This document shows positions 1 through 64,000 of a stretch of 64,000 nt of DNA, piece by piece. This stretch comes from Terriglobales bacterium. GTDB taxonomy: Bacteria > Acidobacteriota > Terriglobia > Terriglobales > Acidobacteriaceae. The notes below the pieces were generated by a model. That model ran no database searches. It was not told the origin of the DNA and was given only the letters and a program-made list of their open reading frames with translations. The stretch is from positions 1-64,000 of the forward strand of contig DATMXP010000043.1 of the NCBI GenBank assembly GCA_035561515.1. Reading direction: 5' to 3'. How positions within the stretch are numbered: the stretch's first letter is position 1; every line of letters starts with the position of its first letter. The position numbers and the translations under genes were made by a program.

Positions 1-14
1 CCCCTCCCCAGTTA

Positions 15-117
15 GAAAACAAACGACTTGCAAGACGGACTATGAAAACAAAGCACTTATAAGTTGATGATTCTACAGCCAGTTAGGCTACAGATTTGAT
101 AACAAAGAACTTAGCTG
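15..117. repeat. Three imperfect 20-bp direct repeats
   Basis: Copies lie at 15-34, 44-63 and 98-117. The first two share GAAAACAAA, then ACTT three bases further on, and end in AAG. The third reads GATAACAAAGAACTTAGCTG. Spacings are 29 and 54 bases. Function is unknown. They could be protein-binding sites (iterons) upstream of a gene outside the window, or decayed repeats. Confidence 0.4.
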
Positions 118-410
118 CGGGCACAAGATGTTGTGTTCTCCTCAACTGGCTTTTAGCTCTTAGTCCCCGAAAGCGAAGACTGGTCGGGCGTCCTCGTCAC
201 AGACCGACGCAACTGCGGCGGACAGGAGTGTTCGCCCTACACACGATTTCACTACCTACATTTTCAGAATAGCAATTTGGGTGGGGGCATCATGCCACGG
301 TTTTGAAATTTATTTTGCGAATGTTTTCAAGACTATGCGGGGAAATGGGCGTCGCGACCCCCTTGACACTAATTGGAGCGGGTTGTGCCGAAATGGGAAG
401 ATAGAAATCC

Positions 411-436
411 ACCACAGAGACACAGAAGCACAGAGA
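411..436. repeat. Dispersed repeat, ACCACAGAGACACAGA type
   Basis: A purine-rich intergenic stretch with the periodic words ACCACAGAGACACAG and AAGCACAGAGA. It resembles the element at 25851-25880 (ACCACAAAGGACACGAAG), which suggests a family of intergenic repeats. It is non-coding in every sensible frame. Confidence 0.5.
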
Positions 437-523
437 CTTCAACAGGAAAGAAATCGGTCTGAACGCTGGTGGCAGTCCGGTCTTTTCGGCATAGAACGCT
501 AGCCCGGTGTCAAATGGAGGCGT

Positions 524-2026
524 TCATCTCAGCGTTTTTTCCCGGTGCAGCTTGTATGCGCGGACAAGAAGGGACAAGCCGATCCAAATCGCGACGACGG
601 CGAACGCATACGCCAAGGCACGAGGGAAAAATAGAAACACGACGGCCAATGCCACAAGAATTATTCCCGACCAAGCGGTGACGCGGGCCTCGACTGATTC
701 CAGCACTCGGCGATTGGTGAAGGCAGCGCCAATGGTGTTGCCCAAGCGAACGGCTCCAGCGGCGGCGCGGCCCGCGCTTCCTGAGCCGCCTGCCATTGCA
801 GGCCGAGGATGGCTTGGTTCTCCGGGCGCCCGCACCCTTTGTTTTTTGTCCAACACCAACTCTGTCGCATTCGCCAAGTCGTGGAGGTACATCTGTTCCA
901 TCTCGCGGGCGAACCCATCATCTTCCACGACGACGTCGAGTTCGCAGTTGCCGAGCCAACTCGCCATGTTCAGGTTGGTGGAACCGACGCGGGCCCAATG
1001 GCCGTCGGCGACCGCCGTTTTTGCGTGCAACATAGTCCCATTCCACTCAAAGACACGCACGCCTGCATCCAGCAGCGTTCGGTACCCAGCACGCGACAAC
1101 GGCCGGAGCACCGGGATATCCGTTCCGTTCGGCACAAGCAGCCGGACATCCACCCCGTCTTTGGCGGCAGCTCGCAGACCCTGCACATAGGCGGCGGTAC
1201 CCGCGTAATAAGCATCGGTCAGCCAGAGGCGTTCTCGTGCTAACGCTGCCACCAACTGGTCAAAACGGAAAATTCCAGCCGTCGCCGGTATCGTTGCGAC
1301 AACCCGGAGACTGACATCGCCGGCCTGTATACCAGTGACTGGCTGGCTGATTTCCAGGTCTGGAAACGGATCGCCCGTCATGGACCAGACCTGCGCAAAC
1401 GCACGCTCGATTTCCTGAACGGCCGGTCCGCGAACTTCGATCCCTGTGTCTCGCCAGGGTTCAAGATTTTTGGCCGGATCGCCAGCCCACATGCGTCCAA
1501 CGCAGAGGCCGGTGACAAAACCTACTTCGCCGTCGACGACGATGCTTTTCCGGTGGTCCCGCGAGAGCCAACCGAATGGCGAATCGAAACGCGGCGAGTT
1601 ATAACAACGGACCTCGATTCCACCATTCCGAAGGGAGTTCCAGAATTTTCGAGAAGTCTTTCCGAGGCCGCCGAGCCAGTCATAGATCAGCCGGACTTTG
1701 ACGCCTTCTTTCGCCTTGGCAATCAGGGCATCGGCGAACATGCGGCCAGTGCTGTCTTCATGAATGATGTAGCTTTCGAAATGAATATGCCTGCGAGCGC
1801 GCGCGATGGCGTCAAGCCAGGCCGGGTAATTTTCCCGTGCGTCCCTGAGCAACCGAACGCTGTTGCCGTCGATCAACTGGGCTCCAGAGGCTCGTGAGAA
1901 GGCGTGATCGGCGACCTGCCGGAGAGACTGGCGGACCTGCCACTCGTCCGGCTTGGTTCTCATGCGGGCAACGGAGTGCCACTGCCGTCCGAGGACATCC
2001 TTCCGTGACAGGTCTCTGAAAGCCAT
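524..2026 (-). CDS. Phospholipase D family protein, cardiolipin synthase-like
   Basis: A 500-residue protein with two HKD phosphodiesterase motifs: HRKSIVVD (His158, Lys160, Asp165) and HAKTAVAD (His334, Lys336, Asp341). This is the bilobal layout of bacterial cardiolipin synthases, which condense phosphatidylglycerol through a phosphohistidine intermediate. There is no N-terminal membrane anchor as in ClsA. Instead residues 451-488 form one or two hydrophobic segments followed by a basic tail, so membrane attachment is probably C-terminal. The ATG sits two bases after the TAG stop of the upstream antiporter gene, implying co-transcription. Cardiolipin synthase is the best guess; a general phospholipase D or transphosphatidylase remains possible. 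Confidence 0.88.
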
Positions 2027-2028
2027 TG

Positions 2029-3744
2029 CTAACCATTCAAATCCGGGTGTGCAGTGGCGAGCGAATCGGTGCCGTAAAGCCGGCGTCGAACGGTCTCCCT
2101 CTGCTCTGCGATAAAGCGGAAGTCCGCATTGTCGGCACGCGTAACCGCTTCGGCGAGCGCTACCCCGACTTCGGCTTCGCCCGAAGCCACGACATCCGCG
2201 CCGGCGGCTTTGAGCGCTGCCGTGTCGCGCAGATGCGTGCAGCGAACGAGTATATGCACCTTGGGATTCACCAGCCGCACTTGCCTGACGATCTCGGCTG
2301 CGTCTTCTACGTCGGTACTCAGGATGAAACTACCGGCGCTTGCGATACCAGCTTCCTCGAGTGTCCCCGGCCGCAGCACGTCGCCATACAGAGCCTTGAT
2401 GCCATCGGCCTTCATCTTGCGAACGGTTTCGAGATTCAACTCGATCACGGTGACCGAGTTGCCGCGGTCGGTCAAGAGTTGATGGACAATTCGTCCTACC
2501 GGGCCAAAGCCAACAAGGATGCAGTCGCTTGCGGTCTGTGCCACACGATCAGACGCAGAAACTGGGGCTTGCTTCTCAAACGAAGACGAGTAGGCACGGG
2601 CGTAGTGGTAGATATAAGGGTTGGCGGCGATTGAGATGACGGAGGAAGCCACGAGCGCGTTCCAGCCGACATCGTTGATCAATCCAAGCTGACGGGCAAC
2701 CGACCCCAAGATGAAGCTGAACTCACCGACCTGACTGAACGCTGCGCCGACGGGAATGGCCGTTGGCAGCGGCACGCCGAGGAGGCGAACGGTGGTGAGG
2801 GCGGCAAGAGGTTTGACGAGAACCACCGCAAGCAAAACTGCCGCAATCACCAGTGGGGCCTGGAAGAGGCTTCGCGGATCGAACAACATGCCAACGGAAA
2901 CGAAGAAGAGCACCGCGAAGGCATCGCGCATTGGAATCGCGTCGCTGGCGGCGCGCGCGGCAAAGTCGGAACGTCCGACGGCGAGTCCCGCGAGGAAGGC
3001 TCCGAGCGCCATGGACACGCCGAAAATCTGAGCTGAACCAACCGCTATGCCAAGCGCAAGCACAAGCACAGCCAGCGTGAAGAGTTCACGTGAGCGGGTC
3101 TTCTCGATCAGTTCCAAAATGCGCGGGATTACCCATTTGCCAAGAATCACGATGACGGCAACGAGCAGAACAACTTTCAGTCCTGCCCACCCAAGTGCAG
3201 AAGAGGCGCTCTGCGCTACGCTCTGGGGAGAAAAGAAGATGGGCAACAGCAGCAGCGCTGCTACCGTGAGAAGATCCTCGACGACGGTCCAACCGATTGC
3301 GATGTGACCTATGAGTGCGTGCAGGTCGTGATGCTCGCCGAGTACGTGGGCCATGACGACGGTACTCGCGACCGATATGGCGCCGCCCAGAATCAAACCG
3401 GGAGTCCAGTCCCATCCGAAGACCCGCAGTAATAGCGCCAGCCCAACCGTGGAAATCGTGCTCTGCACAAGGGCGCCGGGAATCGCGACTCGCCATACGG
3501 CGAATAGTTCGTTCAAATTGAAGCGCAGTCCGATTCCGAATAGCAGCAGGATGACGCCGATTTCTGCGAACTGCTCCGCGATGGCATGGTTGGCAACGAA
3601 TCCGGGAGTGAACGGCCCGACCGCAATGCCGGCCAGCAAATAGCCAATGATGGGAGAGAGTTTGAGTCTCAGGGCGAGAAAGCCGAACACCAGTGCCCCG
3701 ACCAGACCGCCGGTGAAAGTCAAGAGTACGCCGAGTTCATGCAT
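2029..3744 (-). CDS. Kef/YbaL-type cation:proton antiporter with TrkA-N domain
   Basis: The first ~370 residues form the multi-helix CPA2 exchanger domain ([20 protein letters not shown], then [13 protein letters not shown]). Residues ~407-525 form a Rossmann TrkA-N domain beginning [13 protein letters not shown], which in KefB/KefC/YbaL binds nucleotide and gates ion flow. It predicts an inner-membrane K+(Na+)/H+ antiporter controlled by cytoplasmic nucleotides. The ATG at 3744 (MHELGVLL) is preceded by TGGAGC at suitable spacing; a TTG at 3783 would add 13 residues. No glutathione-sensor partner (KefF/KefG) is adjacent, so a glutathione-gated role is not supported. Confidence 0.9.
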
Positions 3745-3804
3745 CGCTGGGCTCCAGGTGTCACCGAGAATCGCTGCGAACAATATATTAAATAGTGTGG
3801 CTGG

Positions 3805-4464
3805 TTAGTTGTGCGGAGGATCGAGCGATTTCGCGACTGGAACCTGCCATTTGCGGTGAATGGCGATCATGCGGATCGCAAAGCAGACGATGGCACTCAC
3901 AATGGCCACCAATGTCGAGGGCAGGTGCAGGTACACTCCGCCGACAAACAGGGTGGCTCCAGCCAGCGCGGCTAGAGCGTAGACGTCGGTTCTGAAGACG
4001 GCGGGGACCTCTGAGACCAATACATCGCGTACCACTCCACCGCCGATTCCGGTGACCATTCCCAACAGCGCTGCCGGACCGGGACCCAAGCCGTAGGCGA
4101 GCGTCTTGCCTGCTCCGGATACGGCGAACAGAGCCAGTCCAGCGGCGTCAAAGATGAGCACAGCATTTCGGAACCGGCCCAGCTTGTCGTACCAGAAGAA
4201 GATGACGAACCCGGCCAAGGCAGAGACTGCGACGTATTTCCAGTCACTAATGGACGCCGGCGGAATGGCACCAATGATGAGATCTCGGGTTATGCCGCCG
4301 ACCGAGCCGGCTACAAACGACAGGACAAGAACGCCGAATAAATCGAGCCTATGCCTGGCGCCAGCGACAGCGCCGCTTATGGCAAAGACGAAAGTTCCGG
4401 AGAGGTCAAAGATCCGCAACAGCAAGCTGACAACCACTTCCTCTGTCGGTTGCATGATCATCAT
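3805..4464 (-). CDS. TRIC/UPF0126 family membrane protein (YadS/YicG-like)
   Basis: About 219 residues with two repeated three-helix units. Each has a Gly-rich kinked helix and a VGG(I/V)-type motif (SVGGITRDLIIG in the first, GIGGGVVRDVLVS in the second), the hallmark of the duplicated UPF0126/PF03458 fold related to TRIC cation channels. E. coli homologues have been linked to glycine uptake. The start was chosen because the ATG at 4464 overlaps the TGA of the upstream peptidase gene as ATGA. A longer frame to 4653 would only add antisense-like, Arg/Ser-rich sequence. Substrate cannot be told from sequence. Confidence 0.88.
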   Translation of the reverse strand: MMIMQPTEEVVVSLLLRIFDLSGTFVFAISGAVAGARHRLDLFGVLVLSFVAGSVGGITRDLIIGAIPPASISDWKYVAVSALAGFVIFFWYDKLGRFRNAVLIFDAAGLALFAVSGAGKTLAYGLGPGPAALLGMVTGIGGGVVRDVLVSEVPAVFRTDVYALAALAGATLFVGGVYLHLPSTLVAIVSAIVCFAIRMIAIHRKWQVPVAKSLDPPHN

Positions 4465-5690
4465 GGTGACAGCCAGGCCTGTGCGGCGACAACCATTGTT
4501 TCCACTCCAGTTTGCAGAGTCGGATGAATGACCGGGGCAAAACGCGGGTTGTGATTCGTGGGAAGATCGGTGAGTCGACCCGCCTGCTTTGCTTTGTTGT
4601 AGGTATCCGGGTCGGTTCCTCCGACGAACCAGAAGACGGAAGGCACCTTCCATTCGGATCCGAATAAGCCGAAATCTTCACTGGCCGTACTGGGCCTGAC
4701 TTCGCGGAGGCGATCTGGACCAAAATGCCCGCGAAATGCAGTTACCACGCGGTTGGTCGTTTCGGGGTCGTTTTTGACCAGTGGGTATCGATCCAGGGGT
4801 GTGATCTCCGGCTTCTTCACTGCTCCCGAGGCTGCGGCTTCCGCGTTGACGATTCGTTCAATGGCGTTGAGCACTCGCGTACGAACGCCTTCGTTGAATG
4901 TCCGCACGTTGAGTTTGATGAGCGCCTCGTCGGGGATGACGTTCTCCTTGGTGCCAGCCTGCAATGCTCCCACGGTGATGACCGCCGACTCGGTTGCGGC
5001 GACCTCGCGCGAAACGATGGTCTGCAAACGAAGAACGGTCGCTGCGGCCATCACCACAGGGTCGATACTGGCTTCGGGCATGGAACCGTGGGCTCCTCGG
5101 CCGAATAACCGCACCTGCAGACTGTCTCCCGCCGAGGTAATAACGCCTGATCTCCAGCCTATATTGCCGGCGGGACCGACCATGACATGCTGTCCGAGGA
5201 TGACGTCGGGCTTGGGGAAGCGGCTGAACATGACGTCGTCGATCATGGCGCGGGATCCGGTTCCGATCTCTTCCGCCGGCTGGAAGACGGCCATCAGCGT
5301 TCCATGCCATTGCTGGCGGCTCTGAGCCAACAGCGTGGAAGCACCCACGAGCCAGGTAACATGCATGTCATGTCCGCAAGCGTGCATCACCTTTACTGAT
5401 CTTCCGTCTTCGCCGACCGCGGTAACGTCGCTTGCATAGGGCAAGCCGGTAGCTTCTTCCACGGGCAGGGCATCCATATCTGCACGAAGCATGACGGTCG
5501 GCCCTTCGCCATTTCGCAAGAGACCGACTACACCGGTTTTGCCGATGCCGGTTGTGACTTCGAATCCGGCAGCGCGCAAACGATCTGCTGCGAGTCCCGC
5601 AGTACGACTCTCCTGCATGGATAACTCAGGGTGGGCGTGAACATCTTTATAGAAGGATTCGAGATCCGGAAGCAGCGGCTTAACATTCAT
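4461..5690 (-). CDS. M20 family amidohydrolase/peptidase
   Basis: A 409-residue cytoplasmic metallohydrolase of the M20D amidohydrolase group, which removes acyl groups from N-acyl amino acids. Visible signatures are HAHPELS near the N-terminus, RADMDALP (69-76), the metal-site motif ACGHDMH (Cys105, His107), PAEE with the catalytic Glu (140-141), GQH (His168) and a C-terminal HNPRFAP. A dimerisation insert starts near RLFGRGAHGS. It lacks a signal peptide. It is translationally coupled to the downstream TRIC-like gene. The amino-acyl substrate cannot be predicted. Confidence 0.9.
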   Translation of the reverse strand: MNVKPLLPDLESFYKDVHAHPELSMQESRTAGLAADRLRAAGFEVTTGIGKTGVVGLLRNGEGPTVMLRADMDALPVEEATGLPYASDVTAVGEDGRSVKVMHACGHDMHVTWLVGASTLLAQSRQQWHGTLMAVFQPAEEIGTGSRAMIDDVMFSRFPKPDVILGQHVMVGPAGNIGWRSGVITSAGDSLQVRLFGRGAHGSMPEASIDPVVMAAATVLRLQTIVSREVAATESAVITVGALQAGTKENVIPDEALIKLNVRTFNEGVRTRVLNAIERIVNAEAAASGAVKKPEITPLDRYPLVKNDPETTNRVVTAFRGHFGPDRLREVRPSTASEDFGLFGSEWKVPSVFWFVGGTDPDTYNKAKQAGRLTDLPTNHNPRFAPVIHPTLQTGVETMVVAAQAWLSP

Positions 5691-5865
5691 GGAGGCGTCC
5701 TTAGGCTTGCTATGGCAAGGAGCACGGTTCCGCTACGCGGAGCAGATTATATACGCCGAGGCCAGAGCTGGCTCAGGTGTGTACTGATGCGAACTTTACG
5801 CGTTTCGCTGTTCGGCGCGGGGCAGGAATGAGGAGTGGAATGCATCGGGGCAAGAGGAGTATCTA

Positions 5866-6648
5866 ATGAATATGCGAATGCCGGCGATTTTCTTCGGACA
5901 CGGAAATCCCATGAACGCCCTGCTGCACAACACGTACACGGAGCAGTGGGCAGCGATCGGGGCACGTGTGCCACGTCCGAAAGCGATTCTTTGCATCTCG
6001 GCGCACTGGTACGTGGAAGATGCCGCCGTGACGGTAAGCACAGCCCCGCGGACCATCCACGATTTCGGAGGCTTTCCGCGTGAGCTCTATGAGGTGCAGT
6101 ACTCCGCGCCGGGAGAGCCTGATGTTGCGCGTCGTGTACAGCAACTGCTCGCTCCGCTGCCGGTCCGGCTTGATGACCGATGGGGACTTGATCACGGCGC
6201 CTGGTCGGTATTGCGCCATGTATATCCAAGAGCCGATGTACCGGTCGTGCAGCTCAGCATCGACGAGAGACAACCGGCTTCTTTCCATTACGAGATTGGT
6301 GAACGCCTGGCACCCTTGCGTGAAGAAGGCATTCTCATCGCGGGCAGCGGAAATGTTGTTCACAACCTCCATACGTACGCGTGGGGGAGACGCCCGCAAG
6401 AGCCTTATGACTGGACGGTATCGTTCGAAAGAAGAGTCCGTGAAGTGATACTCGCGGGAGAGCACAAGCCGCTCATCGATTACGAGAAGAGGCTGGGCCG
6501 CGAGGCACTGCTCGCCGCACCTACCCCTGACCACTATCTGCCGCTGTTGTATGTGGTCGGAACGCGCGCTAGTTCTGAGTCTGTTTCCTTCCCAGTCGAG
6601 GGTGTGGATGGTGGGTCGATCTCAATGTTGGCGGTGCAATTGAGTTGA
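5866..6648 (+). CDS. ygiD: DODA-type extradiol ring-cleavage dioxygenase (YgiD-like)
   Basis: A 260-residue protein of the LigB/DODA superfamily. Expected metal ligands are His12 (FFGHGNP), His47 (ISAHWY) and His223 (PDHYLP). His166 (GNVVHNLH) is the likely catalytic base. The spacings 35, 119 and 57 residues match E. coli YgiD almost exactly. YgiD cleaves L-DOPA at the 4,5 bond in vitro; its physiological substrate is unclear. A strong GAGGAG ribosome binding site lies six bases before the ATG. It is divergent from the M20 peptidase gene, with which it shares a 175-base intergenic region. Confidence 0.92.
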   Translation: MNMRMPAIFFGHGNPMNALLHNTYTEQWAAIGARVPRPKAILCISAHWYVEDAAVTVSTAPRTIHDFGGFPRELYEVQYSAPGEPDVARRVQQLLAPLPVRLDDRWGLDHGAWSVLRHVYPRADVPVVQLSIDERQPASFHYEIGERLAPLREEGILIAGSGNVVHNLHTYAWGRRPQEPYDWTVSFERRVREVILAGEHKPLIDYEKRLGREALLAAPTPDHYLPLLYVVGTRASSESVSFPVEGVDGGSISMLAVQLS

Positions 6649-6703
6649 GCAGCAGCGGCACTGCGTACATAGACGCTGGAGCATACGGCAGCACTAGGCG
6701 GGC

Positions 6704-6988
6704 TTACTCAGCGGCGATCGGTTTCCAGAGGTAGAAGTAATCGCCATCACTTGAGGTAGCGATCTCAATGTTGGTCTTCCTGGTTGCTCGATGGATCGCC
6801 GAACGGAGATCCGCTACTGAACCGGGGAAATCGCTCAGCGGGATCTTGATGGCGCGGCCTTGCTTGAGTTGATCCAATTCAGAGAGGACTTTTGCGAGAA
6901 GCGCATGATGGCGTCCCTTGCGTCCACTGGGCAGGTCGCTCTGCGAAATGGTCTCAAACTTTACGCTGTCTGGCTTCCGCGCGTTCAT
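6704..6988 (-). CDS. Small conserved-looking protein of unknown function
   Basis: 94 residues, mixed charged, no signal peptide or membrane segment. It begins MNARKPDSVKFETI and ends DGDYFYLWKP. The central part (LLAKVLSELDQLKQGRAIKI, then LRSAIHRATRKTNIEIATS) alternates predicted helix and strand and ends in aromatic residues, reminiscent of small DNA- or RNA-binding folds, but no family was recognised. It stands alone between ygiD and the response regulator gene. The codon pattern fits a real gene. Confidence 0.6.
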   Translation of the reverse strand: MNARKPDSVKFETISQSDLPSGRKGRHHALLAKVLSELDQLKQGRAIKIPLSDFPGSVADLRSAIHRATRKTNIEIATSSDGDYFYLWKPIAAE

Positions 6989-7200
6989 AACGTAGGCGAG
7001 CGTATAAGTAGTATCGGCCCGTATCCTTACCGTACTCTGAATATCTCTGAAATCAAGCCTAATCCTGTCGAATCAGTACGCCAAAAAGCGCCGCTGTCGT
7101 CGCGTTAAACCGTCGAGAAAAGGTGCTCTATAAATGTGCAAAAGATTCACCCCGTATGAGCTGCGCGGTGGTAGTGTCTGGCGTGGTAATGCGGTGGATT

Positions 7201-7668
7201 ATGTACGAGAGCAAAGTACAAACGGTCGCTATCGACGAGGTCGTGGCAAAGTGGCGCTTTCGACACGGGGCCTGTCCATTCGTGCTGGTGGTGGATGACG
7301 ACGAGGTCGCTGCGGAAACAGTCGCAACGGCCTTACGTGAAATAGGGTATGCGGTCGTGATCGCCTACGACGGCGAATCGGCGCTGCAGTTGGCGAGCCT
7401 AGCACCGCCCGACCTGATGATTACGGACATCAGCATGCCAGGAATGGACGGATTGGAATTGTCGATCCGCATGCATGAATCGTTCCCCAGTTGCAGAATC
7501 CTTCTATTTTCAGGGCTATCCGACGACTGCGAATTGCTTGTGGAGAATCGAGAGCGAGGATTCAACTTCCCCCTGCTGACAAAGCCAGCCCCAATGGCGG
7601 CCCTCCTCCAACTGGCGTGTCAGCAACTTCTTTCACCCACTACCCAACAAAAGACAGCGAAAGCTTAA
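7201..7668 (+). CDS. Receiver-only response regulator
   Basis: The receiver domain spans residues ~26-145: acidic pocket VDDDE (32-35), phospho-acceptor Asp76 (MITDISMPGMDG), switch Ser104 (LLFSG) and Lys128 (LLTKPAP). No output domain follows, so it probably acts by protein contact or phosphotransfer (CheY/Spo0F style). The N-terminus is uncertain: in-frame starts lie at 7123 (GTG), 7156, 7189 and 7201, none with a good ribosome binding site. The next gene, an HTH protein, starts immediately after the TAA, suggesting they work together. No histidine kinase is adjacent. Confidence 0.85.
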   Translation: MYESKVQTVAIDEVVAKWRFRHGACPFVLVVDDDEVAAETVATALREIGYAVVIAYDGESALQLASLAPPDLMITDISMPGMDGLELSIRMHESFPSCRILLFSGLSDDCELLVENRERGFNFPLLTKPAPMAALLQLACQQLLSPTTQQKTAKA

Positions 7669-8067
7669 GTGAAATATATGCATGATCATGTACTCAGCTC
7701 CTGGAAAGAAATAGCGGCATACATGGGAAAAGGCGTGCGAACCGTACAAAGATGGGAACTCGAGATGGGACTTCCCGTCCGGCGCCCTGGACGAGAACGG
7801 CACATTGTAGTCGCGTACATTGCGGACCTTGACGAGTGGGTGAAAGGAGACAAACGGTGCCGAATCGAAGCCGCTTCGCCACAAGAGCTGTGCGACGGCC
7901 CGGCAATCAGACCAACAGAGCAACGCAAACAGATAGCTGACGAACTGCGACGTTTGCACTGGCTGATCAAGAAGATGGAAGCTGCTCTTGCCCAGAATCG
8001 TGAACATGCAACCCAGTTTGCAAATGCCGTGCAGCGCCTTGCAAAAACGAGCAACGGCTGCAACTGA
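7669..8067 (+). CDS. Small HTH DNA-binding protein, excisionase/MerR-like
   Basis: 132 residues. The N-terminal part carries SWKEIAAYMGKGVRTVQRWE, a winged-helix/excisionase-like helix-turn-helix, followed by a wing-like GLPVRRPGRERHIVVAY and ADLDEWV. The C-terminal half (RKQIADELRRLHWLIKKMEA) is a likely amphipathic or coiled-coil helix for dimerisation. The GTG at 7669 abuts the stop of the receiver gene; an ATG at 7678 is the alternative start. The pairing suggests a regulator whose partner is the receiver protein, but that is inference. Confidence 0.8.
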   Translation: MKYMHDHVLSSWKEIAAYMGKGVRTVQRWELEMGLPVRRPGRERHIVVAYIADLDEWVKGDKRCRIEAASPQELCDGPAIRPTEQRKQIADELRRLHWLIKKMEAALAQNREHATQFANAVQRLAKTSNGCN

Positions 8068-8458
8068 GAACGTTTTGAGGCAGAGCTCGGCTGGGGGTTG
8101 AACTTCGATTTCCTTAATACCTGAAAAATAAGCGCCACAAGTGCGTTTAGGCATGAGTTGGCGCGATGCGCTGACCGATTGTCGGTTAGCCTTTTGCGAT
8201 GCCGACCCTCGCACGCCCCATTGGCCGAGATCCCATCGCAGTGTGCCGATTTCAGCGGGCAGTTGCGGCTAAGAACGTTACTGTCGCGCGCACCTTGAAT
8301 GCCGAACTTCGCGCTCTGACATCGAGCCTCCGAATGGAATTCGCGAAGAAAGCACAAATCTGCGCCCAGATTCGCGAACAATGCGAAACCATGCGGCAGC
8401 AGGTCCGGATATTTCGGTTCGGCAAATCAGCAAAATACGTGATGTAAGCGCCGCTGTC
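8068..8458. other. Stretch without a firm gene
   Basis: Between the HTH gene and the converging ABC permease gene. It holds one weak plus-strand frame (8199-8447). No clear terminator, tRNA or repeat was seen. Confidence 0.4.
8199..8447 (+). CDS. Doubtful small ORF, unknown
   Basis: 82 codons, Arg/Ala-rich with several Cys residues and no recognised motif. There is no convincing ribosome binding site before the ATG, and other frames overlap it. It is listed only because it is the longest plus-strand frame in a gene-less stretch. Confidence 0.2.
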   Translation: MPTLARPIGRDPIAVCRFQRAVAAKNVTVARTLNAELRALTSSLRMEFAKKAQICAQIREQCETMRQQVRIFRFGKSAKYVM

Positions 8459-9712
8459 CTACTCGTACCGCAACGCCTCAATCGGGTCGAGACGGGACGC
8501 GCGAAACGCTGGAATCATGCCGCTTACCAATCCTACGAAAGCCAGAATGACCGTGGAAACGATCACGCTTGACGGGGAGATGATGAGCCTGATGTCACCG
8601 GCCTCTCCGTGTTGGGCGAGAGCGCTGTAGAACGTGAGGTTCCCCACGGCGAACGAAATGATGTAAGCCAGCAGGATGCCCAAGAGGCCGCCCAAGAAGG
8701 TAATGGCCAAGGCTTCCGACAGGAATTGCACGAGGATATCCGTGCGGCGAGCACCAATGGCTTTCTCCACTCCGATCTCGCGCGTGCGTTGGGTGACGCT
8801 TACCAGCATGATATTCATGAGTCCGACGCCACCGATTCCCAGCGTGAGCGTGCCGATGAGCGCCAGCAGGACCTGGAGAGCCATGGTGATGAGACCAAAT
8901 TGCGAGAGCTGTTCCATGAGGCTGAAAACAAAGAGAGCACGTTTGTCATCAGGCCGGAAGTTGTACTGCGTCGCGAGCGTGTTGCGAATGGACCTCTCGA
9001 CTGATCCGTAGTCGGAGCCGAAGAAGTCGAGCCAGATCATGTCGATGTAATGCGTATCACGGAAATCGCTCATGGTCGGGAACGGAATGTACACGGCGCG
9101 ATTGATGCTGTTGTCGGTGCCCTGTTGCGGCCGTGGCTTCAGCACACCGATGACTTCGTACGGTATGCCGTTGATGCGAACCCGTTCTCCAAGCGGAAAG
9201 CGGCCGGAGAACAACTTTTCCCTGGATTCCGATCCGAGTACACAAACGCGGGAACGCATCTGCATATCTTCGGCGTTGTAGAAGCGACCGAGGCTGATTT
9301 GCAGATTCTGGATCTCCTGGATTGCGGGATTCCCCGCCAGAATGCCCCAGGTATAGGATCGGCCTTCATAGCTGACGGGTGCTTGATAGAAGGATTGCGG
9401 GGTTATGCGGGTGATCTGCGGAACATTCACCAGAAGACGATCGATGTCATCGTGGGTGAGGCGGACACTCGTGCCAGCCTTATTGCCACCTGCCTGCTGA
9501 GACGTACGGCCACCAGCAATTCCCATCGCCTGCATACTCGCGTACGACCGGAAGATATTAACGATTGCGGTTGAGAACCCGGTTCCGTAGGCAAGCAAGA
9601 GCACGACCGTAGCAATGCCCCAAGCCATGCCGAGAATGGTGATGGCGCTACGTTGACGGTTCTGCCTAAGTGCGCCGTACGCCTGGACGAGAACGTCTCT
9701 GGGTTTGGCCAT
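8459..9712 (-). CDS. MacB-like ABC transporter permease (FtsX fold)
   Basis: 417 residues. One transmembrane helix near residues 20-45 (SAITILGMAWGIATVVLLLA) is followed by a large periplasmic MacB_PCD-type domain and three C-terminal helices carrying the FtsX signature (LGIGGVGLMNIMLVSVTQRTREIG and EKAIGARRTDIL). MacB-type proteins couple cytoplasmic ATP hydrolysis to export, often with a periplasmic adaptor. No ATPase domain is fused. It follows a paralogous permease gene after a 3-base gap, so the two probably form a heterodimer. Cargo unknown. Confidence 0.92.
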   Translation of the reverse strand: MAKPRDVLVQAYGALRQNRQRSAITILGMAWGIATVVLLLAYGTGFSTAIVNIFRSYASMQAMGIAGGRTSQQAGGNKAGTSVRLTHDDIDRLLVNVPQITRITPQSFYQAPVSYEGRSYTWGILAGNPAIQEIQNLQISLGRFYNAEDMQMRSRVCVLGSESREKLFSGRFPLGERVRINGIPYEVIGVLKPRPQQGTDNSINRAVYIPFPTMSDFRDTHYIDMIWLDFFGSDYGSVERSIRNTLATQYNFRPDDKRALFVFSLMEQLSQFGLITMALQVLLALIGTLTLGIGGVGLMNIMLVSVTQRTREIGVEKAIGARRTDILVQFLSEALAITFLGGLLGILLAYIISFAVGNLTFYSALAQHGEAGDIRLIISPSSVIVSTVILAFVGLVSGMIPAFRASRLDPIEALRYE

Positions 9713-9715
9713 CGG

Positions 9716-10960
9716 CTACTCCTGACGAAGCGCTTCCACCGGCGTGAGCAAAGCTGCACGGCGCGCGGGGTAGAGTCCGGCGACGATGCCGGCGGTGGCC
9801 AGGCTGATGATGGCAAGCGCAGCACTGGTAGCGTAGATGTGAGGAAGTTCGAATCCGTCGATGGGAGGCGCAAGCTCGCACAACTTGGTTGCGCCATAGG
9901 CAGCTAAGACGCCTATACCCCCGCTGATGGCAGTGAGCATGAGTCCTTCGAGGAAGAACTGGAAGAGAATGCTGCGACGAGTGGCGCCCAAGGCCTTGCG
10001 CAGGCCGATCTCGCGGGTGCGTTCGGTGACCGATACCAACATGATATTGACGACGCCCATGGCACCGAGGGCGAGAGTCACCAACCCTACGGCGCCAAGG
10101 AACATATTCATGGCGTCGGAGATCTTGCCGACCATCTCGGCGGTGGCGATGGAGTCCCAGTCGTCAAAGGCATCCGGGGTGGCGGGATCGAAGTGGTGGT
10201 TGCGGGCAACGATCTTACGAACAGCTTCCTTTGCGTGGGCGTGCTGCTGACGCGTGATGGGCTGGAACACGACGTACTTCACCGAGTTCGCGTTCCCCTC
10301 CCCCTGCATGGGGAAATACATTGCCATGGTGCTATAGGGCATGATCAGTCGCATGTTCTGGTCGTTGTTGTTTCCGTGCCCGATCTTCTGAATTGTGCCA
10401 ATCACCTGGAACGGCACCCCATTGATGAGCACGGTGCTGCCGAGAACCGGGCGGCCCGGAAACAGCAGGCGTACAAATTCCTGACCGATGACACAGACGT
10501 TTCGGCGCTCCCGCTCATCCTCCCAGGTGAGCCAGCGTCCCTGGGCGATCGGTTGGTAGCGGATGTCGTAAAACTGCGGCTCCGAGCCATCGACGTACCC
10601 GTTGCTGTTGCCGTAATCGCTGACGAGACGAAGATCGCCACGGTAGATAACCGGAGCAGCGTTGCGCACGTACTGAGAGCCGCGGATGTCGAGATAGTCC
10701 TGGTAGTTCAGGTAGTACTGACGAGAAGAGAGTTGGCTGCCACCGACCGACGGAACGCGTCCGTTAAAAATCTGCATGAAATCTTCGCCAAAGCCGGCGA
10801 GGTTCTTGTTGGTGCCGGCGCGAAAGCCCTCACCCAGTCCAACCAGCAGCAGCAACGATCCCACGCCCCAGGCAATGCCAAACATGGTGAGGAAGGAGCG
10901 AAGCTTGTGCATCCAGATCGCGCGAAAAACCTGCCCGAAGCTGTCGGCGAAGCGCCACAT
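9716..10960 (-). CDS. MacB-like ABC transporter permease, paralogue
   Basis: About 414 residues with the same plan as the following gene: a helix near residues 18-45 (RSFLTMFGIAWGVGSLLLLV), a periplasmic domain with GQEFVRLLFPGRPVLG, then MGVVNIMLVSVTERTREIG, GLRKALGATRRSIL and two more helices. It begins MWRFADSFGQVFRAIWMHKL (ATG at 10960; a GTG at 10966 adds two residues). It is the first gene of a two-permease unit. No ATP-binding protein or membrane fusion protein is encoded within several kilobases on either side. Confidence 0.92.
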   Translation of the reverse strand: MWRFADSFGQVFRAIWMHKLRSFLTMFGIAWGVGSLLLLVGLGEGFRAGTNKNLAGFGEDFMQIFNGRVPSVGGSQLSSRQYYLNYQDYLDIRGSQYVRNAAPVIYRGDLRLVSDYGNSNGYVDGSEPQFYDIRYQPIAQGRWLTWEDERERRNVCVIGQEFVRLLFPGRPVLGSTVLINGVPFQVIGTIQKIGHGNNNDQNMRLIMPYSTMAMYFPMQGEGNANSVKYVVFQPITRQQHAHAKEAVRKIVARNHHFDPATPDAFDDWDSIATAEMVGKISDAMNMFLGAVGLVTLALGAMGVVNIMLVSVTERTREIGLRKALGATRRSILFQFFLEGLMLTAISGGIGVLAAYGATKLCELAPPIDGFELPHIYATSAALAIISLATAGIVAGLYPARRAALLTPVEALRQE

Positions 10961-11099
10961 AAGCACTGCTACGGAGGTTTATCAAAGAAGGTTCCCGATT
11001 GCAGTGATGTTTGGCGAGGAGAGGTCCAAAATGGGAATGCCGCGGGCTTCCGACGATCTGTAACGCCTGGGGTACTTAGGATGGGTTCCCGCGCTCAGC

Positions 11100-11900
11100 T
11101 TACTTCTTGGGCTGCTCGATGCGTTGGAGCTTCAACGTCAGTGTGCCCCAGAACATCTTGCCGCGCATTTGCACGGGAATGCGGCGGGCGTCGTCGGTGT
11201 ACCAGATCCAGATTTTGCCCTTCAGCTTGAAGGCTCCGCCACCTTCGGGCGAGACGCGAATTGTCTGAAAGGTTCCGGCCGGGACTTTGATCTGTTCTTT
11301 CGCTTCCACCCTGGTGACAACGTCGACGGTTTTGCCGCCATCGTTGATGGGAAATGTATAGGTGGTGCCGGGGATGAGCGGCAGGCTGCGGAGATACATG
11401 AACCCGGAGAGAACGTCGGTAACGCATCCGGGGATATCGTTTTCGACGTGCTTGCTCTCGTTGTTCTTGAGATTCGTTTCGTCGAGGACGGCCTTTCGGC
11501 GCGTGTAATTGAAGCTGATGAGGGTGTCTCGCTTGCGGAAGCCTTCTTCGGTATGTTTGCGCACGCCGATGGAACAGAAGGTCTTCGGGTCGTATAGAGA
11601 CTGGAAGCTGTCGTGAACCGGGTACAGCAACGAAACAACGCCCTTGGATTCGGCGCTGCCGGTAACGCGCTGCTGCGTGCCTTCGCGAGAGAGTCCGAGG
11701 GTGACGGTGCCTGCGTCCCAGATGCGCCACTCGGCACCGAAAACGTAAGTCTCTTCGGGAAGAGTGAAGTTGGGCGCTGGCGAAAGGATGTGAGATATGG
11801 GGCCGATGGTGTCGGCGGACTTCGGCGCGGGCTGCTGCGCAGATGCCACCAGAACTAAGACAAATAAGAGACCGATCTTACCGAGATGCAGGAAAGGCAA
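11100..11900 (-). CDS. DUF3108 domain secreted/periplasmic protein
   Basis: 266 residues with an N-terminal signal peptide (LGKIGLLFVLVLVASAQQ) and a DUF3108-type beta-rich body: EYxFxAEWxIxDAGTVTL-like opening, LYDPKTF, RKAVLDETN, DVLSGFMYLRSL, and the closing KIWIWYTDDARRIPVQM. The family is periplasmic and of unknown role, often next to envelope genes. The start is a TTG preceded by GGAGCGGA. It lies 15 bases downstream of the methyltransferase gene in an envelope/LPS run of minus-strand genes, so a role in envelope biogenesis is plausible. Confidence 0.85.
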   Translation of the reverse strand: MPFLHLGKIGLLFVLVLVASAQQPAPKSADTIGPISHILSPAPNFTLPEETYVFGAEWRIWDAGTVTLGLSREGTQQRVTGSAESKGVVSLLYPVHDSFQSLYDPKTFCSIGVRKHTEEGFRKRDTLISFNYTRRKAVLDETNLKNNESKHVENDIPGCVTDVLSGFMYLRSLPLIPGTTYTFPINDGGKTVDVVTRVEAKEQIKVPAGTFQTIRVSPEGGGAFKLKGKIWIWYTDDARRIPVQMRGKMFWGTLTLKLQRIEQPKK

Positions 11901-11915
11901 ATCCGCTCCGGATAA

Positions 11916-12458
11916 TTAAGAATGAAACCACAACTTCTTAATGACGAGCGCGGCCAGCATGGCAATGGTGCCCGCTAACGCATTGTACTCGCGATGCTTA
12001 AGATAAAGCTCCCGTGAAAAAGTGCCGGAACCTTCGTACGCACGTGAGAAACGTGGGATGAGGCGCGGAACTCGAGAGCAGTATTCGTTGAAGTTCGGGA
12101 ACATGCCGCGAAGGAAGGCTTCTTCCGAGCGAATGACGGGAACGTAGATGGCGATAAACATTACGGCGAGAAGAAGGACGATCCAGGGGCTGAGGGCCGC
12201 GACGGCGAATCCAGCGGCGATGATGATGGATCCGAGATAAAGCGGATTACGGGTGTAGGCGTAAGGTCCGGTGTTGGTGAGCTCGGCATTCTTCTTCACG
12301 TGTGCGGAGGCGGCAGCGCGGAGCGCGACTCCGGCAAGCGCGATGCCGGCACCGATCGCCAGCGACAACCACGTGGGGCGCGCGAGCCAGATATAGGCGA
12401 TGGCGAGAAGGAATCCGAGAGGGACGCGAATGCGTCGCGCGATGCGGGACCATGTCAT
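11916..12458 (-). CDS. Isoprenylcysteine carboxyl methyltransferase-like membrane protein
   Basis: 180 residues with four or five hydrophobic helices and the ICMT/PEMT signature ELTNTGPYAYTRNPLYLGS followed by RSEEAFLRGMFPNFNEYCSR, which in the family forms the SAM and lipid-substrate site. It is likely an integral-membrane SAM-dependent methyltransferase; bacterial substrates of this family are mostly unknown. The ATG overlaps the stop of the GT9 gene (ATGA), so it is translationally coupled to LPS heptosyl transfer. Confidence 0.87.
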   Translation of the reverse strand: MTWSRIARRIRVPLGFLLAIAYIWLARPTWLSLAIGAGIALAGVALRAAASAHVKKNAELTNTGPYAYTRNPLYLGSIIIAAGFAVAALSPWIVLLLAVMFIAIYVPVIRSEEAFLRGMFPNFNEYCSRVPRLIPRFSRAYEGSGTFSRELYLKHREYNALAGTIAMLAALVIKKLWFHS

Positions 12459-13522
12459 GCGTTCACTCCTTTGGTTGCGAGGAGTTCGCGGGCAGCGTGG
12501 AGGACTTCGGCGGCGGTGATGTTGAGGAGTCCAGCTTCGGCGTTTTTGACTCGCTTGTGCGAAGTGATGCTGGAGGGGTCACGAAGAACGATGCTCTTCT
12601 TGCTTTGTGGTCCCGTCCGTGCAGGATCCGTCGGCCCAAAAATCGCAACGATTGGCACATCGTGGAAGAAGTCGGCCAAGTGCAGAGGGCCTGTGTCACC
12701 GCCAATGAACAGCGAAGCGCGGCGGGTGACAGCGATCAGTTGCGAGATGGTGAACGTGGCGGCGATAGCGTGTCCGTCTGATTGGCTTTCGACGATGCGT
12801 GCGAGTTCTTCTTCACCCGGGCCGTAGTTGATCAGGCTGCGGATTCCCTGATTGCCGAGTTCGCGCGTGACTTCGGCGTAGCGTTCGGCAGGCCACTGTT
12901 TAGCTCCCCATCCGGCGCCGGGGTTGAGGAGGGCGAAACGTGGTCGAAGCCTCAACTCTGCAATCTTGTTCTCAGCCCAACTCTCGAATTCTGGCAGCGG
13001 ATCGTATACAGGGCAGTAATACTCGTTATTGATGATACCGCCGTGTTGTTCCACTATCTTCTCCGCGAGTTGGCTATTCTGTTGGACTACATGGGTGGCG
13101 CGTGTGATTACAGTATTGGTATAGGCCAGCGACGCCGGTTTCTCCCACGGATCGTTGAATCCGTAACGCCGAGGCGCTCCGCTCAGCAGAGCAAAGGCTG
13201 CCGACTTGATCGCGCCCTGAAAGTCGACGACGATGTTGTACTTCGACGCACGGATCTCGCGCAGAGCCGTTAACACCTCGTGTCTTTTGTCGAGCGGATG
13301 TTTGCGCCAGCTGCGTGTATCGACTAGGTGACGGCGGGTAATGAACGGTATGGGGGCAAGCAGGTCTGCCCATCGCTTTTCCATGACCCAGCCAATTTCG
13401 GCATCAGGGAAACTGCATTTGAGCATGATTGCTGCCGGGATTGCGTGAAGGATGTCGCCCATCGCGCCGAGGCGGACGATCAAGATCTTCTTCGGGGTGG
13501 CGACAACAGAAGAGTCGTTCAA
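12455..13522 (-). CDS. Glycosyltransferase family 9, LPS heptosyltransferase
   Basis: 355 residues. The N-terminal [19 protein letters not shown] is the GT9 signature, followed by two Rossmann lobes with [16 protein letters not shown] and [10 protein letters not shown] (nucleotide-sugar site), typical of WaaC/WaaF-type enzymes that move heptose from ADP-heptose onto lipid A-Kdo. The start is a TTG overlapping the TGA of the upstream adenylyltransferase gene (TTGA), and no ATG lies nearby. Gene order adenylyltransferase, heptosyltransferase, methyltransferase supports inner-core LPS synthesis. Which heptose it adds cannot be decided. Confidence 0.9.
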
Positions 13523-14010
13523 TTCTTCTTCGCTGCCCCTTTACCTATTTGCTGGATGATTTCCGTTGCCGAGTGATCTTTCGGGTCGCCGACGATGGCG
13601 ACGCGTCCGCCGTAAGAGGTGACGACGTCGCGCTCGGGGACGGAGTCGGCGGTGTAGTCGGTGCCTTTGGCCTGAACGTCGGGACGAATGTCGTTGAGCA
13701 GGGCGCGGACGTCAAGTTCGGGGAAGATGACAACGGCGTCCACGGGCTCGAGTGCGGCAAGGATTTCGGCGCGCTCGGATTCGGGCATGACGGGACGGCC
13801 GTCGCCCTTGAGTTGGCGGACGCTGTCATCGGCGTTGACAGCGACGATGAGTTTTCCGCCGAGGGCTTTCGCGGCTTGCAGATAGCGAATGTGGCCGACG
13901 TGGAGGACGTCGAAGCATCCGTTAGCCATGATGACCTGGTCGCCGGACTGGCGCCATTGGGCGACGCGGCGACGGAGATCCTCGCGCGAAAGTACTTTTG
14001 TCTGGCTCAT
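13519..14010 (-). CDS. rfaE2: D-glycero-beta-D-manno-heptose 1-phosphate adenylyltransferase
   Basis: 163 residues corresponding to the C-terminal half of E. coli HldE. The nucleotidyltransferase motif [12 protein letters not shown] (29-40, HxGH) and the later [15 protein letters not shown] and [14 protein letters not shown] are diagnostic. It makes ADP-heptose for the LPS core. The open frame extends upstream to 14346 only as a shadow of the E2 gene; the ATG at 14010 is where the family begins. The kinase half is absent here, so a separate HldE1 must be encoded elsewhere. Confidence 0.92.
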
Positions 14011-14021
14011 GCAATTCGCAT

Positions 14022-14054
14022 GTGCGAGGGCGGGCAGGAGTGTCCGCCTCGCAC
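14022..14054. repeat. Inverted repeat between E2 and rfaE2 genes
   Basis: GTGCGAGG at 14022-14029 pairs with CCTCGCAC at 14047-14054, with further GC pairing inside. The core GGCGGGCAGGAGTG resembles 217-240 near the left edge (GGCGGACAGGAGTG), so it belongs to a dispersed family. It has no T-run, so it may stabilise or process the mRNA rather than terminate it. Confidence 0.55.
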
Positions 14055-14059
14055 GTGAA

Positions 14060-15724
14060 CTACAGCAGTTCCTCGTTCCAGTTCTCGAGGAACTTCGCCA
14101 CGGAGCGCAGGAATTGGTCGGCAACGGCACCGTCGATGATGCGGTGGTCGTAACCGAGCGACACGTGACATATCTGGCGGATGGCGATCGAGTCGGTGCC
14201 GTTTTCGTCGGTGAGGACGACCGGCATTTTCTTGATCGAGCCGATACCCATGATTGCAACCTGCGGCTGGCTGATGATCGGTAAGCCGAACATCTGGCCG
14301 AACTGGCCGGGGTTGGTGATGGTGAACGTTCCGCCTGCGACATCATCTGGCTTCAGCTTCTTGGAGCGCGCACGATCGCCGAGGTCGGTGATGGAGCGCT
14401 GGAGTCCGACGATGTTCTTCTCTTCAGCGTTCTTGATTACGGGGACGATGAGTCCCCAGTCGAGCGCGACTGCGATGCCGATGTTGATGTTGCGGTGGTA
14501 GCGGATGTTATCGCCTTCGACCGAAGAGTTGATGATCGGGAAATCGCGGATGCCCTTGACGGCCGCGCGAGCGAAGAAGGTGGTCGGCGTGAGCTTGACG
14601 CCGTTCTTCTGCTCGAACTGCTTCTTGATCTTCTCGCGCAGGTTCATGACACGGGTCATGTCGATTTCGTAGATGGTGTGGACGTGCGCGCTGGTGTGCT
14701 TGGATTCGACCATGCGTTGCGCGATGATCTTGCGCATCGCGGTCATGGGAACGACTTCGCCCGGAAGCGGAGCCGCAGGAGCGGGAGCAGGTGCCGCAGG
14801 CTTCGCAGCCATGGGCGCTGCTGCAACTGGAACTGGAGCAGCAGGGGCCTTGCCACGGTTTTCGATGTAGGCGGTGATGTCTTCCTTCGTGATGCGTCCG
14901 CCGAGACCGGTTCCCTTCACCTGGGCGAGGTTGATGCCGTGCTCCTTGGCCATCTTGCGAACAAGCGGCGAAGAACGGATCTTCTGGCCGTCGACGGTGA
15001 CTTCTTCCTCTTCGTGAACAGGCGCAGCCGGGGCCGGAGCAGCAGGCGCAGCGGCTTTCGCCGGTGCGGCAGGTTGCGCTGCAGGCGCGGGTGCAGCAGC
15101 AGGAGCGCCGGTGCCTCCAATGACACCGACGACGGAGTTCACCTGAACGGTCGATCCAGCTTGCGCCTTGATCTCGGTGAGCACACCGCTGGCGGGCGCG
15201 GGAATCTCGGCATCCACCTTGTCGGTGGAGATTTCGAAGAGCGGCTCGTCACGCTGGACTTTGTCGCCGACGTTCTTCAACCACTTGGTGATGGTGCCTT
15301 CGAAGATGGATTCGCCCATCTGAGGCATGATGACGTCAGTGGCTGGGCCGGAGGCGGTGGGTGCCGGTGGCGCAGCGTTTTGCGGTCCGCCTGCGGGCAT
15401 CGGCGACGGATTCAGTTCCGGGCTGCCGATCACGGGGGCCGTGGCGGCTGTGGATGGCTGAGCCGAAGGAGTGGCCGAGGCGCCGTTCGTGGAATCGATG
15501 ACGCCGACAACAGTGTTCACCTGAACGGTGGTGCCTTCCTGGACCTTAATCTCTTTCAGCACACCACTGGCGGGCGCGGGGATTTCTGCGTCAACCTTAT
15601 CAGTCGAGATTTCGAACAAGGGTTCGTCACGCTGAACCTGCTCGCCGGGCTTTTTCAGCCACTTGGTAATGGTGCCCTCAAAAATTGACTCGCCCATCTG
15701 GGGCATGATCACGTCAGTCGCCAT
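14060..15724 (-). CDS. sucB: 2-oxo acid dehydrogenase E2 with two lipoyl domains
   Basis: 554 residues: lipoyl domain 1 (lipoyl Lys43 in [11 protein letters not shown]), Pro/Ala linker, lipoyl domain 2 (Lys169), Ala/Pro linker, peripheral subunit-binding domain ([20 protein letters not shown], ~249-288), linker, and the catalytic acyltransferase domain (~322-554) with active-site HRIIDG (His527, Asp531). It is the core of a 2-oxoglutarate or branched-chain/pyruvate dehydrogenase complex. The MPQMGES lipoyl start is frequent in succinyl- or branched-chain-type E2, so the exact substrate is uncertain. The two lipoyl domains are nearly identical. E1 and E3 genes are not adjacent. Confidence 0.92.
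15119..15718. repeat. Tandem duplication of lipoyl-domain coding DNA
   Basis: Two ~222-bp units, 15119-15340 and 15497-15718, encode lipoyl domains that differ at only about nine of 74 residues. The differences cluster around the KKPGEQ/KNVGDK loop and the KVQEGTT/KAQAGST turn. This points to recent duplication or ongoing gene conversion within the E2 gene. Confidence 0.8.
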
Positions 15725-16022
15725 TTCGTCCTCTATATGTGCTAGTTGGAAGATGCTACTGGAGGCAAACAGAAATTATACGTGAGGCACGGGGGGTGTT
15801 GCAGGCGGGGATGTCACAAACAGGCTGCGGGTGCAGTTGCCTCGGTCTCATGCGCCCTCCTGTGCGCGCAAAAGCATGCAACCACACCCGCAAGGTTGAA
15901 CTGCGGAGCATGTTGCCGCCGGCGGCCGCCTATGGCATGACGCCCTAGAGGGCTGGTCTGGGAATCGTCGCGGTTTCGGCGATATCACATACGCCAGGCG
16001 CTAACCGCCGACGGCAAGCTCG
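15725..16022. other. Intergenic, no gene seen
   Basis: The leader side of the E2 gene and the 3' side of the universal stress gene. Small plus-strand frames here (for example 15739-15948) are Arg/Cys-rich without motifs and look like chance frames. No tRNA or clear terminator was found. Confidence 0.5.
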
Positions 16023-16940
16023 CTACCCCCGTACGGTAAGTACAGGGCAATTGGCGTGACTCACCACGCTTTGCGCGATGGTCCACGGCAAATGAGCTGA
16101 GGCTCGTGCGCCAAGTCCGCTGGACTTGTGCACACCCAGCACGATCAGGTCGGCTTGATGCTTGTGCGCAGCGCGCAAGATCTCCTCGACCGGATAGCCC
16201 CTGACGACCTCCACGTCAGGGGATGAGGTTAAGTTCGCCGCTGCCGGGAGCATTTCCTCCAACTGCTTGCGAGCGTTGGCTAGAAGATGCTCATGCAGGT
16301 AAGCGGCTGAAACAGACCCTTCTTCCAGCACGTGCAACAGGGTGAGGCGCGCCTGGCTTTCCTGGGCGAAGCCGGACGCGTACGGAAGCGCGTGCCGTGA
16401 CCCCTCGGAGAAGTCGGTAGCGAACAGCACCGACTGAAATCGTCCGTGGGTTAAGAGATTTGGGGGGACGTCTGGCCCGATGGTGAGCACCGGGCAGGGC
16501 GCAATGCGGAAGATCTCCTCGGCAACAGATCCGAGGATTAGCTTGCGAATTCCGGAACGGCCATGAGTTGCAACAACAACCATCGAAATGTCACATTGCC
16601 GGATGAGATCGAGCAACGTCATCTCGAGTGGACCCGTTTCCACATGCAGGTCGAGTTTGATACCCGCAAAGGCCGGGGAGCGCTCGAACGATTGCATCTC
16701 CTGTTTTGCGCGGGCGAGCAAATCGTGATGCTCCCAAGTTGCGGGTTCCAGTGCAGAGTGGAGGATTGGTTCCGGAGGAATGATGTGCAGTACAGCAAGG
16801 TCAGAGCCATGAAGTCTTGCAATGGCAGCGGCCTGCTCCATCGCCTTGTGCGAGGTTTCTGAAAAGTCGGTTGTTACAAGGATATGGCGTAATGCCAGGG
16901 TGGAAACTTCAAGATCGTGAACCGGGTGTACCGTTGCCAT
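16023..16940 (-). CDS. Tandem universal stress protein (UspA family)
   Basis: 305 residues with two Usp domains in tandem. Domain 1 begins ALRHILVTTDFSETSHKAM and contains VVVATHGRSGIRKLILGSVA, the GxxG-9-G(S/T) ATP-binding motif. Domain 2 begins SVLFATDFSEGSRHALPY and contains VLGVHKSSGLGARASAHLPW, where the nucleotide motif is less perfect. Such proteins act in the cytoplasm in stress survival. The ribosome binding site GGGAGG lies seven bases before the ATG. It is monocistronic. Confidence 0.9.
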   Translation of the reverse strand: MATVHPVHDLEVSTLALRHILVTTDFSETSHKAMEQAAAIARLHGSDLAVLHIIPPEPILHSALEPATWEHHDLLARAKQEMQSFERSPAFAGIKLDLHVETGPLEMTLLDLIRQCDISMVVVATHGRSGIRKLILGSVAEEIFRIAPCPVLTIGPDVPPNLLTHGRFQSVLFATDFSEGSRHALPYASGFAQESQARLTLLHVLEEGSVSAAYLHEHLLANARKQLEEMLPAAANLTSSPDVEVVRGYPVEEILRAAHKHQADLIVLGVHKSSGLGARASAHLPWTIAQSVVSHANCPVLTVRG

Positions 16941-17091
16941 CGGACACCTCCCGGAAAACCGTCTTACTAATCTACCTGTAACTCCGGTTCTGCCCTGGAT
17001 GCAGTGACATCTATCACCCGCAATTGTGCCCGGATGGCCATCCTGACGCGGATTGACGCCTTCTTAAGAGAAAAAATCTAAAAGGAGGAAT

Positions 17092-17322
17092 ATGGCGCGA
17101 CAGAACTTTCCACTCGACGACCTCAGTTACGACCTGATTACGATCATTCACGAGAAATCGAAGGGGTTGGAGGCTTACGACCAGTACCTTCAGGATGCTC
17201 AGGGCGACAACGAGTTGCGGCAGGTGTTTCAGCAAATCCGCGACCAGGACGCGAAAGCGATCGAGAAGTTGCGGCAGCATCTCGGGCGAGTAATGCAGCA
17301 GGGCGGAAGAAAAGCCGCGTAG
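17092..17322 (+). CDS. Small helical protein of unknown function
   Basis: 76 residues, almost entirely predicted alpha-helix (YDLITIIHEKSKGLEAYDQY, then ELRQVFQQIRDQDAKAIEKL). The pattern of Glu, His, Asp and Gln at helix spacing resembles a single ferritin-like or hemerythrin-like helical hairpin, but no metal-binding signature is complete. A textbook AAAGGAGG ribosome binding site lies five bases before the ATG, which supports strong expression. It stands alone next to the universal stress gene, so a stress role is possible. Confidence 0.75.
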   Translation: MARQNFPLDDLSYDLITIIHEKSKGLEAYDQYLQDAQGDNELRQVFQQIRDQDAKAIEKLRQHLGRVMQQGGRKAA

Positions 17323-17383
17323 AGTCGTTCAGCTATTTGTTGTCCAGAACTAGGGATCTCGAGCACGCGTCGAGGTCCCCTCT

Positions 17384-17752
17384 CTATGGGATTTTGGGAA
17401 GGCCCCTGCTCAGATCGCGTCCGATCTTGCGCTCGTGCCACAAGCGGATCGGCTTGAGGTACGTGATGATCCCGAAAGCGGCGATAGCGGCCAGAAGGAG
17501 GGCGCTGCTGATCCAGACCAGCGCGACGGAGGCCTTGGTTTCCGCCATATGGGCAATGATGGCAGCATTGCTGGGCGTAAGCAGCAGGGCGAGAGCAAGG
17601 ATGAGCATTCCCAGTCCGGCCAGTAACCCGGTGATGTTCTTGGCCCACTTTCCCCGCTCGTGGTACTCGGCGAACAGTACGTAACCGTACAGAACCAGGC
17701 CAGCGATGACGAAGAAATTGGCTCCCGCAGAGATGGCGAATCGGAAGTCCAT
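17384..17752 (-). CDS. Small three-helix membrane protein, unknown
   Basis: 122 residues with three hydrophobic helices (FFVIAGLVLYGYVLFA, GLLAGLGMLILALALLL, VWISSALLLAAIAAFGII) and a positively charged C-terminal tail (HERKIGRDLSRG). The topology is probably N-out/C-in. No family was recognised. It converges on the small helical protein gene. The coding frame is well supported by hydrophobic periodicity. Confidence 0.65.
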   Translation of the reverse strand: MDFRFAISAGANFFVIAGLVLYGYVLFAEYHERGKWAKNITGLLAGLGMLILALALLLTPSNAAIIAHMAETKASVALVWISSALLLAAIAAFGIITYLKPIRLWHERKIGRDLSRGLPKIP

Positions 17753-17933
17753 GAATTTTAAGACGCGAAATTCGAGGAGCAGGTTGGGGCGTTGCAGCGG
17801 TTAAGTCCCGCATGATCAACGTTTGACACTCGCGCCTCAGCACCATTATTCTTGATGTTTGCACCTTGCTTCAGGACGCTGTCGTGGAAGTGTGTCTTTT
17901 TTCCCGCGTTCTACTGGCTGAGAGGGGACCGGG

Positions 17934-18494
17934 ATGTTGATCAATGTTCATGACCTGCGAAAGAGGCAGAATGTCCTCGATTTTGAGCAGGAGTTTCCGC
18001 CGGAAGGGTTCGATCTCGGGGTAGATGTACGTGCGGTCCAAGCGGTAAAGACCAGCGGCCGAGCCACCCTGGTGGAAGAGCATACAGGACATAAAGGCAC
18101 GCTGGACGATATCCGAGTAGCCGGGAAGCTGGCGACGGAATTGGAAGTACTGTGTGCACGCTGCCTTGAACCGGTGAAGCTCCCGGTCCACCGCGAGTTC
18201 GAACTGCTGTACCGGCCGCAAGGATCGGACGTAGGCGGCGGCAAGGAAGTGGAATTACAGGATAAGGACGCCGCCATAAGCTATTACGAGGGCGACGGAC
18301 TCGCACTGGAAGACGTGGTGCGGGAGCAGTTGCTGCTGGCGGTCCCGATCAAGACGGTCTGCAAGGAAGAGTGCAAAGGTTTGTGCGCGCATTGCGGGCG
18401 CAACCTGAACACCGGGCAATGCGAATGCGCGCAGAGCGCGAGCGATCCCCGGTGGGAAGCACTGAAAGGTTTGAAGGACAAGCTACAGAAGTAA
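17934..18494 (+). CDS. yceD: DUF177 protein (YceD-like)
   Basis: 186 residues beginning MLINVHDL, the usual DUF177 opening, with LEVLCARCLEPVKLPVHREFEL and the C-terminal Cys cluster KTVCKEECKGLCAHCGRNLN, likely a structural zinc site. It sits directly upstream of rpmF, as in most bacteria. Plant and bacterial homologues are linked to 23S rRNA maturation and ribosome assembly; the precise role here is inferred from that. It is the first gene of the DUF177-rpmF-plsX-fabD unit. Confidence 0.92.
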   Translation: MLINVHDLRKRQNVLDFEQEFPPEGFDLGVDVRAVQAVKTSGRATLVEEHTGHKGTLDDIRVAGKLATELEVLCARCLEPVKLPVHREFELLYRPQGSDVGGGKEVELQDKDAAISYYEGDGLALEDVVREQLLLAVPIKTVCKEECKGLCAHCGRNLNTGQCECAQSASDPRWEALKGLKDKLQK

Positions 18495-18532
18495 GAGAAG
18501 TAAAAGAAGATCAGGAAGAGGTTCAAGCAGTC

Positions 18533-18718
18533 ATGGCAAATCCGAAACGGCGACATTCCAAGAGGCGCACCGCAACCCGCCGCGCCCACGATCACCTGAC
18601 CACGCGCTCGGCCGCCGAGTGCCCCAACTGTCACGAGAAGAAGCTGCCCCATCGTGTTTGCCCGAAGTGCGGGTATTACAAGGGCCGCGAGATCGTGGAA
18701 GTCGAAAAGGCCAAGTAG
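18533..18718 (+). CDS. rpmF: Large-subunit ribosomal protein L32
   Basis: 61 residues: MANPKRRHSKRRTATRRAHD, then a zinc ribbon CPNCHEKKLPHRVCPKCGYY with four Cys, and GREIVEV. It is a Cys-containing (zinc-binding) L32, not the zinc-free paralogue. The frame is open further upstream to 18371, but that part overlaps yceD and is not conserved; the ATG at 18533 follows AAGAGG. Confidence 0.97.
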   Translation: MANPKRRHSKRRTATRRAHDHLTTRSAAECPNCHEKKLPHRVCPKCGYYKGREIVEVEKAK

Positions 18719-18851
18719 TCTGCCGCGGTCTGTCCGCGCAGAACGCAGCAGGTTCTCATCTGCGAACGCCGATCGGCGAGTTTCGATACTAGTCCCAGCC
18801 TCGCAAGGATGATGCAAGAGCGGGGCGGGACCGAGGTCCACCAACCGAAAA

Positions 18852-19925
18852 ATGAACACCGTGATAGCCGTGGACGCTATGGGTTCGGATCGCGCTCCGA
18901 AGCCTGAAGTCGAAGGCGCCATTCTGGCTGCGCGCAGTTATAACGTGCATGTGCTGCTGGTCGGCCAGGAAGACGTAATCCGGGCCGAAATGCGGAACCA
19001 TCCCTCCGCGCAGTACCTCACAAACATCGAGATCGTTCATGCGGAAGAAGTCATCGGCATGGACGAGAAGGCCGCGCAGTCTGTACGGTCGAAGAAGAAG
19101 TCATCGATGCACGTTGGTTTGCGCCTGGTCCGCGACGGGCGGGCCGCCGGGTTTGCGACCGCCGGAAACACCGGCGCCGCGATGGCAACGGCAAAGATGA
19201 TCCTGGGCGCACTGCCGGGTGTGGATCGTCCGGGCCTGGCAGCCGTCTTTCCGACATCGAAAGGCACTGCGGCAATCCTGCTGGACGTGGGCGCAAACGT
19301 GGATTCGAAACCACAGAACCTCGTGCAGTTCGCCATCATGGGCGAGATCTACTCGCGGAACATCCTCGGGACACATCGGCCGAGGGTTGGCCTGCTCTCC
19401 ATCGGCGAAGAAGAAACCAAGGGCAACGAACTCACTCGCGAATCCTACAAATTGATCAAGCCGCTGCCGATCAACTTCATCGGCAACGTGGAAGGCCGCG
19501 ATCTTTACAACGGGCACGTGGACGTGATCATCTGCGACGGTTTCGTCGGGAACGTGGCGCTGAAGATTTCCGAAGGCCTGGTGGAGACAGTCCGATATCT
19601 GCTGAAGGAATCGTTGAAATCCACGATTTCGAGTCAGTTTGGATTCCTGCTGTCGCGCAAGGCTTTTGCCGATTTCAAGAAGCGGCTGGATTATTCGGAG
19701 TACGGCGGTGCTCCCTTGCTTGGCGTGAAGGGTGTATGCATTATCGGGCACGGATCTTCGAACGCGAACGCTATCAAGAACGCCATCCGAGTGGCCGCCG
19801 AATTTGCCGAACGCAAAATCAACCACAAGATTGAGCAGGAAATTGCCTCCACCCGCGGCACGGGCATGCATCATCACGCGCAAGGACTGGCCGCCGGGCA
19901 TGATCACGGACGACACGATGACTAA
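18852..19925 (+). CDS. plsX: Phosphate acyltransferase PlsX
   Basis: 357 residues. It makes acyl-phosphate from acyl-ACP for the PlsY route of phospholipid synthesis. Signatures seen are [13 protein letters not shown] at the start, [41 protein letters not shown] and [15 protein letters not shown]. The C-terminus has a His-rich extension ([19 protein letters not shown]) beyond the usual family end, which may bind metal. fabD starts inside the last codons (8-base overlap), so the two are translationally coupled. The ribosome binding site is weak. Confidence 0.96.
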
Positions 19926-20868
19926 CCCGATCGCATTTCTCTTCCCCGGACAAGGTTCACAGGCTGTCACGATGGGTAAGGAATTGGCTTCCCTCTACCC
20001 GGTGGCGCAGGAGACGTTTGACGAAGCCGACGCGGCATTGGGATACAAGCTATCCCAGCTTTGCTTCGAAGGTCCCGAAGACAAGCTGAAGATGACCGAG
20101 GTGACGCAGCCAGCGATCCTGACAGTGTCCGTGGCGGCGTTCCGGGTACTGGAGAGCATGGGCATCGAGCCGCAGTATGTTGCCGGCCATAGCCTGGGCG
20201 AATATTCGGCACACGTGGCGGCGGGAACGCTTTCGTTTCAGGATGCGGTGAAGACTGTACGCAATCGCGGCAAGTACATGCAGGAAGCGGTACCGTTCGG
20301 AGTGGGAGCGATGGCAGCCATCCTGGCACTTCCGCTGGAGACCATCCAGGAAGTCTGCGCCGAGGCAGCACAAGGTGAAGTTTGCGAACCGGCGAACATC
20401 AACTCGCCGGACCAGGTAGTGATCTCGGGCAATAAGGCAGCCGTCGAACGTGCCGCGGAAATGTGCAAAGCAAAAGGCGCGAAGCGCGCGGTGATGCTTC
20501 CCGTGAGTGCACCCTTCCATTGCGCCCTGATGCAACCGGCGCAGGACCGCCTGGCAGCCGACCTGAATGCGCTGACCTTCAATCCGATGGAAGTACCGCT
20601 CGTTACGAATGTGGACGCGAGGCTGATCCAGTCGCCGGATGAGGCTCGGGATGGGCTAATCCGGCAGGTGACCGGCGCCGTTCAATGGGATCGCTCGATG
20701 CGGCTGCTGATCGAAAAAGGCGTGAGCACGTTCGTGGAGATTGGCCCAGGAAAAGTGCTGTGCGGATTGATGCGTCAGATCGATCGTTCGAAGACTTGTT
20801 TCAATGTGGAAGACGAGGCCTCGCTGCAAAAAACGGCGGCAACTTTCATTGCCACGAAAACGTCGTAA
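19918..20868 (+). CDS. fabD: Malonyl-CoA:ACP transacylase
   Basis: 316 residues beginning [15 protein letters not shown]. The nucleophile is Ser92 in [10 protein letters not shown], and His201 in APFHCALM completes the dyad. It loads malonyl groups onto ACP for fatty acid synthesis. The ATG at 19918 overlaps plsX; an open frame back to 19732 is only the plsX shadow. In many genomes fabH, fabG and acpP follow, but here the unit ends at a terminator. Confidence 0.96.
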
Positions 20869-20892
20869 CCTATGGTGTAAAAAGGGTTTATC

Positions 20893-20918
20893 AACCGCCC
20901 GCCCGGGCGGTTTTTGTT
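20893..20918 (+). terminator. Intrinsic terminator after fabD
   Basis: AACCGCCC and GGGCGGTT arms around a short loop, followed by TTTTTGTTTG. It closes the yceD-rpmF-plsX-fabD unit. Confidence 0.85.
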
Positions 20919-21008
20919 TGCCTCCACGACATAATTACCAACGTAAGCCGTCGTGACCTTCGTGACGCAAGATTTCCGGAGGTTCATCGTACCATTGCGT
21001 AACCGCAC

Positions 21009-22610
21009 ATGGGTGCGACGCAGATGGTGGGTGAAAGCACATTGACGAGTGAAGCTGGGATGAAGCCATCCCGGTGGCTCACGCCGGTCGCCTGTGGCAT
21101 TGGGCTTCTCTATGCCGCAGTCACTCTGGTGTTAAAGCCTTCGTTCGCTTTGACTGCTTTCGGCGACATCGCACAACTGATCCTCGCAGGATTGGTAACG
21201 GTGGCATTCGCGATCCCGGCGTTCTCATCCCGCGGACGAGTGCGCTCCTTCTGGGCGCTGATGACCGTGGGTGTCGGGTTCTGGTTCCTGTCACAGGCGA
21301 TTTGGACCTACTACGAACTGGTGGCACGAATTGAAGTCGTGGATCCTTCGATCCAGGACATCGTGCTGTTCCTGCACCTGATCCCGATGATGGCGGCGCT
21401 GGCGACGCAGCCTCACAAGCCGAAAAAGATGGCGCCCGTTATTCCCTATTCGCTGGGAATGCTGGCGATCTGGTGGATGTACCTGTACTCCTACGTGGTG
21501 ATTCCGTGGCAGTACGTGGCGCCGAATTTCGCCCGCTACGGCGCCGACTTCAATATTCTCTACTCGATTGAAGACCTGGCGTTCATGGTTGCGCTGTGCG
21601 TGCTGGCGTGGCGATCCATAGGCGCATGGAGAACACTATATTTCCGGCTGCTGCTCGGTTCGATGGGCTACCTGTTCAGCGCGTTGATGATTAACACCGC
21701 AATCGACGAGCGCCGTTATTACACGGGCAGCTACTTCGACCTGCCGCTGGTGTTCTCGGTAATTTGCATCTGCTGGTCCGCGACGAGCGCGAGGACACCC
21801 AACCAAGTGGATGAATCAGAAGAGGAATCGCGGGAATCGTTCACGGCGGAATGGCTCACGCGACTGGCGTATGTGGCACTGCTTTCGGTTCCTTTGATGG
21901 CGGCCTACGCACTGGAATTCGGTGACGAAACCGAGATTGTTCGGGACTTTCGAATCGGAGTTTCACTGATCGCGATTGTGACACTGGCAGGTTTGCTGTA
22001 CCTGTTGCAACGCGTGCTGAGCGATCGCCTGCATCATTCGCTCATGGAAGTGCGGCATTCGAACGAAAAGCTGTCCGTGGCACGGGAAGCACTGGAGCAC
22101 CAGGCCACGCACGACAGCATGACGGGCGCGATGAATCGGTGTGCCATAACCGAAGCGCTCGATCGTGAATTGGCGCGGTCCATCCGGTCGGGAGCCCGGG
22201 TGGCGGTATTGCTTATCGACCTGGATCACTTCAAGGACATCAACGACAAATACGGACACCACGCCGGCGACGTTGCGATCATCACCTCATGCGAGCGCAT
22301 GCAGCAGTGTGTCCGGTCGCACGACTTCGTGGGCCGTTACGGCGGAGAAGAGTTCCTGGTAGTAGTTCCCGAAACCGAGTACGTAACGGCGATGGAAATT
22401 GCCGAACGCATCCGCGAACACCTCTCGGCGACACCGATCACGTGGTCGAACTACCAGATACGACTGACAGCAACAATCGGAGTTGCACTGTCGCGGCCGG
22501 GTGACACGGCAGAAGAGATCCTGCGCCGAGCGGACGTGGCACTATACAACGGCAAATCCATGAGCCGGGACACGGTGCAAGTTGTGGACGAAGACGTCCA
22601 CGTGGCTTAG
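21009..22610 (+). CDS. Membrane-bound diguanylate cyclase (GGDEF)
   Basis: 533 residues. The N-terminal ~260 residues have about eight hydrophobic helices, followed by an acidic loop (ESEEESRES), two more helices, a coiled linker (MEVRHSNEKLSVAREALEHQ) and a GGDEF domain (~360-525) with active-site GGEEF (445-449). RSHD lies five residues before it, matching the inhibitory RxxD I-site. It should make cyclic di-GMP under product inhibition. The membrane part is not a recognised named sensor. The start is unclear: ATGs at 21009, 21024 and 21060. The PilZ protein at 28 kb is a possible effector. Confidence 0.9.
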   Translation: MGATQMVGESTLTSEAGMKPSRWLTPVACGIGLLYAAVTLVLKPSFALTAFGDIAQLILAGLVTVAFAIPAFSSRGRVRSFWALMTVGVGFWFLSQAIWTYYELVARIEVVDPSIQDIVLFLHLIPMMAALATQPHKPKKMAPVIPYSLGMLAIWWMYLYSYVVIPWQYVAPNFARYGADFNILYSIEDLAFMVALCVLAWRSIGAWRTLYFRLLLGSMGYLFSALMINTAIDERRYYTGSYFDLPLVFSVICICWSATSARTPNQVDESEEESRESFTAEWLTRLAYVALLSVPLMAAYALEFGDETEIVRDFRIGVSLIAIVTLAGLLYLLQRVLSDRLHHSLMEVRHSNEKLSVAREALEHQATHDSMTGAMNRCAITEALDRELARSIRSGARVAVLLIDLDHFKDINDKYGHHAGDVAIITSCERMQQCVRSHDFVGRYGGEEFLVVVPETEYVTAMEIAERIREHLSATPITWSNYQIRLTATIGVALSRPGDTAEEILRRADVALYNGKSMSRDTVQVVDEDVHVA

Positions 22611-23236
22611 GCCAGTTCGGAACCATTCACGCGACGCTGCCGCAACTTCCAGATCACCAATCCAGCCAGGATCAGGACTGCTAAAACTCCCAGTGTTTCG
22701 GGCAGGTGCCGCTTCAGCAGATTCGATGTGATGCCGATGATCTGCTCGCCGAAGGCGATCACCAGCACTGACAGAATGGTGAACCGGGCAAGACGCCCGA
22801 GGAAGATAGCCAGCAGGAACTTGTGCCAGTCCATCTCAAATGCAGCGGCCGAAAGCACGATGAGTTTGTACGGCGTCGGAGGCGGCAACATGGCCGGAAA
22901 CATCAGCGCAAGAAACTCGTGATCTTCAAAGGATTTCTTGATCTTCTGGAACTTGGCCTTGGGCATTCGCTTTTCGAGCAGCACTTCCCCGCCCTTGTAG
23001 CCGATGGCGTAAAGAAACATGCTGCCGAGGGCGGATCCAGCCGAGGCCATAAAGACGTATAGCCAGGCAAGATGCGGCTTCAGGTAAACGAAGCTGGCAA
23101 CGACAGGGTCAAGCGGCAGACCTACGGCGGCGGAATCGAGCGCCGCGATGATGAAAACACCCCACGGGCCGAGCGGGAGAAGAACTCCCTTGAGCCAACC
23201 TGAGTAATGAGCGAGGAATGATTTTATCGAGTGCAA
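22607..23236 (-). CDS. YqaA/DedA family membrane protein (VTT domain)
   Basis: 209 residues with five or six hydrophobic segments and the SNARE-associated/VTT pattern: FIIAALDSAAVGLPLDPVVA, SAGSALGSMFLYAIGYKGG and the re-entrant loop FPAMLPPPTPYKL. DedA-family members act in lipid scrambling and proton-motive-force homeostasis. The stop codon overlaps the convergent GGDEF gene stop by four bases (TTAG). It lies 40 bases downstream of pcrA on the same strand. Confidence 0.88.
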   Translation of the reverse strand: MHSIKSFLAHYSGWLKGVLLPLGPWGVFIIAALDSAAVGLPLDPVVASFVYLKPHLAWLYVFMASAGSALGSMFLYAIGYKGGEVLLEKRMPKAKFQKIKKSFEDHEFLALMFPAMLPPPTPYKLIVLSAAAFEMDWHKFLLAIFLGRLARFTILSVLVIAFGEQIIGITSNLLKRHLPETLGVLAVLILAGLVIWKLRQRRVNGSELA

Positions 23237-23276
23237 TTTTTAATTCTAAATGAAGCTGCTTTTCAGGAACTTGAAA

Positions 23277-25826
23277 CTAGGCCTTCTCGAGTTGGGCGTA
23301 CTTTTCAACCAACTTCTTCAATCCGAAGCGCGGGAACTGAACCGTGATCTTCGCATCTTCGCCGTCGCCTTCACGCTGATACACCGTACCCTCCCCGTAC
23401 TTGGGATGCTTTACACGCTGTCCGGGACGGAAGCCGCGTTTGCCGGCGGGCTCTTCCATTTTGATTTTCGGCGCACTGAACTTCTTGCCTCGCGAGGCAA
23501 AGAACTCGGCGATGTTGTCGATGGAGTTGTAGGTGGTTCCCGTGTAGCTCTTCTTCTGCTCTTTTACGCGGCCGTACTGCGGACGCTGATCTTCGTTCTC
23601 GTAATCGTAATGCCGGTCCTGCTCGTAATCGCTCTGGCGCGGAGCACGGGTTCGGGTGCGACCGGGAGTTCCGATATCTTCGATCAACTGCGGTGGAATT
23701 TCTTCGAGGAAACGCGAGGGAATGCTGGCCTCGGGCATATCGGTGCCGTAACGGCGACGATAACGCGCCCAACTTACGACGAGGGTATCCATGGCGCGGG
23801 TCATGCCGACGTAGGCGAGACGGCGCTCCTCTTCGACTTCGTCAGGATTTAGAAATGTTCGCGAATGCGGAAACAGCCCTTCTTCCAAGCCGACGAGGAA
23901 GACGAGCGGGAATTCGAGTCCCTTGGCGGAGTGCAGCGTCATAAGCGTGACCTGCGCCTTCGCGTCATATTGGTCGGCGTCGCTTACGAGCGCAGCGTGA
24001 TCGAGGAACTCCTGTATGGTTTCACCGCGGTCTTTCGAATCCATGGCGGCATTCACCAATTCTCGAAGGTTCTCGATGCGTGCGAATGATTCGGGGGAGT
24101 CTTCCTCTTCGAGTGCCTTGATGTAGCCGGTACGGTCGAGCAGGAACTTAAGCAATTCGGCCACACTGCCGCGCGGTTGCTCGTCTTCGGGTTCGGTGGC
24201 GGCCGGCGTTTCGGATTCGGCGTTCGCACCGAACGAGAAGTCGGTATCGTCTTGCGCATTTGCGCCGAAGTCGAAGGAGATATTCTCGCCCTCTTCGACC
24301 GTGGGTGCTTCGGGTTCGAAACGATCTTCGACCTCAGACTTGCTTTCGTCCTCCCCGTCGCCTAGCCATTTCTGGAAGCTGCCGTCGAGAATGGAACGGC
24401 CCCCTTGGATAATGTCGCGAAAATTTTTCAGCGCAGCACAGGCACGGGGAGGCAGGAGCATGCCTTCGATTGCCTGGTTCATCGCTTTCCAAAGCGAAGC
24501 GCCCGTCTCAAGCGCGATTCGGTCGAGAGTTTCTGTGGTGCTTTTGCCGATACCTCGGGCGGGCGTGTTCACCACGCGCATGAACGCAATTGAGTCGTCC
24601 GGATTCTGGACAAGCTTGAGGTACGCGATCATGTCCTTGATTTCCGCACGTTCGTAGAACGAAAATCCGCCGACCACGTGATACTGCAAGCCGTAGCGGC
24701 GCATCGCTTCTTCAAACAGACGCGACTGCGCGTTGGTACGATACAGGACGGCAACTCTTGCGTCGGGATTGCCTTCGCGACGCTGGTTATCCAGATAGCG
24801 ATTGAGGTAATCGGCGACGAACAGCGCTTCATTTTCGCCGTCTGGGGCTTCGTAGTAGCCGATCTTCGAGCCGCCTTCGCGGGCAGTCCACAGGTTCTTG
24901 CCCTTGCGCTTTACGTTGTTCGCAACGACGGCAGAGGCACCTTCCAGAATTGCCTGCGTGGAGCGGTAGTTCTGCTCGAGGCGGATGATCTTCGCTTCGG
25001 GAAAGTCTTTTTCGAATTCGAGAATGTTGCGGATGTCGGCGCCGCGCCACGAGTAGATGGACTGGTCTTCGTCGCCGACGGCACAGATATTGTGGTGCTC
25101 ACCCGCCAGCGCTTTCATCAGCTCGTATTGCGGGCGGTTGGTGTCCTGATACTCGTCAACCAGAACGTACTGGAACCGGCGCTGATAGGTATGCCGAACT
25201 TTCTCCACCGACTTGAGCAAACGAACGGCTTCGAGCAGTAGGTCGTCAAAATCGAGCGCGTTGGCCTTGCGCAGCTCCTGCCGATAAATTTCGTATACGT
25301 GCGCGATCTGCTCGGTCTTCGGGTCGCCAGACTGGAGATAGACTTCCTGCGGGTCGAGCATGTGGTTCTTCGCCCACGAGATACGTCCGAGAACGTTGCG
25401 CGGCGTAAGTTGCTTGTCGTCAAGGCCGAGCCGACGGATGGCGGCCTTCACCACCTGTTGCTGGTCGGTTTCGTCGTAGATGGCGAAGTCTTTGGTGTAG
25501 CCGCTGTTTCCGATTCTGAGGGCTTCGATATCCCGCCGCAGAAGGCGTACGCAAAACGAGTGGAACGTGGAGACCGTAGGTTTTGAGACGGAGAATCCGC
25601 CGACAATTTTCTCGACACGCTCGCCCATTTCCTGCGCAGCCTTGTTGGTGAAGGTGACGGCGAGAACGTGATCGGGCGAAACGCCACGCTCCTGGAGCAT
25701 GTAGGCAATGCGGTAGGTAATGACACGCGTTTTGCCGCTGCCGGCGCCGGCGAGGATGAGGAGCGGGCCCTCGGTGGTGATAACCGCTTCGTGTTGCTGG
25801 GGGTTGAGTCCGTGAAGAAAATCCAA
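23277..25826 (-). CDS. pcrA: UvrD/PcrA-type superfamily 1 DNA helicase
   Basis: 849 residues. Helicase motifs: Q-motif GLNPQQHEAV, Walker A GAGSGKT (27-33), TFTNKAAQEM, Walker B DEYQDT (224-229), GDEDQSIYSWRGA, QNYRST and VTLMTLHSAKGLEFP. The C-terminus (RPGQRVKHPKYGEGTV) is the Tudor-like domain by which PcrA/UvrD contacts RNA polymerase. It unwinds DNA 3'-5' in nucleotide excision repair and conflict resolution. Residues ~490-553, in the 2B region, are an acidic low-complexity insert with a repeated FGANA word, longer than in typical PcrA. Confidence 0.96.
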   Translation of the reverse strand: MDFLHGLNPQQHEAVITTEGPLLILAGAGSGKTRVITYRIAYMLQERGVSPDHVLAVTFTNKAAQEMGERVEKIVGGFSVSKPTVSTFHSFCVRLLRRDIEALRIGNSGYTKDFAIYDETDQQQVVKAAIRRLGLDDKQLTPRNVLGRISWAKNHMLDPQEVYLQSGDPKTEQIAHVYEIYRQELRKANALDFDDLLLEAVRLLKSVEKVRHTYQRRFQYVLVDEYQDTNRPQYELMKALAGEHHNICAVGDEDQSIYSWRGADIRNILEFEKDFPEAKIIRLEQNYRSTQAILEGASAVVANNVKRKGKNLWTAREGGSKIGYYEAPDGENEALFVADYLNRYLDNQRREGNPDARVAVLYRTNAQSRLFEEAMRRYGLQYHVVGGFSFYERAEIKDMIAYLKLVQNPDDSIAFMRVVNTPARGIGKSTTETLDRIALETGASLWKAMNQAIEGMLLPPRACAALKNFRDIIQGGRSILDGSFQKWLGDGEDESKSEVEDRFEPEAPTVEEGENISFDFGANAQDDTDFSFGANAESETPAATEPEDEQPRGSVAELLKFLLDRTGYIKALEEEDSPESFARIENLRELVNAAMDSKDRGETIQEFLDHAALVSDADQYDAKAQVTLMTLHSAKGLEFPLVFLVGLEEGLFPHSRTFLNPDEVEEERRLAYVGMTRAMDTLVVSWARYRRRYGTDMPEASIPSRFLEEIPPQLIEDIGTPGRTRTRAPRQSDYEQDRHYDYENEDQRPQYGRVKEQKKSYTGTTYNSIDNIAEFFASRGKKFSAPKIKMEEPAGKRGFRPGQRVKHPKYGEGTVYQREGDGEDAKITVQFPRFGLKKLVEKYAQLEKA

Positions 25827-25850
25827 AACGTAATCCTAACTTCTTATCGA

Positions 25851-25924
25851 ACCACAAAGGACACGAAGTATCACGAAGGAATTTGAGAGATTTTCCTCAG
25901 TGTGACTGGTGTCCTTGGCGGTTA
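25851..25924. repeat. Dispersed intergenic repeat, two inverted copies
   Basis: ACCACAAAGGACACGAAG at 25851-25868 continues with ATCACGAAGGA. On the other strand 25901-25924 reads AACCGCCAAGGACACCAG. AAGGACAC (25857-25864) and GTGTCCTT (25909-25916) can pair. It is related to the element at 411-436. It fills the gap between pcrA and the DUF971 gene. Confidence 0.55.
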
Positions 25925-26350
25925 ATGTGGCGTAGTTCGCGTTACACCTTCGCCGGGCTTCTTGGCGGCGCGACGCTTCTCGGCGCATTCGTCGCAAGGA
26001 CAGAAGGCCCTCAGAAAATCCCATGAAAAAATGCCGTGCTCGTGGCCATCGTTCCAGGTGAACTGAATCGCGTACTTCCCTACAGCGCTGGCTTTTACAG
26101 GCTTCGGAGCCGGCTTGAACATGGGCAGCGCACCCGGCTTCGGCTTTTCGGGGTCTCCGGGCTCACGGTCGGATTTCACGCGCTCCTGGTCGCACATGGC
26201 GCAGGGACAAGCGTCGCGCAGGTACTTGAACGAATAATGGCTCTGATGGCCGTCCTTCCACGTGATGTCCACGCCTTCCCCGGTGGTCAGGTGGATGTTG
26301 ACGGCTTTCGGGTCCGTCGCCCCGGCAATCTGTGGTACTTTGACCGGCAT
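25922..26350 (-). CDS. DUF971 (GBBH-like N-terminal domain) protein
   Basis: 142 residues. The domain binds metal in gamma-butyrobetaine hydroxylase and in Fe-S-related proteins. Two matching Cys clusters are visible: YLRDACPCAMC (Cys48, 50, 53) and FLRAFCPCDEC (Cys117, 119, 122). Each follows a DGH motif (WKDGHQSHY and WNDGHEHGIFSW), so the protein appears internally duplicated with a Pro/Lys linker between. It likely binds zinc or iron. It may be co-transcribed with pcrA, and is divergent from rpmB. Confidence 0.85.
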   Translation of the reverse strand: MPVKVPQIAGATDPKAVNIHLTTGEGVDITWKDGHQSHYSFKYLRDACPCAMCDQERVKSDREPGDPEKPKPGALPMFKPAPKPVKASAVGKYAIQFTWNDGHEHGIFSWDFLRAFCPCDECAEKRRAAKKPGEGVTRTTPH

Positions 26351-26458
26351 GTAGTTAGTATCGCATGAGCGAACGCTACAGCTCGGGTTGCCGAAATCAC
26401 GCTATTCCGCTAAAATCAATGAGTTGCACGATAAGTTCTAACGTTTTCTGAGGAAGTC

Positions 26459-26653
26459 ATGGCACAGGTATGTCAGGTTTGCGGCAAGAAGCCGCGCAGC
26501 GGTAACAACGTCAGCCACGCCCACAATGTGACCAAGCGGCGCTGGAACATCAATTTGCGCCCGGTCCGCGCCAAAGTGGCGGGTTCGACCAACAGCCGTA
26601 AGATGCGTGTTTGCGCGTCGTGTATGCGTAGCGGCAAAGTCGTAAAGGCGTAA
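26459..26653 (+). CDS. rpmB: Large-subunit ribosomal protein L28
   Basis: 64 residues: [39 protein letters not shown], and the second Cys pair [14 protein letters not shown]. It is a zinc-type (C+) L28 with CxxC at both ends. The ribosome binding site GAGGAAG lies four bases before the ATG. Monocistronic, ending in a strong hairpin. Confidence 0.97.
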
Positions 26654-26676
26654 GATCGCAGGTCTTGTTCAAAAGA

Positions 26677-26698
26677 AAGCCTCCCAACCGGGAGGCTT
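26677..26698. terminator. Bidirectional hairpin between rpmB and ddl
   Basis: AAGCCTCCC / GGGAGGCTT, a perfect 9-bp stem with an AACC loop. It lies between convergent genes. T-rich sequence flanks it on the minus strand side (CTTTTG). Probable bidirectional terminator. Confidence 0.75.
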
Positions 26699-26720
26699 AT
26701 CTGTGTTTGCTGGGAATCAA

Positions 26721-27911
26721 TCACTCCTTCGTGTACTTGTTCCTCTTCTTCTCGGCGAAGCGTTCCAGGCCCAACTGAATGAGCCGGTCGATTAGCTCCG
26801 GATAACTTACGCCGGTGGCGTCCCACAGCTTCGGATACATGCTGATGGACGTAAACCCCGGCATGGTGTTGATCTCGTTCAGGTAGAGCTTTTCGGTTTT
26901 GGGGTCGAGCAGAAAATCGACCCGCCCTAGGCCGGAGCAGTCCACGGCCTTGAAGGCACCGATGGCCATCTGCTGCACTTCCTTCTGCTTCTTCTTCGAG
27001 ATCTTTGCCGGGATCATCAATTTCGATCCCTCGTCGATGTACTTGGCGTTGTAATCGTAGAACTCAGCGGAGGGCACGATCTCGCCGGCCACAGAGGCAA
27101 TAGGCTCGTCGTTGCCGAGCACCGCACATTCAATCTCACGTGCCTTGCCGTGCTTGCCTCCTCCGACTCCCTGCTCGATGACGATCTTGCGATCGTACTT
27201 GGCCGCTTCGTAGATGGCGCCATCGAGTTCGCTGCGGTCGTGAACCTTCGATATTCCGACGGAGCTGCCAAGATTTGCGGGTTTCACGAAGACCGGATAC
27301 TTCAACTCTTTCTCAACTATCTTCCGGGCCTTCGCCGGGTCTTTCTCCCAGTCGCCGCGAAGTACGGTGACGTGTTTCACGATCGGCAGCCCGGCGGATT
27401 TGAAGAGCTTCTTCATGACGTCCTTGTCCATACCGGCCGACGAGCCGAGCACGCCCGCACCCACGTAGGCGATATCGGCGAGTTCGAGCAGGCCCTGGAT
27501 GGTACCGTCTTCCCCGAAGGTACCGTGAAGCACCGGGAAAATAACATCCACGGAAATCGGACTAAGGGCGTGATGACCGGAATGTTCGCTCTCGAGCGGA
27601 ATCAGCGAGGAACTGTCGGATGAAGGCTGGGGCGGTACGAGGACACCCTCACCTTTCGCGAGCACAGCAGCCGCTGAGGTTGCTTGCGGGTCGCCCGCAC
27701 GAAGATGCTTTTCTTCCTTGTGTTCTCCACGCAGAAGCCGCTCGGCATGCGCGGCCGTAAGCCATCGGCCTTCCTTGGTAATTCCAATGGGAACGACTTC
27801 GTATTTCTTCTTGTCGATGTATTTCAGGACCGAGGCGGCCGAAAGCAGCGAGACTTCATGCTCGCCGCTACGGCCTCCGAAAAGAACACCTACGCGGATT
27901 TTGTTGGCCAT
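26721..27911 (-). CDS. ddl: D-alanine--D-alanine ligase
   Basis: 396 residues, ATP-grasp fold. The N-terminal VGVLFGGRSGEHEVSLLSA and FPVLHGTFGEDGTIQGLLEL carry substrate residues. The ATP-binding centre contains FVKPANLGSSVGISKV, and the C-terminal part LYLNEINTMPGFT ends the metal site. It joins two D-Ala for peptidoglycan precursors in the cytoplasm. A ~30-residue Ser/Pro-rich insert (LVPPQPSSDSSSLIPLESEH) makes it slightly longer than usual; large B-type Ddl and VanA-like ligases have comparable inserts. D-Ala rather than D-Lac specificity is assumed. Confidence 0.95.
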   Translation of the reverse strand: MANKIRVGVLFGGRSGEHEVSLLSAASVLKYIDKKKYEVVPIGITKEGRWLTAAHAERLLRGEHKEEKHLRAGDPQATSAAAVLAKGEGVLVPPQPSSDSSSLIPLESEHSGHHALSPISVDVIFPVLHGTFGEDGTIQGLLELADIAYVGAGVLGSSAGMDKDVMKKLFKSAGLPIVKHVTVLRGDWEKDPAKARKIVEKELKYPVFVKPANLGSSVGISKVHDRSELDGAIYEAAKYDRKIVIEQGVGGGKHGKAREIECAVLGNDEPIASVAGEIVPSAEFYDYNAKYIDEGSKLMIPAKISKKKQKEVQQMAIGAFKAVDCSGLGRVDFLLDPKTEKLYLNEINTMPGFTSISMYPKLWDATGVSYPELIDRLIQLGLERFAEKKRNKYTKE

Positions 27912-28175
27912 CGTTTCTCATACTACAAGTGGAATCAGTGCCATGAATAGTGAACGCCAAGGTGACAAGTGGTGGGGCGGGCGCAAGTTGGCATGGTCTG
28001 CTGAAAAGCTCATCGGTGACCAGAGTAACTGTCGGATTCCACCGTTCAGTCCTGCTAATTGCTAGTTGCTGCTCGGTTTATGCGGTTGGATGGGGCGGCC
28101 GCACGGAAGTCGATGTACCTCTAGCACCAAGGTACTCTATCCACCTTAGGGCAGAGTTCCGCATCATGTGCATGT

Positions 28176-28724
28176 ATGGGCCGAACGTTATCTGACGTGC
28201 TTCCGATTTTTGCGTGTGCTCACGAGTTTTCGTGGCCCCGGAAAATGTCTTCCGGAGACTACTACCAGGTGTGTCTGCGGTGCGGCGCAGAATACGGCTA
28301 TGACTGGAACACAATGCGACGGACTGACAAGGTTCGCGGGACCGCGGTGCAGAACCGTGGCTCGATGAACCGTGCTGCAGGATGGAAGCCTCGCGCCCGC
28401 CGAATCCACATTGAGACCCCGATCCTCTACCGCAGTTCAGTGGAAGAAGCCTGGACGGAGGGCACAATCCGCAACGTCAGCCAGTCTGGCGTGTACTTCG
28501 TGACTGACTCTCCGATGCCGACGGCCACCGAATTGGAAGTCATCTTCACGATGCCGCAGGAAATCGCGGGCCAGAGTGAGGCCAAGGTCTTCTGCCGGGT
28601 CGAGATCATCCGGCGTAGCGGCGGCAAGGATGCGAAGCACCCGAACGGGATCGCCATCGAGATTCTGACCTGCGAATACCTCCACGAGCGGCGGCAGCCG
28701 AGAATGGCCGAAGCGCACGTCTAA
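28176..28724 (+). CDS. PilZ domain protein with N-terminal Cys/His segment
   Basis: 182 residues. Residues ~70-170 form a PilZ domain: the RRxxR-like KPRARRIHIETPILYR and the NVSQSGVYFVT counterpart of the D/NxSxxG loop, which together bind cyclic di-GMP. The N-terminal 50 residues contain CAHEFSWPRK and YQVCLRCGAEYGYDW, a Cys/His-rich patch (C, H, CxxC) likely to bind zinc. It probably senses c-di-GMP made by GGDEF proteins. The start at 28176 is uncertain, but it must lie upstream of the Cys/His patch. Confidence 0.85.
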   Translation: MGRTLSDVLPIFACAHEFSWPRKMSSGDYYQVCLRCGAEYGYDWNTMRRTDKVRGTAVQNRGSMNRAAGWKPRARRIHIETPILYRSSVEEAWTEGTIRNVSQSGVYFVTDSPMPTATELEVIFTMPQEIAGQSEAKVFCRVEIIRRSGGKDAKHPNGIAIEILTCEYLHERRQPRMAEAHV

Positions 28725-28746
28725 TTTCTGAGCATTTCAAGCTTCC

Positions 28747-28773
28747 AAAGCCCCGGATACTCCGGGGCTTTTC
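28747..28773 (+). terminator. Intrinsic terminator after PilZ gene
   Basis: AAAGCCCCGG / CCGGGGCTTT, a perfect 10-bp stem with a five-base loop, followed by TTCC. It lies 20 bases after the stop. Confidence 0.85.
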
Positions 28774-28832
28774 CTATTCTAAGCAATTTGTTTTCATCAT
28801 GTTAATGAGGCATGGGAAACTCAACCCCTGTA

Positions 28833-28862
28833 CTTGACAATAATACACTCATATTTTATGCT
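28833..28862 (+). promoter_or_regulatory. hsp20-clpB promoter with HAIR-like HspR operator
   Basis: TTGACA (28834-28839), 17-base spacer, TATGCT (28857-28862) form a sigma70-type promoter. Overlapping it, CTTGACA-N7-ACTCATA (28833-28853) matches the HspR-associated inverted repeat CTTGAGT-N7-ACTCAAG at 10 of 14 arm positions. The dnaK promoter has the same arrangement, so HspR repression by covering the -35 box is likely. Confidence 0.7.
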
Positions 28863-28941
28863 TCTTATGTATTTAGATATGCATCTAACCCGAGTGGTTA
28901 GGCGAAAACTTAATTAAGAAGATTCAGGAGGATTTAGAACC

Positions 28942-29430
28942 ATGTCTTCGATGATCACTCGTTGGGATCCCTTCCGTGAGCTGGCCCAGCTACAGGACCG
29001 CGTAAACCGCTTGTTCCAGGAAACTGGCGTGGGTGGACGTGAAGAGGGTATTTCCACAGCTTCTTTTGTTCCCCCGGTGGACATCTATGAGACTGAGCAG
29101 AACATCGTGCTGAAGATGGAAGTCCCGGGCGTGGAACAAAAGGACCTCGACATCCGGATCGAAAACAACACGATTACTGTTCGCGGCGAACGCAAGTTCG
29201 AAAAGGAAGTGAAGGAAGAGAACTTCCATCGCGTAGAACGGCGCTATGGATCATTCCAGCGCAGCTTCAGCCTGCCGAACACGGTGAACACTGAACAGGT
29301 TTCGGCCGATTACGACAATGGCGTACTGAAGATCACGCTGGCCAAGCGTGCAGAAGCAAAGCCGAAGCAGATCAAGGTAAATGTCGGAGGCGGACAGAAG
29401 ACCATCGAGTCCAAGGGCCAGGCGGCCTAA
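28942..29430 (+). CDS. Hsp20/alpha-crystallin small heat shock protein
   Basis: 162 residues starting MSSMITRWDPFRELAQLQD. The alpha-crystallin domain spans ~42-140, with PPVDIYETEQNIVLKMEVPG, NNTITVRGERK, FHRVERRYGSFQRSFSLP and the closing YDNGVLKITLAK. It is an ATP-independent holdase that binds unfolding proteins for later rescue by DnaK/ClpB. The ribosome binding site AGGAGG lies nine bases before the ATG. It precedes clpB by 90 bases and shares its HspR-type promoter. Confidence 0.95.
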   Translation: MSSMITRWDPFRELAQLQDRVNRLFQETGVGGREEGISTASFVPPVDIYETEQNIVLKMEVPGVEQKDLDIRIENNTITVRGERKFEKEVKEENFHRVERRYGSFQRSFSLPNTVNTEQVSADYDNGVLKITLAKRAEAKPKQIKVNVGGGQKTIESKGQAA

Positions 29431-29451
29431 GTGCTGTCTCTGGGAAACGGT

Positions 29452-29485
29452 GGGGAGCGGCGAGGGCTGCTCCCCTTGTTCTTTT
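29452..29485 (+). terminator. Attenuating hairpin between hsp20 and clpB
   Basis: GGGGAGC (29452-29458) pairs with GCTCCCC (29469-29475), followed by TTGTTCTTTT. It is a moderate intrinsic terminator placed inside the apparent operon, likely giving more hsp20 than clpB mRNA. Confidence 0.6.
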
Positions 29486-29520
29486 CACGCATTGATACCG
29501 AGTTATTGAGAGAAAACTGA

Positions 29521-32178
<2,658 letters not shown>

Positions 32179-32194
32179 CACTTACCGTTCATGC

Positions 32195-32225
32195 GAGCCC
32201 AGCCTATTCGGCTGGGCTCTTTCTT
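32195..32225 (+). terminator. Intrinsic terminator after clpB
   Basis: GAGCCCAGCC / GGCTGGGCTC, a perfect 10-bp stem with a TATTC loop, followed by TTTCTTTG. Confidence 0.85.
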
Positions 32226-32233
32226 TGAGCAGA

Positions 32234-32995
32234 TCAGTCCTTATGGGTGGTGATGTAGTACTGGTTACCCCAACCGTCGCGAACGGTTCCGCTTCTGCCG
32301 AAGGGCAGATCGGCCGGTTCAGAAAGCGAGACGGCTTCTCCGGCTACAGCACGCCGGTACCAGGCGTCGGCATTGTCCACATACAGAAGAAAGGCGGCAG
32401 GTAAATGCTGCCACGGACCGTGCGCTTCGCTAACTTCAATGACGGAGTCGGTGAGGCGGACTTTAGCATGGATGATGCGATTCCCTTCTTCAGGAACGAC
32501 TTCCACTTCATAAGGATCGGCGTCGAATGCTCTCTGTAGAAAACGGATGAACTCCTCGGCACCAGTGATGTGCAAATATGGCGTGATGGTTCCCAGGCCG
32601 GGACGGATGTAATTTCCTCCCTTATAGGTAGCGAGGTACCACTCGTTCCCCCAAGCATCTTTTAGCGCTGAGTCGCGGTCTCCGTACTCCTGGTCCGTCG
32701 GAGGCATCACTTCCGTTGCTCCGGCTGCAACAGCACGCTCATATGCGAGGTCTACGTTTGGCACATACATATGGAGTGCGGTTGGGCGCGGCTCCCCTTT
32801 CCACTCGCGCCCACCGCCGATCATCAGCATCGAGTCACCAACGCTGACTTCCAGGTGATATCCGCCCCCGCTGCCGATTCCCCGATAGGTCTCGCGTGCT
32901 TCGAAGGCTTTCTGGAGGAATTCCGACATTGCGGGCGGGTCAGAGTTGATGATGTAGGGAGTAAGTGTACGAAATCCGGGGCGAGCAGCACACAT
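32234..32995 (-). CDS. Tandem VOC (glyoxalase/PhnB-like) protein
   Basis: 253 residues made of two vicinal-oxygen-chelate units. Unit 1: TLTPYIINSDPPAMSEFLQK, HMYVPNVDLAYERAVAAGA, DRDSALKDAWGNEWYLAT. Unit 2: TITPYLHITGAEEFIRFLQR, FLLYVDNADAWYRRAVAG, RSGTVRDGWGNQYYITTH. Both keep the PhnB-like DxxGN(E/Q)W/Y ending. Typical metal ligands are only partly present. The function could be a dioxygenase-like or glyoxalase-like activity or antibiotic binding; not decidable. Convergent with clpB. Confidence 0.85.
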   Translation of the reverse strand: MCAARPGFRTLTPYIINSDPPAMSEFLQKAFEARETYRGIGSGGGYHLEVSVGDSMLMIGGGREWKGEPRPTALHMYVPNVDLAYERAVAAGATEVMPPTDQEYGDRDSALKDAWGNEWYLATYKGGNYIRPGLGTITPYLHITGAEEFIRFLQRAFDADPYEVEVVPEEGNRIIHAKVRLTDSVIEVSEAHGPWQHLPAAFLLYVDNADAWYRRAVAGEAVSLSEPADLPFGRSGTVRDGWGNQYYITTHKD

Positions 32996-33112
32996 CGGAG
33001 ACGATCCTCCTGATCAGGAATTCACTATCGAGTACTTTACGACAAAATCCGCCAAACGTTCGCGAGAGGGACATCACCGCACACGGGCAAGCCATCTGAC
33101 TCTCGTCACAAG

Positions 33113-33137
33113 CATCATGAATAACATGATGGAGGAG
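33113..33137 (+). promoter_or_regulatory. Perfect inverted repeat touching the ribosome binding site
   Basis: CATCATG (33113-33119), AATAA, CATGATG (33125-33131), immediately followed by and overlapping GGAGGAG (33131-33137), the ribosome binding site of the Gly/Ser-rich protein gene (ATG at 33146). It could be a dimeric regulator site or an mRNA hairpin that masks translation start. Confidence 0.45.
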
Positions 33138-33145
33138 AACTAAGG

Positions 33146-33655
33146 ATGCGCAAGATTTTGTTAGTGTTAGCTCTCTGCCTTGGCGTCAGCATGTTTCTGA
33201 TGGCGCAGGGTGGAGGTTCGGGTGGCGGTTCAGGGTCAGGTGGCACAGGCACGGGCTCTGGGTCTTCGACAGGCGCTACTACGGGTAGCGACCAGACCGG
33301 GAGCCAGAGCACTGGAACTTCGTCTACGGGTACCGGTGGCTCGACTTCCTCAGGCGCACAAACGGACTCTCAGTCGGGCACGGGCGGGATGAGCGGCTCC
33401 GCGGCCGGCCAGAGCGGGACCTCAGGTACAACGGGCTCGCAGGCTGACCAGAGCGGCACGAGCGGTAACGTGGGCGGCAGCCCTGACAGCGGAAGCACCA
33501 CCGGAACTAGCGCGAGCACGTCTTCAGGCAATACGGCTCCAGCAGGTCAGGGAACGGATCAACAAGGCAGCGATAAGGGCGGGGGAGAAATCGCCCTGGC
33601 TACCATGGCAGCTCTCGGACTCGGTACCAGCTTGATCCGTCGCTACCGGAAGTAA
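33146..33655 (+). CDS. Secreted Gly/Ser/Thr-rich protein with PEP-CTERM-like sorting tail
   Basis: 169 residues. A signal peptide (KILLVLALCLGVSMFLMAQ) is followed by ~120 residues of almost pure Gly, Ser, Thr, Gln and Asp, without Cys or a folded-domain pattern. The last 25 residues (145-169) are GGGE, a short hydrophobic stretch IALATMAALGLGTSLI and the basic tail RRYRK. That is the tripartite layout of PEP-CTERM/GlyGly-CTERM sorting signals, with GGGE in place of PEP. The next gene, 13 bases on, is an exosortase-like protein, its likely processing enzyme. It probably becomes a surface or exopolysaccharide-linked, possibly O-glycosylated protein. Sorting is inferred, not shown. Confidence 0.8.
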   Translation: MRKILLVLALCLGVSMFLMAQGGGSGGGSGSGGTGTGSGSSTGATTGSDQTGSQSTGTSSTGTGGSTSSGAQTDSQSGTGGMSGSAAGQSGTSGTTGSQADQSGTSGNVGGSPDSGSTTGTSASTSSGNTAPAGQGTDQQGSDKGGGEIALATMAALGLGTSLIRRYRK

Positions 33656-33668
33656 CACTCTCTCGCTG

Positions 33669-34208
33669 ATGTCTTCAACAACGGTAAACCCTGCATGGCT
33701 CGGCGGTCGATGGCGTGACCGCCGGGCCACACTCATTGTTGCGCGCTTTGTGCTCGCGGCGCTTGCGGTCGGAGTGTGCTATAGCTTCGAATGGCATTGG
33801 CTCCGTCAATTAACTATGGAGCTGAACCTCCGTTTGGACGCGCTCCTTGGAGTAACGCTGCAACGCGTCTCCGAAACAACAGTGATGTGGCAGGGCGGTT
33901 TCTACCACTACGTGATCGCGTGTACGTTCGCCGACGCGTGGTGCGCGTCTATACCTCTTACCTGGAACCAGCGAGCCACGCTTCGTTCCAACCTTCTCTT
34001 CCTTGCCGGATTCACATTGGTGCTCTTCGCGGTCAACATCGTGCGTCTCAGCCTCTCGGATGTACTGGTGGCACGCGGACTTTCGTGGAACATGGGGCAC
34101 AACGTGGTAAGCGGGATCTCCTATTTTCTGCTCTGGAAATTCGTGTGGTGGCGGCTAATGGAATTTGTGAGACCTGCTGCGGCTGAATCGGAAGCTCAGA
34201 CGGTATAG
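33669..34208 (+). CDS. Exosortase/archaeosortase-like membrane transpeptidase
   Basis: 179 residues with about four or five hydrophobic helices. The exosortase catalytic pattern is present: Cys85 in VIACTFADA, Arg126 in AVNIVRLSL (41 residues later, the same distance as Cys173-Arg214 in haloarchaeal ArtA), and His144 in WNMGHNVVSG, followed by a last helix ending in a basic residue. Exosortases cut the CTERM tail in the membrane and attach or release the substrate. It is shorter than EpsH-type XrtA, like the single-substrate subfamilies. It lies in an operon with the tailed protein. The rhomboid GxSG motif is absent, so it is not a rhombosortase. The specific subfamily is unknown. Confidence 0.72.
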   Translation: MSSTTVNPAWLGGRWRDRRATLIVARFVLAALAVGVCYSFEWHWLRQLTMELNLRLDALLGVTLQRVSETTVMWQGGFYHYVIACTFADAWCASIPLTWNQRATLRSNLLFLAGFTLVLFAVNIVRLSLSDVLVARGLSWNMGHNVVSGISYFLLWKFVWWRLMEFVRPAAAESEAQTV

Positions 34209-34211
34209 CAG

Positions 34212-34613
34212 CTATTTTCGGTCCTTGTTGTTCGGCGGGGTGGGTGGAACACTGACACGGCGAATCGGGATGATGGCGCCCTGAGCTGGGTTTGGCTGGT
34301 GAATGCGCGCCATCATTTCCTGTTGCAGGCTCCGCATGAATTCCTTCATTTCCTTTTGCATCTGGTCCATGCGTTCCCGCATTTGCAGGATGATGGCGAT
34401 ACCGGAAATGTTCACGCCGAGGTCACGGGCGAGGGTGAGGATGAACTCCAGACGCTCGAGATCTTCGTCAGTGTAAAGGCGGGTGTTCCCTTCCGTACGG
34501 GATGGCTTCAGCAAGCCCTCACGTTCGTAGAGCCGAAGGGTCTGCGGATGAATTTCGTACATCTCCGCGACGGAGGAGATCATGTAAGCGCCTTTGGATT
34601 TACGTTTAGCCAT
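34212..34613 (-). CDS. hspR: HspR, MerR-family heat shock repressor
   Basis: 133 residues: the MerR winged helix (ISSVAEMYEIHPQTLRLYER, EGLLKPSRTEGNTRLY) followed by LERLEFILTLARDLGVNISG, the HspR-specific helix, then a coiled coil (LQMRERMDQMQKEMKEFM) and a Pro-rich basic tail. HspR binds HAIR operators together with DnaK as co-repressor and represses dnaK and clpB operons, as known in actinobacteria and some proteobacteria. Matching HAIR sites lie before dnaK and hsp20. It is downstream of dnaK-dnaJ on the same strand, so it is probably autoregulated. Convergent with the exosortase-like gene. Confidence 0.93.
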   Translation of the reverse strand: MAKRKSKGAYMISSVAEMYEIHPQTLRLYEREGLLKPSRTEGNTRLYTDEDLERLEFILTLARDLGVNISGIAIILQMRERMDQMQKEMKEFMRSLQQEMMARIHQPNPAQGAIIPIRRVSVPPTPPNNKDRK

Positions 34614-34624
34614 GCAACAGGGTC

Positions 34625-35065
34625 CTATCTCTTGCGATCAAGCTGAATGGTCACTCCACGAGTTTTCAGCACTTGGTACTCAATTTCGCCTGCAGCATAC
34701 GTCACACCCAGAGTTCGAGGACCGATCCAGTTTGCTTCGATGGGGCCTGATGCGTTTACCAGTGTCAGCACCTCAAATCCGTCCTTAACTCCGTCCACTT
34801 TCGCATTGCTCAATACAACGTGGACGCGGTCCGCAGCTGCCGCTCCACATTCGGTTCTAAACAGAGTTGCCTTCGCGGTCGAGTCGGCATTGGTGGTGGT
34901 GTGATCGACTGTGATATCGCAGAAACCTCTAGTAAAGCGGTCAACCAAGAAATTTCCGCCTAAGTACACCAGCGCAAGCAATCCGAATACGGCTAGACCG
35001 TTCCAGGCCCACGAAATGTAGCGCGGCCTAAAACTGACAATACGCTGTTCCTCGACAGAGGTCAT
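34625..35065 (-). CDS. Single-pass membrane protein, unknown
   Basis: 146 residues. A cytoplasmic N-terminus (VEEQRIVSFRPRYISWAW) is followed by one helix (NGLAVFGLLALVYLGGNFL) and an exported ~110-residue beta-rich domain with two Cys (GFCDITVDH and FRTECGAAA) that could form a disulphide. No family was recognised. It sits between a GNAT gene and hspR, 11-12 bases from each, so it is probably part of the heat-shock unit. A link to envelope stress is speculation. Confidence 0.7.
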   Translation of the reverse strand: MTSVEEQRIVSFRPRYISWAWNGLAVFGLLALVYLGGNFLVDRFTRGFCDITVDHTTTNADSTAKATLFRTECGAAAADRVHVVLSNAKVDGVKDGFEVLTLVNASGPIEANWIGPRTLGVTYAAGEIEYQVLKTRGVTIQLDRKR

Positions 35066-35077
35066 ACTTCTCAGTCC

Positions 35078-35584
35078 TCACCTTGCGGAGATACTCCACA
35101 CATCATGCAACAACCCTTTCCACATGATCTGCCGCGTTTTGCGCAACCCATTTTTCTCCGCCACACGCGCAGACGCAACGTTTTCCGGACGGATGAGCGA
35201 AATCACATGATCCACTCCGGCATTCGCCAGGGCCCAATCGAGGCACGCTTTCGCAGCTTCGGTTGCATACCCACGGTTCCAGTGCGAACGATGGAAGTGG
35301 TACCCGACTTCCAATTCCGGCCCGGTTTCCAGGTCCTGCCAGACCATGCCGCAGTCACCGATGAACTCACCCGTTGACTTCAACTCCACGCCGAAGAGGC
35401 CATATCCATACTCCGCGTACCGGTCGGCATTTTTCGCAATCCATTCCTCCACAAACTCCCGCGAAAACGGCGCCGGATAGTGCAACATCGTCTTCGCGTC
35501 GCCCAGATATGCGTGCATCGAGTCGAGATCATCAGATCGCAGGTAGCGGAGTCTCAGCCGTTCGGTCTCAAGCACACAGGTCAT
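35078..35584 (-). CDS. GNAT family N-acetyltransferase (RimJ/RimL-like)
   Basis: 168 residues beginning CVLETERLRLRYLRSDDLDS, the usual RimJ/RimL start. It continues with ELEVGYHFHRSHWNRGYATE (the acetyl-CoA pyrophosphate loop Q/RxxGxG/A, here RGYATEA) and HVISLIRPENVASARVAEKN. It transfers acetyl groups from acetyl-CoA to an amine, often a protein N-terminus or small molecule; substrate unknown. It lies between dnaJ and the membrane protein gene inside the dnaK-hspR run. Confidence 0.88.
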   Translation of the reverse strand: MTCVLETERLRLRYLRSDDLDSMHAYLGDAKTMLHYPAPFSREFVEEWIAKNADRYAEYGYGLFGVELKSTGEFIGDCGMVWQDLETGPELEVGYHFHRSHWNRGYATEAAKACLDWALANAGVDHVISLIRPENVASARVAEKNGLRKTRQIMWKGLLHDVWSISAR

Positions 35585-35662
35585 TAGTTCTTAGTATTTG
35601 GTCGCTAGCCTTCACGTTAGACCCGCACCACTAAGTACTAACTACTAACGACTAAATACTAG
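35583..35662. repeat. TAGTACTTAGTAGTTAGTAT-type dispersed repeat, two inverted copies
   Basis: One copy runs TTAGTTCTTAGTATTTGGTC (35584-35603). A second lies on the minus strand at 35626-35662 as CTAGTATTTAGTCGTTAG plus TAGTTAGTACTTAG. The dnaJ stop codon lies inside the second copy. A third copy is at 36889-36920 just before dnaJ. AT-rich, non-coding, probably mobile or slippage-derived. Confidence 0.55.
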
Positions 35663-36885
35663 ATTTCCTTCCACAACTCCGCCCGCGGATCTTCCGGGTT
35701 CAACTTCGCCAGTTCGCGCAATATCTCCTTCGACCGCTCATCGTGCACATGCGGAACGGTGATCTTCACCTCCACGATCTCGTCTCCGCGATGGCCTTCC
35801 TTCGTTGCCGACGGGACACCTTTCTCCCGCAGACGCAGTTTCTGCCCGGACTGGGTTCCGGGAGGAATGCGCAGCAGTGCGCGGCCGTCGATCGTCGGGA
35901 CTTCCACCTTCGCGCCCAGCGCAGCTTCGGTCGGCGACACGGGAACGGTCAGGTAGATGTCATCGCCCTCGCGCCGGAACACCGGATGTGAACCCGTCCG
36001 AATGATGATGTAGAGATCGCCGGGAGCTCCGCCGCGCGGGCCGGCATTTCCGCGACCCGCCAGACGAATGCGCTGGCCGTCGCGGGTGCCCGCCTTGATT
36101 CGGACTGTAATCGGCTCGCTGCGATTGACCACCCCCTGACCACCGCAGACGGAACACAGCGTGCGCGATTTGCCACTTCCACCACAACGCGGACAAACGG
36201 TGTTGAACTTCATGCGTCCGCTCTGCTGCTGTATGTGGCCTGATCCTCCGCACTCCGGACAAACACCGGGTGCTTCCAGGTAGCCCTTGCCATGACAATT
36301 GCCGCAACTGGCCAACCGTGTAATGTTCAGGCGAAGCTCGTCGCCGCGGATCGCCTGCCAGAATCCGACGTTGACCTGGTACTCAAGGTCGGTGCCGGGC
36401 TCGGGGCCTTCCTGTTCCATGCCGAATCCGCCGCGCTGACCTCCACCGAAGATGCCGGAGAAGATGTCGCGGAAACCGCCGCCGGCGCGACCGGTCTGTT
36501 GCTGGGCACCAGCGCCACCACTGAAGATGTCAGAAAAATCGAACCCGCTGAAGTCGAACGGGACGCCTTGTCCTTGAGGACCGCCGCCAGGAGTGGGGCC
36601 GTATCCGCCCTGTTGCGCGCGCGCGTAGGCCTCTGCCGCGGCAGGATCGATCTGGTCGGAGTAGTACCCGAGCTGGTCGTAGAGCTTGCGCTTCTTCGGG
36701 TCGGAAAGGACGTCGTTCGCTTCCGATATTTGCTTGAACTTTTCTTCTGCTGCTTTATCGCCCGGGTTGACGTCGGGGTGATATTTGCGGGCAAGTTTGC
36801 GGAACGCCTTCCGAATGTCTTCGGCGGAGGCCGACTTCTTCACCCCGAGGGTGTTGTAGTAGTCCTTTTTGGTGGTTGCGGGCAT
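35659..36885 (-). CDS. dnaJ: Chaperone DnaJ (Hsp40)
   Basis: 408 residues: J domain (8-73) with HPD at 36-38, a Gly/Phe-rich linker (~90-150, repeated [13 protein letters not shown]), four zinc-finger motifs ([32 protein letters not shown]) and the C-terminal substrate domain ending [10 protein letters not shown]. It stimulates DnaK ATPase and delivers substrates. The linker is long for a type I DnaJ. It follows dnaK by ~200 bases with repeats between them; no grpE lies between or nearby. Confidence 0.96.
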
Positions 36886-36888
36886 TCA

Positions 36889-36920
36889 GTAATTAGTACT
36901 TGGTAGTTAGTATTTAGTCC
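36889..36920. repeat. Copy of TAGTACTTAGTAGTTAGTAT-type repeat
   Basis: TAATTAGTACTTGGTAGTT followed by AGTATTTAGTCC, directly upstream of the dnaJ start. It matches the copies at 35583-35662. It replaces any obvious separate promoter for dnaJ. Confidence 0.5.
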
Positions 36921-36995
36921 TTCGCATCAACGATCTCAAGAAGAATGCGAACCACACGAACTGTATCGCCAATTCTCATCCACAAAAATGAGAGA

Positions 36996-37051
36996 GCCAC
37001 GGACGAACACGGAAAGTAACGGAGTGAATCCGTGTCCGTGACATCCGTGGC
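36996..37051. repeat. Large imperfect inverted repeat in the dnaK-dnaJ gap
   Basis: GCCACGGACGAACACGGA (36996-37013) pairs with TCCGTGTCCGTG plus CATCCGTGGC (37029-37051), with a small bulge. The words CACGGACGAACACGGA recall the other purine-rich repeats at 411 and 25851. It may act as a processing hairpin that lets dnaK exceed dnaJ expression. Confidence 0.55.
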
Positions 37052-37087
37052 GCGTTCAAAACAGCGCGAGCGAGACGCTGGCACTAC

Positions 37088-39022
37088 TTACTTCTTGTCT
37101 TCAACGTCCACGTATTCGGCGTCGATCACGCCTTCGTCTTTCTTCTGCTGCTGGCCTGGGCCTGCTCCGTCGGTGCCCGGAGTCGGTCCAGCCTGCGGAC
37201 CACCCGGTTGCGCCTGCTGAGCTGTCGCCTTATACATCTGCTCGGCCAGCTTGTGCGAAGCCTGGGTCAGACGTTCCCGCGCGGAATCCATCTGCCCCTT
37301 GTCATTCGACTCGAGCGCCTTCTTGGCATCCGCGAGGGCGTTTTCGACCTGCTGGCGCTCATCGCCGGAGATCTTGTCGCCATGCTCGCGGAACATCTTT
37401 TCGATGTTGTAGACCATACCGTCGAGCTGGTTCTTCGACTCGATCGCCTCGCGCGCGGCTTTGTCCTCGGCGGAGTGGGCATCGGCTTCCTTCGCCATGC
37501 GCTCCACTTCTTCCTTCGATAAGCCCGACGAGGAAGTGATGGTGATCTTCTGGTCCTTGCCGGTTGCCTGGTCTTTCGCGGTGACGTTCAGGATGCCGTT
37601 CGCGTCGATGTCGAACGTGACTTCGATCTGCGGCACGCCACGCGGCGCCGGCATAATGCCCGTCAGATGGAACTTGCCGAGCGTGCGGTTCTGCCCCGCC
37701 ATCGGACGCTCGCCCTGCAGCACGTGAACCTCAACCGAGGTCTGACTGTCTGCCGCGGTCGAGAAGATCTCACTCTTGCGAGTCGGGATCGTGGTGTTGC
37801 GCGGGATCATCGGCGTCGAAACACCGCCCAGCGTTTCGATCGACAGCGTCAGCGGGGTCACGTCGAGCAGCAGCAGGTCTTTCACTTCGCCGCCGAGCAC
37901 ACCGCCCTGAATTGCCGCGCCGATTGCGACGACTTCGTCGGGGTTCACTCCCTTGTGGGGTTCCTTCCCGAAGAGATCTTTCACCAGCTTCTGAATCGCA
38001 GGCATACGCGTCTGGCCACCGACAAGCACTACTTCGTCGATCTTGTCGGCTGTAACGCCTGCATCCTTCATCGCCTGACGGCATGGAGCAGTCGAACGCT
38101 CAATGATGTCGCGAACCATCTCTTCCAGCTTCGCGCGGGTGAGCTTCTTAACGAGGTGCTTCGGACCGGTCGCATCTGCCGTGATAAACGGCAGATTGAT
38201 CTCGGTCTCCATCGTGGTAGAAAGCTCGATCTTCGCGCGCTCTGCGGCGTCACGCAGGCGCTGAAGGGCCATTTCGTTGCCCTTGGCGCGGAGGTCGAGG
38301 CCTTCGTCTTTCTTGAACTCGTCGATAAGCCAATCGACGATGCGCTGGTCAAGGTTGTCGCCGCCGAGGTGCGTATCACCGTTGGTGGATTTCACCTCAA
38401 TGACGCCTTCGCCAACTTCAAGAATCGAGATATCGAAGGTGCCGCCACCGAAGTCGTACACAGCGATGGTTTCGTCCTTCTTCTTGTCGAGCCCGTATGC
38501 AAGCGCAGCGGCCGTGGGCTCGTTGATGATGCGCTTCACGTTCAGACCGGCGATCTGGCCGGCGTCTTTCGTAGCCTGGCGCTGTGCGTCGTTGAAGTAG
38601 GCCGGGACCGTGATAACCGCGTCGGAGATGCTTTCACCGAGGAAGTCTTCGGCCGCCTTCTTCAACTTCTGCAAGATCATGGCCGAAATCTGCGGTGGCG
38701 TGTGCTTCTTTCCCTGCGCCATGATGGCGACGTGGTCGCCTTCACGCTCCACCGTGTAGGGGACCATCTTCATTTCTTCGTTTACTTCGTCGTAGCGGCG
38801 TCCCATGAACCGCTTGATCGAGTACACCGTGTTGCCGGGATTGGTGATGGCCTGACGCTTCGCGACCTGACCCACCAGTCGCTCACCCGACTGTGTAAAT
38901 GCAACGACAGAAGGGGTGGTGCGACCGCCTTCTTCGTTCGCGATGACCTTCGGCTCGCCGCCTTCCATGACGGCCACCACCGAGTTGGTGGTGCCGAGGT
39001 CAATACCGATAATCTTTGCCAT
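37088..39022 (-). CDS. dnaK: Chaperone DnaK (Hsp70)
   Basis: 644 residues. Nucleotide-binding domain: [56 protein letters not shown] and [16 protein letters not shown]. The linker [19 protein letters not shown] precedes the substrate-binding beta domain, the helical lid, and a disordered C-terminus rich in Gly/Gln/Pro ending [11 protein letters not shown]. It is the central ATP-driven foldase, working with DnaJ and ClpB here, and in HspR-type systems it serves as co-repressor. The ribosome binding site GAAGGAGG is seven bases before the ATG. It starts the dnaK-dnaJ-hspR run. Confidence 0.98.
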
Positions 39023-39104
39023 TGGAATGGCCTCCTTCTGGGAACTGCTTATAAGTGCTCATAAATGCGCGACTTACAGGTACTCTGACCTTAATAACAC
39101 CAGC

Positions 39105-39134
39105 AATATAGAACTTGAGTGTCTTACTGTCAAG
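39105..39134 (-). promoter_or_regulatory. dnaK promoter with HAIR operator for HspR
   Basis: On the minus strand TTGACA (39133-39128), 17-base spacer, TATATT (39110-39105). CTTGACA-N7-ACTCAAG covers 39134-39114 and matches the HAIR consensus CTTGAGT-N7-ACTCAAG at 12 of 14 arm positions. The left arm contains the -35 box, so bound HspR would block RNA polymerase. The hsp20 promoter has the same design. Confidence 0.82.
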
Positions 39135-39246
39135 TTTTAGATGTCCTCGGATGCCTTCCGGTTGCAGTTCTTCGTCTGTTTTTAAGGACTTGCAGCCGTC
39201 TTTTTATGCCTGTATTGATGATGTCGGGATTGGGAGGAGAGTTCGT

Positions 39247-40086
39247 ATGCCTTGTCGGCTTGAAGATCTGAAGAAAGTTCCCTTATTCGCCCTGCTGGAC
39301 GACGAGGAAACTGCCGTACTTGCCGGGCAGGTAGAGTTCAGGCGATTCGAACCACGACAGCGCGTGTGGAAGATCGGCGACCCGGGCGGTCGAGCCTATG
39401 TGCTGATATCCGGTGCGGTACGCGTAACCACGGTGGACGAGGACAATCAGGAAGTGCTGGTAGATCAGCCAGCTCCCGGCGAATTCTTCGGCTTCGCCTC
39501 TATGCTCGACCATACGCCGCACCAAACGGAAGCGGTCGCCGACGTGGAAACCGAGTGCATAGAGGTAGACCGGCACGACATAACGGTCCTGATCGAGCGA
39601 AAGCCCCACGCGGGACTCGACATGATGACCGTCCTCGGGCGCCAGTTCCATCACGCGCAGAAACTCGTTCAAATCCGCGCCAATCGCAATCCGAACGAGA
39701 TCATTGAAGAAGAGGAGACCTTGGGTGAGAAGATTGCGGATACCGTAGCCTCATTCGGCGGCTCGTGGACGTTCATCCTGATCTTTGCCGCGTCCCTGAT
39801 CAGTTACGCCACCCTGAACGTGAAATTAAGGGACGCCGCCTGGGATCCTTATCCGTTCATCCTGCTTAACCTGTTTCTATCAATGCTGGCCGCTGTGCAG
39901 GCGCCGGTCATCATGATGAGCCAGAATCGCCAGGACAAGAAAGACAGGCTGCGTAGCGAATTGGACTTCGACGTGAATCGCCGGGCGCACAAGGAGATTC
40001 AGGGTCTCGCCAGCAAGCTCAATTTCTTGAGCGACCGGCTTGGAGACCTGGAAGACCTGCTTCGAGCAAGAACACAGACAAAATAA
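39247..40086 (+). CDS. Cyclic nucleotide-binding domain protein fused to DUF1003
   Basis: 279 residues. The N-terminal ~125 residues form a cNMP-binding fold (LEDLKKVPLFALLDDEETAV, FRRFEPRQRVWKIGDPGGRA, VDQPAPGEFFGFASMLD). The phosphate-cassette Arg is not clear. From ~165 a DUF1003 domain follows: FGGSWTFILIFAASLISYAT, the second helix YPFILLNLFLSMLAAVQAPV, and the amphipathic QNRQDKKDRLRSELDFDVNR. The start at 39247 follows GGGAGGAG; the frame runs back to 39115 but there overlaps the dnaK promoter. It is probably an inner-membrane protein sensing a cytoplasmic ligand. No effector is known. Confidence 0.88.
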   Translation: MPCRLEDLKKVPLFALLDDEETAVLAGQVEFRRFEPRQRVWKIGDPGGRAYVLISGAVRVTTVDEDNQEVLVDQPAPGEFFGFASMLDHTPHQTEAVADVETECIEVDRHDITVLIERKPHAGLDMMTVLGRQFHHAQKLVQIRANRNPNEIIEEEETLGEKIADTVASFGGSWTFILIFAASLISYATLNVKLRDAAWDPYPFILLNLFLSMLAAVQAPVIMMSQNRQDKKDRLRSELDFDVNRRAHKEIQGLASKLNFLSDRLGDLEDLLRARTQTK

Positions 40087-40087
40087 A

Positions 40088-40110
40088 AGGCCGGGATCAA
40101 TTCCCGGCCT
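40088..40110. terminator. Hairpin between convergent genes
   Basis: AGGCCGGGA / TCCCGGCCT, a perfect 9-bp stem with a TCAAT loop, right after the DUF1003 gene stop and before the end of the aminotransferase gene. The flanking A/T tract is short. Confidence 0.65.
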
Positions 40111-40126
40111 CAGAAAAGATCGCAAA

Positions 40127-41377
40127 TCAGACCGAAACCGCAACCATTTCCGGCGCACCGATCTGGGCGCGGATGGCCACGGAGAGCCTCCGGATTCCTT
40201 CACGGATCTGTTCCGGCTTTGCGTTGGAGAAGTTCAGACGCATGTTGTTCGCTCCCTTCCCTTCTTCGGGATAGAAGCAGTCGCCCGGAACGAACGCCAC
40301 GTTCTGGTCAATGGCGACCTTGAGCAGTTGATTGCAATCAGTGTTTTCGGGCATCGTTACCCAAAGGAACAGTCCGCCAGCGGGCTCGGTCCACTTTACC
40401 TGTGGCGGGAAATACTCCCGCATAGCGTCAATCATGATGCCGCGACGCTCGCCGTAAACCTGCCGGATGGTCTTTACGTGGGCGTCAAGGAAGCCATCGC
40501 GTGCGACTTCGTACACGATCATCTGGTTGAACGTGCTGGTGTGGAGATCGGCCCCCTGTTTCAACTGTACCAGCTTCGCTATAACTTCGGTGGGAGCCAC
40601 AATCCAGCCCAACCGGATTCCCGGCGCCAGAGTCTTAGAGAAGGTACTCAAGTAGATAACGTTACCAAGAGAGTAACCGTTATCACGGCGGAGGTTCTCC
40701 CTGTCCAGAACCACCAGCGGCGGCAGATGTTCGCCTTCATAACGCAGTTGACCGTACGGGTCGTCTTCGATGATCGGAATGCCGTATTTATTGGCCAGGA
40801 AAACCAGCTGCTGCCGCCGCTCGAGAGAGAGCGTAACCCCGCTCGGGTTCTGGAAATTCGGCAGGATATACATGAATTTCGGGCCCGAACGCAGCGCTTC
40901 TTCGAGAAGATCTGTACGAAGACCGTCATGATCGGTCGGTACGCTTACGTACTCCGCGCCAAATACATTGAAGGCCTGTAGAGCGCCGAGGTATGTGGGG
41001 GCCTCCACCAGCAGCCTGTCCCCCCGGTTAATGAGCAGTTTCGCGATCAGGTCTAGTGCCTGTTGCGATCCGCTGGTAAGCATAACGTTGTCGGGGGTAG
41101 CGAGGATTCCGTACCGCTGGAGGTTGGCAGCGATGGCCTGGCGCAAGGGCAGATAGCCCTCCGTTGTACTGTACTGCAAAGCGGCCGGGCCCTGCTCGGC
41201 CAGCACCTTCCTGCATGCCTCCTGAAAACGTTCCAAAGGAAAGACTTCCGGGGCAGGCAATCCGCCGGCGAAAGAAATCACTTCCGGTCTTTGAGTGAGC
41301 TTCAAAAGTTCGCGAATCGCGGAGCTCTTAATCGTGCGGGTTCGTTGCGCGTAACGATGCGACCACGGCGTTCCCAT
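40127..41377 (-). CDS. PLP-dependent class I/II aminotransferase (LysN/MocR-type fold)
   Basis: 416 residues. Signatures: VISFAGGLPAPEVFPLE, LQYSTTEGYLPLRQAIA, MLTSGSQQALDLIAKLL, FMYILPNFQNPSGVTLS, IIEDDPYGQLRYEG, and the PLP lysine in LSTFSKTLAPGIRLGW. These match the 2-aminoadipate/aromatic aminotransferase group (LysN, ARO8-like). The ATG at 41377 follows GGAGG at eight bases; the frame extends six codons further. Amino donor and acceptor cannot be fixed; 2-aminoadipate, branched-chain or aromatic amino acids are all possible. Confidence 0.9.
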   Translation of the reverse strand: MGTPWSHRYAQRTRTIKSSAIRELLKLTQRPEVISFAGGLPAPEVFPLERFQEACRKVLAEQGPAALQYSTTEGYLPLRQAIAANLQRYGILATPDNVMLTSGSQQALDLIAKLLINRGDRLLVEAPTYLGALQAFNVFGAEYVSVPTDHDGLRTDLLEEALRSGPKFMYILPNFQNPSGVTLSLERRQQLVFLANKYGIPIIEDDPYGQLRYEGEHLPPLVVLDRENLRRDNGYSLGNVIYLSTFSKTLAPGIRLGWIVAPTEVIAKLVQLKQGADLHTSTFNQMIVYEVARDGFLDAHVKTIRQVYGERRGIMIDAMREYFPPQVKWTEPAGGLFLWVTMPENTDCNQLLKVAIDQNVAFVPGDCFYPEEGKGANNMRLNFSNAKPEQIREGIRRLSVAIRAQIGAPEMVAVSV

Positions 41378-41579
41378 AAAAGGGCCTCCGCACAAAAACT
41401 ACTTAAAAATGGCGCAAAATTGCAGTGACGTAGATTACCGAAGTAGGGTTACACTCTCGTTAAGCAAGAACAAAGAGTTGGCTGCTTCTACCGTGAAGCG
41501 CGGCAAGGACACTTCGCTTCCGCAGCCATTGTCGTTAGGACAGGTTCACTGTACCAAGAGGTTTGCACGTAACACGAAA

Positions 41580-41612
41580 CCATCCAATGGCGCATGGAAC
41601 GCCACTGGATGG
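41580..41612 (-). terminator. Long hairpin beyond the small HTH gene
   Basis: CCATCCAATGGCG (41580-41592) and CGCCACTGGATGG (41600-41612) pair along 13 positions with one mismatch. On the minus strand TTTCGTG follows, a weak T-rich end. It is a probable terminator for the small HTH gene ending at 41627. Confidence 0.55.
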
Positions 41613-41626
41613 AGGTAAAACGGGGG

Positions 41627-41818
41627 TTAGAGGCGCTCGATACGCTTCAGTTCGGCCTGGAGAGCAGCTTCAATTTCCGTTGATTTTCGTTCGCCGCGTG
41701 CTACACGACTTACGTACGAACGATCAACACCTAATTTACGTGCGACGCGACTGTACAAACCTCGATACAGTTGATATCGCTTGAAACTCGATTGTTTGTT
41801 ATTATTCGCTGTCACCAA
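41627..41818 (-). CDS. Tiny HTH (XRE/lambda-like) regulator
   Basis: 63 residues. The core YSRVARKLGVDRSYVSRVAR is a helix-turn-helix of the lambda repressor/XRE type, followed by GERKSTEIEAALQAELKRIE. It is shorter than almost all XRE repressors. The start is unusual: TTG at 41818 or GTG at 41815, both inside the palindrome GTCACCAACGGTGAC. Divergent from another XRE gene 81 bases away. Likely DNA-binding; partner unknown. Confidence 0.7.
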   Translation of the reverse strand: MVTANNNKQSSFKRYQLYRGLYSRVARKLGVDRSYVSRVARGERKSTEIEAALQAELKRIERL

Positions 41819-41880
41819 CGGTGACTCACCCTGTTACGAGAATTTTCGTACTGGGAAACTAAGCTATAACTCACAAGTTA
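41811..41880. promoter_or_regulatory. Palindrome-rich control region of the divergent HTH pair
   Basis: Three inverted repeats lie between the two genes: GTCACCAACGGTGAC (41811-41825, covering the start of the minus gene), TACGAGAATTTTCGTA (41835-41850, one mismatch) and TAACTCACAAGTTA (41867-41880). The region is AT-rich compared with its surroundings and must hold both promoters. They are candidate operators for one or both HTH proteins. Confidence 0.55.
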
Positions 41881-41899
41881 CAACTGTCAAGGACGAAAC

Positions 41900-42160
41900 G
41901 TGCGCGCTGCAGTTAAACTCGCTAAACCAACCTGGGCGACCCGGATCGAAAAGCTCCGGGCACGTCTAAACCTCAGCCAAACAGAGTTCGCTAACCGCCT
42001 GGGCGTTTCCGCTATGGCGGTGTCCAGATGGGAACGCGGTATTAACGAACCTCCTGCCAAGTGTTATGTCACGCTCGGTAAAATGTCCGGCCCAGACGAG
42101 TGCTGGTTTTACTGGGAGCGGATTGGTATTAACAAGCGCGACGTGGCGAAGATGAGTTAA
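41900..42160 (+). CDS. XRE-family HTH regulator
   Basis: 86 residues, GTG start with AAGGA six bases upstream. A complete XRE domain runs from RIEKLRARLNLSQTEFANRL through GVSAMAVSRWERGINEPPAK. The tail LGKMSGPDECWFYWERIGIN is a short Trp-rich helix that may contact a ligand or partner. Divergent from the 63-residue HTH gene. No phage or toxin gene is nearby. Confidence 0.85.
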   Translation: MRAAVKLAKPTWATRIEKLRARLNLSQTEFANRLGVSAMAVSRWERGINEPPAKCYVTLGKMSGPDECWFYWERIGINKRDVAKMS

Positions 42161-42179
42161 TACAGTAACCCAATAGCAA

Positions 42180-42203
42180 GCCCCGAACCTTGCGGTTCGG
42201 GGC
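42180..42203. terminator. Hairpin between XRE and LytTR genes
   Basis: GCCCCGAACC / GGTTCGGGGC, a perfect 10-bp stem with a TTGC loop, between convergent genes. It is followed by AAAAACTC on the plus strand and lacks a clean T-run in either direction. Probable bidirectional terminator. Confidence 0.65.
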
Positions 42204-42227
42204 AAAAACTCTTGTTTTGGAGGGCGT

Positions 42228-43034
42228 TTAGGCCGTGCTTTGCATGGACGAACCCCGGAGGAACGTTGGACTCCGCCGGAGATAGTCCTGAATCCGGTCC
42301 CGGAAACTGCGGCTCAAGGAAAGCTCCTTTCCTGTCCGCAGAACGACGATATACTCGCCGTTATTACAAGGCTGTAGCTCTTTTATTTTCTCCAAGTTGA
42401 CGATGATCGAGCGATGAATGCGCATGAAGCGCCGGCGGTCGAGTTTCGCCTCGAAAGCGTTCATGGTTTCACGCATAAGATACTCATCATGGCCGGTATG
42501 AATGCGGACGTAATTCGCGGCCGCCTCCACCCAGTCGATCTCTTCCGATTTCAGGAACACCACCCTGCCCCCGGTCTTGATAACCAGCCTGTCAGACGGA
42601 GGCGCTGGTTGCGGCCGAACGTCGTGCATCATTGCCAGTAACCGGGCGGTGATATCGCCGCTGCGGGAGCGTTCAATCTGGGCTCGCGCCCTTTGCAGCG
42701 CCTTCAGGAAGCGTTCCTGGTCAAAGGGCTTTAGCAGGTAATCCAGTGCGTGGGTTTCAAAGGCCTGGACCGCATACTGGTCATAGGCGGTCACGAAGAT
42801 CACGACAGGCATACTCTCGACGCCGACCTGCTCCAGTACACCGAACCCATCCAGTTCGGGCATTTCCACATCCAGGAACAGCAGGTCAGGCTGGAAGTGA
42901 TCGAGGGCTTCCACTACTTCTTTGCCATTCCGGCACTCAGCCACGATCTCCACATCTTTTTCGCCCGATAGCAGGCGCCGAATACGGTTTCTTGCTAACG
43001 GCTCATCATCAGCGACAACAGCTCGGATCATCAA
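42228..43034 (-). CDS. LytR/AlgR-type response regulator (receiver + LytTR)
   Basis: 268 residues. The receiver domain (4-120) has ADDE (8-11), phospho-acceptor Asp55 (LLFLDVEMPELDG), Thr in FVTAYD and Lys in LLKPFD. The LytTR DNA-binding domain (~160-252) has VFLKSEEIDWVEAAANYVRI, FMRIHRSIIVNLEKIKELQP and LSLSRSFRDRIQDYL. It is coupled to the sensor kinase gene by an ATGA overlap. Targets unknown; LytTR systems often control envelope or autolysis genes. Confidence 0.93.
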   Translation of the reverse strand: MMIRAVVADDEPLARNRIRRLLSGEKDVEIVAECRNGKEVVEALDHFQPDLLFLDVEMPELDGFGVLEQVGVESMPVVIFVTAYDQYAVQAFETHALDYLLKPFDQERFLKALQRARAQIERSRSGDITARLLAMMHDVRPQPAPPSDRLVIKTGGRVVFLKSEEIDWVEAAANYVRIHTGHDEYLMRETMNAFEAKLDRRRFMRIHRSIIVNLEKIKELQPCNNGEYIVVLRTGKELSLSRSFRDRIQDYLRRSPTFLRGSSMQSTA

Positions 43035-44212
43035 CGTACCCCTTCGAGCATTGGACGCACGTCGGGATGAACCGTTAGCGAACCTTTTTCGACCTGCGGC
43101 TGAAGCAGAACGGACGAGTGATACGGGATGACAATACGGGCCTGTAGCCCACCCTCGGGCCGATTGTTCAGTTCCAGTGCGTAATTTCGCCCATACAGGA
43201 AGTCGAGGCGCGCACGGGTGGTGCTGAGCCCAATTCCAAAATTGGAAGCCACCGAACGTCCGCTTGTTTTTAAGCCCGGACCGTTGTCATCGACCGTAAC
43301 CAGAACCTGGTCACCTTTCTTCTCTGTCCTGATCTGAATCAGACCGTTCTCGGCTCTCCTCGAGATCCCGTGCCGGATGGCGTTTTCCACAATCGGCTGT
43401 AGCAGCAGGTTGGGCACCCGGGCATCGAGAGTTTCCGGAGCGATGTCGAGCGACACTTTCAAGCGATCCTGAAAACGAGTTTGCTCAATTTCCAGGTAGC
43501 CCTTCACGAATTCAAGTTCATCACGCAGCGTAACTTCCTGAGTGCCGATGTTCTCCAGCGTGATGCGCAGCAGATCGCTCAATCGGGTGATAACCCGCTC
43601 CGCGACGCTAACGTCCTGATGCATGAGCTCGCTAACGCTGTTCAGCGTGTTGAATAGGAAATGCGGGTGCAACTGCACTTTCAGCGCCTGGAGCTGGGCC
43701 TTCGCCAGTTGGGCCTCCAACAGCGTCGCTTGAAGCTCGCGGTCGCGGTAACGCTGGTAATAGAGCCATCCGTGCACAAGGATGACAATGCTCGAATAGA
43801 TGAACAGGTCGTCGCTGCCGCTGGCGAGAAAGTTCCGGCGCAACGACTGAAGGTAGGTCTGCTTTCGCGCAAGTTCGGGCCAGATCCACGGGTCAAAGGC
43901 CGTGATGATAATGCCGTGCACCACAAGGACGGCAGGCGCCGCAATTACGTGCATCATCACCGAACGAAACCACTTTGTTTTTTCGATGGTGAATCGCTTC
44001 GCCATCCAGATCGTGAATGGCGTAAACAGCGGTCCCCAGAAGGAGTAGGCCACAAAGTACAGCGGCGCGAGGTGGATCCAGGTGGTAGGCCTTCCTATAG
44101 CAAGGCGCCAAGAATAAGCAAAAGTTGTACAGGTCGCCGACCACCCCAGCCAGAATAGAACAATGAGGCCCCATTTCAGAGTGGGAGTCATGCGATCCGG
44201 TGTTATGCGCAT
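43031..44212 (-). CDS. LytS/YehU-type sensor histidine kinase
   Basis: 393 residues. Four or five N-terminal membrane helices (LIVLFWLGWSATCTTFAYSW onward) are followed by a coiled linker (ELQATLLEAQLAKAQLQALK), the His_kinase domain with the phospho-acceptor in QLHPHFLFNTLNSV, and an ATPase region with LLLQPIVENAIRHGI (N box) and DDNGPGL (G1). The ATG at 44212 has GGAGGG upstream; the open frame to 44446 looks antisense-like. It forms a two-component pair with the overlapping LytTR gene. The membrane domain is not a recognised sensor type. Confidence 0.92.
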   Translation of the reverse strand: MRITPDRMTPTLKWGLIVLFWLGWSATCTTFAYSWRLAIGRPTTWIHLAPLYFVAYSFWGPLFTPFTIWMAKRFTIEKTKWFRSVMMHVIAAPAVLVVHGIIITAFDPWIWPELARKQTYLQSLRRNFLASGSDDLFIYSSIVILVHGWLYYQRYRDRELQATLLEAQLAKAQLQALKVQLHPHFLFNTLNSVSELMHQDVSVAERVITRLSDLLRITLENIGTQEVTLRDELEFVKGYLEIEQTRFQDRLKVSLDIAPETLDARVPNLLLQPIVENAIRHGISRRAENGLIQIRTEKKGDQVLVTVDDNGPGLKTSGRSVASNFGIGLSTTRARLDFLYGRNYALELNNRPEGGLQARIVIPYHSSVLLQPQVEKGSLTVHPDVRPMLEGVR

Positions 44213-44479
44213 CTGGGACCCTCCAGTCCGCACTGCACGTGAACGAATAATGCCTTGCCTGAGCCCAGAAACATTACTCCTATTTTCCGTCCAAACAAGG
44301 GTTCCCGTCGAACTTGGCGGAAACCCAAGTACGTCTATCCCGAAGACTTGGCATCTCATCCCAACCTGATTGCCCAGCGTGAACTTCCGCCCGAAACTGA
44401 GCGTAATCAATACTGGGGTTAGGGTAAGAACCCCACGTAGGCCCAAGTCTCGGTTTCACGATCGTTGCGGAGTGGAAGT

Positions 44480-45028
44480 ATGAAACTCGTTTCCGTGTTG
44501 CTGTTGTGTGTTTTCGTCGCCGGCACTGCCTTGGCCAGCGAAAAGGCTCCGAGCTTCTCAAGTTCCGCGCGGCTGAGCGGCAGCAATGAACTGCTGCTTC
44601 CGGCCAATTATCACAGTTGGGTGGTGCTTTCGCCCTCCGCTCCAGGGATCCCGAAGCATACCCACAAGCACGTTGCGAGCAAAGTGTTCGTGGAACCAAC
44701 GGCGTTCGAGCACTTCAACAAGACCGGACAGTGGCCGAACCGTACCGTTATCGTTCTGGAGATGCGCAATCCCAAAGCGGCAAAACACACGTGCGCCCTG
44801 ATGGCACTGGAAGCCGCCGTAAAGGACGATTCGAACCTCGCGGAACCGTGGAGCTATTACGGGATTATTTACGACCGCATCACTGCCCAGCGTACCGCTG
44901 CGCCGTTGGTGACCGGCAATTGCGAAGATTGCGAGCATCCGACAGATTTCATGCTGGCCATGGCGGTTCCGACGCTTCGCGCGGTAATTAACGCCAAGCC
45001 TTCGACAGTGTCACCCACGTTGTTCTAA
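44480..45028 (+). CDS. Exported cytochrome P460-like protein lacking the heme-ligand His
   Basis: 182 residues with a signal peptide (MKLVSVLLLCVFVAGTALAS). The mature part follows the cytochrome P460 pattern: YHSWVVLSPSAPGIPKH, KVFVEPTAFEHFNKTGQWPN, RTVIVLEMR, EPWSYYGI and GNCEDCEHPTDFMLAMAVP. In P460 enzymes the last motif is CxxCH and binds heme; here it is CxxCE, so normal c-type heme ligation is lost or altered. The ATG at 44480 was chosen over a TTG at 44465. Divergent from the kinase gene and followed by a strong terminator. The family call is moderate. Confidence 0.65.
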   Translation: MKLVSVLLLCVFVAGTALASEKAPSFSSSARLSGSNELLLPANYHSWVVLSPSAPGIPKHTHKHVASKVFVEPTAFEHFNKTGQWPNRTVIVLEMRNPKAAKHTCALMALEAAVKDDSNLAEPWSYYGIIYDRITAQRTAAPLVTGNCEDCEHPTDFMLAMAVPTLRAVINAKPSTVSPTLF

Positions 45029-45045
45029 CGGTTTGTCTCAGGAAG

Positions 45046-45088
45046 AATCCTCACCTGTCATCCCCCGGCAGGTGAGGATTTCTTGTTT
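45046..45088 (+). terminator. Intrinsic terminator after P460-like gene
   Basis: AATCCTCACCTG (45046-45057) and CAGGTGAGGATT (45069-45080), a perfect 12-bp stem followed by TCTTGTTTAT. It probably also serves the convergent thiolase gene ending at 45087. Confidence 0.85.
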
Positions 45089-46289
45089 ATGCGTGCTTCA
45101 GAACAGTACACACGGACGCGCAGATCGGCCCACCGATGTTGAAGGTTGCCGCGTATTTCGGGTTCTTCACCTGAAGCTCCGGCGCGACCTTGCCCTGTAG
45201 CTGCAACGCGGCCCATCCGATCATGGCGATTCCCGTTGCGCCGATTGGATGTCCCTTGGCGATCAATCCGCCAGAGGTGTTAATAGCGCATTCGCCATCC
45301 GGATTCGCCTTCCCTTCCTTCCAGTACTGAGCGCCTTTGCCCAGCGGAGCCTTCCCGATGACCTCAGCGCCAATCGCACCCATGACGCTGAAGCAGTCAT
45401 GCACCTCGGCGACATTGACGTCCTGCGGCAGCGCGCCGGCCATCTCGTATGCTTTCCGCATTGCCGTGTGTGCACCGCGTGCTTTCAGGACTTCGCGGCC
45501 AACTTTCCTCAGTGGATCGGTCGCCTGGGCAAAACCGGCAATCTCAACGCAGTCCGACTTCGGCACACCGAGTTTCTTCAACCCATCTTCCGTCGCCAGG
45601 ATCAGGGCAGCATACCCGTCGGTGATCTGGGAGCAGTCGTAGGTTTTCAGCGGCAGCCCTTCCACGACGTAGCGATTGATCCCTTCGATTTTCATCGCCT
45701 GCTCGAGCGTGATCTGCACCTTACTCATCTGAGCGCAAGGGTTGTACTTGGCATTCGCGTATTCCTGCACGGCGATTCTTGCCAGGTCTTCCTCGCTGAC
45801 CCCGTACGTTTGCATATATTCCTGCATCACTTCGGCAAACAGGTGCGGGAACACGAACGTCTTTCCCTCGCGCTCGTCGGGATACGAGAAATATCCGAGG
45901 ACCTCGCCGATGAGTTTGCCGTCCATCTTGCCTTCCTTGTCGCGCATCTTCTCGTAGCCGACCGCGATACCGGTGTCGCCCAGGCCGAGCAACAACTTCT
46001 GAATTACGCTGAGGACGGCCTGTCCGCCGGATGCGCACGCGTTCTCAACGGCTTCCATCGGCTTGGCTTCGAGGCCGGGAACCATTGCCATGAGCCCGGA
46101 GAGCAAACCCTGGTGGTTCAGCGAAAAGTTACACGCGGCGCCGATCGAGCCTACGTCGATGGCAGCGGGTTCAATGTTGATCTGGCGGCAGGCGGCGTTC
46201 ACGGCGTTGCTAACGATCTGCGGTGTCGTCATGTCCATGAGCTTGCCGAATTTCGATTGGTTATAAGCAGCGATATAGACCTTTTTCAT
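45087..46289 (-). CDS. Thiolase family protein (acetyl-CoA acetyltransferase/SCP2-type)
   Basis: 400 residues. It keeps the thiolase catalytic set: nucleophile Cys85 in ENACASGGQ, His347 in AKGHPIGATG, and Cys390/Cys394 in GGPICASVC. HDCFSVMGAIGAEVIG is typical of lipid-transfer/SCP2-type thiolases. It cleaves or forms 3-ketoacyl-CoA. The ATG at 46289 follows AGGAG. It is the last gene of a five-gene acyl-metabolism run, 13 bases after the acyl-CoA ligase gene, and ends at the terminator shared with the P460-like gene. Confidence 0.92.
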   Translation of the reverse strand: MKKVYIAAYNQSKFGKLMDMTTPQIVSNAVNAACRQINIEPAAIDVGSIGAACNFSLNHQGLLSGLMAMVPGLEAKPMEAVENACASGGQAVLSVIQKLLLGLGDTGIAVGYEKMRDKEGKMDGKLIGEVLGYFSYPDEREGKTFVFPHLFAEVMQEYMQTYGVSEEDLARIAVQEYANAKYNPCAQMSKVQITLEQAMKIEGINRYVVEGLPLKTYDCSQITDGYAALILATEDGLKKLGVPKSDCVEIAGFAQATDPLRKVGREVLKARGAHTAMRKAYEMAGALPQDVNVAEVHDCFSVMGAIGAEVIGKAPLGKGAQYWKEGKANPDGECAINTSGGLIAKGHPIGATGIAMIGWAALQLQGKVAPELQVKNPKYAATFNIGGPICASVCTVLKHA

Positions 46290-46302
46290 TTGCGAACTCC
46301 TG

Positions 46303-47841
46303 TCATCCGGCGCTTGCACGCCGAGTCTTCCATTCTTCTTGCAACTGAGGTTTCACAACTTTCCCGTATGCGCTCCTGGGTAGTTCGTTCGTGAATACAA
46401 ACTCTCTAGGAATCTTGTACTTCGACAGCCGTTCCGACAAATATGTAACCAACTCTTCCGGCTTCAGCCCTTCTTTACCGGCGACGACGAACGCCACGCC
46501 AACTTCACCCCACTTTGCGTGCGGAACTCCAATTACCGCCGCGTCTTTCACGTCAGGGTGCGTCAGCAACTCCGCTTCAATCTCTGCGGGATACACGTTC
46601 ACTCCGCCACTGATGAACATATCCTTCGATCGACCCGCAATGTAGAAGAACCCTTCCTCGTCTTTGCGCGCCAGGTCGCCCGTATGCAGCCATCCCTCAC
46701 TATCTATCGTTGATGCGGTAGCTTCCGGTTGGTTCCAATATCCCTTGCAGACGTGCGGTCCACGCAGCCAAAGTTCCCCAACGTCGTTGGCCGTAACGTC
46801 TTGCCCCTCGGGATCCACCAGGCGCGCTTCGCAGAACAACATCGGCCTGCCGATGGAACCGAGCTTGCGGACTGAATCCTCTGGGGTCATCGCGAAGCAG
46901 TTTACGCCTGCTTCCGTGAGTCCATAACCCTGCTTAAAGGTGATGCCCCGTGCCGAGTAGTTTTCGATGATGTAGTGCGGCAAGGGTGCGCCGCCGCTGA
47001 TGAGCCACCGCAAGTTCGGCAGCTTTGTAGTGGTAAACTCCGGCGCTTCCATCAGCAGCTTGTAAATTGTCGGCACACCCATCACCACGGTGCACTTCTC
47101 TTCCGCGAGCGTTCTCCAGACCTCGGTCGCGTCAAAACCCTTGTGGATGATGATGCTGCCGCCCACGGCGAACAGCGGCGTCAGGAACACGTTCAATCCG
47201 CCCGCGTGATACATCGGCGTGAAGATCGGGCTAATGTCGGTGTCCCGCAGTTGCCAGCTCATGACCGTGTTGTAGGCGTTCCACACGATCATGCGATGCG
47301 GAATCATGACGCCCTTGGGCTTCCCCGTGGTACCGCTGGTGTAGAGCAGGCAGTAGACGGATTCAGGCTCGCAGCGCGTAGCAACGAAGCCCTCCGCTTT
47401 TGCCCGGGTAAGTTCATCGGGGTATGGAACGTCGGGGGGACTTTGCGCGGCATCAAGGGCGATCCAGTTCCGAACATCCACGCTGTCGCGCAACTTGCCT
47501 ACCGTCTCGGCAAAATCGCCGTCGTACATCAACGCGACCATCCCGCTATCGCGCACGATGTACGCCAATTCGTGCGCCGTCAGTCTGGTGCTCAGGGGCA
47601 CGAGGATGGCGCCAAGCTTGCCCGCTGCGAAAAAGGCGTCTACGAATTCAAGGCGGTTATGGGCAAGGATGCCGACGCGATCGCCCTTCTGGATCGAGAG
47701 CTGCGACCACACTCTCGCGCAACGAACTGCACGATCGTCGAGTTGCGCGTACGTAAACCTCTCGCCGGTTGCGGCGACGATCAGCGCTACCTTGTCGGGA
47801 GTCAGCCGCGCGCGTTCACCAAGCAGGTCGCCGGCAATCAT
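46303..47841 (-). CDS. AMP-forming acyl-CoA synthetase/ligase
   Basis: 512 residues of the ANL superfamily: A3 motif LLYTSGTTGKPKGV, A5 GYGLTEAG, A7-A8 GWLHTGDLARKDEEGF then FYIAGRSKDMFISGGVNVYP, and the C-terminal catalytic Lys in RSAYGKVVK. It activates a carboxylic acid to acyl-AMP and then acyl-CoA, probably medium- or long-chain fatty acid or an aryl acid. The start at 47841 overlaps the stop of the hydrolase gene (ATGA). The frame open to 48048 is not conserved. The invariant Lys argues for a CoA ligase, not an OleC-type beta-lactone synthetase. Confidence 0.92.
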   Translation of the reverse strand: MIAGDLLGERARLTPDKVALIVAATGERFTYAQLDDRAVRCARVWSQLSIQKGDRVGILAHNRLEFVDAFFAAGKLGAILVPLSTRLTAHELAYIVRDSGMVALMYDGDFAETVGKLRDSVDVRNWIALDAAQSPPDVPYPDELTRAKAEGFVATRCEPESVYCLLYTSGTTGKPKGVMIPHRMIVWNAYNTVMSWQLRDTDISPIFTPMYHAGGLNVFLTPLFAVGGSIIIHKGFDATEVWRTLAEEKCTVVMGVPTIYKLLMEAPEFTTTKLPNLRWLISGGAPLPHYIIENYSARGITFKQGYGLTEAGVNCFAMTPEDSVRKLGSIGRPMLFCEARLVDPEGQDVTANDVGELWLRGPHVCKGYWNQPEATASTIDSEGWLHTGDLARKDEEGFFYIAGRSKDMFISGGVNVYPAEIEAELLTHPDVKDAAVIGVPHAKWGEVGVAFVVAGKEGLKPEELVTYLSERLSKYKIPREFVFTNELPRSAYGKVVKPQLQEEWKTRRASAG

Positions 47842-48776
47842 TTCGCCTCTCCGGTTGTGGTGCTCTCTGGCTGGGTCGGTGTCACTGGCGATGCCAACAC
47901 TTTCGTTAGCGCCTCTGTAAGTGCCCGTGGGCATTCCATCTGCGGTGCATGACCGCATCGCGGGATCAGCATTAACGACGCTATCGGCAACTGCTGCTGC
48001 ATTCGTTTCGCGTAGGCCACCGACATCATTTTGTCGGATTCGCCCCACACCAGGCTCACCGGAGTCTTGATCTCTCCCAGCCGGCCTTCCAGCAGGTACT
48101 TCGGCATTTCCGACGCCGTCTCTGAAAGGCGCATCAGCGGCCCGGTCTGCGCCTGGCGCACAATGTCGTCGACGACGTAATCGGGAATCCTGGCACTGCC
48201 GGGATCCATGATCTCAGACAGAAGCTTGCGCGCCTCGTCTCGGTTCTTGGGAGTTAGCGTAAGGTCCGGCCGGTCACCAACAATGGCGCCACCGTTTACG
48301 AGCACGATGCGCTCCACCTTCTCCGGATGCTTGTGGGCATATAACATCGCGACCCACGCACCAAGGGAGTTTCCGACGATCGTCACCTTACCGGACTCGC
48401 CGTCCACAACGCCTTCGAGGCCCTGCAGCAGTACTCCAACACTGAGCGGCCCCGACTTCGGTTCGCTCTCCTGGTGCCCGGCAAGGTCCGGTGCCAGAAC
48501 GCGATAGTTCGAAGTCAGTGCCGGTGCCACCTTCGCCCACGCGCCCGCCTGATCGCCTGCACCATGCAGCAGGATGATGGTCGGCCCTTTGCCGCCGACG
48601 AACATTCTCTGCTTCCCTGCTGCACTGTCGATTTGGGTCTTAACGAATCCGGCCTTCGTGAGTGCGCGCCGGTTCATCCACGCTGCAACGGTCAGCGGAC
48701 GCATCCATGAAAACCCGATAACGGCAACGATACCGAGAACGAGTATTCCCGCTATGAGCAAGATGAGTCTCTGCAT
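47838..48776 (-). CDS. Alpha/beta hydrolase with N-terminal membrane anchor
   Basis: 312 residues. A hydrophobic N-terminus (LILLIAGILVLGIVAVIGFS) anchors it. The fold shows IILLHGAGDQAGAW (oxyanion), VLAPDLAGHQES, nucleophile Ser137 in GNSLGAWVA, Asp near residue 246 in WGESDK and His276 in RCGHAPQ. It is an ester or thioester hydrolase facing the periplasm or the membrane surface. It lies in the run between the KASIII-like gene (9 bases) and the ligase gene (overlap), so its substrate is probably an acyl ester. Confidence 0.88.
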   Translation of the reverse strand: MQRLILLIAGILVLGIVAVIGFSWMRPLTVAAWMNRRALTKAGFVKTQIDSAAGKQRMFVGGKGPTIILLHGAGDQAGAWAKVAPALTSNYRVLAPDLAGHQESEPKSGPLSVGVLLQGLEGVVDGESGKVTIVGNSLGAWVAMLYAHKHPEKVERIVLVNGGAIVGDRPDLTLTPKNRDEARKLLSEIMDPGSARIPDYVVDDIVRQAQTGPLMRLSETASEMPKYLLEGRLGEIKTPVSLVWGESDKMMSVAYAKRMQQQLPIASLMLIPRCGHAPQMECPRALTEALTKVLASPVTPTQPESTTTGEAK

Positions 48777-48785
48777 CGATGCGAC

Positions 48786-49784
48786 CTAATCTCGCGGCAT
48801 ACGGAATGCAACCCCGGCCTGGTTGTAACCCACACCCGATCCGATCATCGCAACAAGATCCCCCGGACGTATCTTGCGTTTTTCGATCGCGTCATCGAGC
48901 GCCATACCCACGCATGCCGAACCGGTATATCCGTACTCTTCCATGATGGTGTGCGTCTTCTCCATCGGGAGTCCCAGGTCCTTCATGACCAGCTCGATCG
49001 TCGCTTTCCGCACCTGCGTGAAGATGTACATATCGACGTCGTTCAGCCCAAACCCGCCGTTAGCCGCCAGTTTGCGGGCGAGCTTTGGCCACCCCTGATC
49101 ATTAATCTCCGGTGGATAGCGGTTCGTCATCTTCACCTTAGTCCGGCCGTTTTTCAGCGCGTCTTCGTTCGCAGGCTCGGCTGTACCACCCGAAAAGATC
49201 CCCCAGAATGGGGCGTACGAACCATCCGCCTGAAACGCCGACGTGACAAAACCCGGCTCCGATGCCGGCTCGACCACAGCCGCACCCGCGCCGTCGCCGT
49301 AGAAGAACGACATCGGGTCTTTGGGGTCGGCCAGTTTGTGCATCAGGTACACGCCAAGAACCAGCACCGTCTTAATGGTGGGGTTGGTCGCGATGTGACC
49401 CGCCGCTGTCGCCAATGCCGTCGGGAAAGAGGCGCACGCACAACCGATGTCGAATGTGCCGGCGTTCTTCGCGCCAAGTTTGTGCTGTAGAACGACAGAG
49501 GTTGCCGGGGTGATGTAGTCGGGCGAATCCGTCCCGAGCAGAATCAGGTCCACATCCTCGGGACGCCGGCCTGCTCGTTCGAGAGCAAGCTTTGCGGCCG
49601 GCAGCGCAACGTCCGAGGTACTCCAGTTCTCCGGGGCATAGAAGCGGGTTTTGATACCGGTGCCGGCTTCCATCTTGTCCACGAAATCAGGAACGTGCGC
49701 GAGACGCTTACGCATTTCATCGTTGGTGATTTCGATCTCGGGCACATAGCGCGCCGTGGACACAATTGTTCCGTAGCGTGTCAT
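48786..49784 (-). CDS. KASIII-like protein with incomplete catalytic triad
   Basis: 332 residues with the FabH fold: TARYVPEIEITNDEM, ILLGTDSPDYITPATS, nucleophile Cys117 in FDIGCACASF, FYGDGAGAAVVEP, and MEEYGYTGSACVGMALDDAI then IGSGVGYNQAGVAF. In FabH the triad is Cys-His-Asn. Here the His position (HQAN) is Thr256 (FTQVRK) and the Asn position (GNTS) is Tyr286 (GYTG). It can therefore form an acyl-Cys intermediate but probably cannot decarboxylate malonyl-ACP. An acyl-transfer role fits better than chain initiation. It lies in the acyl-metabolism run, 41 bases after the SDR gene. Confidence 0.88.
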   Translation of the reverse strand: MTRYGTIVSTARYVPEIEITNDEMRKRLAHVPDFVDKMEAGTGIKTRFYAPENWSTSDVALPAAKLALERAGRRPEDVDLILLGTDSPDYITPATSVVLQHKLGAKNAGTFDIGCACASFPTALATAAGHIATNPTIKTVLVLGVYLMHKLADPKDPMSFFYGDGAGAAVVEPASEPGFVTSAFQADGSYAPFWGIFSGGTAEPANEDALKNGRTKVKMTNRYPPEINDQGWPKLARKLAANGGFGLNDVDMYIFTQVRKATIELVMKDLGLPMEKTHTIMEEYGYTGSACVGMALDDAIEKRKIRPGDLVAMIGSGVGYNQAGVAFRMPRD

Positions 49785-49825
49785 AACTCATCCTTGCTGC
49801 CGGGACTGTAATGCCCGGGCTGAAT

Positions 49826-50608
49826 TTACGTTCCGAGGACGATGCCGCCATCGACGGAAATTACCGCCCCGTGTACGAAGCTGGCACGATCCGACGCCAA
49901 CCAGGCATAGGTCTCGGCGATATCGGCGGGTTCGCCGAGTCTTCCCAGCGGTGTGTGCGATTTCATGTTCTCAATGACCTTCTCGGGCATGGCACGGACC
50001 ATCTCCGTCCCAATGAACCCCGGGCACACGGCGTTTACGCGAATCTGGTATCTGCCGAGTTCACGCGCCCAGGTGCGCGTCATACCAATGACACCCGCCT
50101 TCGTCGCTACGTAATTGGTCTGCCCGAAATTGCCGTAAAGACCAACCACCGAAGATGCGTTCAGGATGACGCCGCCACCCTGCTTGATCATTTGGGGAAC
50201 GACCGCGCGCGTGCAGTTGAAGACGCCCTTCAGGTTCACGCTGACCACAGCATCGAATGCGGCATCCTCCATCATTCCGGTCTGTGCGCCGTCTTTCCAC
50301 TTGATCAATTGGGCGTCACGGGTAATTCCGGCGTTGTTGACCAGGACATCGAGACGTCCCCATGACTGGACGATCTCCTTCACCGCGTCCTGCACGGAGG
50401 TCGCGTCGGTGACGTTGACTTTGCGAAAGACTCCCTGACCGCCTGCTTTCCTGATTTCCTGTATGAGTGCGTCTGAACCGCTGTCGTTCACGTCCCAGGC
50501 CGCTACGCATGCGCCTTCTTCGGCGAACCGCAATGCGGTAGCGCGCCCAATTCCGGCAGAAGCGCCGGTTACGAGCACAACCTTATTTTTCAGTCCTGTT
50601 TCGCGCAT
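49826..50608 (-). CDS. Classical short-chain dehydrogenase/reductase (FabG-like)
   Basis: 260 residues. The NAD(P) motif GASAGIG (15-21), NNAG (91-94), and the catalytic Ser153, Tyr166, Lys170 (SSVVG to NYVATKAG) are intact. The C-terminus RLGEPADIAETYAWLAS and VHGAVISVDGGIV is typical of FabG. It likely reduces 3-ketoacyl thioesters or oxidises 3-hydroxyacyl thioesters. It is preceded by a hairpin with a GAAA loop and no good ribosome binding site. It starts the five-gene acyl run downstream of the receptor gene. Confidence 0.92.
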   Translation of the reverse strand: MRETGLKNKVVLVTGASAGIGRATALRFAEEGACVAAWDVNDSGSDALIQEIRKAGGQGVFRKVNVTDATSVQDAVKEIVQSWGRLDVLVNNAGITRDAQLIKWKDGAQTGMMEDAAFDAVVSVNLKGVFNCTRAVVPQMIKQGGGVILNASSVVGLYGNFGQTNYVATKAGVIGMTRTWARELGRYQIRVNAVCPGFIGTEMVRAMPEKVIENMKSHTPLGRLGEPADIAETYAWLASDRASFVHGAVISVDGGIVLGT

Positions 50609-50626
50609 GAGAGGAACTCGCCAGCC

Positions 50627-50656
50627 GCCGGGCGCTTCCTTTCGGAAGCGTCCGGC
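50627..50656 (-). other. Stem-loop upstream of the SDR gene
   Basis: On the minus strand GCCGGACGCTTCC, GAAA loop, GGAAGCGCCCGGC: a 13-position stem with one mismatch and a stable GNRA tetraloop, 18 bases before the SDR start. No T-run follows. It may stabilise the downstream mRNA or tune expression between receptor and enzymes. Confidence 0.6.
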
Positions 50657-50675
50657 ACTGGATTGGAATGGTGAA

Positions 50676-53600
50676 TTAGAAGCTGTATTTCAACGCAAAC
50701 TGGATGACGCGCGGCCCGGTCGAGGTCGAGATGATTCGGCCCAGAGCGCCCTTCGTACCCGATGTGTAAGTGCTGATCGGATTCGCGAAGTTCACCATGT
50801 TGAACGCGTTGAAGAACTCCGCACGGAACTCCATCTTCTGTTTTTCCGTGAGCGGAATCCCTTTCACTAAGCCGATATCGAAGTTCTTCTGCCCCGGTCC
50901 ACGGATAAAGTTGCGCGGCGAAGTGCCGTACGGCGCAACGTTCGCGCAGGTGTTGTTGAATGCTGCGGGGTTGAAGTACGAGTCGAGGTGGGAATCCACC
51001 GCGCCGGGAACGAACCAGCCTTGCCCAGAGAGGTCTGCCCGGTTCACGGTTGCGGTGCCGGACGTGCAAATCACCGTTAGCGGCGAGCCACTCTGCAGCG
51101 TCATGATCGTGCTGAGCTGCCAGTCGTTGAACAGCCGCTTCGCGATTGTCGTGTCACCCTTGTAGAACTTGGGGAACTCGTACATTGCACTAAGGACCAT
51201 CCGGTGCGTGCGGTCGAAGTCTGAAACACCACGTTGGGACAGCATGTTCTGTTGGTCGCCCGGGAGGGCGTTCAGTTCATTGCCCGCCACCACCTGGCCG
51301 GAGTTGTAGTCGATCGATTTCGAATACGTGTACGACGCCAGGAACTGCAAGCCGCTGCTGAACCGCTTCGTGAGGCTGGTCTGCAGCGAGTTGTAACTGG
51401 AGGTCGCGCTTGACTGCGCCATCTGGAAGCCCGACGTCAACAGCTTATTTTGGGAGAACGCGGGCGATAGCAAAAATCCGAACGCGCCGCTCGCCGTGTT
51501 GTAAGGAGCCGTCCCGGTAGCGCCCTGATTCAATGTAACGACGTTGATAAGTTTGCGACCGGAAGTGCCAACATAGCCGACGTCCAGCAACCAGTTCTTC
51601 TTCACTTCCCACTGCATGCCGAAGTTGTACTGGTACACGTACGGGGTACGGAAGTTTTTATCCACGTAGATTCCGGATATCGGAAGCGGGATATTGAAGG
51701 CCGTGTACGTCACTGGCGACGGCACCGATGCTGCCAGCGGGAACTGAAGATTGGCCAAGTTCGGGAACGGATTCGCGAACGGGGGATTCACGGTTACGCT
51801 CACAACATCCGTTGGGTAGTTGAAGACTTGCACGTTAGCCAACCGGGTCGAGAAGCGGTCGAAGTACACGCCAGCTCCACCACGAAACACCAGGCCTGCT
51901 GTCGTCGGCTTGTAGGAGAAGCCAAATCGCGGCGCCACGGTCCAGTCATCCGGATTCAAGGTTTCCCCCGCACTCAATAGGTGGAATCCGTTGCCGGACG
52001 GGCAGGGATTTAGTGAGGTGCAAGCGTGCGACAGCGCGGCAAACTCAGCCGGATCAAAGTTGCTTAGTCGCCCGTCGGTATCGCTGATGCCGCCATTGCG
52101 ACCGAATCGCATACCCATGTTCAAGGTCAGAGAGTCCGATACCCGGAAGTCATCCTGCACGTAGAAGTTGAAGTCGGTGGAACGATAGTGACGATCGCGA
52201 AGGCCTGCGCCGAGAACGCCTACGACCGGCGCAAGAGTTCCGTTCGGACTTCCCGACCCTTGTAGGAAGCTGGCAAAGTTCGAGAACGTCAACTGTCCGC
52301 GCGAATAGAAGTTGAAGAAGAAGTTTACGCGATAGTGACGCATGTCGCCGCCGAACCGAACGAAGTGCTTGCCGTGCGTCCAACTCAGCATGTCGGAGTA
52401 CTGGAAGGTTTCCACCGTGGAACGTTGGTCCGCCAGGGAGGTGGATCCGACCGTGAACATGTTCGATACGCCAATGGTCGGCATTCCGCAGAAGTTCGAG
52501 TTGCCGGCGCACAGCGGATTCGTGATCCCGAACTGTGCCGCGGTGAAGGGCTCCTCCGGTTCCGAAGGTCCGTTGATACGGCTGTACCCCACCCGGGCTT
52601 CGTTGATCAGGTTCGGGTTGAAGATGTGCGTGTCAGAAAGTGTGAACACGCGATTGTGGAAATCGATCGATCCGCCGTAGCCGGGCAACTGGAACAGGTT
52701 GGCGCCGGCAAAAGTGAATAGCGACTGGAACTGCGGCGTATCCGAGAAGAAGAATTTTCCGCTGAGCCGGTTCGTAGCTGTGATCTGCTGGTCAATGTTG
52801 GCACTGAACTGGTCTTCACGGAACCGCGAGATCGAGCTGATCGGAGTCGTGACAAACGTTCCAGCAACGCCGTTACCGCTCGGAATCGCGTACTTCCCGT
52901 TGGGTAGTTTGGCCTGCAACAGCTTCTCCGCCACGGGATCTAGTGTGGTAGCGCCCCAGTTGGTCGCCAGCCCCGCCAGAGTTGCATGGCTGCGGTCATC
53001 GGTGAGGCCACCGGGAAGGTTCACGGTGGTTAAACTATTGCTCAGAGAAGCGCCATTCCGCTCGCGGGTTCCCTGGTACGACACGAAGAAGAAGGTCTTG
53101 TCCTTCACGATGGCGCCGCCGAAGGTCCCACCGAACTGATTGCGCTTCAGCACCGGACGCGCCCGTCCCGCCCGTTTCAGGAAGTAATCGTTCGCGTTCA
53201 GAGCTTCGTTGCGGAAGAACTCGAACGCGCTGCCGTGATACGTGTTGGTCCCCGACTTCGTGACCACAGCAATATTTCCGCCCGCGTTACGGCCGGTGGT
53301 TGCGTCAAACATCGACGTCTGGACAATGAATTCCTGCACCGAGTCCGGCGAGGGCACCGAGATATTGCCGGTGCCGTTGGTACCGGCGCTGTTTACTTCC
53401 GTCCCGTCTACCAGCACGTTGTTAGACGTCGTGCGCTGGCCACCGACAGAAATCAGTGCGTCGCCACGGCCCATCTCCGTGTTATTGGCGAGGCCCGCCA
53501 CTGCACCTGGCGAAAGCGCGAGCAATTGTTGGAAGTTGCGGGTCGGCAGTGGCAGTTGCTTGATCTGATCTTCCTGGATCACGCGCCCCGCGGTCGGCGA

Positions 53601-53990
53601 TGAAGTCTGCACCAGCGGCGCCTCTGCCGTTATGTTCACCGACTCGGCCGCACCCGCGAGTCGCAGGTTAGCGGTTAACTCCGTGGTCTCCGTAACGCGA
53701 ACGATCACGCCATCGGCGCTCATCGGCTTGAATCCCTGTGCTTCCACCGAAAGCGAGTACGATCCGGGTGGAACGATGGGGAAGCGGAAGTCGCCCGATG
53801 CATCACTGGTCATTTCGCGCTTTTCGCCTGTCGCACTGGTGAGCGTCACCTTCGCCCCGGCCACCACAGCACCTGTCGGGTCCTTCACCGTGCCAATAAC
53901 CTGGCCGGAGGTGGCGGTTTGCGCAAATCCCAATGCGCTCACCAGCAGGATGGCGAGGCAAATCAATCCTGCTAAGAATTTGTGGTTCAT
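50676..53990 (-). CDS. Oar-like TonB-dependent receptor with carboxypeptidase-regulatory domain
   Basis: 1104 residues. Signal peptide (FLAGLICLAILLVSALGFAQ), a CarboxypepD_reg-like beta sandwich (~28-110: GQVIGTVKDPTGAVVAGAKV, PGSYSLSVEAQGF), a plug (~130-240: LPTRNFQQLLALSPG, VLVDGTEV) and an outer-membrane barrel ending in Phe1104 (FALKYSF). This is the large receptor type expanded in Acidobacteriota, presumed to import large or poorly diffusible substrates. The ATG overlaps the TetR stop (ATGA). It is followed by lipid/acyl enzymes, so an acyl or lipid-linked ligand is possible. Confidence 0.95.
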   Translation of the reverse strand: MNHKFLAGLICLAILLVSALGFAQTATSGQVIGTVKDPTGAVVAGAKVTLTSATGEKREMTSDASGDFRFPIVPPGSYSLSVEAQGFKPMSADGVIVRVTETTELTANLRLAGAAESVNITAEAPLVQTSSPTAGRVIQEDQIKQLPLPTRNFQQLLALSPGAVAGLANNTEMGRGDALISVGGQRTTSNNVLVDGTEVNSAGTNGTGNISVPSPDSVQEFIVQTSMFDATTGRNAGGNIAVVTKSGTNTYHGSAFEFFRNEALNANDYFLKRAGRARPVLKRNQFGGTFGGAIVKDKTFFFVSYQGTRERNGASLSNSLTTVNLPGGLTDDRSHATLAGLATNWGATTLDPVAEKLLQAKLPNGKYAIPSGNGVAGTFVTTPISSISRFREDQFSANIDQQITATNRLSGKFFFSDTPQFQSLFTFAGANLFQLPGYGGSIDFHNRVFTLSDTHIFNPNLINEARVGYSRINGPSEPEEPFTAAQFGITNPLCAGNSNFCGMPTIGVSNMFTVGSTSLADQRSTVETFQYSDMLSWTHGKHFVRFGGDMRHYRVNFFFNFYSRGQLTFSNFASFLQGSGSPNGTLAPVVGVLGAGLRDRHYRSTDFNFYVQDDFRVSDSLTLNMGMRFGRNGGISDTDGRLSNFDPAEFAALSHACTSLNPCPSGNGFHLLSAGETLNPDDWTVAPRFGFSYKPTTAGLVFRGGAGVYFDRFSTRLANVQVFNYPTDVVSVTVNPPFANPFPNLANLQFPLAASVPSPVTYTAFNIPLPISGIYVDKNFRTPYVYQYNFGMQWEVKKNWLLDVGYVGTSGRKLINVVTLNQGATGTAPYNTASGAFGFLLSPAFSQNKLLTSGFQMAQSSATSSYNSLQTSLTKRFSSGLQFLASYTYSKSIDYNSGQVVAGNELNALPGDQQNMLSQRGVSDFDRTHRMVLSAMYEFPKFYKGDTTIAKRLFNDWQLSTIMTLQSGSPLTVICTSGTATVNRADLSGQGWFVPGAVDSHLDSYFNPAAFNNTCANVAPYGTSPRNFIRGPGQKNFDIGLVKGIPLTEKQKMEFRAEFFNAFNMVNFANPISTYTSGTKGALGRIISTSTGPRVIQFALKYSF

Positions 53991-54640
53991 TTCCGTCTCC
54001 TTTGGCTTGAGCCCCCGTTCGATTGTGGGTGGGGTGCGTCAACACCGAACTTGATAATCCCTATCAACTGCTCGATGGTTTCCTCTTCTGGAAGGCCCAA
54101 GTGCTGCTTGCCGCCGAAGAGTTTCTCCACCAGGAAATACGTGAAAAACTGGAGGTAGACCGCCGCATACGCCGTGGGCCGCGCGACCCCGGGTCGGACG
54201 TGTTTTGCCTCGTCTGGGTAACCGCCTGCTAGTTCTTCCAAATTCTTCGAAAGCTGCCGAAAGCTGTGGGCGAAGTGCCGGTTGCCGAACTCGGTCACGT
54301 CGATGTACATCAACCGCCAGTAGTCGGGGTGGCGATATACGATTTCTCGCACCGCCTTCGAGAGCGCCCGCAACCCATCCTCGTCAAAGCGGCCAAGGTA
54401 TGGCTTTAAGGTCTTCTGCTGTATTTCAGCCATTTCATTGCCGTAACGCCGGACCAGGCTGATATACAGCGCCTCTTTTGTCTTGTAGTAGTTGTAGATA
54501 TTCCCCAGGGACACCTTCGCTTCACGCGCAATATCGCGAACCGTCGTGCCGTGAAACCCCTGGCGCGTGAAGACTTTCAGCGCCGCGTTCTCGATATGAA
54601 TCTGGTTCCGTTCAACGGCCTGATCTTGAAGCTTCGGCAT
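53987..54640 (-). CDS. TetR-family regulator
   Basis: 217 residues. The N-terminal HTH (GTTVRDIAREAKVSLGNIYN, then YYKTKEALY) is typical of TetR. The C-terminal ligand domain (~75-200) is helical with HPDYWRLMYIDVTEFGNRHF. The basic tail SSQRRRK is extra. It overlaps the TonB-dependent receptor start, so receptor and regulator are co-translated. The palindrome at 54681-54700 is a likely autoregulatory operator. Related regulators often respond to acyl-CoA; the neighbouring genes make that plausible. Confidence 0.93.
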   Translation of the reverse strand: MPKLQDQAVERNQIHIENAALKVFTRQGFHGTTVRDIAREAKVSLGNIYNYYKTKEALYISLVRRYGNEMAEIQQKTLKPYLGRFDEDGLRALSKAVREIVYRHPDYWRLMYIDVTEFGNRHFAHSFRQLSKNLEELAGGYPDEAKHVRPGVARPTAYAAVYLQFFTYFLVEKLFGGKQHLGLPEEETIEQLIGIIKFGVDAPHPQSNGGSSQRRRK

Positions 54641-54680
54641 GTGCGACTCAGATTCCTTTTAGTTCGACAGTTATACAAAT

Positions 54681-54700
54681 AAAAACGAACAATCGTTTTT
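54681..54700. promoter_or_regulatory. Perfect palindrome, likely TetR operator
   Basis: AAAAACGA-ACAA-TCGTTTTT, two perfect 8-base arms, 41-60 bases upstream of the TetR ATG. Size and position suit a TetR dimer site. TATAAC lies between it and the gene (54674-54669 on the minus strand) and could be a -10 box, without a clear -35. Confidence 0.6.
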
Positions 54701-54895
54701 TTTTGGAGACCTAAGATCGCCCACAACTCGGCGGCATGTCAAGGGCAAAGTTATGCAACGTATTCGGTTTTCTTATGGTTTGGAATCCCAGTCATCCTTG
54801 GTTTCGGAACTTTGAATCAGCTTCAAAGCGGACGCTGGCACGTCCTCTGCGCGTAGCGCGGTTTACTGGGGCAGCAAGTTGTAAGGATTTTATAA

Positions 54896-54945
54896 AGAAA
54901 AAAGCCCCGGAGTCCGCTTGGGGCGTTGAGGAAAGAACTCCGGGG
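54896..54945 (-). terminator. Long-loop terminator of the TPR gene
   Basis: On the minus strand CCCCGGAGT (54945-54937) and ACTCCGGGG (54913-54905) form a 9-bp stem around a 23-base loop, followed by CTTTTTTCTTT. The loop contains GCCCC, which could instead pair with GGGGC in the 3' arm, giving a shorter alternative hairpin. Confidence 0.7.
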
Positions 54946-55037
54946 TCACCGTTTCCCCTTACTCACTGTCGCTTTCAGGAGGCTGTAGGTATAGACGTGG
55001 CGCCCCGGCAAAAGTTGCGGACTACTCTCAAGATTTT

Positions 55038-55862
55038 TTATTCGATCGCGCTCGGCTTTTGCTCCATCAAGGCCGTGAACCGTGGATCTTTTCTCAGTTC
55101 TGTAAACTCCGTGTCCTTGTAAGCGTTATCCACTTCTTTATAGCCTTCTTCAATGGCCCGTCTCAGATAAAGCAGCGACCGGTCGAACATCCCATTCTGT
55201 GCATACATCTTCGCCAGCACGTAGGAGTACCGCGCACGGTCTTCCGGCGACGCAATGTGCGTCAACTGCCCAGTTGCCGACCGGCGCTCCAGCACATCCG
55301 GATCAAGCGAAAGTGCGATCTGGTATTCCGGTACGGCTTTCTCGATCTCTTTCTTTGCAAAGTACGCCGCACCAAGGTTGCTGTGGAAGGAAGCAACGTT
55401 GGGATTCAATTCAATCGCTTTCTTGTACAGCTTGATCGCCTTGCCGTATTTCTTCTTCGTGTAGTGGGTATACGCCAGGTTGTTCACGGCATAGGGGAAG
55501 GTTTTATCCATCTTGACGGCTTTTTCGTAGTTCTTCTTCGCGTCATCCACCCGGCCCATCATCAGTTGAGCCATCCCCACCTTGTTGTACACAACAGCCT
55601 TGGCGTTTCCCTTTGGGAGTTTCTTCAACGCAGCTTCGTAGTAGTCGATCGCGTCCAGGTAAGCTTTCTCGCTGCGCAACTGGTCTCCGCGTTCTTCCAG
55701 GTCCGCTGGATTCGCGTTGGCAGGAGGCGGCTCGATCCGCCGGCTCGGCGGCGGCGTTACCTGCACATCCTGTGCGTCCTGGGCCAGGGCACACATAGGA
55801 ACCACAAACACGAATAAGAACGCCGCAATCAGTAGTCGCGTCCAATCCTGTCTTCTCAACAT
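55038..55862 (-). CDS. Periplasmic TPR-repeat protein
   Basis: 274 residues. Signal peptide (LLIAAFLFVFVVPMCALAQ), a Pro-rich segment (TPPPSRRIEPPPANANP), then five or more tetratricopeptide repeats (for example AYLDAIDYYEAALKKLPKGN, GKAIKLYKKAIELNPNVASF). It ends in DPRFTALMEQKPSAIE, a pattern often seen in TPR lipopolysaccharide-assembly or kinase-linked proteins. A scaffold for envelope protein complexes is likely. The ATG at 55862 follows GGAGG at six bases. It has its own terminator. Confidence 0.88.
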   Translation of the reverse strand: MLRRQDWTRLLIAAFLFVFVVPMCALAQDAQDVQVTPPPSRRIEPPPANANPADLEERGDQLRSEKAYLDAIDYYEAALKKLPKGNAKAVVYNKVGMAQLMMGRVDDAKKNYEKAVKMDKTFPYAVNNLAYTHYTKKKYGKAIKLYKKAIELNPNVASFHSNLGAAYFAKKEIEKAVPEYQIALSLDPDVLERRSATGQLTHIASPEDRARYSYVLAKMYAQNGMFDRSLLYLRRAIEEGYKEVDNAYKDTEFTELRKDPRFTALMEQKPSAIE

Positions 55863-56003
55863 GGTTGACCTCCGGTTGTCCGGATCGTGCATGAAGAATA
55901 TTGACACCATTCAGAGTTCACTGGGGTTAAAAAAGCAAAGTTTCCGTCCCAATTCCCATTATGACTATCCCAGCCCAAATTCCGCTACTCTGGCCGGCCA
56001 ATA

Positions 56004-56025
56004 AAAAACCCGGCCGCAGCCGGGC
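56004..56025 (-). terminator. Intrinsic terminator of the penicillin-binding protein gene
   Basis: On the minus strand CCCGGC, TGCG loop, GCCGGG followed by TTTTTTATT. It lies 18 bases after the stop. Confidence 0.85.
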
Positions 56026-56043
56026 TGTTTGGATCCATATCCG

Positions 56044-58647
56044 TCAGTCTTTCTTTTGGTTATCTTCCCCATCCCCCTTGAAGACTCCGATAATCTTGCC
56101 GAAAAAGCCTTTCTTCTCCTCTTTCTTCGGCGGTGTCGCCTGAGTGTTCTGGGTTACGGGCGGCTGTTGGCCCTGGGAATAGGTAATCGAGTGCGATCCT
56201 TGTGGCGTCTGAACCTGCTGTTGCTGCAAACTTGGCTGCGCAGGTTGCGATCCGCCCGTCACGAATCCGAAGATCTTCTGGAAGACATTCTTGTCCGTCT
56301 GCTCGCAGGTTTCTCTCGGCTCGGTGCCTGCGATGAACGCCACCGAATACGCTTCCGGACATGCCGGCGTCGAGATCCGGTTTGTCACCTTATCGATCCG
56401 CATGTCAATCACGCCATCGGGTTGGTGGAAATCAGTCATGTTGCGGAACTGCGGTAATTGTTGGGCGCGCTTCATAAATTCTGCCCAGATCGGCGCCGCA
56501 GTGCTCGCACCGGATAACCGCAAATCGCTATAGTCGTCGAAGCCAACCCACACGATGCAGATGAGGTTGCTGGTATATCCCGCGAACCATCCGTCGCGCG
56601 AGGTACCGGTCTTCCCTGCCGCTGGAGCGTTGAAACCCATCTGCCGGACCGGGAATCCTGTTCCTGTGTTGATGACGCCTGCCATCATCGTCGTCAGCAC
56701 GTAGGCGACTCTTGGATCCAGCACCGGCGTTTTCTCTACGGATGTCCGCAGCAGAACATCACCCTGCGGACTATGAACGGCCTTCAGGAGCGTCGGCGAG
56801 ACTCTTACACCGCTATTTGCGAACACCGTGTACGCTCCAGCCATATCGATCGGCGTAGCGTCGTAGGCGCCGAGCGCCATCGCGGGCGTTGCGCGCACCG
56901 AACTGATTCCCGCGGCCTTCGCCAGCGTCGCCACGTTGTCGTAGCCGACCATTTCGGCAAGCTTCACCGTCGCATTGTTCAGCGAATGCGCAAGCGCATA
57001 TTCGGCGGCGACCTCTCCGTGGTACTCCTCTTTGTAGTTGCGCGGCTCGTAAGTCTTGTCTTCGTAGGTAAATGTTGTCGGCGAATCGTCGACCACGCTG
57101 GCCGGCGTAAACACTGTCGCGCTGCCGGTCAACGCCGTGTTGACTGCGGCCGCATATACAAAGGGCTTGAAGATTGATCCCGTCGGGCGTTTTGCCACCG
57201 CATGATTCAACTGGCTGATACCGTAGTTCCGCCCGCCCACGAGGGCCAACACCTCTCCCGTTTGCGGATCGAGGGCCACAAGTGCGACCTGCGGGTCCGG
57301 TCCAGGCTTGATCACCGTTTCCGTCTTGGCGGACTTGCCCTTCCCGACTCTTACCTTCCGGGTACGCAGCTTCGTAATCTGCTCATCCACCTTGCGGATA
57401 CCAATTTGCACTGCTTCTGCCGCGGCTCTCTGAAGATCTGGATCCAGCGTGGTGTAGATCCTCACTCCCTGATCGTTCAGTTCTCGCTCCCCATACTGCG
57501 TCGCGAGCGTGTCTTTCACGAGGTCAACAAAATATGGAGCATCGCTCGCTTCCACGTTGGGAGGAGCTAATTTCAGCGGGGTCGCCTTTGCCTTATCGGC
57601 CTCGTCACGGCTCAAGACGCCGTTATCGACCATCGCTTCCAGCACCAGGTTGCGGCGATCGAGTGCGCGCTCCGGATGGCGGTAAGGATTTAGGTAACTC
57701 GGGCGCTGCACCAGTCCGGCCAGCAGTGCCGCCTCGGGTAGAGAGATGCTCTGCAGATCCTTATTGAAGTAGGCGCGTGCAGCTTCGGCGAATCCGTGGA
57801 TCGTGAACGACCCGCGCTGGCCCATATCAACCTGGTTCGCATAAAGCTCGAAGATCTGTTCCTTCGTGAGCTTCTGCTCCAGTTCGATCGCAATCAGCAT
57901 CTCCGTCAGTTTGCGTTTCAGCGTCTTCTGCGGAGACAGGAAGAACCCGCGCGAGATCTGCATCGTGATGGTTGAAGCACCCTGCGCCTTGCCGCCGGAC
58001 CTCAGATCCACCCATGCCGCGCCAATAAGCCGGACGTAGTTGATGCCGCTGTGCTCGAAAAATTTGCGGTCCTCGATTGAGGTAACCGCATTCACCATCA
58101 CCTTGGGGATGTCGTTGTACTTCACCACTTGGCGCTTGGCGCGCTCTTCTGAGTCCAGAGACGTCAGCAGTGGCGGTTCCAGTTCGTAGGCGGCCAGTGT
58201 CGCACCGGAATTCGATCCGGTGATGCGATCTACCTTGCCTCCGCTGATGTGAATCTCAGCCCCATCTGCATTGTGATACGAGAGCGGGCCGGGCTTGATC
58301 TCAACCCCGCCAGGCAATGATCTGTATGTGCCGACCTTACTGTCTGTCTCGGAATACCCGGCGCGCCGCAAGTTCGAGATGATCTCTTCCTTGGAATACT
58401 TGTCGCCGGTCTCAACAATAGGGGCACGCGCATAGATCTTCGCCGAGGTACTGAAGATCGGACCTCGGATCCGTGCCTCTACGATGCGGTCATACTTCAC
58501 GTAGTAGTACGCGAACACCGCAAACATCATCAGCGATACCAGCAGGAATACCGCGATGCCGGCTTTTACAAAGGGGTGGGAGAGTCCAATACGGGAAGAC
58601 TGGCTTCCCTTCTTCTTCGGCTGCGGGATTTTTACTTTGATGGCCAC
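56044..58647 (-). CDS. Class A penicillin-binding protein (PBP1b-like)
   Basis: 867 residues. Cytoplasmic Lys-rich start, membrane helix (~28-50), a UB2H-like domain (~60-150: IFSTSAKIYARAPIVETGDK, LSYHNADGAEIHISGG), glycosyltransferase 51 (SIEDRKFFEHSGINY, GASTITMQISRGFF, NQVDMGQRG) and transpeptidase with SIFK (Ser491, Lys494), SLN and KTGTS (Lys679). A Gln/Pro-rich and Lys-rich tail (QTPQGSHSITYSQGQQPP) follows. It polymerises and cross-links peptidoglycan at the periplasmic face. The UB2H domain points to PBP1b rather than PBP1a. Confidence 0.94.
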   Translation of the reverse strand: MAIKVKIPQPKKKGSQSSRIGLSHPFVKAGIAVFLLVSLMMFAVFAYYYVKYDRIVEARIRGPIFSTSAKIYARAPIVETGDKYSKEEIISNLRRAGYSETDSKVGTYRSLPGGVEIKPGPLSYHNADGAEIHISGGKVDRITGSNSGATLAAYELEPPLLTSLDSEERAKRQVVKYNDIPKVMVNAVTSIEDRKFFEHSGINYVRLIGAAWVDLRSGGKAQGASTITMQISRGFFLSPQKTLKRKLTEMLIAIELEQKLTKEQIFELYANQVDMGQRGSFTIHGFAEAARAYFNKDLQSISLPEAALLAGLVQRPSYLNPYRHPERALDRRNLVLEAMVDNGVLSRDEADKAKATPLKLAPPNVEASDAPYFVDLVKDTLATQYGERELNDQGVRIYTTLDPDLQRAAAEAVQIGIRKVDEQITKLRTRKVRVGKGKSAKTETVIKPGPDPQVALVALDPQTGEVLALVGGRNYGISQLNHAVAKRPTGSIFKPFVYAAAVNTALTGSATVFTPASVVDDSPTTFTYEDKTYEPRNYKEEYHGEVAAEYALAHSLNNATVKLAEMVGYDNVATLAKAAGISSVRATPAMALGAYDATPIDMAGAYTVFANSGVRVSPTLLKAVHSPQGDVLLRTSVEKTPVLDPRVAYVLTTMMAGVINTGTGFPVRQMGFNAPAAGKTGTSRDGWFAGYTSNLICIVWVGFDDYSDLRLSGASTAAPIWAEFMKRAQQLPQFRNMTDFHQPDGVIDMRIDKVTNRISTPACPEAYSVAFIAGTEPRETCEQTDKNVFQKIFGFVTGGSQPAQPSLQQQQVQTPQGSHSITYSQGQQPPVTQNTQATPPKKEEKKGFFGKIIGVFKGDGEDNQKKD

Positions 58648-59108
58648 TTTTTAGGGCAGAGAAACCGCCGTCTTTCAACGAGTTACATTTTTGATTTCGT
58701 CAGGGGTGATCGCCTCTTCCACGCACAACCTCCCCTTCCCGGCTTGAGACGGTGCAACTACGGTACCAGAGCAGCTACCCCTTATTTTAAAGCACCTTTT
58801 GCCACCCGGGCAGTTCCCGGCGTGGTCTTTCTTACACGTTCTCGGCACAAAAGTGCTCAACTTTTGACACACTCGCCAGGCGCCCGCTCCGTTTACCAAC
58901 TGGTAAATTGCCTTGCTGCATTGGATGCCGGTTGGTGCAGTTCTGCAACCCTGAATGGCAAGGGGTGAACCTTGCTGTTCAAGAGCACTTCCTCCCCGTG
59001 AGCCTTTAGGTCGTAACCCTCACAAGTTCGGATTGTTCCGAGTGATTAAGGAACAGCCAAAATGAAACCAGGAGCTCCCAAGAGCTCCTGGTTGATTCTG
59101 CTTCTCAG
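58648..59108. other. Gene-less stretch with two inverted repeats
   Basis: CAAAAGT/ACTTTTG (58848-58866) and TTTACCAACTGGTAAA (58892-58907) lie within it. TTGACA at 58864-58869 could be a plus-strand -35 box but no good -10 follows. No open frame is convincing. It may hold a promoter for the penicillin-binding protein gene or an untranslated RNA. Confidence 0.45.
59066..59093. terminator. Strong hairpin after the small membrane protein gene
   Basis: AACCAGGAGCTC / GAGCTCCTGGTT, a perfect 12-bp stem with a CCAA loop. On the minus strand TCATTTTGG follows. It ends the kdsD-proS-side minus-strand run. Confidence 0.75.
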
Positions 59109-59453
59109 TTAGATCTGCTTGTTCTTGGTGGTCGGCGCGAACGTCAAGTCGAACGGGTGTACCGGGATGTCGATGTGCACCGTGTACTCCGTCGAGATCG
59201 TAACTGCCGTTCCCTGACGTTCGACCTTGATCTGCTCCGGCGAAGTCAGCGGCAACTCGAGTTGCTGCGCCTTCTTCCAGACCGTTTCGCGCATGTCGCT
59301 TTCGGTCTTTCCCGTGTAGCTCTGAATGCGCGCTTCTTCTTCGATGGCATCCTGGAACTGGTAGTAGTTGAAGTACACCGGCACGACCTTGACGCCGACA
59401 TAAAACGCCGATACCACCACAGCCAGAGCTATCAGGGCCTTGATCGTTTTCAT
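59109..59453 (-). CDS. Small membrane-anchored protein (DUF4845-like)
   Basis: 114 residues: one N-terminal helix (MKTIKALIALAVVVSAFYVG) and an exported beta-rich domain (KVVPVYFNYYQFQDAIEEEA, EQIKVERQGTAVTISTEYTV, HIDIPVHPFDLTFAP). The VPVYxxYY and the small size resemble DUF4845 proteins, of unknown role. A GTG at 59495 overlapping the proS TGA would add 14 residues and couple translation; the ATG at 59453 fits the signal anchor better. It follows proS. Confidence 0.7.
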   Translation of the reverse strand: MKTIKALIALAVVVSAFYVGVKVVPVYFNYYQFQDAIEEEARIQSYTGKTESDMRETVWKKAQQLELPLTSPEQIKVERQGTAVTISTEYTVHIDIPVHPFDLTFAPTTKNKQI

Positions 59454-59491
59454 AACTGCACTCACAGAGTCCCTTCGGCAGGGCTCTCCGT

Positions 59492-61249
59492 TCACTCGCC
59501 TTTCAACTTACGCAGGTACTCTGAAATTTCGGCGATGTTAACATCCTGTGTTTCGCCTGTCGAGCGGACCTTCACCTCAACTTTCCCTTCCGTAACCTTC
59601 TTACCAACATTCACCCGGAAAGGAATTCCCACCAGGTCAGCGTCCTTGAATTTCACTCCCGGACGCTCATCCCGGTCGTCGATGATCACGTCGAAGCCCG
59701 CCTTCTTCAACTCCTCGGCAATCTCCTCCGCTTTCTTCATCTGCTCCGCGTCACGGACGCTGATCGGGATGACCACAACGTTGAATGGCGCAATTGCCGG
59801 ATTCAACCAGAACCCGTTTTCATCATTGCTCTGCTCGATCGCTGCCGTGAGAATGCGCTCGATGCCGATTCCATAGCAACCCATGATCGGCATCACTTCC
59901 TTGCCGTCCTTGTCGAGCACCGTTGCGCCCATCGATTCCGAGTACTTATAGCCGAGTTTGAAAATGTGCCCGATCTCGACGGCCTTCGCTACCACGAGTG
60001 GCTTTCCGCAGTTCGGACAGCTTTCACCGGCTTCCACACTGCGCAGGTCGACCCACTGATTCTCTTCAACCTTGAAATCGCGGCCGGGGGTAACGTTGCG
60101 GAGGTGGTAATCCTCTTTATTGGCTCCGGCAATCAGGTTCTTGCGGCCAAGTAGCGCGCGATCGACAAAGACGTGGGCCTTGATCCCTTTGTAGTGCGCG
60201 CCGTCGAGTCCGACAGGTCCGAGGAAACCGGCAGGCGAATTAAAGACCGCTGAGATCTCTTCGGCGTGCATCGGACGGAACTCAGCATTCGGCACAGTCG
60301 AGGCTAACTTCGCTTCGTTCAGTTGATGATCGCCACGTATGAACGCGATCACCGGCACTTCTTCTGTCTTGCCGTCGCTGGTGGTTCGCACTGCCATAAA
60401 GGCCAGCGTTTTCATTTTGTTTTTCGGCGAGACCTTCAGATAATTCGCGACCTCTTCGATGGTCTTCATGCCGGGTGTGTGTACCAGTTCGGGCTTGTCC
60501 GCCGTGGCTTCGTAGTCGGGGACGTCCTCCAGACGCGAAGTCGCCTTCTCCAGATTCGCAGCATAGTGACAGCTTGGGCAACTCACGACGAAGTCTTCGC
60601 CGGCATCGGAGTAAACCATGAACTCGTGGGATTGTGACCCGCCCATCGAACCTGAGTGGGCCTCGACGACCACATACTTCAGGCTGCAGCGGTCAAAAAT
60701 CCGGCAGTAGGCGTCATAGTGCTTCTTGTAGCTGACATCGAGTCCGGCGGCGTCGATGTCGAAGGAGTACGAGTCCATCATGATGAACTGCCGCACGCGC
60801 ATCAGGCCGGCACGAGGACGAGGCTCATCGCGGAATTTCAACTCGATCTGATACCACGTCTGCGGCAACTGTTTGTAGCTGCGCAGTTCCTTGCGCGCGA
60901 TCTCCGTCATGACTTCTTCTTCCGTCATGCCGAGACATAGATCGGCGCCTTTGCGGTCCTTCAGGCGAAACATGTTGTCGCCCATAAGCTTCCATCGACC
61001 GCTGGCTTCCCAGATTTCACGCGGATGGAGGACAGGCAGATCGAACTCCTGCCCGATCTTGTCCATTTCTTCGCGGACGATCGCGGTGATCTTTTTCAGC
61101 GACCGGTTCGCAAGGAACAGATAGCTGTAAATGCCCGCGGAAAGTTGCCGGATGTATCCGGCGCGGACCAGGAACTTATGGCTGGCAACTTCGGCGTCAG
61201 CGGGCGCTTCCCGCAACGTAGGTATGAATAATTGTGACCAACGATACAT
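59492..61249 (-). CDS. proS: Prolyl-tRNA synthetase, bacterial type with editing domain
   Basis: 585 residues. Class II synthetase: motif 1 around [20 protein letters not shown], motif 2 [19 protein letters not shown], motif 3 [14 protein letters not shown]. Between motifs 2 and 3 lies the INS editing domain ([30 protein letters not shown]) that clears Ala-tRNA-Pro, and the C-terminal anticodon-binding domain ([30 protein letters not shown]). CxxC pairs are present ([18 protein letters not shown]). It charges tRNA-Pro. The start follows GAAGGAA. Confidence 0.97.
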
Positions 61250-61303
61250 GGAACAATTCCTTCAGGTTCGGAATTGTTCATTGTAACGGATACTGCGTTT
61301 CCT

Positions 61304-61531
61304 CTACTTCACCGCCGCCTGATGCTTCGCCAGAAAATCCAGGATTGCCTTCGCTGCGCGTTGCAGCTCGCCATACTGGGCCTGGTAATCCACGAACAGA
61401 CGGTTCAAATCCAGAGACTCATCCGGTCTCAGCTTCGCACGCAGCAGCATGTCACGGACATGCACCGGGTTCGGGAGCATCGCTTCTTCTTTCAATTCTT
61501 CCAACGCCGTCTGCGGATCATAGTGATACAT
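61304..61531 (-). CDS. Small protein of unknown function upstream of proS
   Basis: 75 residues, highly helical and charged (MYHYDPQTALEELKEEAMLP, RDMLLRAKLRPDESLDLNRL, LQRAAKAILDFLAKHQAAV). No signal peptide or known motif. A GAGGA ribosome binding site lies six bases before the ATG. It lies 55 bases before proS and 59 bases after the end of kdsD on the same strand, so it is probably co-transcribed with proS. Confidence 0.65.
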   Translation of the reverse strand: MYHYDPQTALEELKEEAMLPNPVHVRDMLLRAKLRPDESLDLNRLFVDYQAQYGELQRAAKAILDFLAKHQAAVK

Positions 61532-61590
61532 ATAAGTTCCTCACCAAGGTATGCATATAGGATAACTCCGCAGCGCACACCAACTGCAAG

Positions 61591-62580
61591 CTAAACGAGC
61601 TCGGTTCCCCACAGATCGTGTAGATGGATAATGCCCTGCACCCGGCGCTCGTCGTCCACCACGACCAGAGACGTTATTTTTTTCTGCTCCATTACGTTGA
61701 GCGCGGCCGTCGCGAACTCATCAGGACCGATTGTCTTCGGCGACTTCGTCATGCACTCCGCCGCGGTCAGGTCCATCACTTCCTTGCCGCGACGCTCCAG
61801 CAGCCTACGCAAATCACCATCGCTGATGATGCCCGCCAATTTCTCCGACTCGATCACCGTGGTCATGCCAAGCCCTTTGCGCGACATCTCGTAGATCACG
61901 ACGGGCATCTTGCTGTCCGGCGTGACTCGCGGAATAGCGTCGCCTGTGTGCATCAACGAATTCACTCGGGCCAGTTTCTTGCCCAGTTTCCCGCCGGGAT
62001 GCAGGTCGGCGAAATCCTCTTCCTTGAAGCCTTTCTTGTCGGCCAGGGCGACTGCCAGCGCATCGCCGAGTGCCAGCATGGTCGTGGTCGAAGCTGTCGG
62101 AGCCAATCCGAGCGAGCACGCTTCCTTATCGATGGAGCAGTCCAGCGCGATATCGGCTGCCTGCGCCAACGGCGAAACCTTCCTTCCATTTCCACTGAAT
62201 AGCGGGTCGCCTGTGAGCGAGATCAGCTTCACTTCCAGGCGCTTGATGGTCGGCAGCAGCGTGAGCAACTCTTCGGTATCGCCGCTGGCGGAGAGCGCAA
62301 TCACCACATCGCCGCGCGTGATCATGCCCAGATCGCCGTGCAGAGCCTCGGCTGGATGCAGGAACAACGACGGGGTTCCGGTGGAACTCAGTGTCGCGGC
62401 GATCTTGCGTGCAACGAGGCCGCTTTTTCCCATACCGGTAACAACAACTCTTCCGGCGCAGCAGGAAAGCAAGTCGACGGCGTCGCGGAAGGCGTTCGCC
62501 ATGGGACCCGCAATCCGGTCGGCAAGCCGACGAAGGGCCTCAGCCTCGATTCGGACCACGTTTTCGCCCAGGCGATTCAT
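61591..62580 (-). CDS. kdsD: Arabinose-5-phosphate isomerase (KdsD/KpsF)
   Basis: 329 residues: the SIS domain (1-190) with VVVTGMGKSGLVARKIAATL, TPSLFLHPAEALHGDLGMIT and ALSASGDTEELL, then two CBS domains (MHTGDAIPRVTPDSKMPVVI and CMTKSPKTIGPDEFATAALN). It interconverts ribulose-5-P and arabinose-5-P, the first step towards Kdo for LPS. Start at the ATG 62580; a TTG at 62601 adds seven residues and neither has a good ribosome binding site. Together with rfaE2 and the GT9 gene at 12-14 kb it supports LPS core synthesis. Confidence 0.94.
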   Translation of the reverse strand: MNRLGENVVRIEAEALRRLADRIAGPMANAFRDAVDLLSCCAGRVVVTGMGKSGLVARKIAATLSSTGTPSLFLHPAEALHGDLGMITRGDVVIALSASGDTEELLTLLPTIKRLEVKLISLTGDPLFSGNGRKVSPLAQAADIALDCSIDKEACSLGLAPTASTTTMLALGDALAVALADKKGFKEEDFADLHPGGKLGKKLARVNSLMHTGDAIPRVTPDSKMPVVIYEMSRKGLGMTTVIESEKLAGIISDGDLRRLLERRGKEVMDLTAAECMTKSPKTIGPDEFATAALNVMEQKKITSLVVVDDERRVQGIIHLHDLWGTELV

Positions 62581-62650
62581 AGGGAAAGAGGATGGTAACA
62601 AATGAGGCTAGCACTGCGACACGGCGATTCCCAACCGAAACCAGCGGTTC

Positions 62651-63658
62651 CTACTGACGCTCGTCTTTGCGGGCCATGTAGCCAGTGCGGTAATAGACCT
62701 GGAACGGCAACGGATTCGGTGGACGCGTGACGCGAACCCTGATCTTCCTCCATTTGCCGTCCTGAGTTATGTCGGCCGGACGATAGCCGAGCACATATTG
62801 GTTGCGCAGTTCGCGGCTGATGCGCGCCGCAGCGTCGGGCATTGCATCGGCGTTGTCGACCGAGATCGTGCGACCTCCGGTAATTTCACTCACCTGCGTC
62901 AGCCAGCGTCGTCCAAACCGTTCCTCAAGCTTCTTGGTGATCAGGATCGCAGGGTTGTCGCAGACGTTGATGGCATAGATTTGCGCATCCGCTTCTTTCG
63001 CGCGGCGCTTGACGCTTCCCAAACTGTGGCGACTGCGATTGTCGGCGCCATCGGAGACGATGACCAGCGCCTTGCGCGCGTAAGCCGCGGACTTCAGCTT
63101 GTCGAGCCCTAGATGAATGGCGTCCGCGAGCGCGGTGTTGCCTTTGGCTTTCATCTGCGCAAGCCTCGCCTGGATTGTGGCGGTCGATTGAGTGGTATCG
63201 GCAAAGACCTTGGCTTTGTCCGCGAAGGTGATTACGAAGTAGTCGTCGCGCGGATCGGCATTATTGAAGAATTCGTCGACGGCTTCGCGTACGCGATCGA
63301 GTTTGTCGCCCATGCTGCTGCTGAGATCGAGTATCAAGCCAACAGAGAGCGGCGCGTCTTCCGAGTAGAAGTAGTCAATGTGCTGTTCGGTCTGGTTCTC
63401 GACGAGTTGGAAATCTTTTTTGCGAAGGTCGAGTACCGGGCTGCCGTGCAGGTCAGTGACGACAACCGGGACGGTCACCAAGTTCACGTCCACGCGCAGT
63501 GAACTCAGGTGCATACCGACACCGTCTGCCGCGTTCGGCTTTTCCTTTCGGATGGCCGGGGTGATATGGACGTCGTCGCTTGATTGCGACAGCCCGAGCG
63601 TGGTCAGAAATGGCAGGAGTAACAGCAGCGGCAACGGTGAACAAGGCCGGCGACTCAT
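62651..63658 (-). CDS. Secreted VWFA-domain protein, acidobacterial type
   Basis: 335 residues. Signal peptide (LPLLLLLPFLTTLGLSQS), then a beta-rich segment (VDVNLVTVPVVVTDLHGSPV, LDLRKKDFQLVENQTEQHI) that defines the VWFA-related acidobacterial family, then a VWA domain with a MIDAS DLSSSMG (Asp111, Ser113, Ser115), GNTALADAIHLGL and VIVSDGADNRSRHS. It ends with a beta domain (QYVLGYRP, YYRTGYMARKDERQ). It is an extracellular metal-dependent adhesion-type fold; ligand unknown. The ribosome binding site GAGGAGGGG is five bases before the ATG. Confidence 0.92.
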   Translation of the reverse strand: MSRRPCSPLPLLLLLPFLTTLGLSQSSDDVHITPAIRKEKPNAADGVGMHLSSLRVDVNLVTVPVVVTDLHGSPVLDLRKKDFQLVENQTEQHIDYFYSEDAPLSVGLILDLSSSMGDKLDRVREAVDEFFNNADPRDDYFVITFADKAKVFADTTQSTATIQARLAQMKAKGNTALADAIHLGLDKLKSAAYARKALVIVSDGADNRSRHSLGSVKRRAKEADAQIYAINVCDNPAILITKKLEERFGRRWLTQVSEITGGRTISVDNADAMPDAAARISRELRNQYVLGYRPADITQDGKWRKIRVRVTRPPNPLPFQVYYRTGYMARKDERQ

Positions 63659-63841
63659 CGGAGCCCCTCCTCAGTCGCGGGAGAATTGCCGCCGATGCTA
63701 CCGCCGATAGCCGTCCGGAGGGAATAAGGCGAAACTCCGGTATCTGGCTCGTACGCGCGACCTTAGTCCAGTGCTTAACACTACGTCTGAGGCGCAAGAA
63801 ACGCCTGGCGCTAATTAAATTGCAGGTTACAATGCGTCGCC

Positions 63842-64000
63842 ATGGAAACTACGACGCGACTCACGGCGATCCTTCCCTGCACGAATCTCGATGCCAGTGA
63901 AGCCTTTTACGGGAAGCTGGGGTTCAGAAGAGCATCCAACTACCCTTCCTATCGCATTCTCGCCGATGGCAACGGCGGCCACCTTCATCTCACCCAAGCG
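63842..64000 (+). CDS. Glyoxalase/VOC-family protein, partial
   Basis: The first 53 codons of a gene cut by the window end. The product starts METTTRLTAILPCTNLDASE and continues AFYGKLGFRRA, the standard opening of glyoxalase/bleomycin-resistance proteins, then HLHLTQA. The ATG at 63842 was chosen because it begins just before the first VOC strand. Remainder unknown; divergent from the VWFA gene. Confidence 0.8.
   Translation, partial: METTTRLTAILPCTNLDASEAFYGKLGFRRASNYPSYRILADGNGGHLHLTQA

Follow-up and report, generated by a model that had tools for sequence, protein, structure and literature searches.

The chemistry and the cleavage site of exosortases are not well defined, in part because XrtA acts on many substrates and contains many helices. 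A transpeptidase role has been suggested for exosortases and archaeosortases (PMC11980579), and a C-terminal tripartite sorting logic is also followed by the myxosortase/MYXO-CTERM system (PMC11980579). In Vibrio cholerae, cleavage at GlyGly-CTERM exposes a glycine and a glycerophosphoethanolamine-containing group is attached (PMC6219818). Some rhombosortase systems are dedicated, with the enzyme and a single target encoded side by side (PMC3237569).

The window, that is, the whole stretch of 64,000 nucleotides from a Terriglobales bacterium analysed here, contains two neighbouring genes on the plus strand that can be compared with these systems. The first (33146-33655) encodes a secreted, Gly/Ser/Thr-rich protein of 169 amino acids, the tailed substrate, recognised by its open reading frame, its signal peptide, its composition and the presence of such a tailed partner upstream of the enzyme in all eight loci found. 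After 13 bases it is followed by the gene for a compact membrane enzyme of 179 amino acids (33669-34208), assigned to the exosortases by a family profile, a paralogue linked to exosortase X and the order of elements in an AlphaFold model. Reading frame lengths, gap, tail and the positions of the named residues are all exactly as the preliminary description had given them. From the sequences we consider it very probable that the pair is a self-contained one-substrate sorting unit, in which the compact exosortase would cut the tail at or next to GGG and transfer the body of the substrate.

With XrtA/PEP-CTERM (PF09721, TIGR02595) the pair shares the order of Cys, NxxR and His, strands before the Cys, a long Arg helix and a tripartite tail on a secreted substrate. 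However, XrtA has extra N-terminal helices and a Pro-Glu-Pro motif, whereas the window pair has neither a PF09721 match nor a Pro-Glu-Pro tail, and XrtA serves many targets (23 PEP-CTERM proteins in this genome) where the window enzyme has one. The archaeosortases (ArtA, ArtE, ArtH) likewise carry out Cys-based C-terminal processing and weak matches to ArtH and ArtE were obtained, but they are archaeal, use PGF and related motifs, and the scores of the window family are far below their cut-offs. Rhombosortase/GlyGly-CTERM (TIGR03902, TIGR03501) resembles the pair in the glycine-glycine tail and the dedicated arrangement of adjacent genes; in contrast to the exosortase-like Cys protein of the window, rhombosortase is a serine rhomboid, and the two models recognise neither gene. 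Myxosortase is a CAAX-type protease with a Cys-containing signal, whereas the tails of the window family are free of Cys. Exosortase X and exosortase Y (NF046081, NF046083) are short, with a model length of 168, and match a paralogue of the window enzyme (L004) but not the window family itself; this comparison covers the enzymes.

Relatives of the enzyme were gathered from the same bacterial family, from named Acidobacteriota records and from the same class. After merging of duplicates (L011 with L007, L013 with L009, L083 with L012), the family comprised eight non-redundant members: the window, L003, L007, L008, L009, L010, L012 and L086. Direct scans of the window enzyme against the NCBIfam and Pfam models gave nothing above cut-off: TIGR04178 scored 9.4 bits (E = 1.3, cut-off 23), ArtE 13.1 bits (E = 0.071) and ArtH 12.6 bits, and neither PF09721 nor any other Pfam model was matched. 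The best ArtH score in the family was 18, against a cut-off of 200. One member, L012, matched the models of archaeosortase H (0.0022) and TIGR04178 (0.019), again below the curated cut-offs, which no family member reached; these cut-offs define the curated annotation, not the superfamily itself. The majority consensus of the family matched no model and thus performed worse than the direct scans, and an hhalign comparison of the family with 11 XrtA-type cores yielded an insignificant, out-of-register alignment.

A profile of seven family members, on the other hand, found the distant paralogue L004, which is encoded on contig C6 of the same genome and was not part of the profile, at 1.3e-15. This paralogue in turn gives matches to exosortase X (1e-5), to exosortase Y (3.6e-4) and to TIGR04178 (0.0024), all below the curated cut-offs. 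Since the direct scores stay under the curated cut-offs, superfamily membership rests on this homology chain, the motif and the fold; judged by the chain, the window enzyme is a member of the exosortase/archaeosortase superfamily. The exosortase identity suggested in the preliminary description was thus not returned by a direct model match above cut-off, but it did emerge through the paralogue and its link to exosortase X. The models of XrtX, XrtY, ArtD, ArtE and XrtF have 150-174 positions, so that 179 amino acids are ordinary for a short exosortase family.

The residues expected of an exosortase, Cys, N-x-x-R and His, are all present in the window enzyme and in the expected order, as previously proposed. 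Conservation was read from an alignment of nine sequences (the eight family members and the paralogue L004) that is ungapped from Cys85 to His144. Invariant in all nine are Cys85, the predicted nucleophile (33921-33923, plus strand), Thr86, Pro96, Trp99, Asn108, Asn123, Arg126 and Trp140; the Asn123-x-x-Arg126 motif lies at 34035-34046 of the plus strand, with Arg126 at 34044-34046. The third predicted catalytic residue, His144 (34098-34100, plus strand), is a His in six of the nine sequences and an Asp in L008, L012 and L086, three of the eight family members, which form one branch. In the window enzyme, 41 residues separate Cys from Arg and 18 separate Arg from His. The Cys-to-Arg spacing of ArtA is also 41. 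For ordinary exosortases, including XrtA, the two spacings are 45 and 21 in about 30 related loci wherever the motif was readable. The unusual closeness of His to Arg that had been pointed out earlier is therefore a real difference, but one of merely three residues.

The AlphaFold model of the window enzyme, built from a seven-member alignment, has a pLDDT of 82.7 and consists of the elements H12-37, H43-59, E71-74, E77-80, H83-86, H88-98, H105-135 and H140-167. The model for the XrtA core of the same genome (pLDDT 82.6) shows H137-157, E163-165, E168-171, E174-177, H178-181, H183-202, H206-237, H240-251 and H253-272 near the active site, which comprises Cys182, Arg227 and His248. According to these models, the order of secondary structure elements in the window enzyme is that of XrtA: strands, Cys helix, long Arg helix, His helix. 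In both, the Cys is located at a break after the strands, which in the window enzyme form a predicted periplasmic beta-hairpin (residues 71-80; 33879-33908, plus strand) with an equivalent in the XrtA model. The Arg precedes the end of the long helix by nine residues (Arg126) or ten residues (Arg227), and a little way into the next helix, which in the window enzyme begins just before His144, comes the His. A Foldseek search with the window enzyme model against PDB and viral models gave no match. The charge distribution of the enzyme fits an inside location of the N-terminus, the loop 99-107 and the C-terminus, which would place Cys85, Arg126 and His144 at the outer, periplasmic face.

The substrate begins with a Sec-type signal peptide, MRKILLVLALCLGVSMFLMAQ (33146-33208, plus strand), with a cleavage site placed near AQ by eye; the signal peptides of the Gly/Ser-bodied relatives finish alike, with MAQ or IAQ. 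Its body consists to 92% of G, S, T, N, Q and A. The C-terminus carries the putative tripartite sorting signal, SDKGGGE-IALATMAALGLGTSLI-RRYRK (33569-33652, plus strand), which is matched by the tail profile, and the proposed cleavage region is the GGG within it (33578-33586, plus strand). The tails of the eight upstream partners are KGGGEIALATMAALGLGTSLIRRYRK, KGGGAIAVVTLAAMGAASGLIRRYRR, KGGGEIALGTFLGLAALWEVSRRKK, KGGGTIALGVFLGLTGVWVATRRKR, GGGGSVALLTLAALVAFWSLTRVRRKK, GGGGSVALLTFVALLALWSLGRLWRSKR, MGGGRISLLTFVALLALWSVRLLWRDKR and EGGPSALGMLVFALLVTGWFAWTRRK, and every one of them runs from GG(G) through a hydrophobic segment to basic residues at the end. A GGxE recognition motif had been suggested for the window tail; its glycines are retained in 8/8 tails, but the position of the Glu is occupied by E, A, E, T, S, S, R and P. 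GGxE was thus rejected as the motif, and the signal is better described as GG(G) with a variable residue after it.

The bodies in front of these tails differ: four are Gly/Ser/Thr-rich, three look Ig-like and one is a repeat protein with NHL repeats (PF01436 at 2.3e-25). The Ig-like-looking bodies are short, non-repetitive domains whose likeness was judged by eye, and the two of the three that were tested had no Pfam match; they are found on the substrates of the Asp144 branch, in place of the Gly/Ser repeats. A large substrate encoded next to an exosortase-like gene (L013:3372-5948, plus strand) has about five repeated N-terminal modules, NHL repeats and a tail of the EGGPSALG type. A profile made from the tails of Gly/Ser-bodied substrates alone found the L008 tail (7e-7) and the L012 tail (0.0019) ahead of all other ORFs, and did not reach the L009 tail. 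A tail that stays conserved on unrelated bodies is characteristic of a sorting signal.

On this basis the following course of events can be proposed. The upstream protein would be exported by Sec and lose its signal peptide, and its C-terminal helix with RRYRK would stop in the inner membrane, leaving GGG at the periplasmic face. Cys85, aided by Arg126 and His144, would then attack the chain at or beside GGG; the hydrophobic-basic tail would be removed by this core-only exosortase and the substrate body transferred to an acceptor that is probably a lipid bearing an amine. The substrate would end up anchored at the surface or released. We infer from the sequences that the tail is cleaved, at which bond, what the acceptor is and where the substrate finally resides, and the enzyme probably cuts the glycine-glycine tail of the adjacent secreted protein and thereby places it on the cell surface.

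It might also be that the substrate is an envelope protein anchored by an uncleaved tail, and that its partner is a non-catalytic exosortase derivative serving as insertase, immunity protein or scaffold. The replacement of His144 in one branch would agree with this, as would the enzyme being much shorter than XrtA and the indirect nature of the argument for cleavage. However, Cys85, Asn123 and Arg126 are unchanged at 20-47% identity, the tail persists on completely different bodies, as cleavable sorting signals do, and curated exosortase families of about 170 amino acids exist; we regard an uncleaved anchor as unlikely.

The genome of the window also encodes a conventional system: the PF09721 exosortase in it is a single XrtA on contig C46, and 23 PEP-CTERM tails score above cut-off. 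The window tail is not among these PEP-CTERM matches. With its Gly/Ser-rich motif, hydrophobic stretch and basic end the tail does resemble GlyGly-CTERM, and the genome has four rhomboid-like matches, so that the tail might be cut by a rhombosortase, the neighbouring membrane protein being an accessory or chaperone. None of the four rhomboids reaches the rhombosortase cut-off, though (the best scores 53 of 84 bits), and rhomboid-like matches are equally loose in 14 of 14 control genomes. Furthermore, the GlyGly-CTERM model has no match even at E = 1 in the window's genome (G000) or in G029 and G544, and processing by a rhombosortase would leave the invariant Cys and NxxR of the adjacent gene unexplained. 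Such processing is slightly less probable still than an uncleaved anchor.

The preferred reading, a dedicated exosortase with its own substrate, is supported by the co-occurrence of the two genes. In 8/8 non-redundant loci, a protein with a signal peptide and a tail of the GG(G)-hydrophobic-basic type is encoded immediately upstream of the enzyme on the same strand, at a distance of a few bases or with overlap, so that the expected constant company of a GG-tailed protein was indeed observed. For six of the enzymes (L007, L008, L009, L010, L012 and L086), a profile or pattern search came first and the neighbour was inspected afterwards. The loci span several genera and their flanking genes differ, showing that just the two genes travel together. 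Among 398 genomes of the bacterial family, enzyme and tail occur in the same five, with one tail apiece. In each of these five genomes the tail profile has a single strong match of 48-65 bits, which is in every case the neighbour of the enzyme, and the next best match in the 398 genomes has 21 bits; since the profile was trained on the same five tails that it recovers, this rules out extra copies and orphan tails and is not independent proof of the signal. Sub-threshold matches were considered as further substrates and discarded, as they are internal helices or lie in wrong frames and do not match C-termini. When a GG-hydrophobic-basic tail filter, written after the tails had been seen, was applied to 290 distinct long ORFs from the loci and a section of the window, 8 passed, and seven of these were enzyme neighbours known at that stage.

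A single target per genome, encoded beside the enzyme in five genomes, fits a dedicated system as defined in PMC3237569, and the one-substrate pairing put forward in the preliminary description is borne out by the adjacency and by the one tail per enzyme-bearing genome. A chance meeting of a low-complexity repeat protein with an unrelated membrane protein, conceivable since Gly/Ser-rich and hydrophobic ORFs are common and no curated model matched, is refuted by this co-occurrence across genera, differing flanks and the same five genomes, and together with the invariance of Cys85, Asn123 and Arg126 the adjacency puts the pair beyond coincidence. All family members found come from Acidobacteriota, the widest search being one of about 85,000 species with a single short motif. 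A search of genome contigs with the single enzyme protein as query returned no relatives, viral contigs contained no such enzyme, and a weak enzyme match (L087) was dismissed as spurious, belonging to a glycosidase locus.

The enzyme probably represents an exosortase subfamily that is so far undescribed and acts as a dedicated system for one substrate; the idea of a new subfamily gains support from the lack of a curated model in NCBIfam (June 2026) or Pfam. The sorting logic as such is already known; new are a subfamily without curated model, a GG(G)-type signal and a natural His-to-Asp branch. We lean slightly towards the view that this subfamily converged on a GG motif resembling that of rhombosortases, to which it is unrelated, operates beside XrtA/PEP-CTERM without shared targets and in one branch uses Asp for His. 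The 179-residue enzyme and the adjacent 169-residue substrate make a minimal system that could be transferred whole into a test host, and the natural His-to-Asp series could be used for probing the third catalytic residue. A GG-type signal is added to the list for exosortases, and such enzyme-substrate pairs escape current annotation.

The pair is flanked upstream by a glyoxalase-like gene (32234-32995) and downstream by a gene for a MerR-type regulator (34212-34613). Since both are on the minus strand, the substrate and enzyme genes most likely form their own plus strand transcription unit; a scan for a promoter or terminator of the pair found none. The pair is inserted in a heat-shock cluster (hsp20, clpB, MerR regulator, dnaJ, dnaK; 28942-39022), between clpB/hsp20 and dnaJ/dnaK, and relatives carry it in other neighbourhoods. 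Heat-shock control of the pair was considered and rejected, because no HspR-type site was found near it and its flanking genes are different ones in relatives. A sequence nearly matching the HspR (HAIR) operator, CTTGAGTGTCTTACTGTCAAG (39114-39134), is located just upstream of dnaK (37088-39022, minus strand); near-matches across the whole window are not rarer than expected by chance. The MerR-type regulator could be HspR.

Contig C6 of the same genome (L071:1396-1962 and L071:2582-3805, both minus strand) encodes a second unannotated exosortase-like protein, with the exosortase X match at 1e-5. Its gene is located two genes downstream of one for a metallopeptidase of the M35 lysine type (PF14521, 5e-45), a protein with a signal peptide and a C-terminus of QVPM, a hydrophobic stretch and RVRRRK. 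Possibly, these two form another dedicated pair with a different motif.
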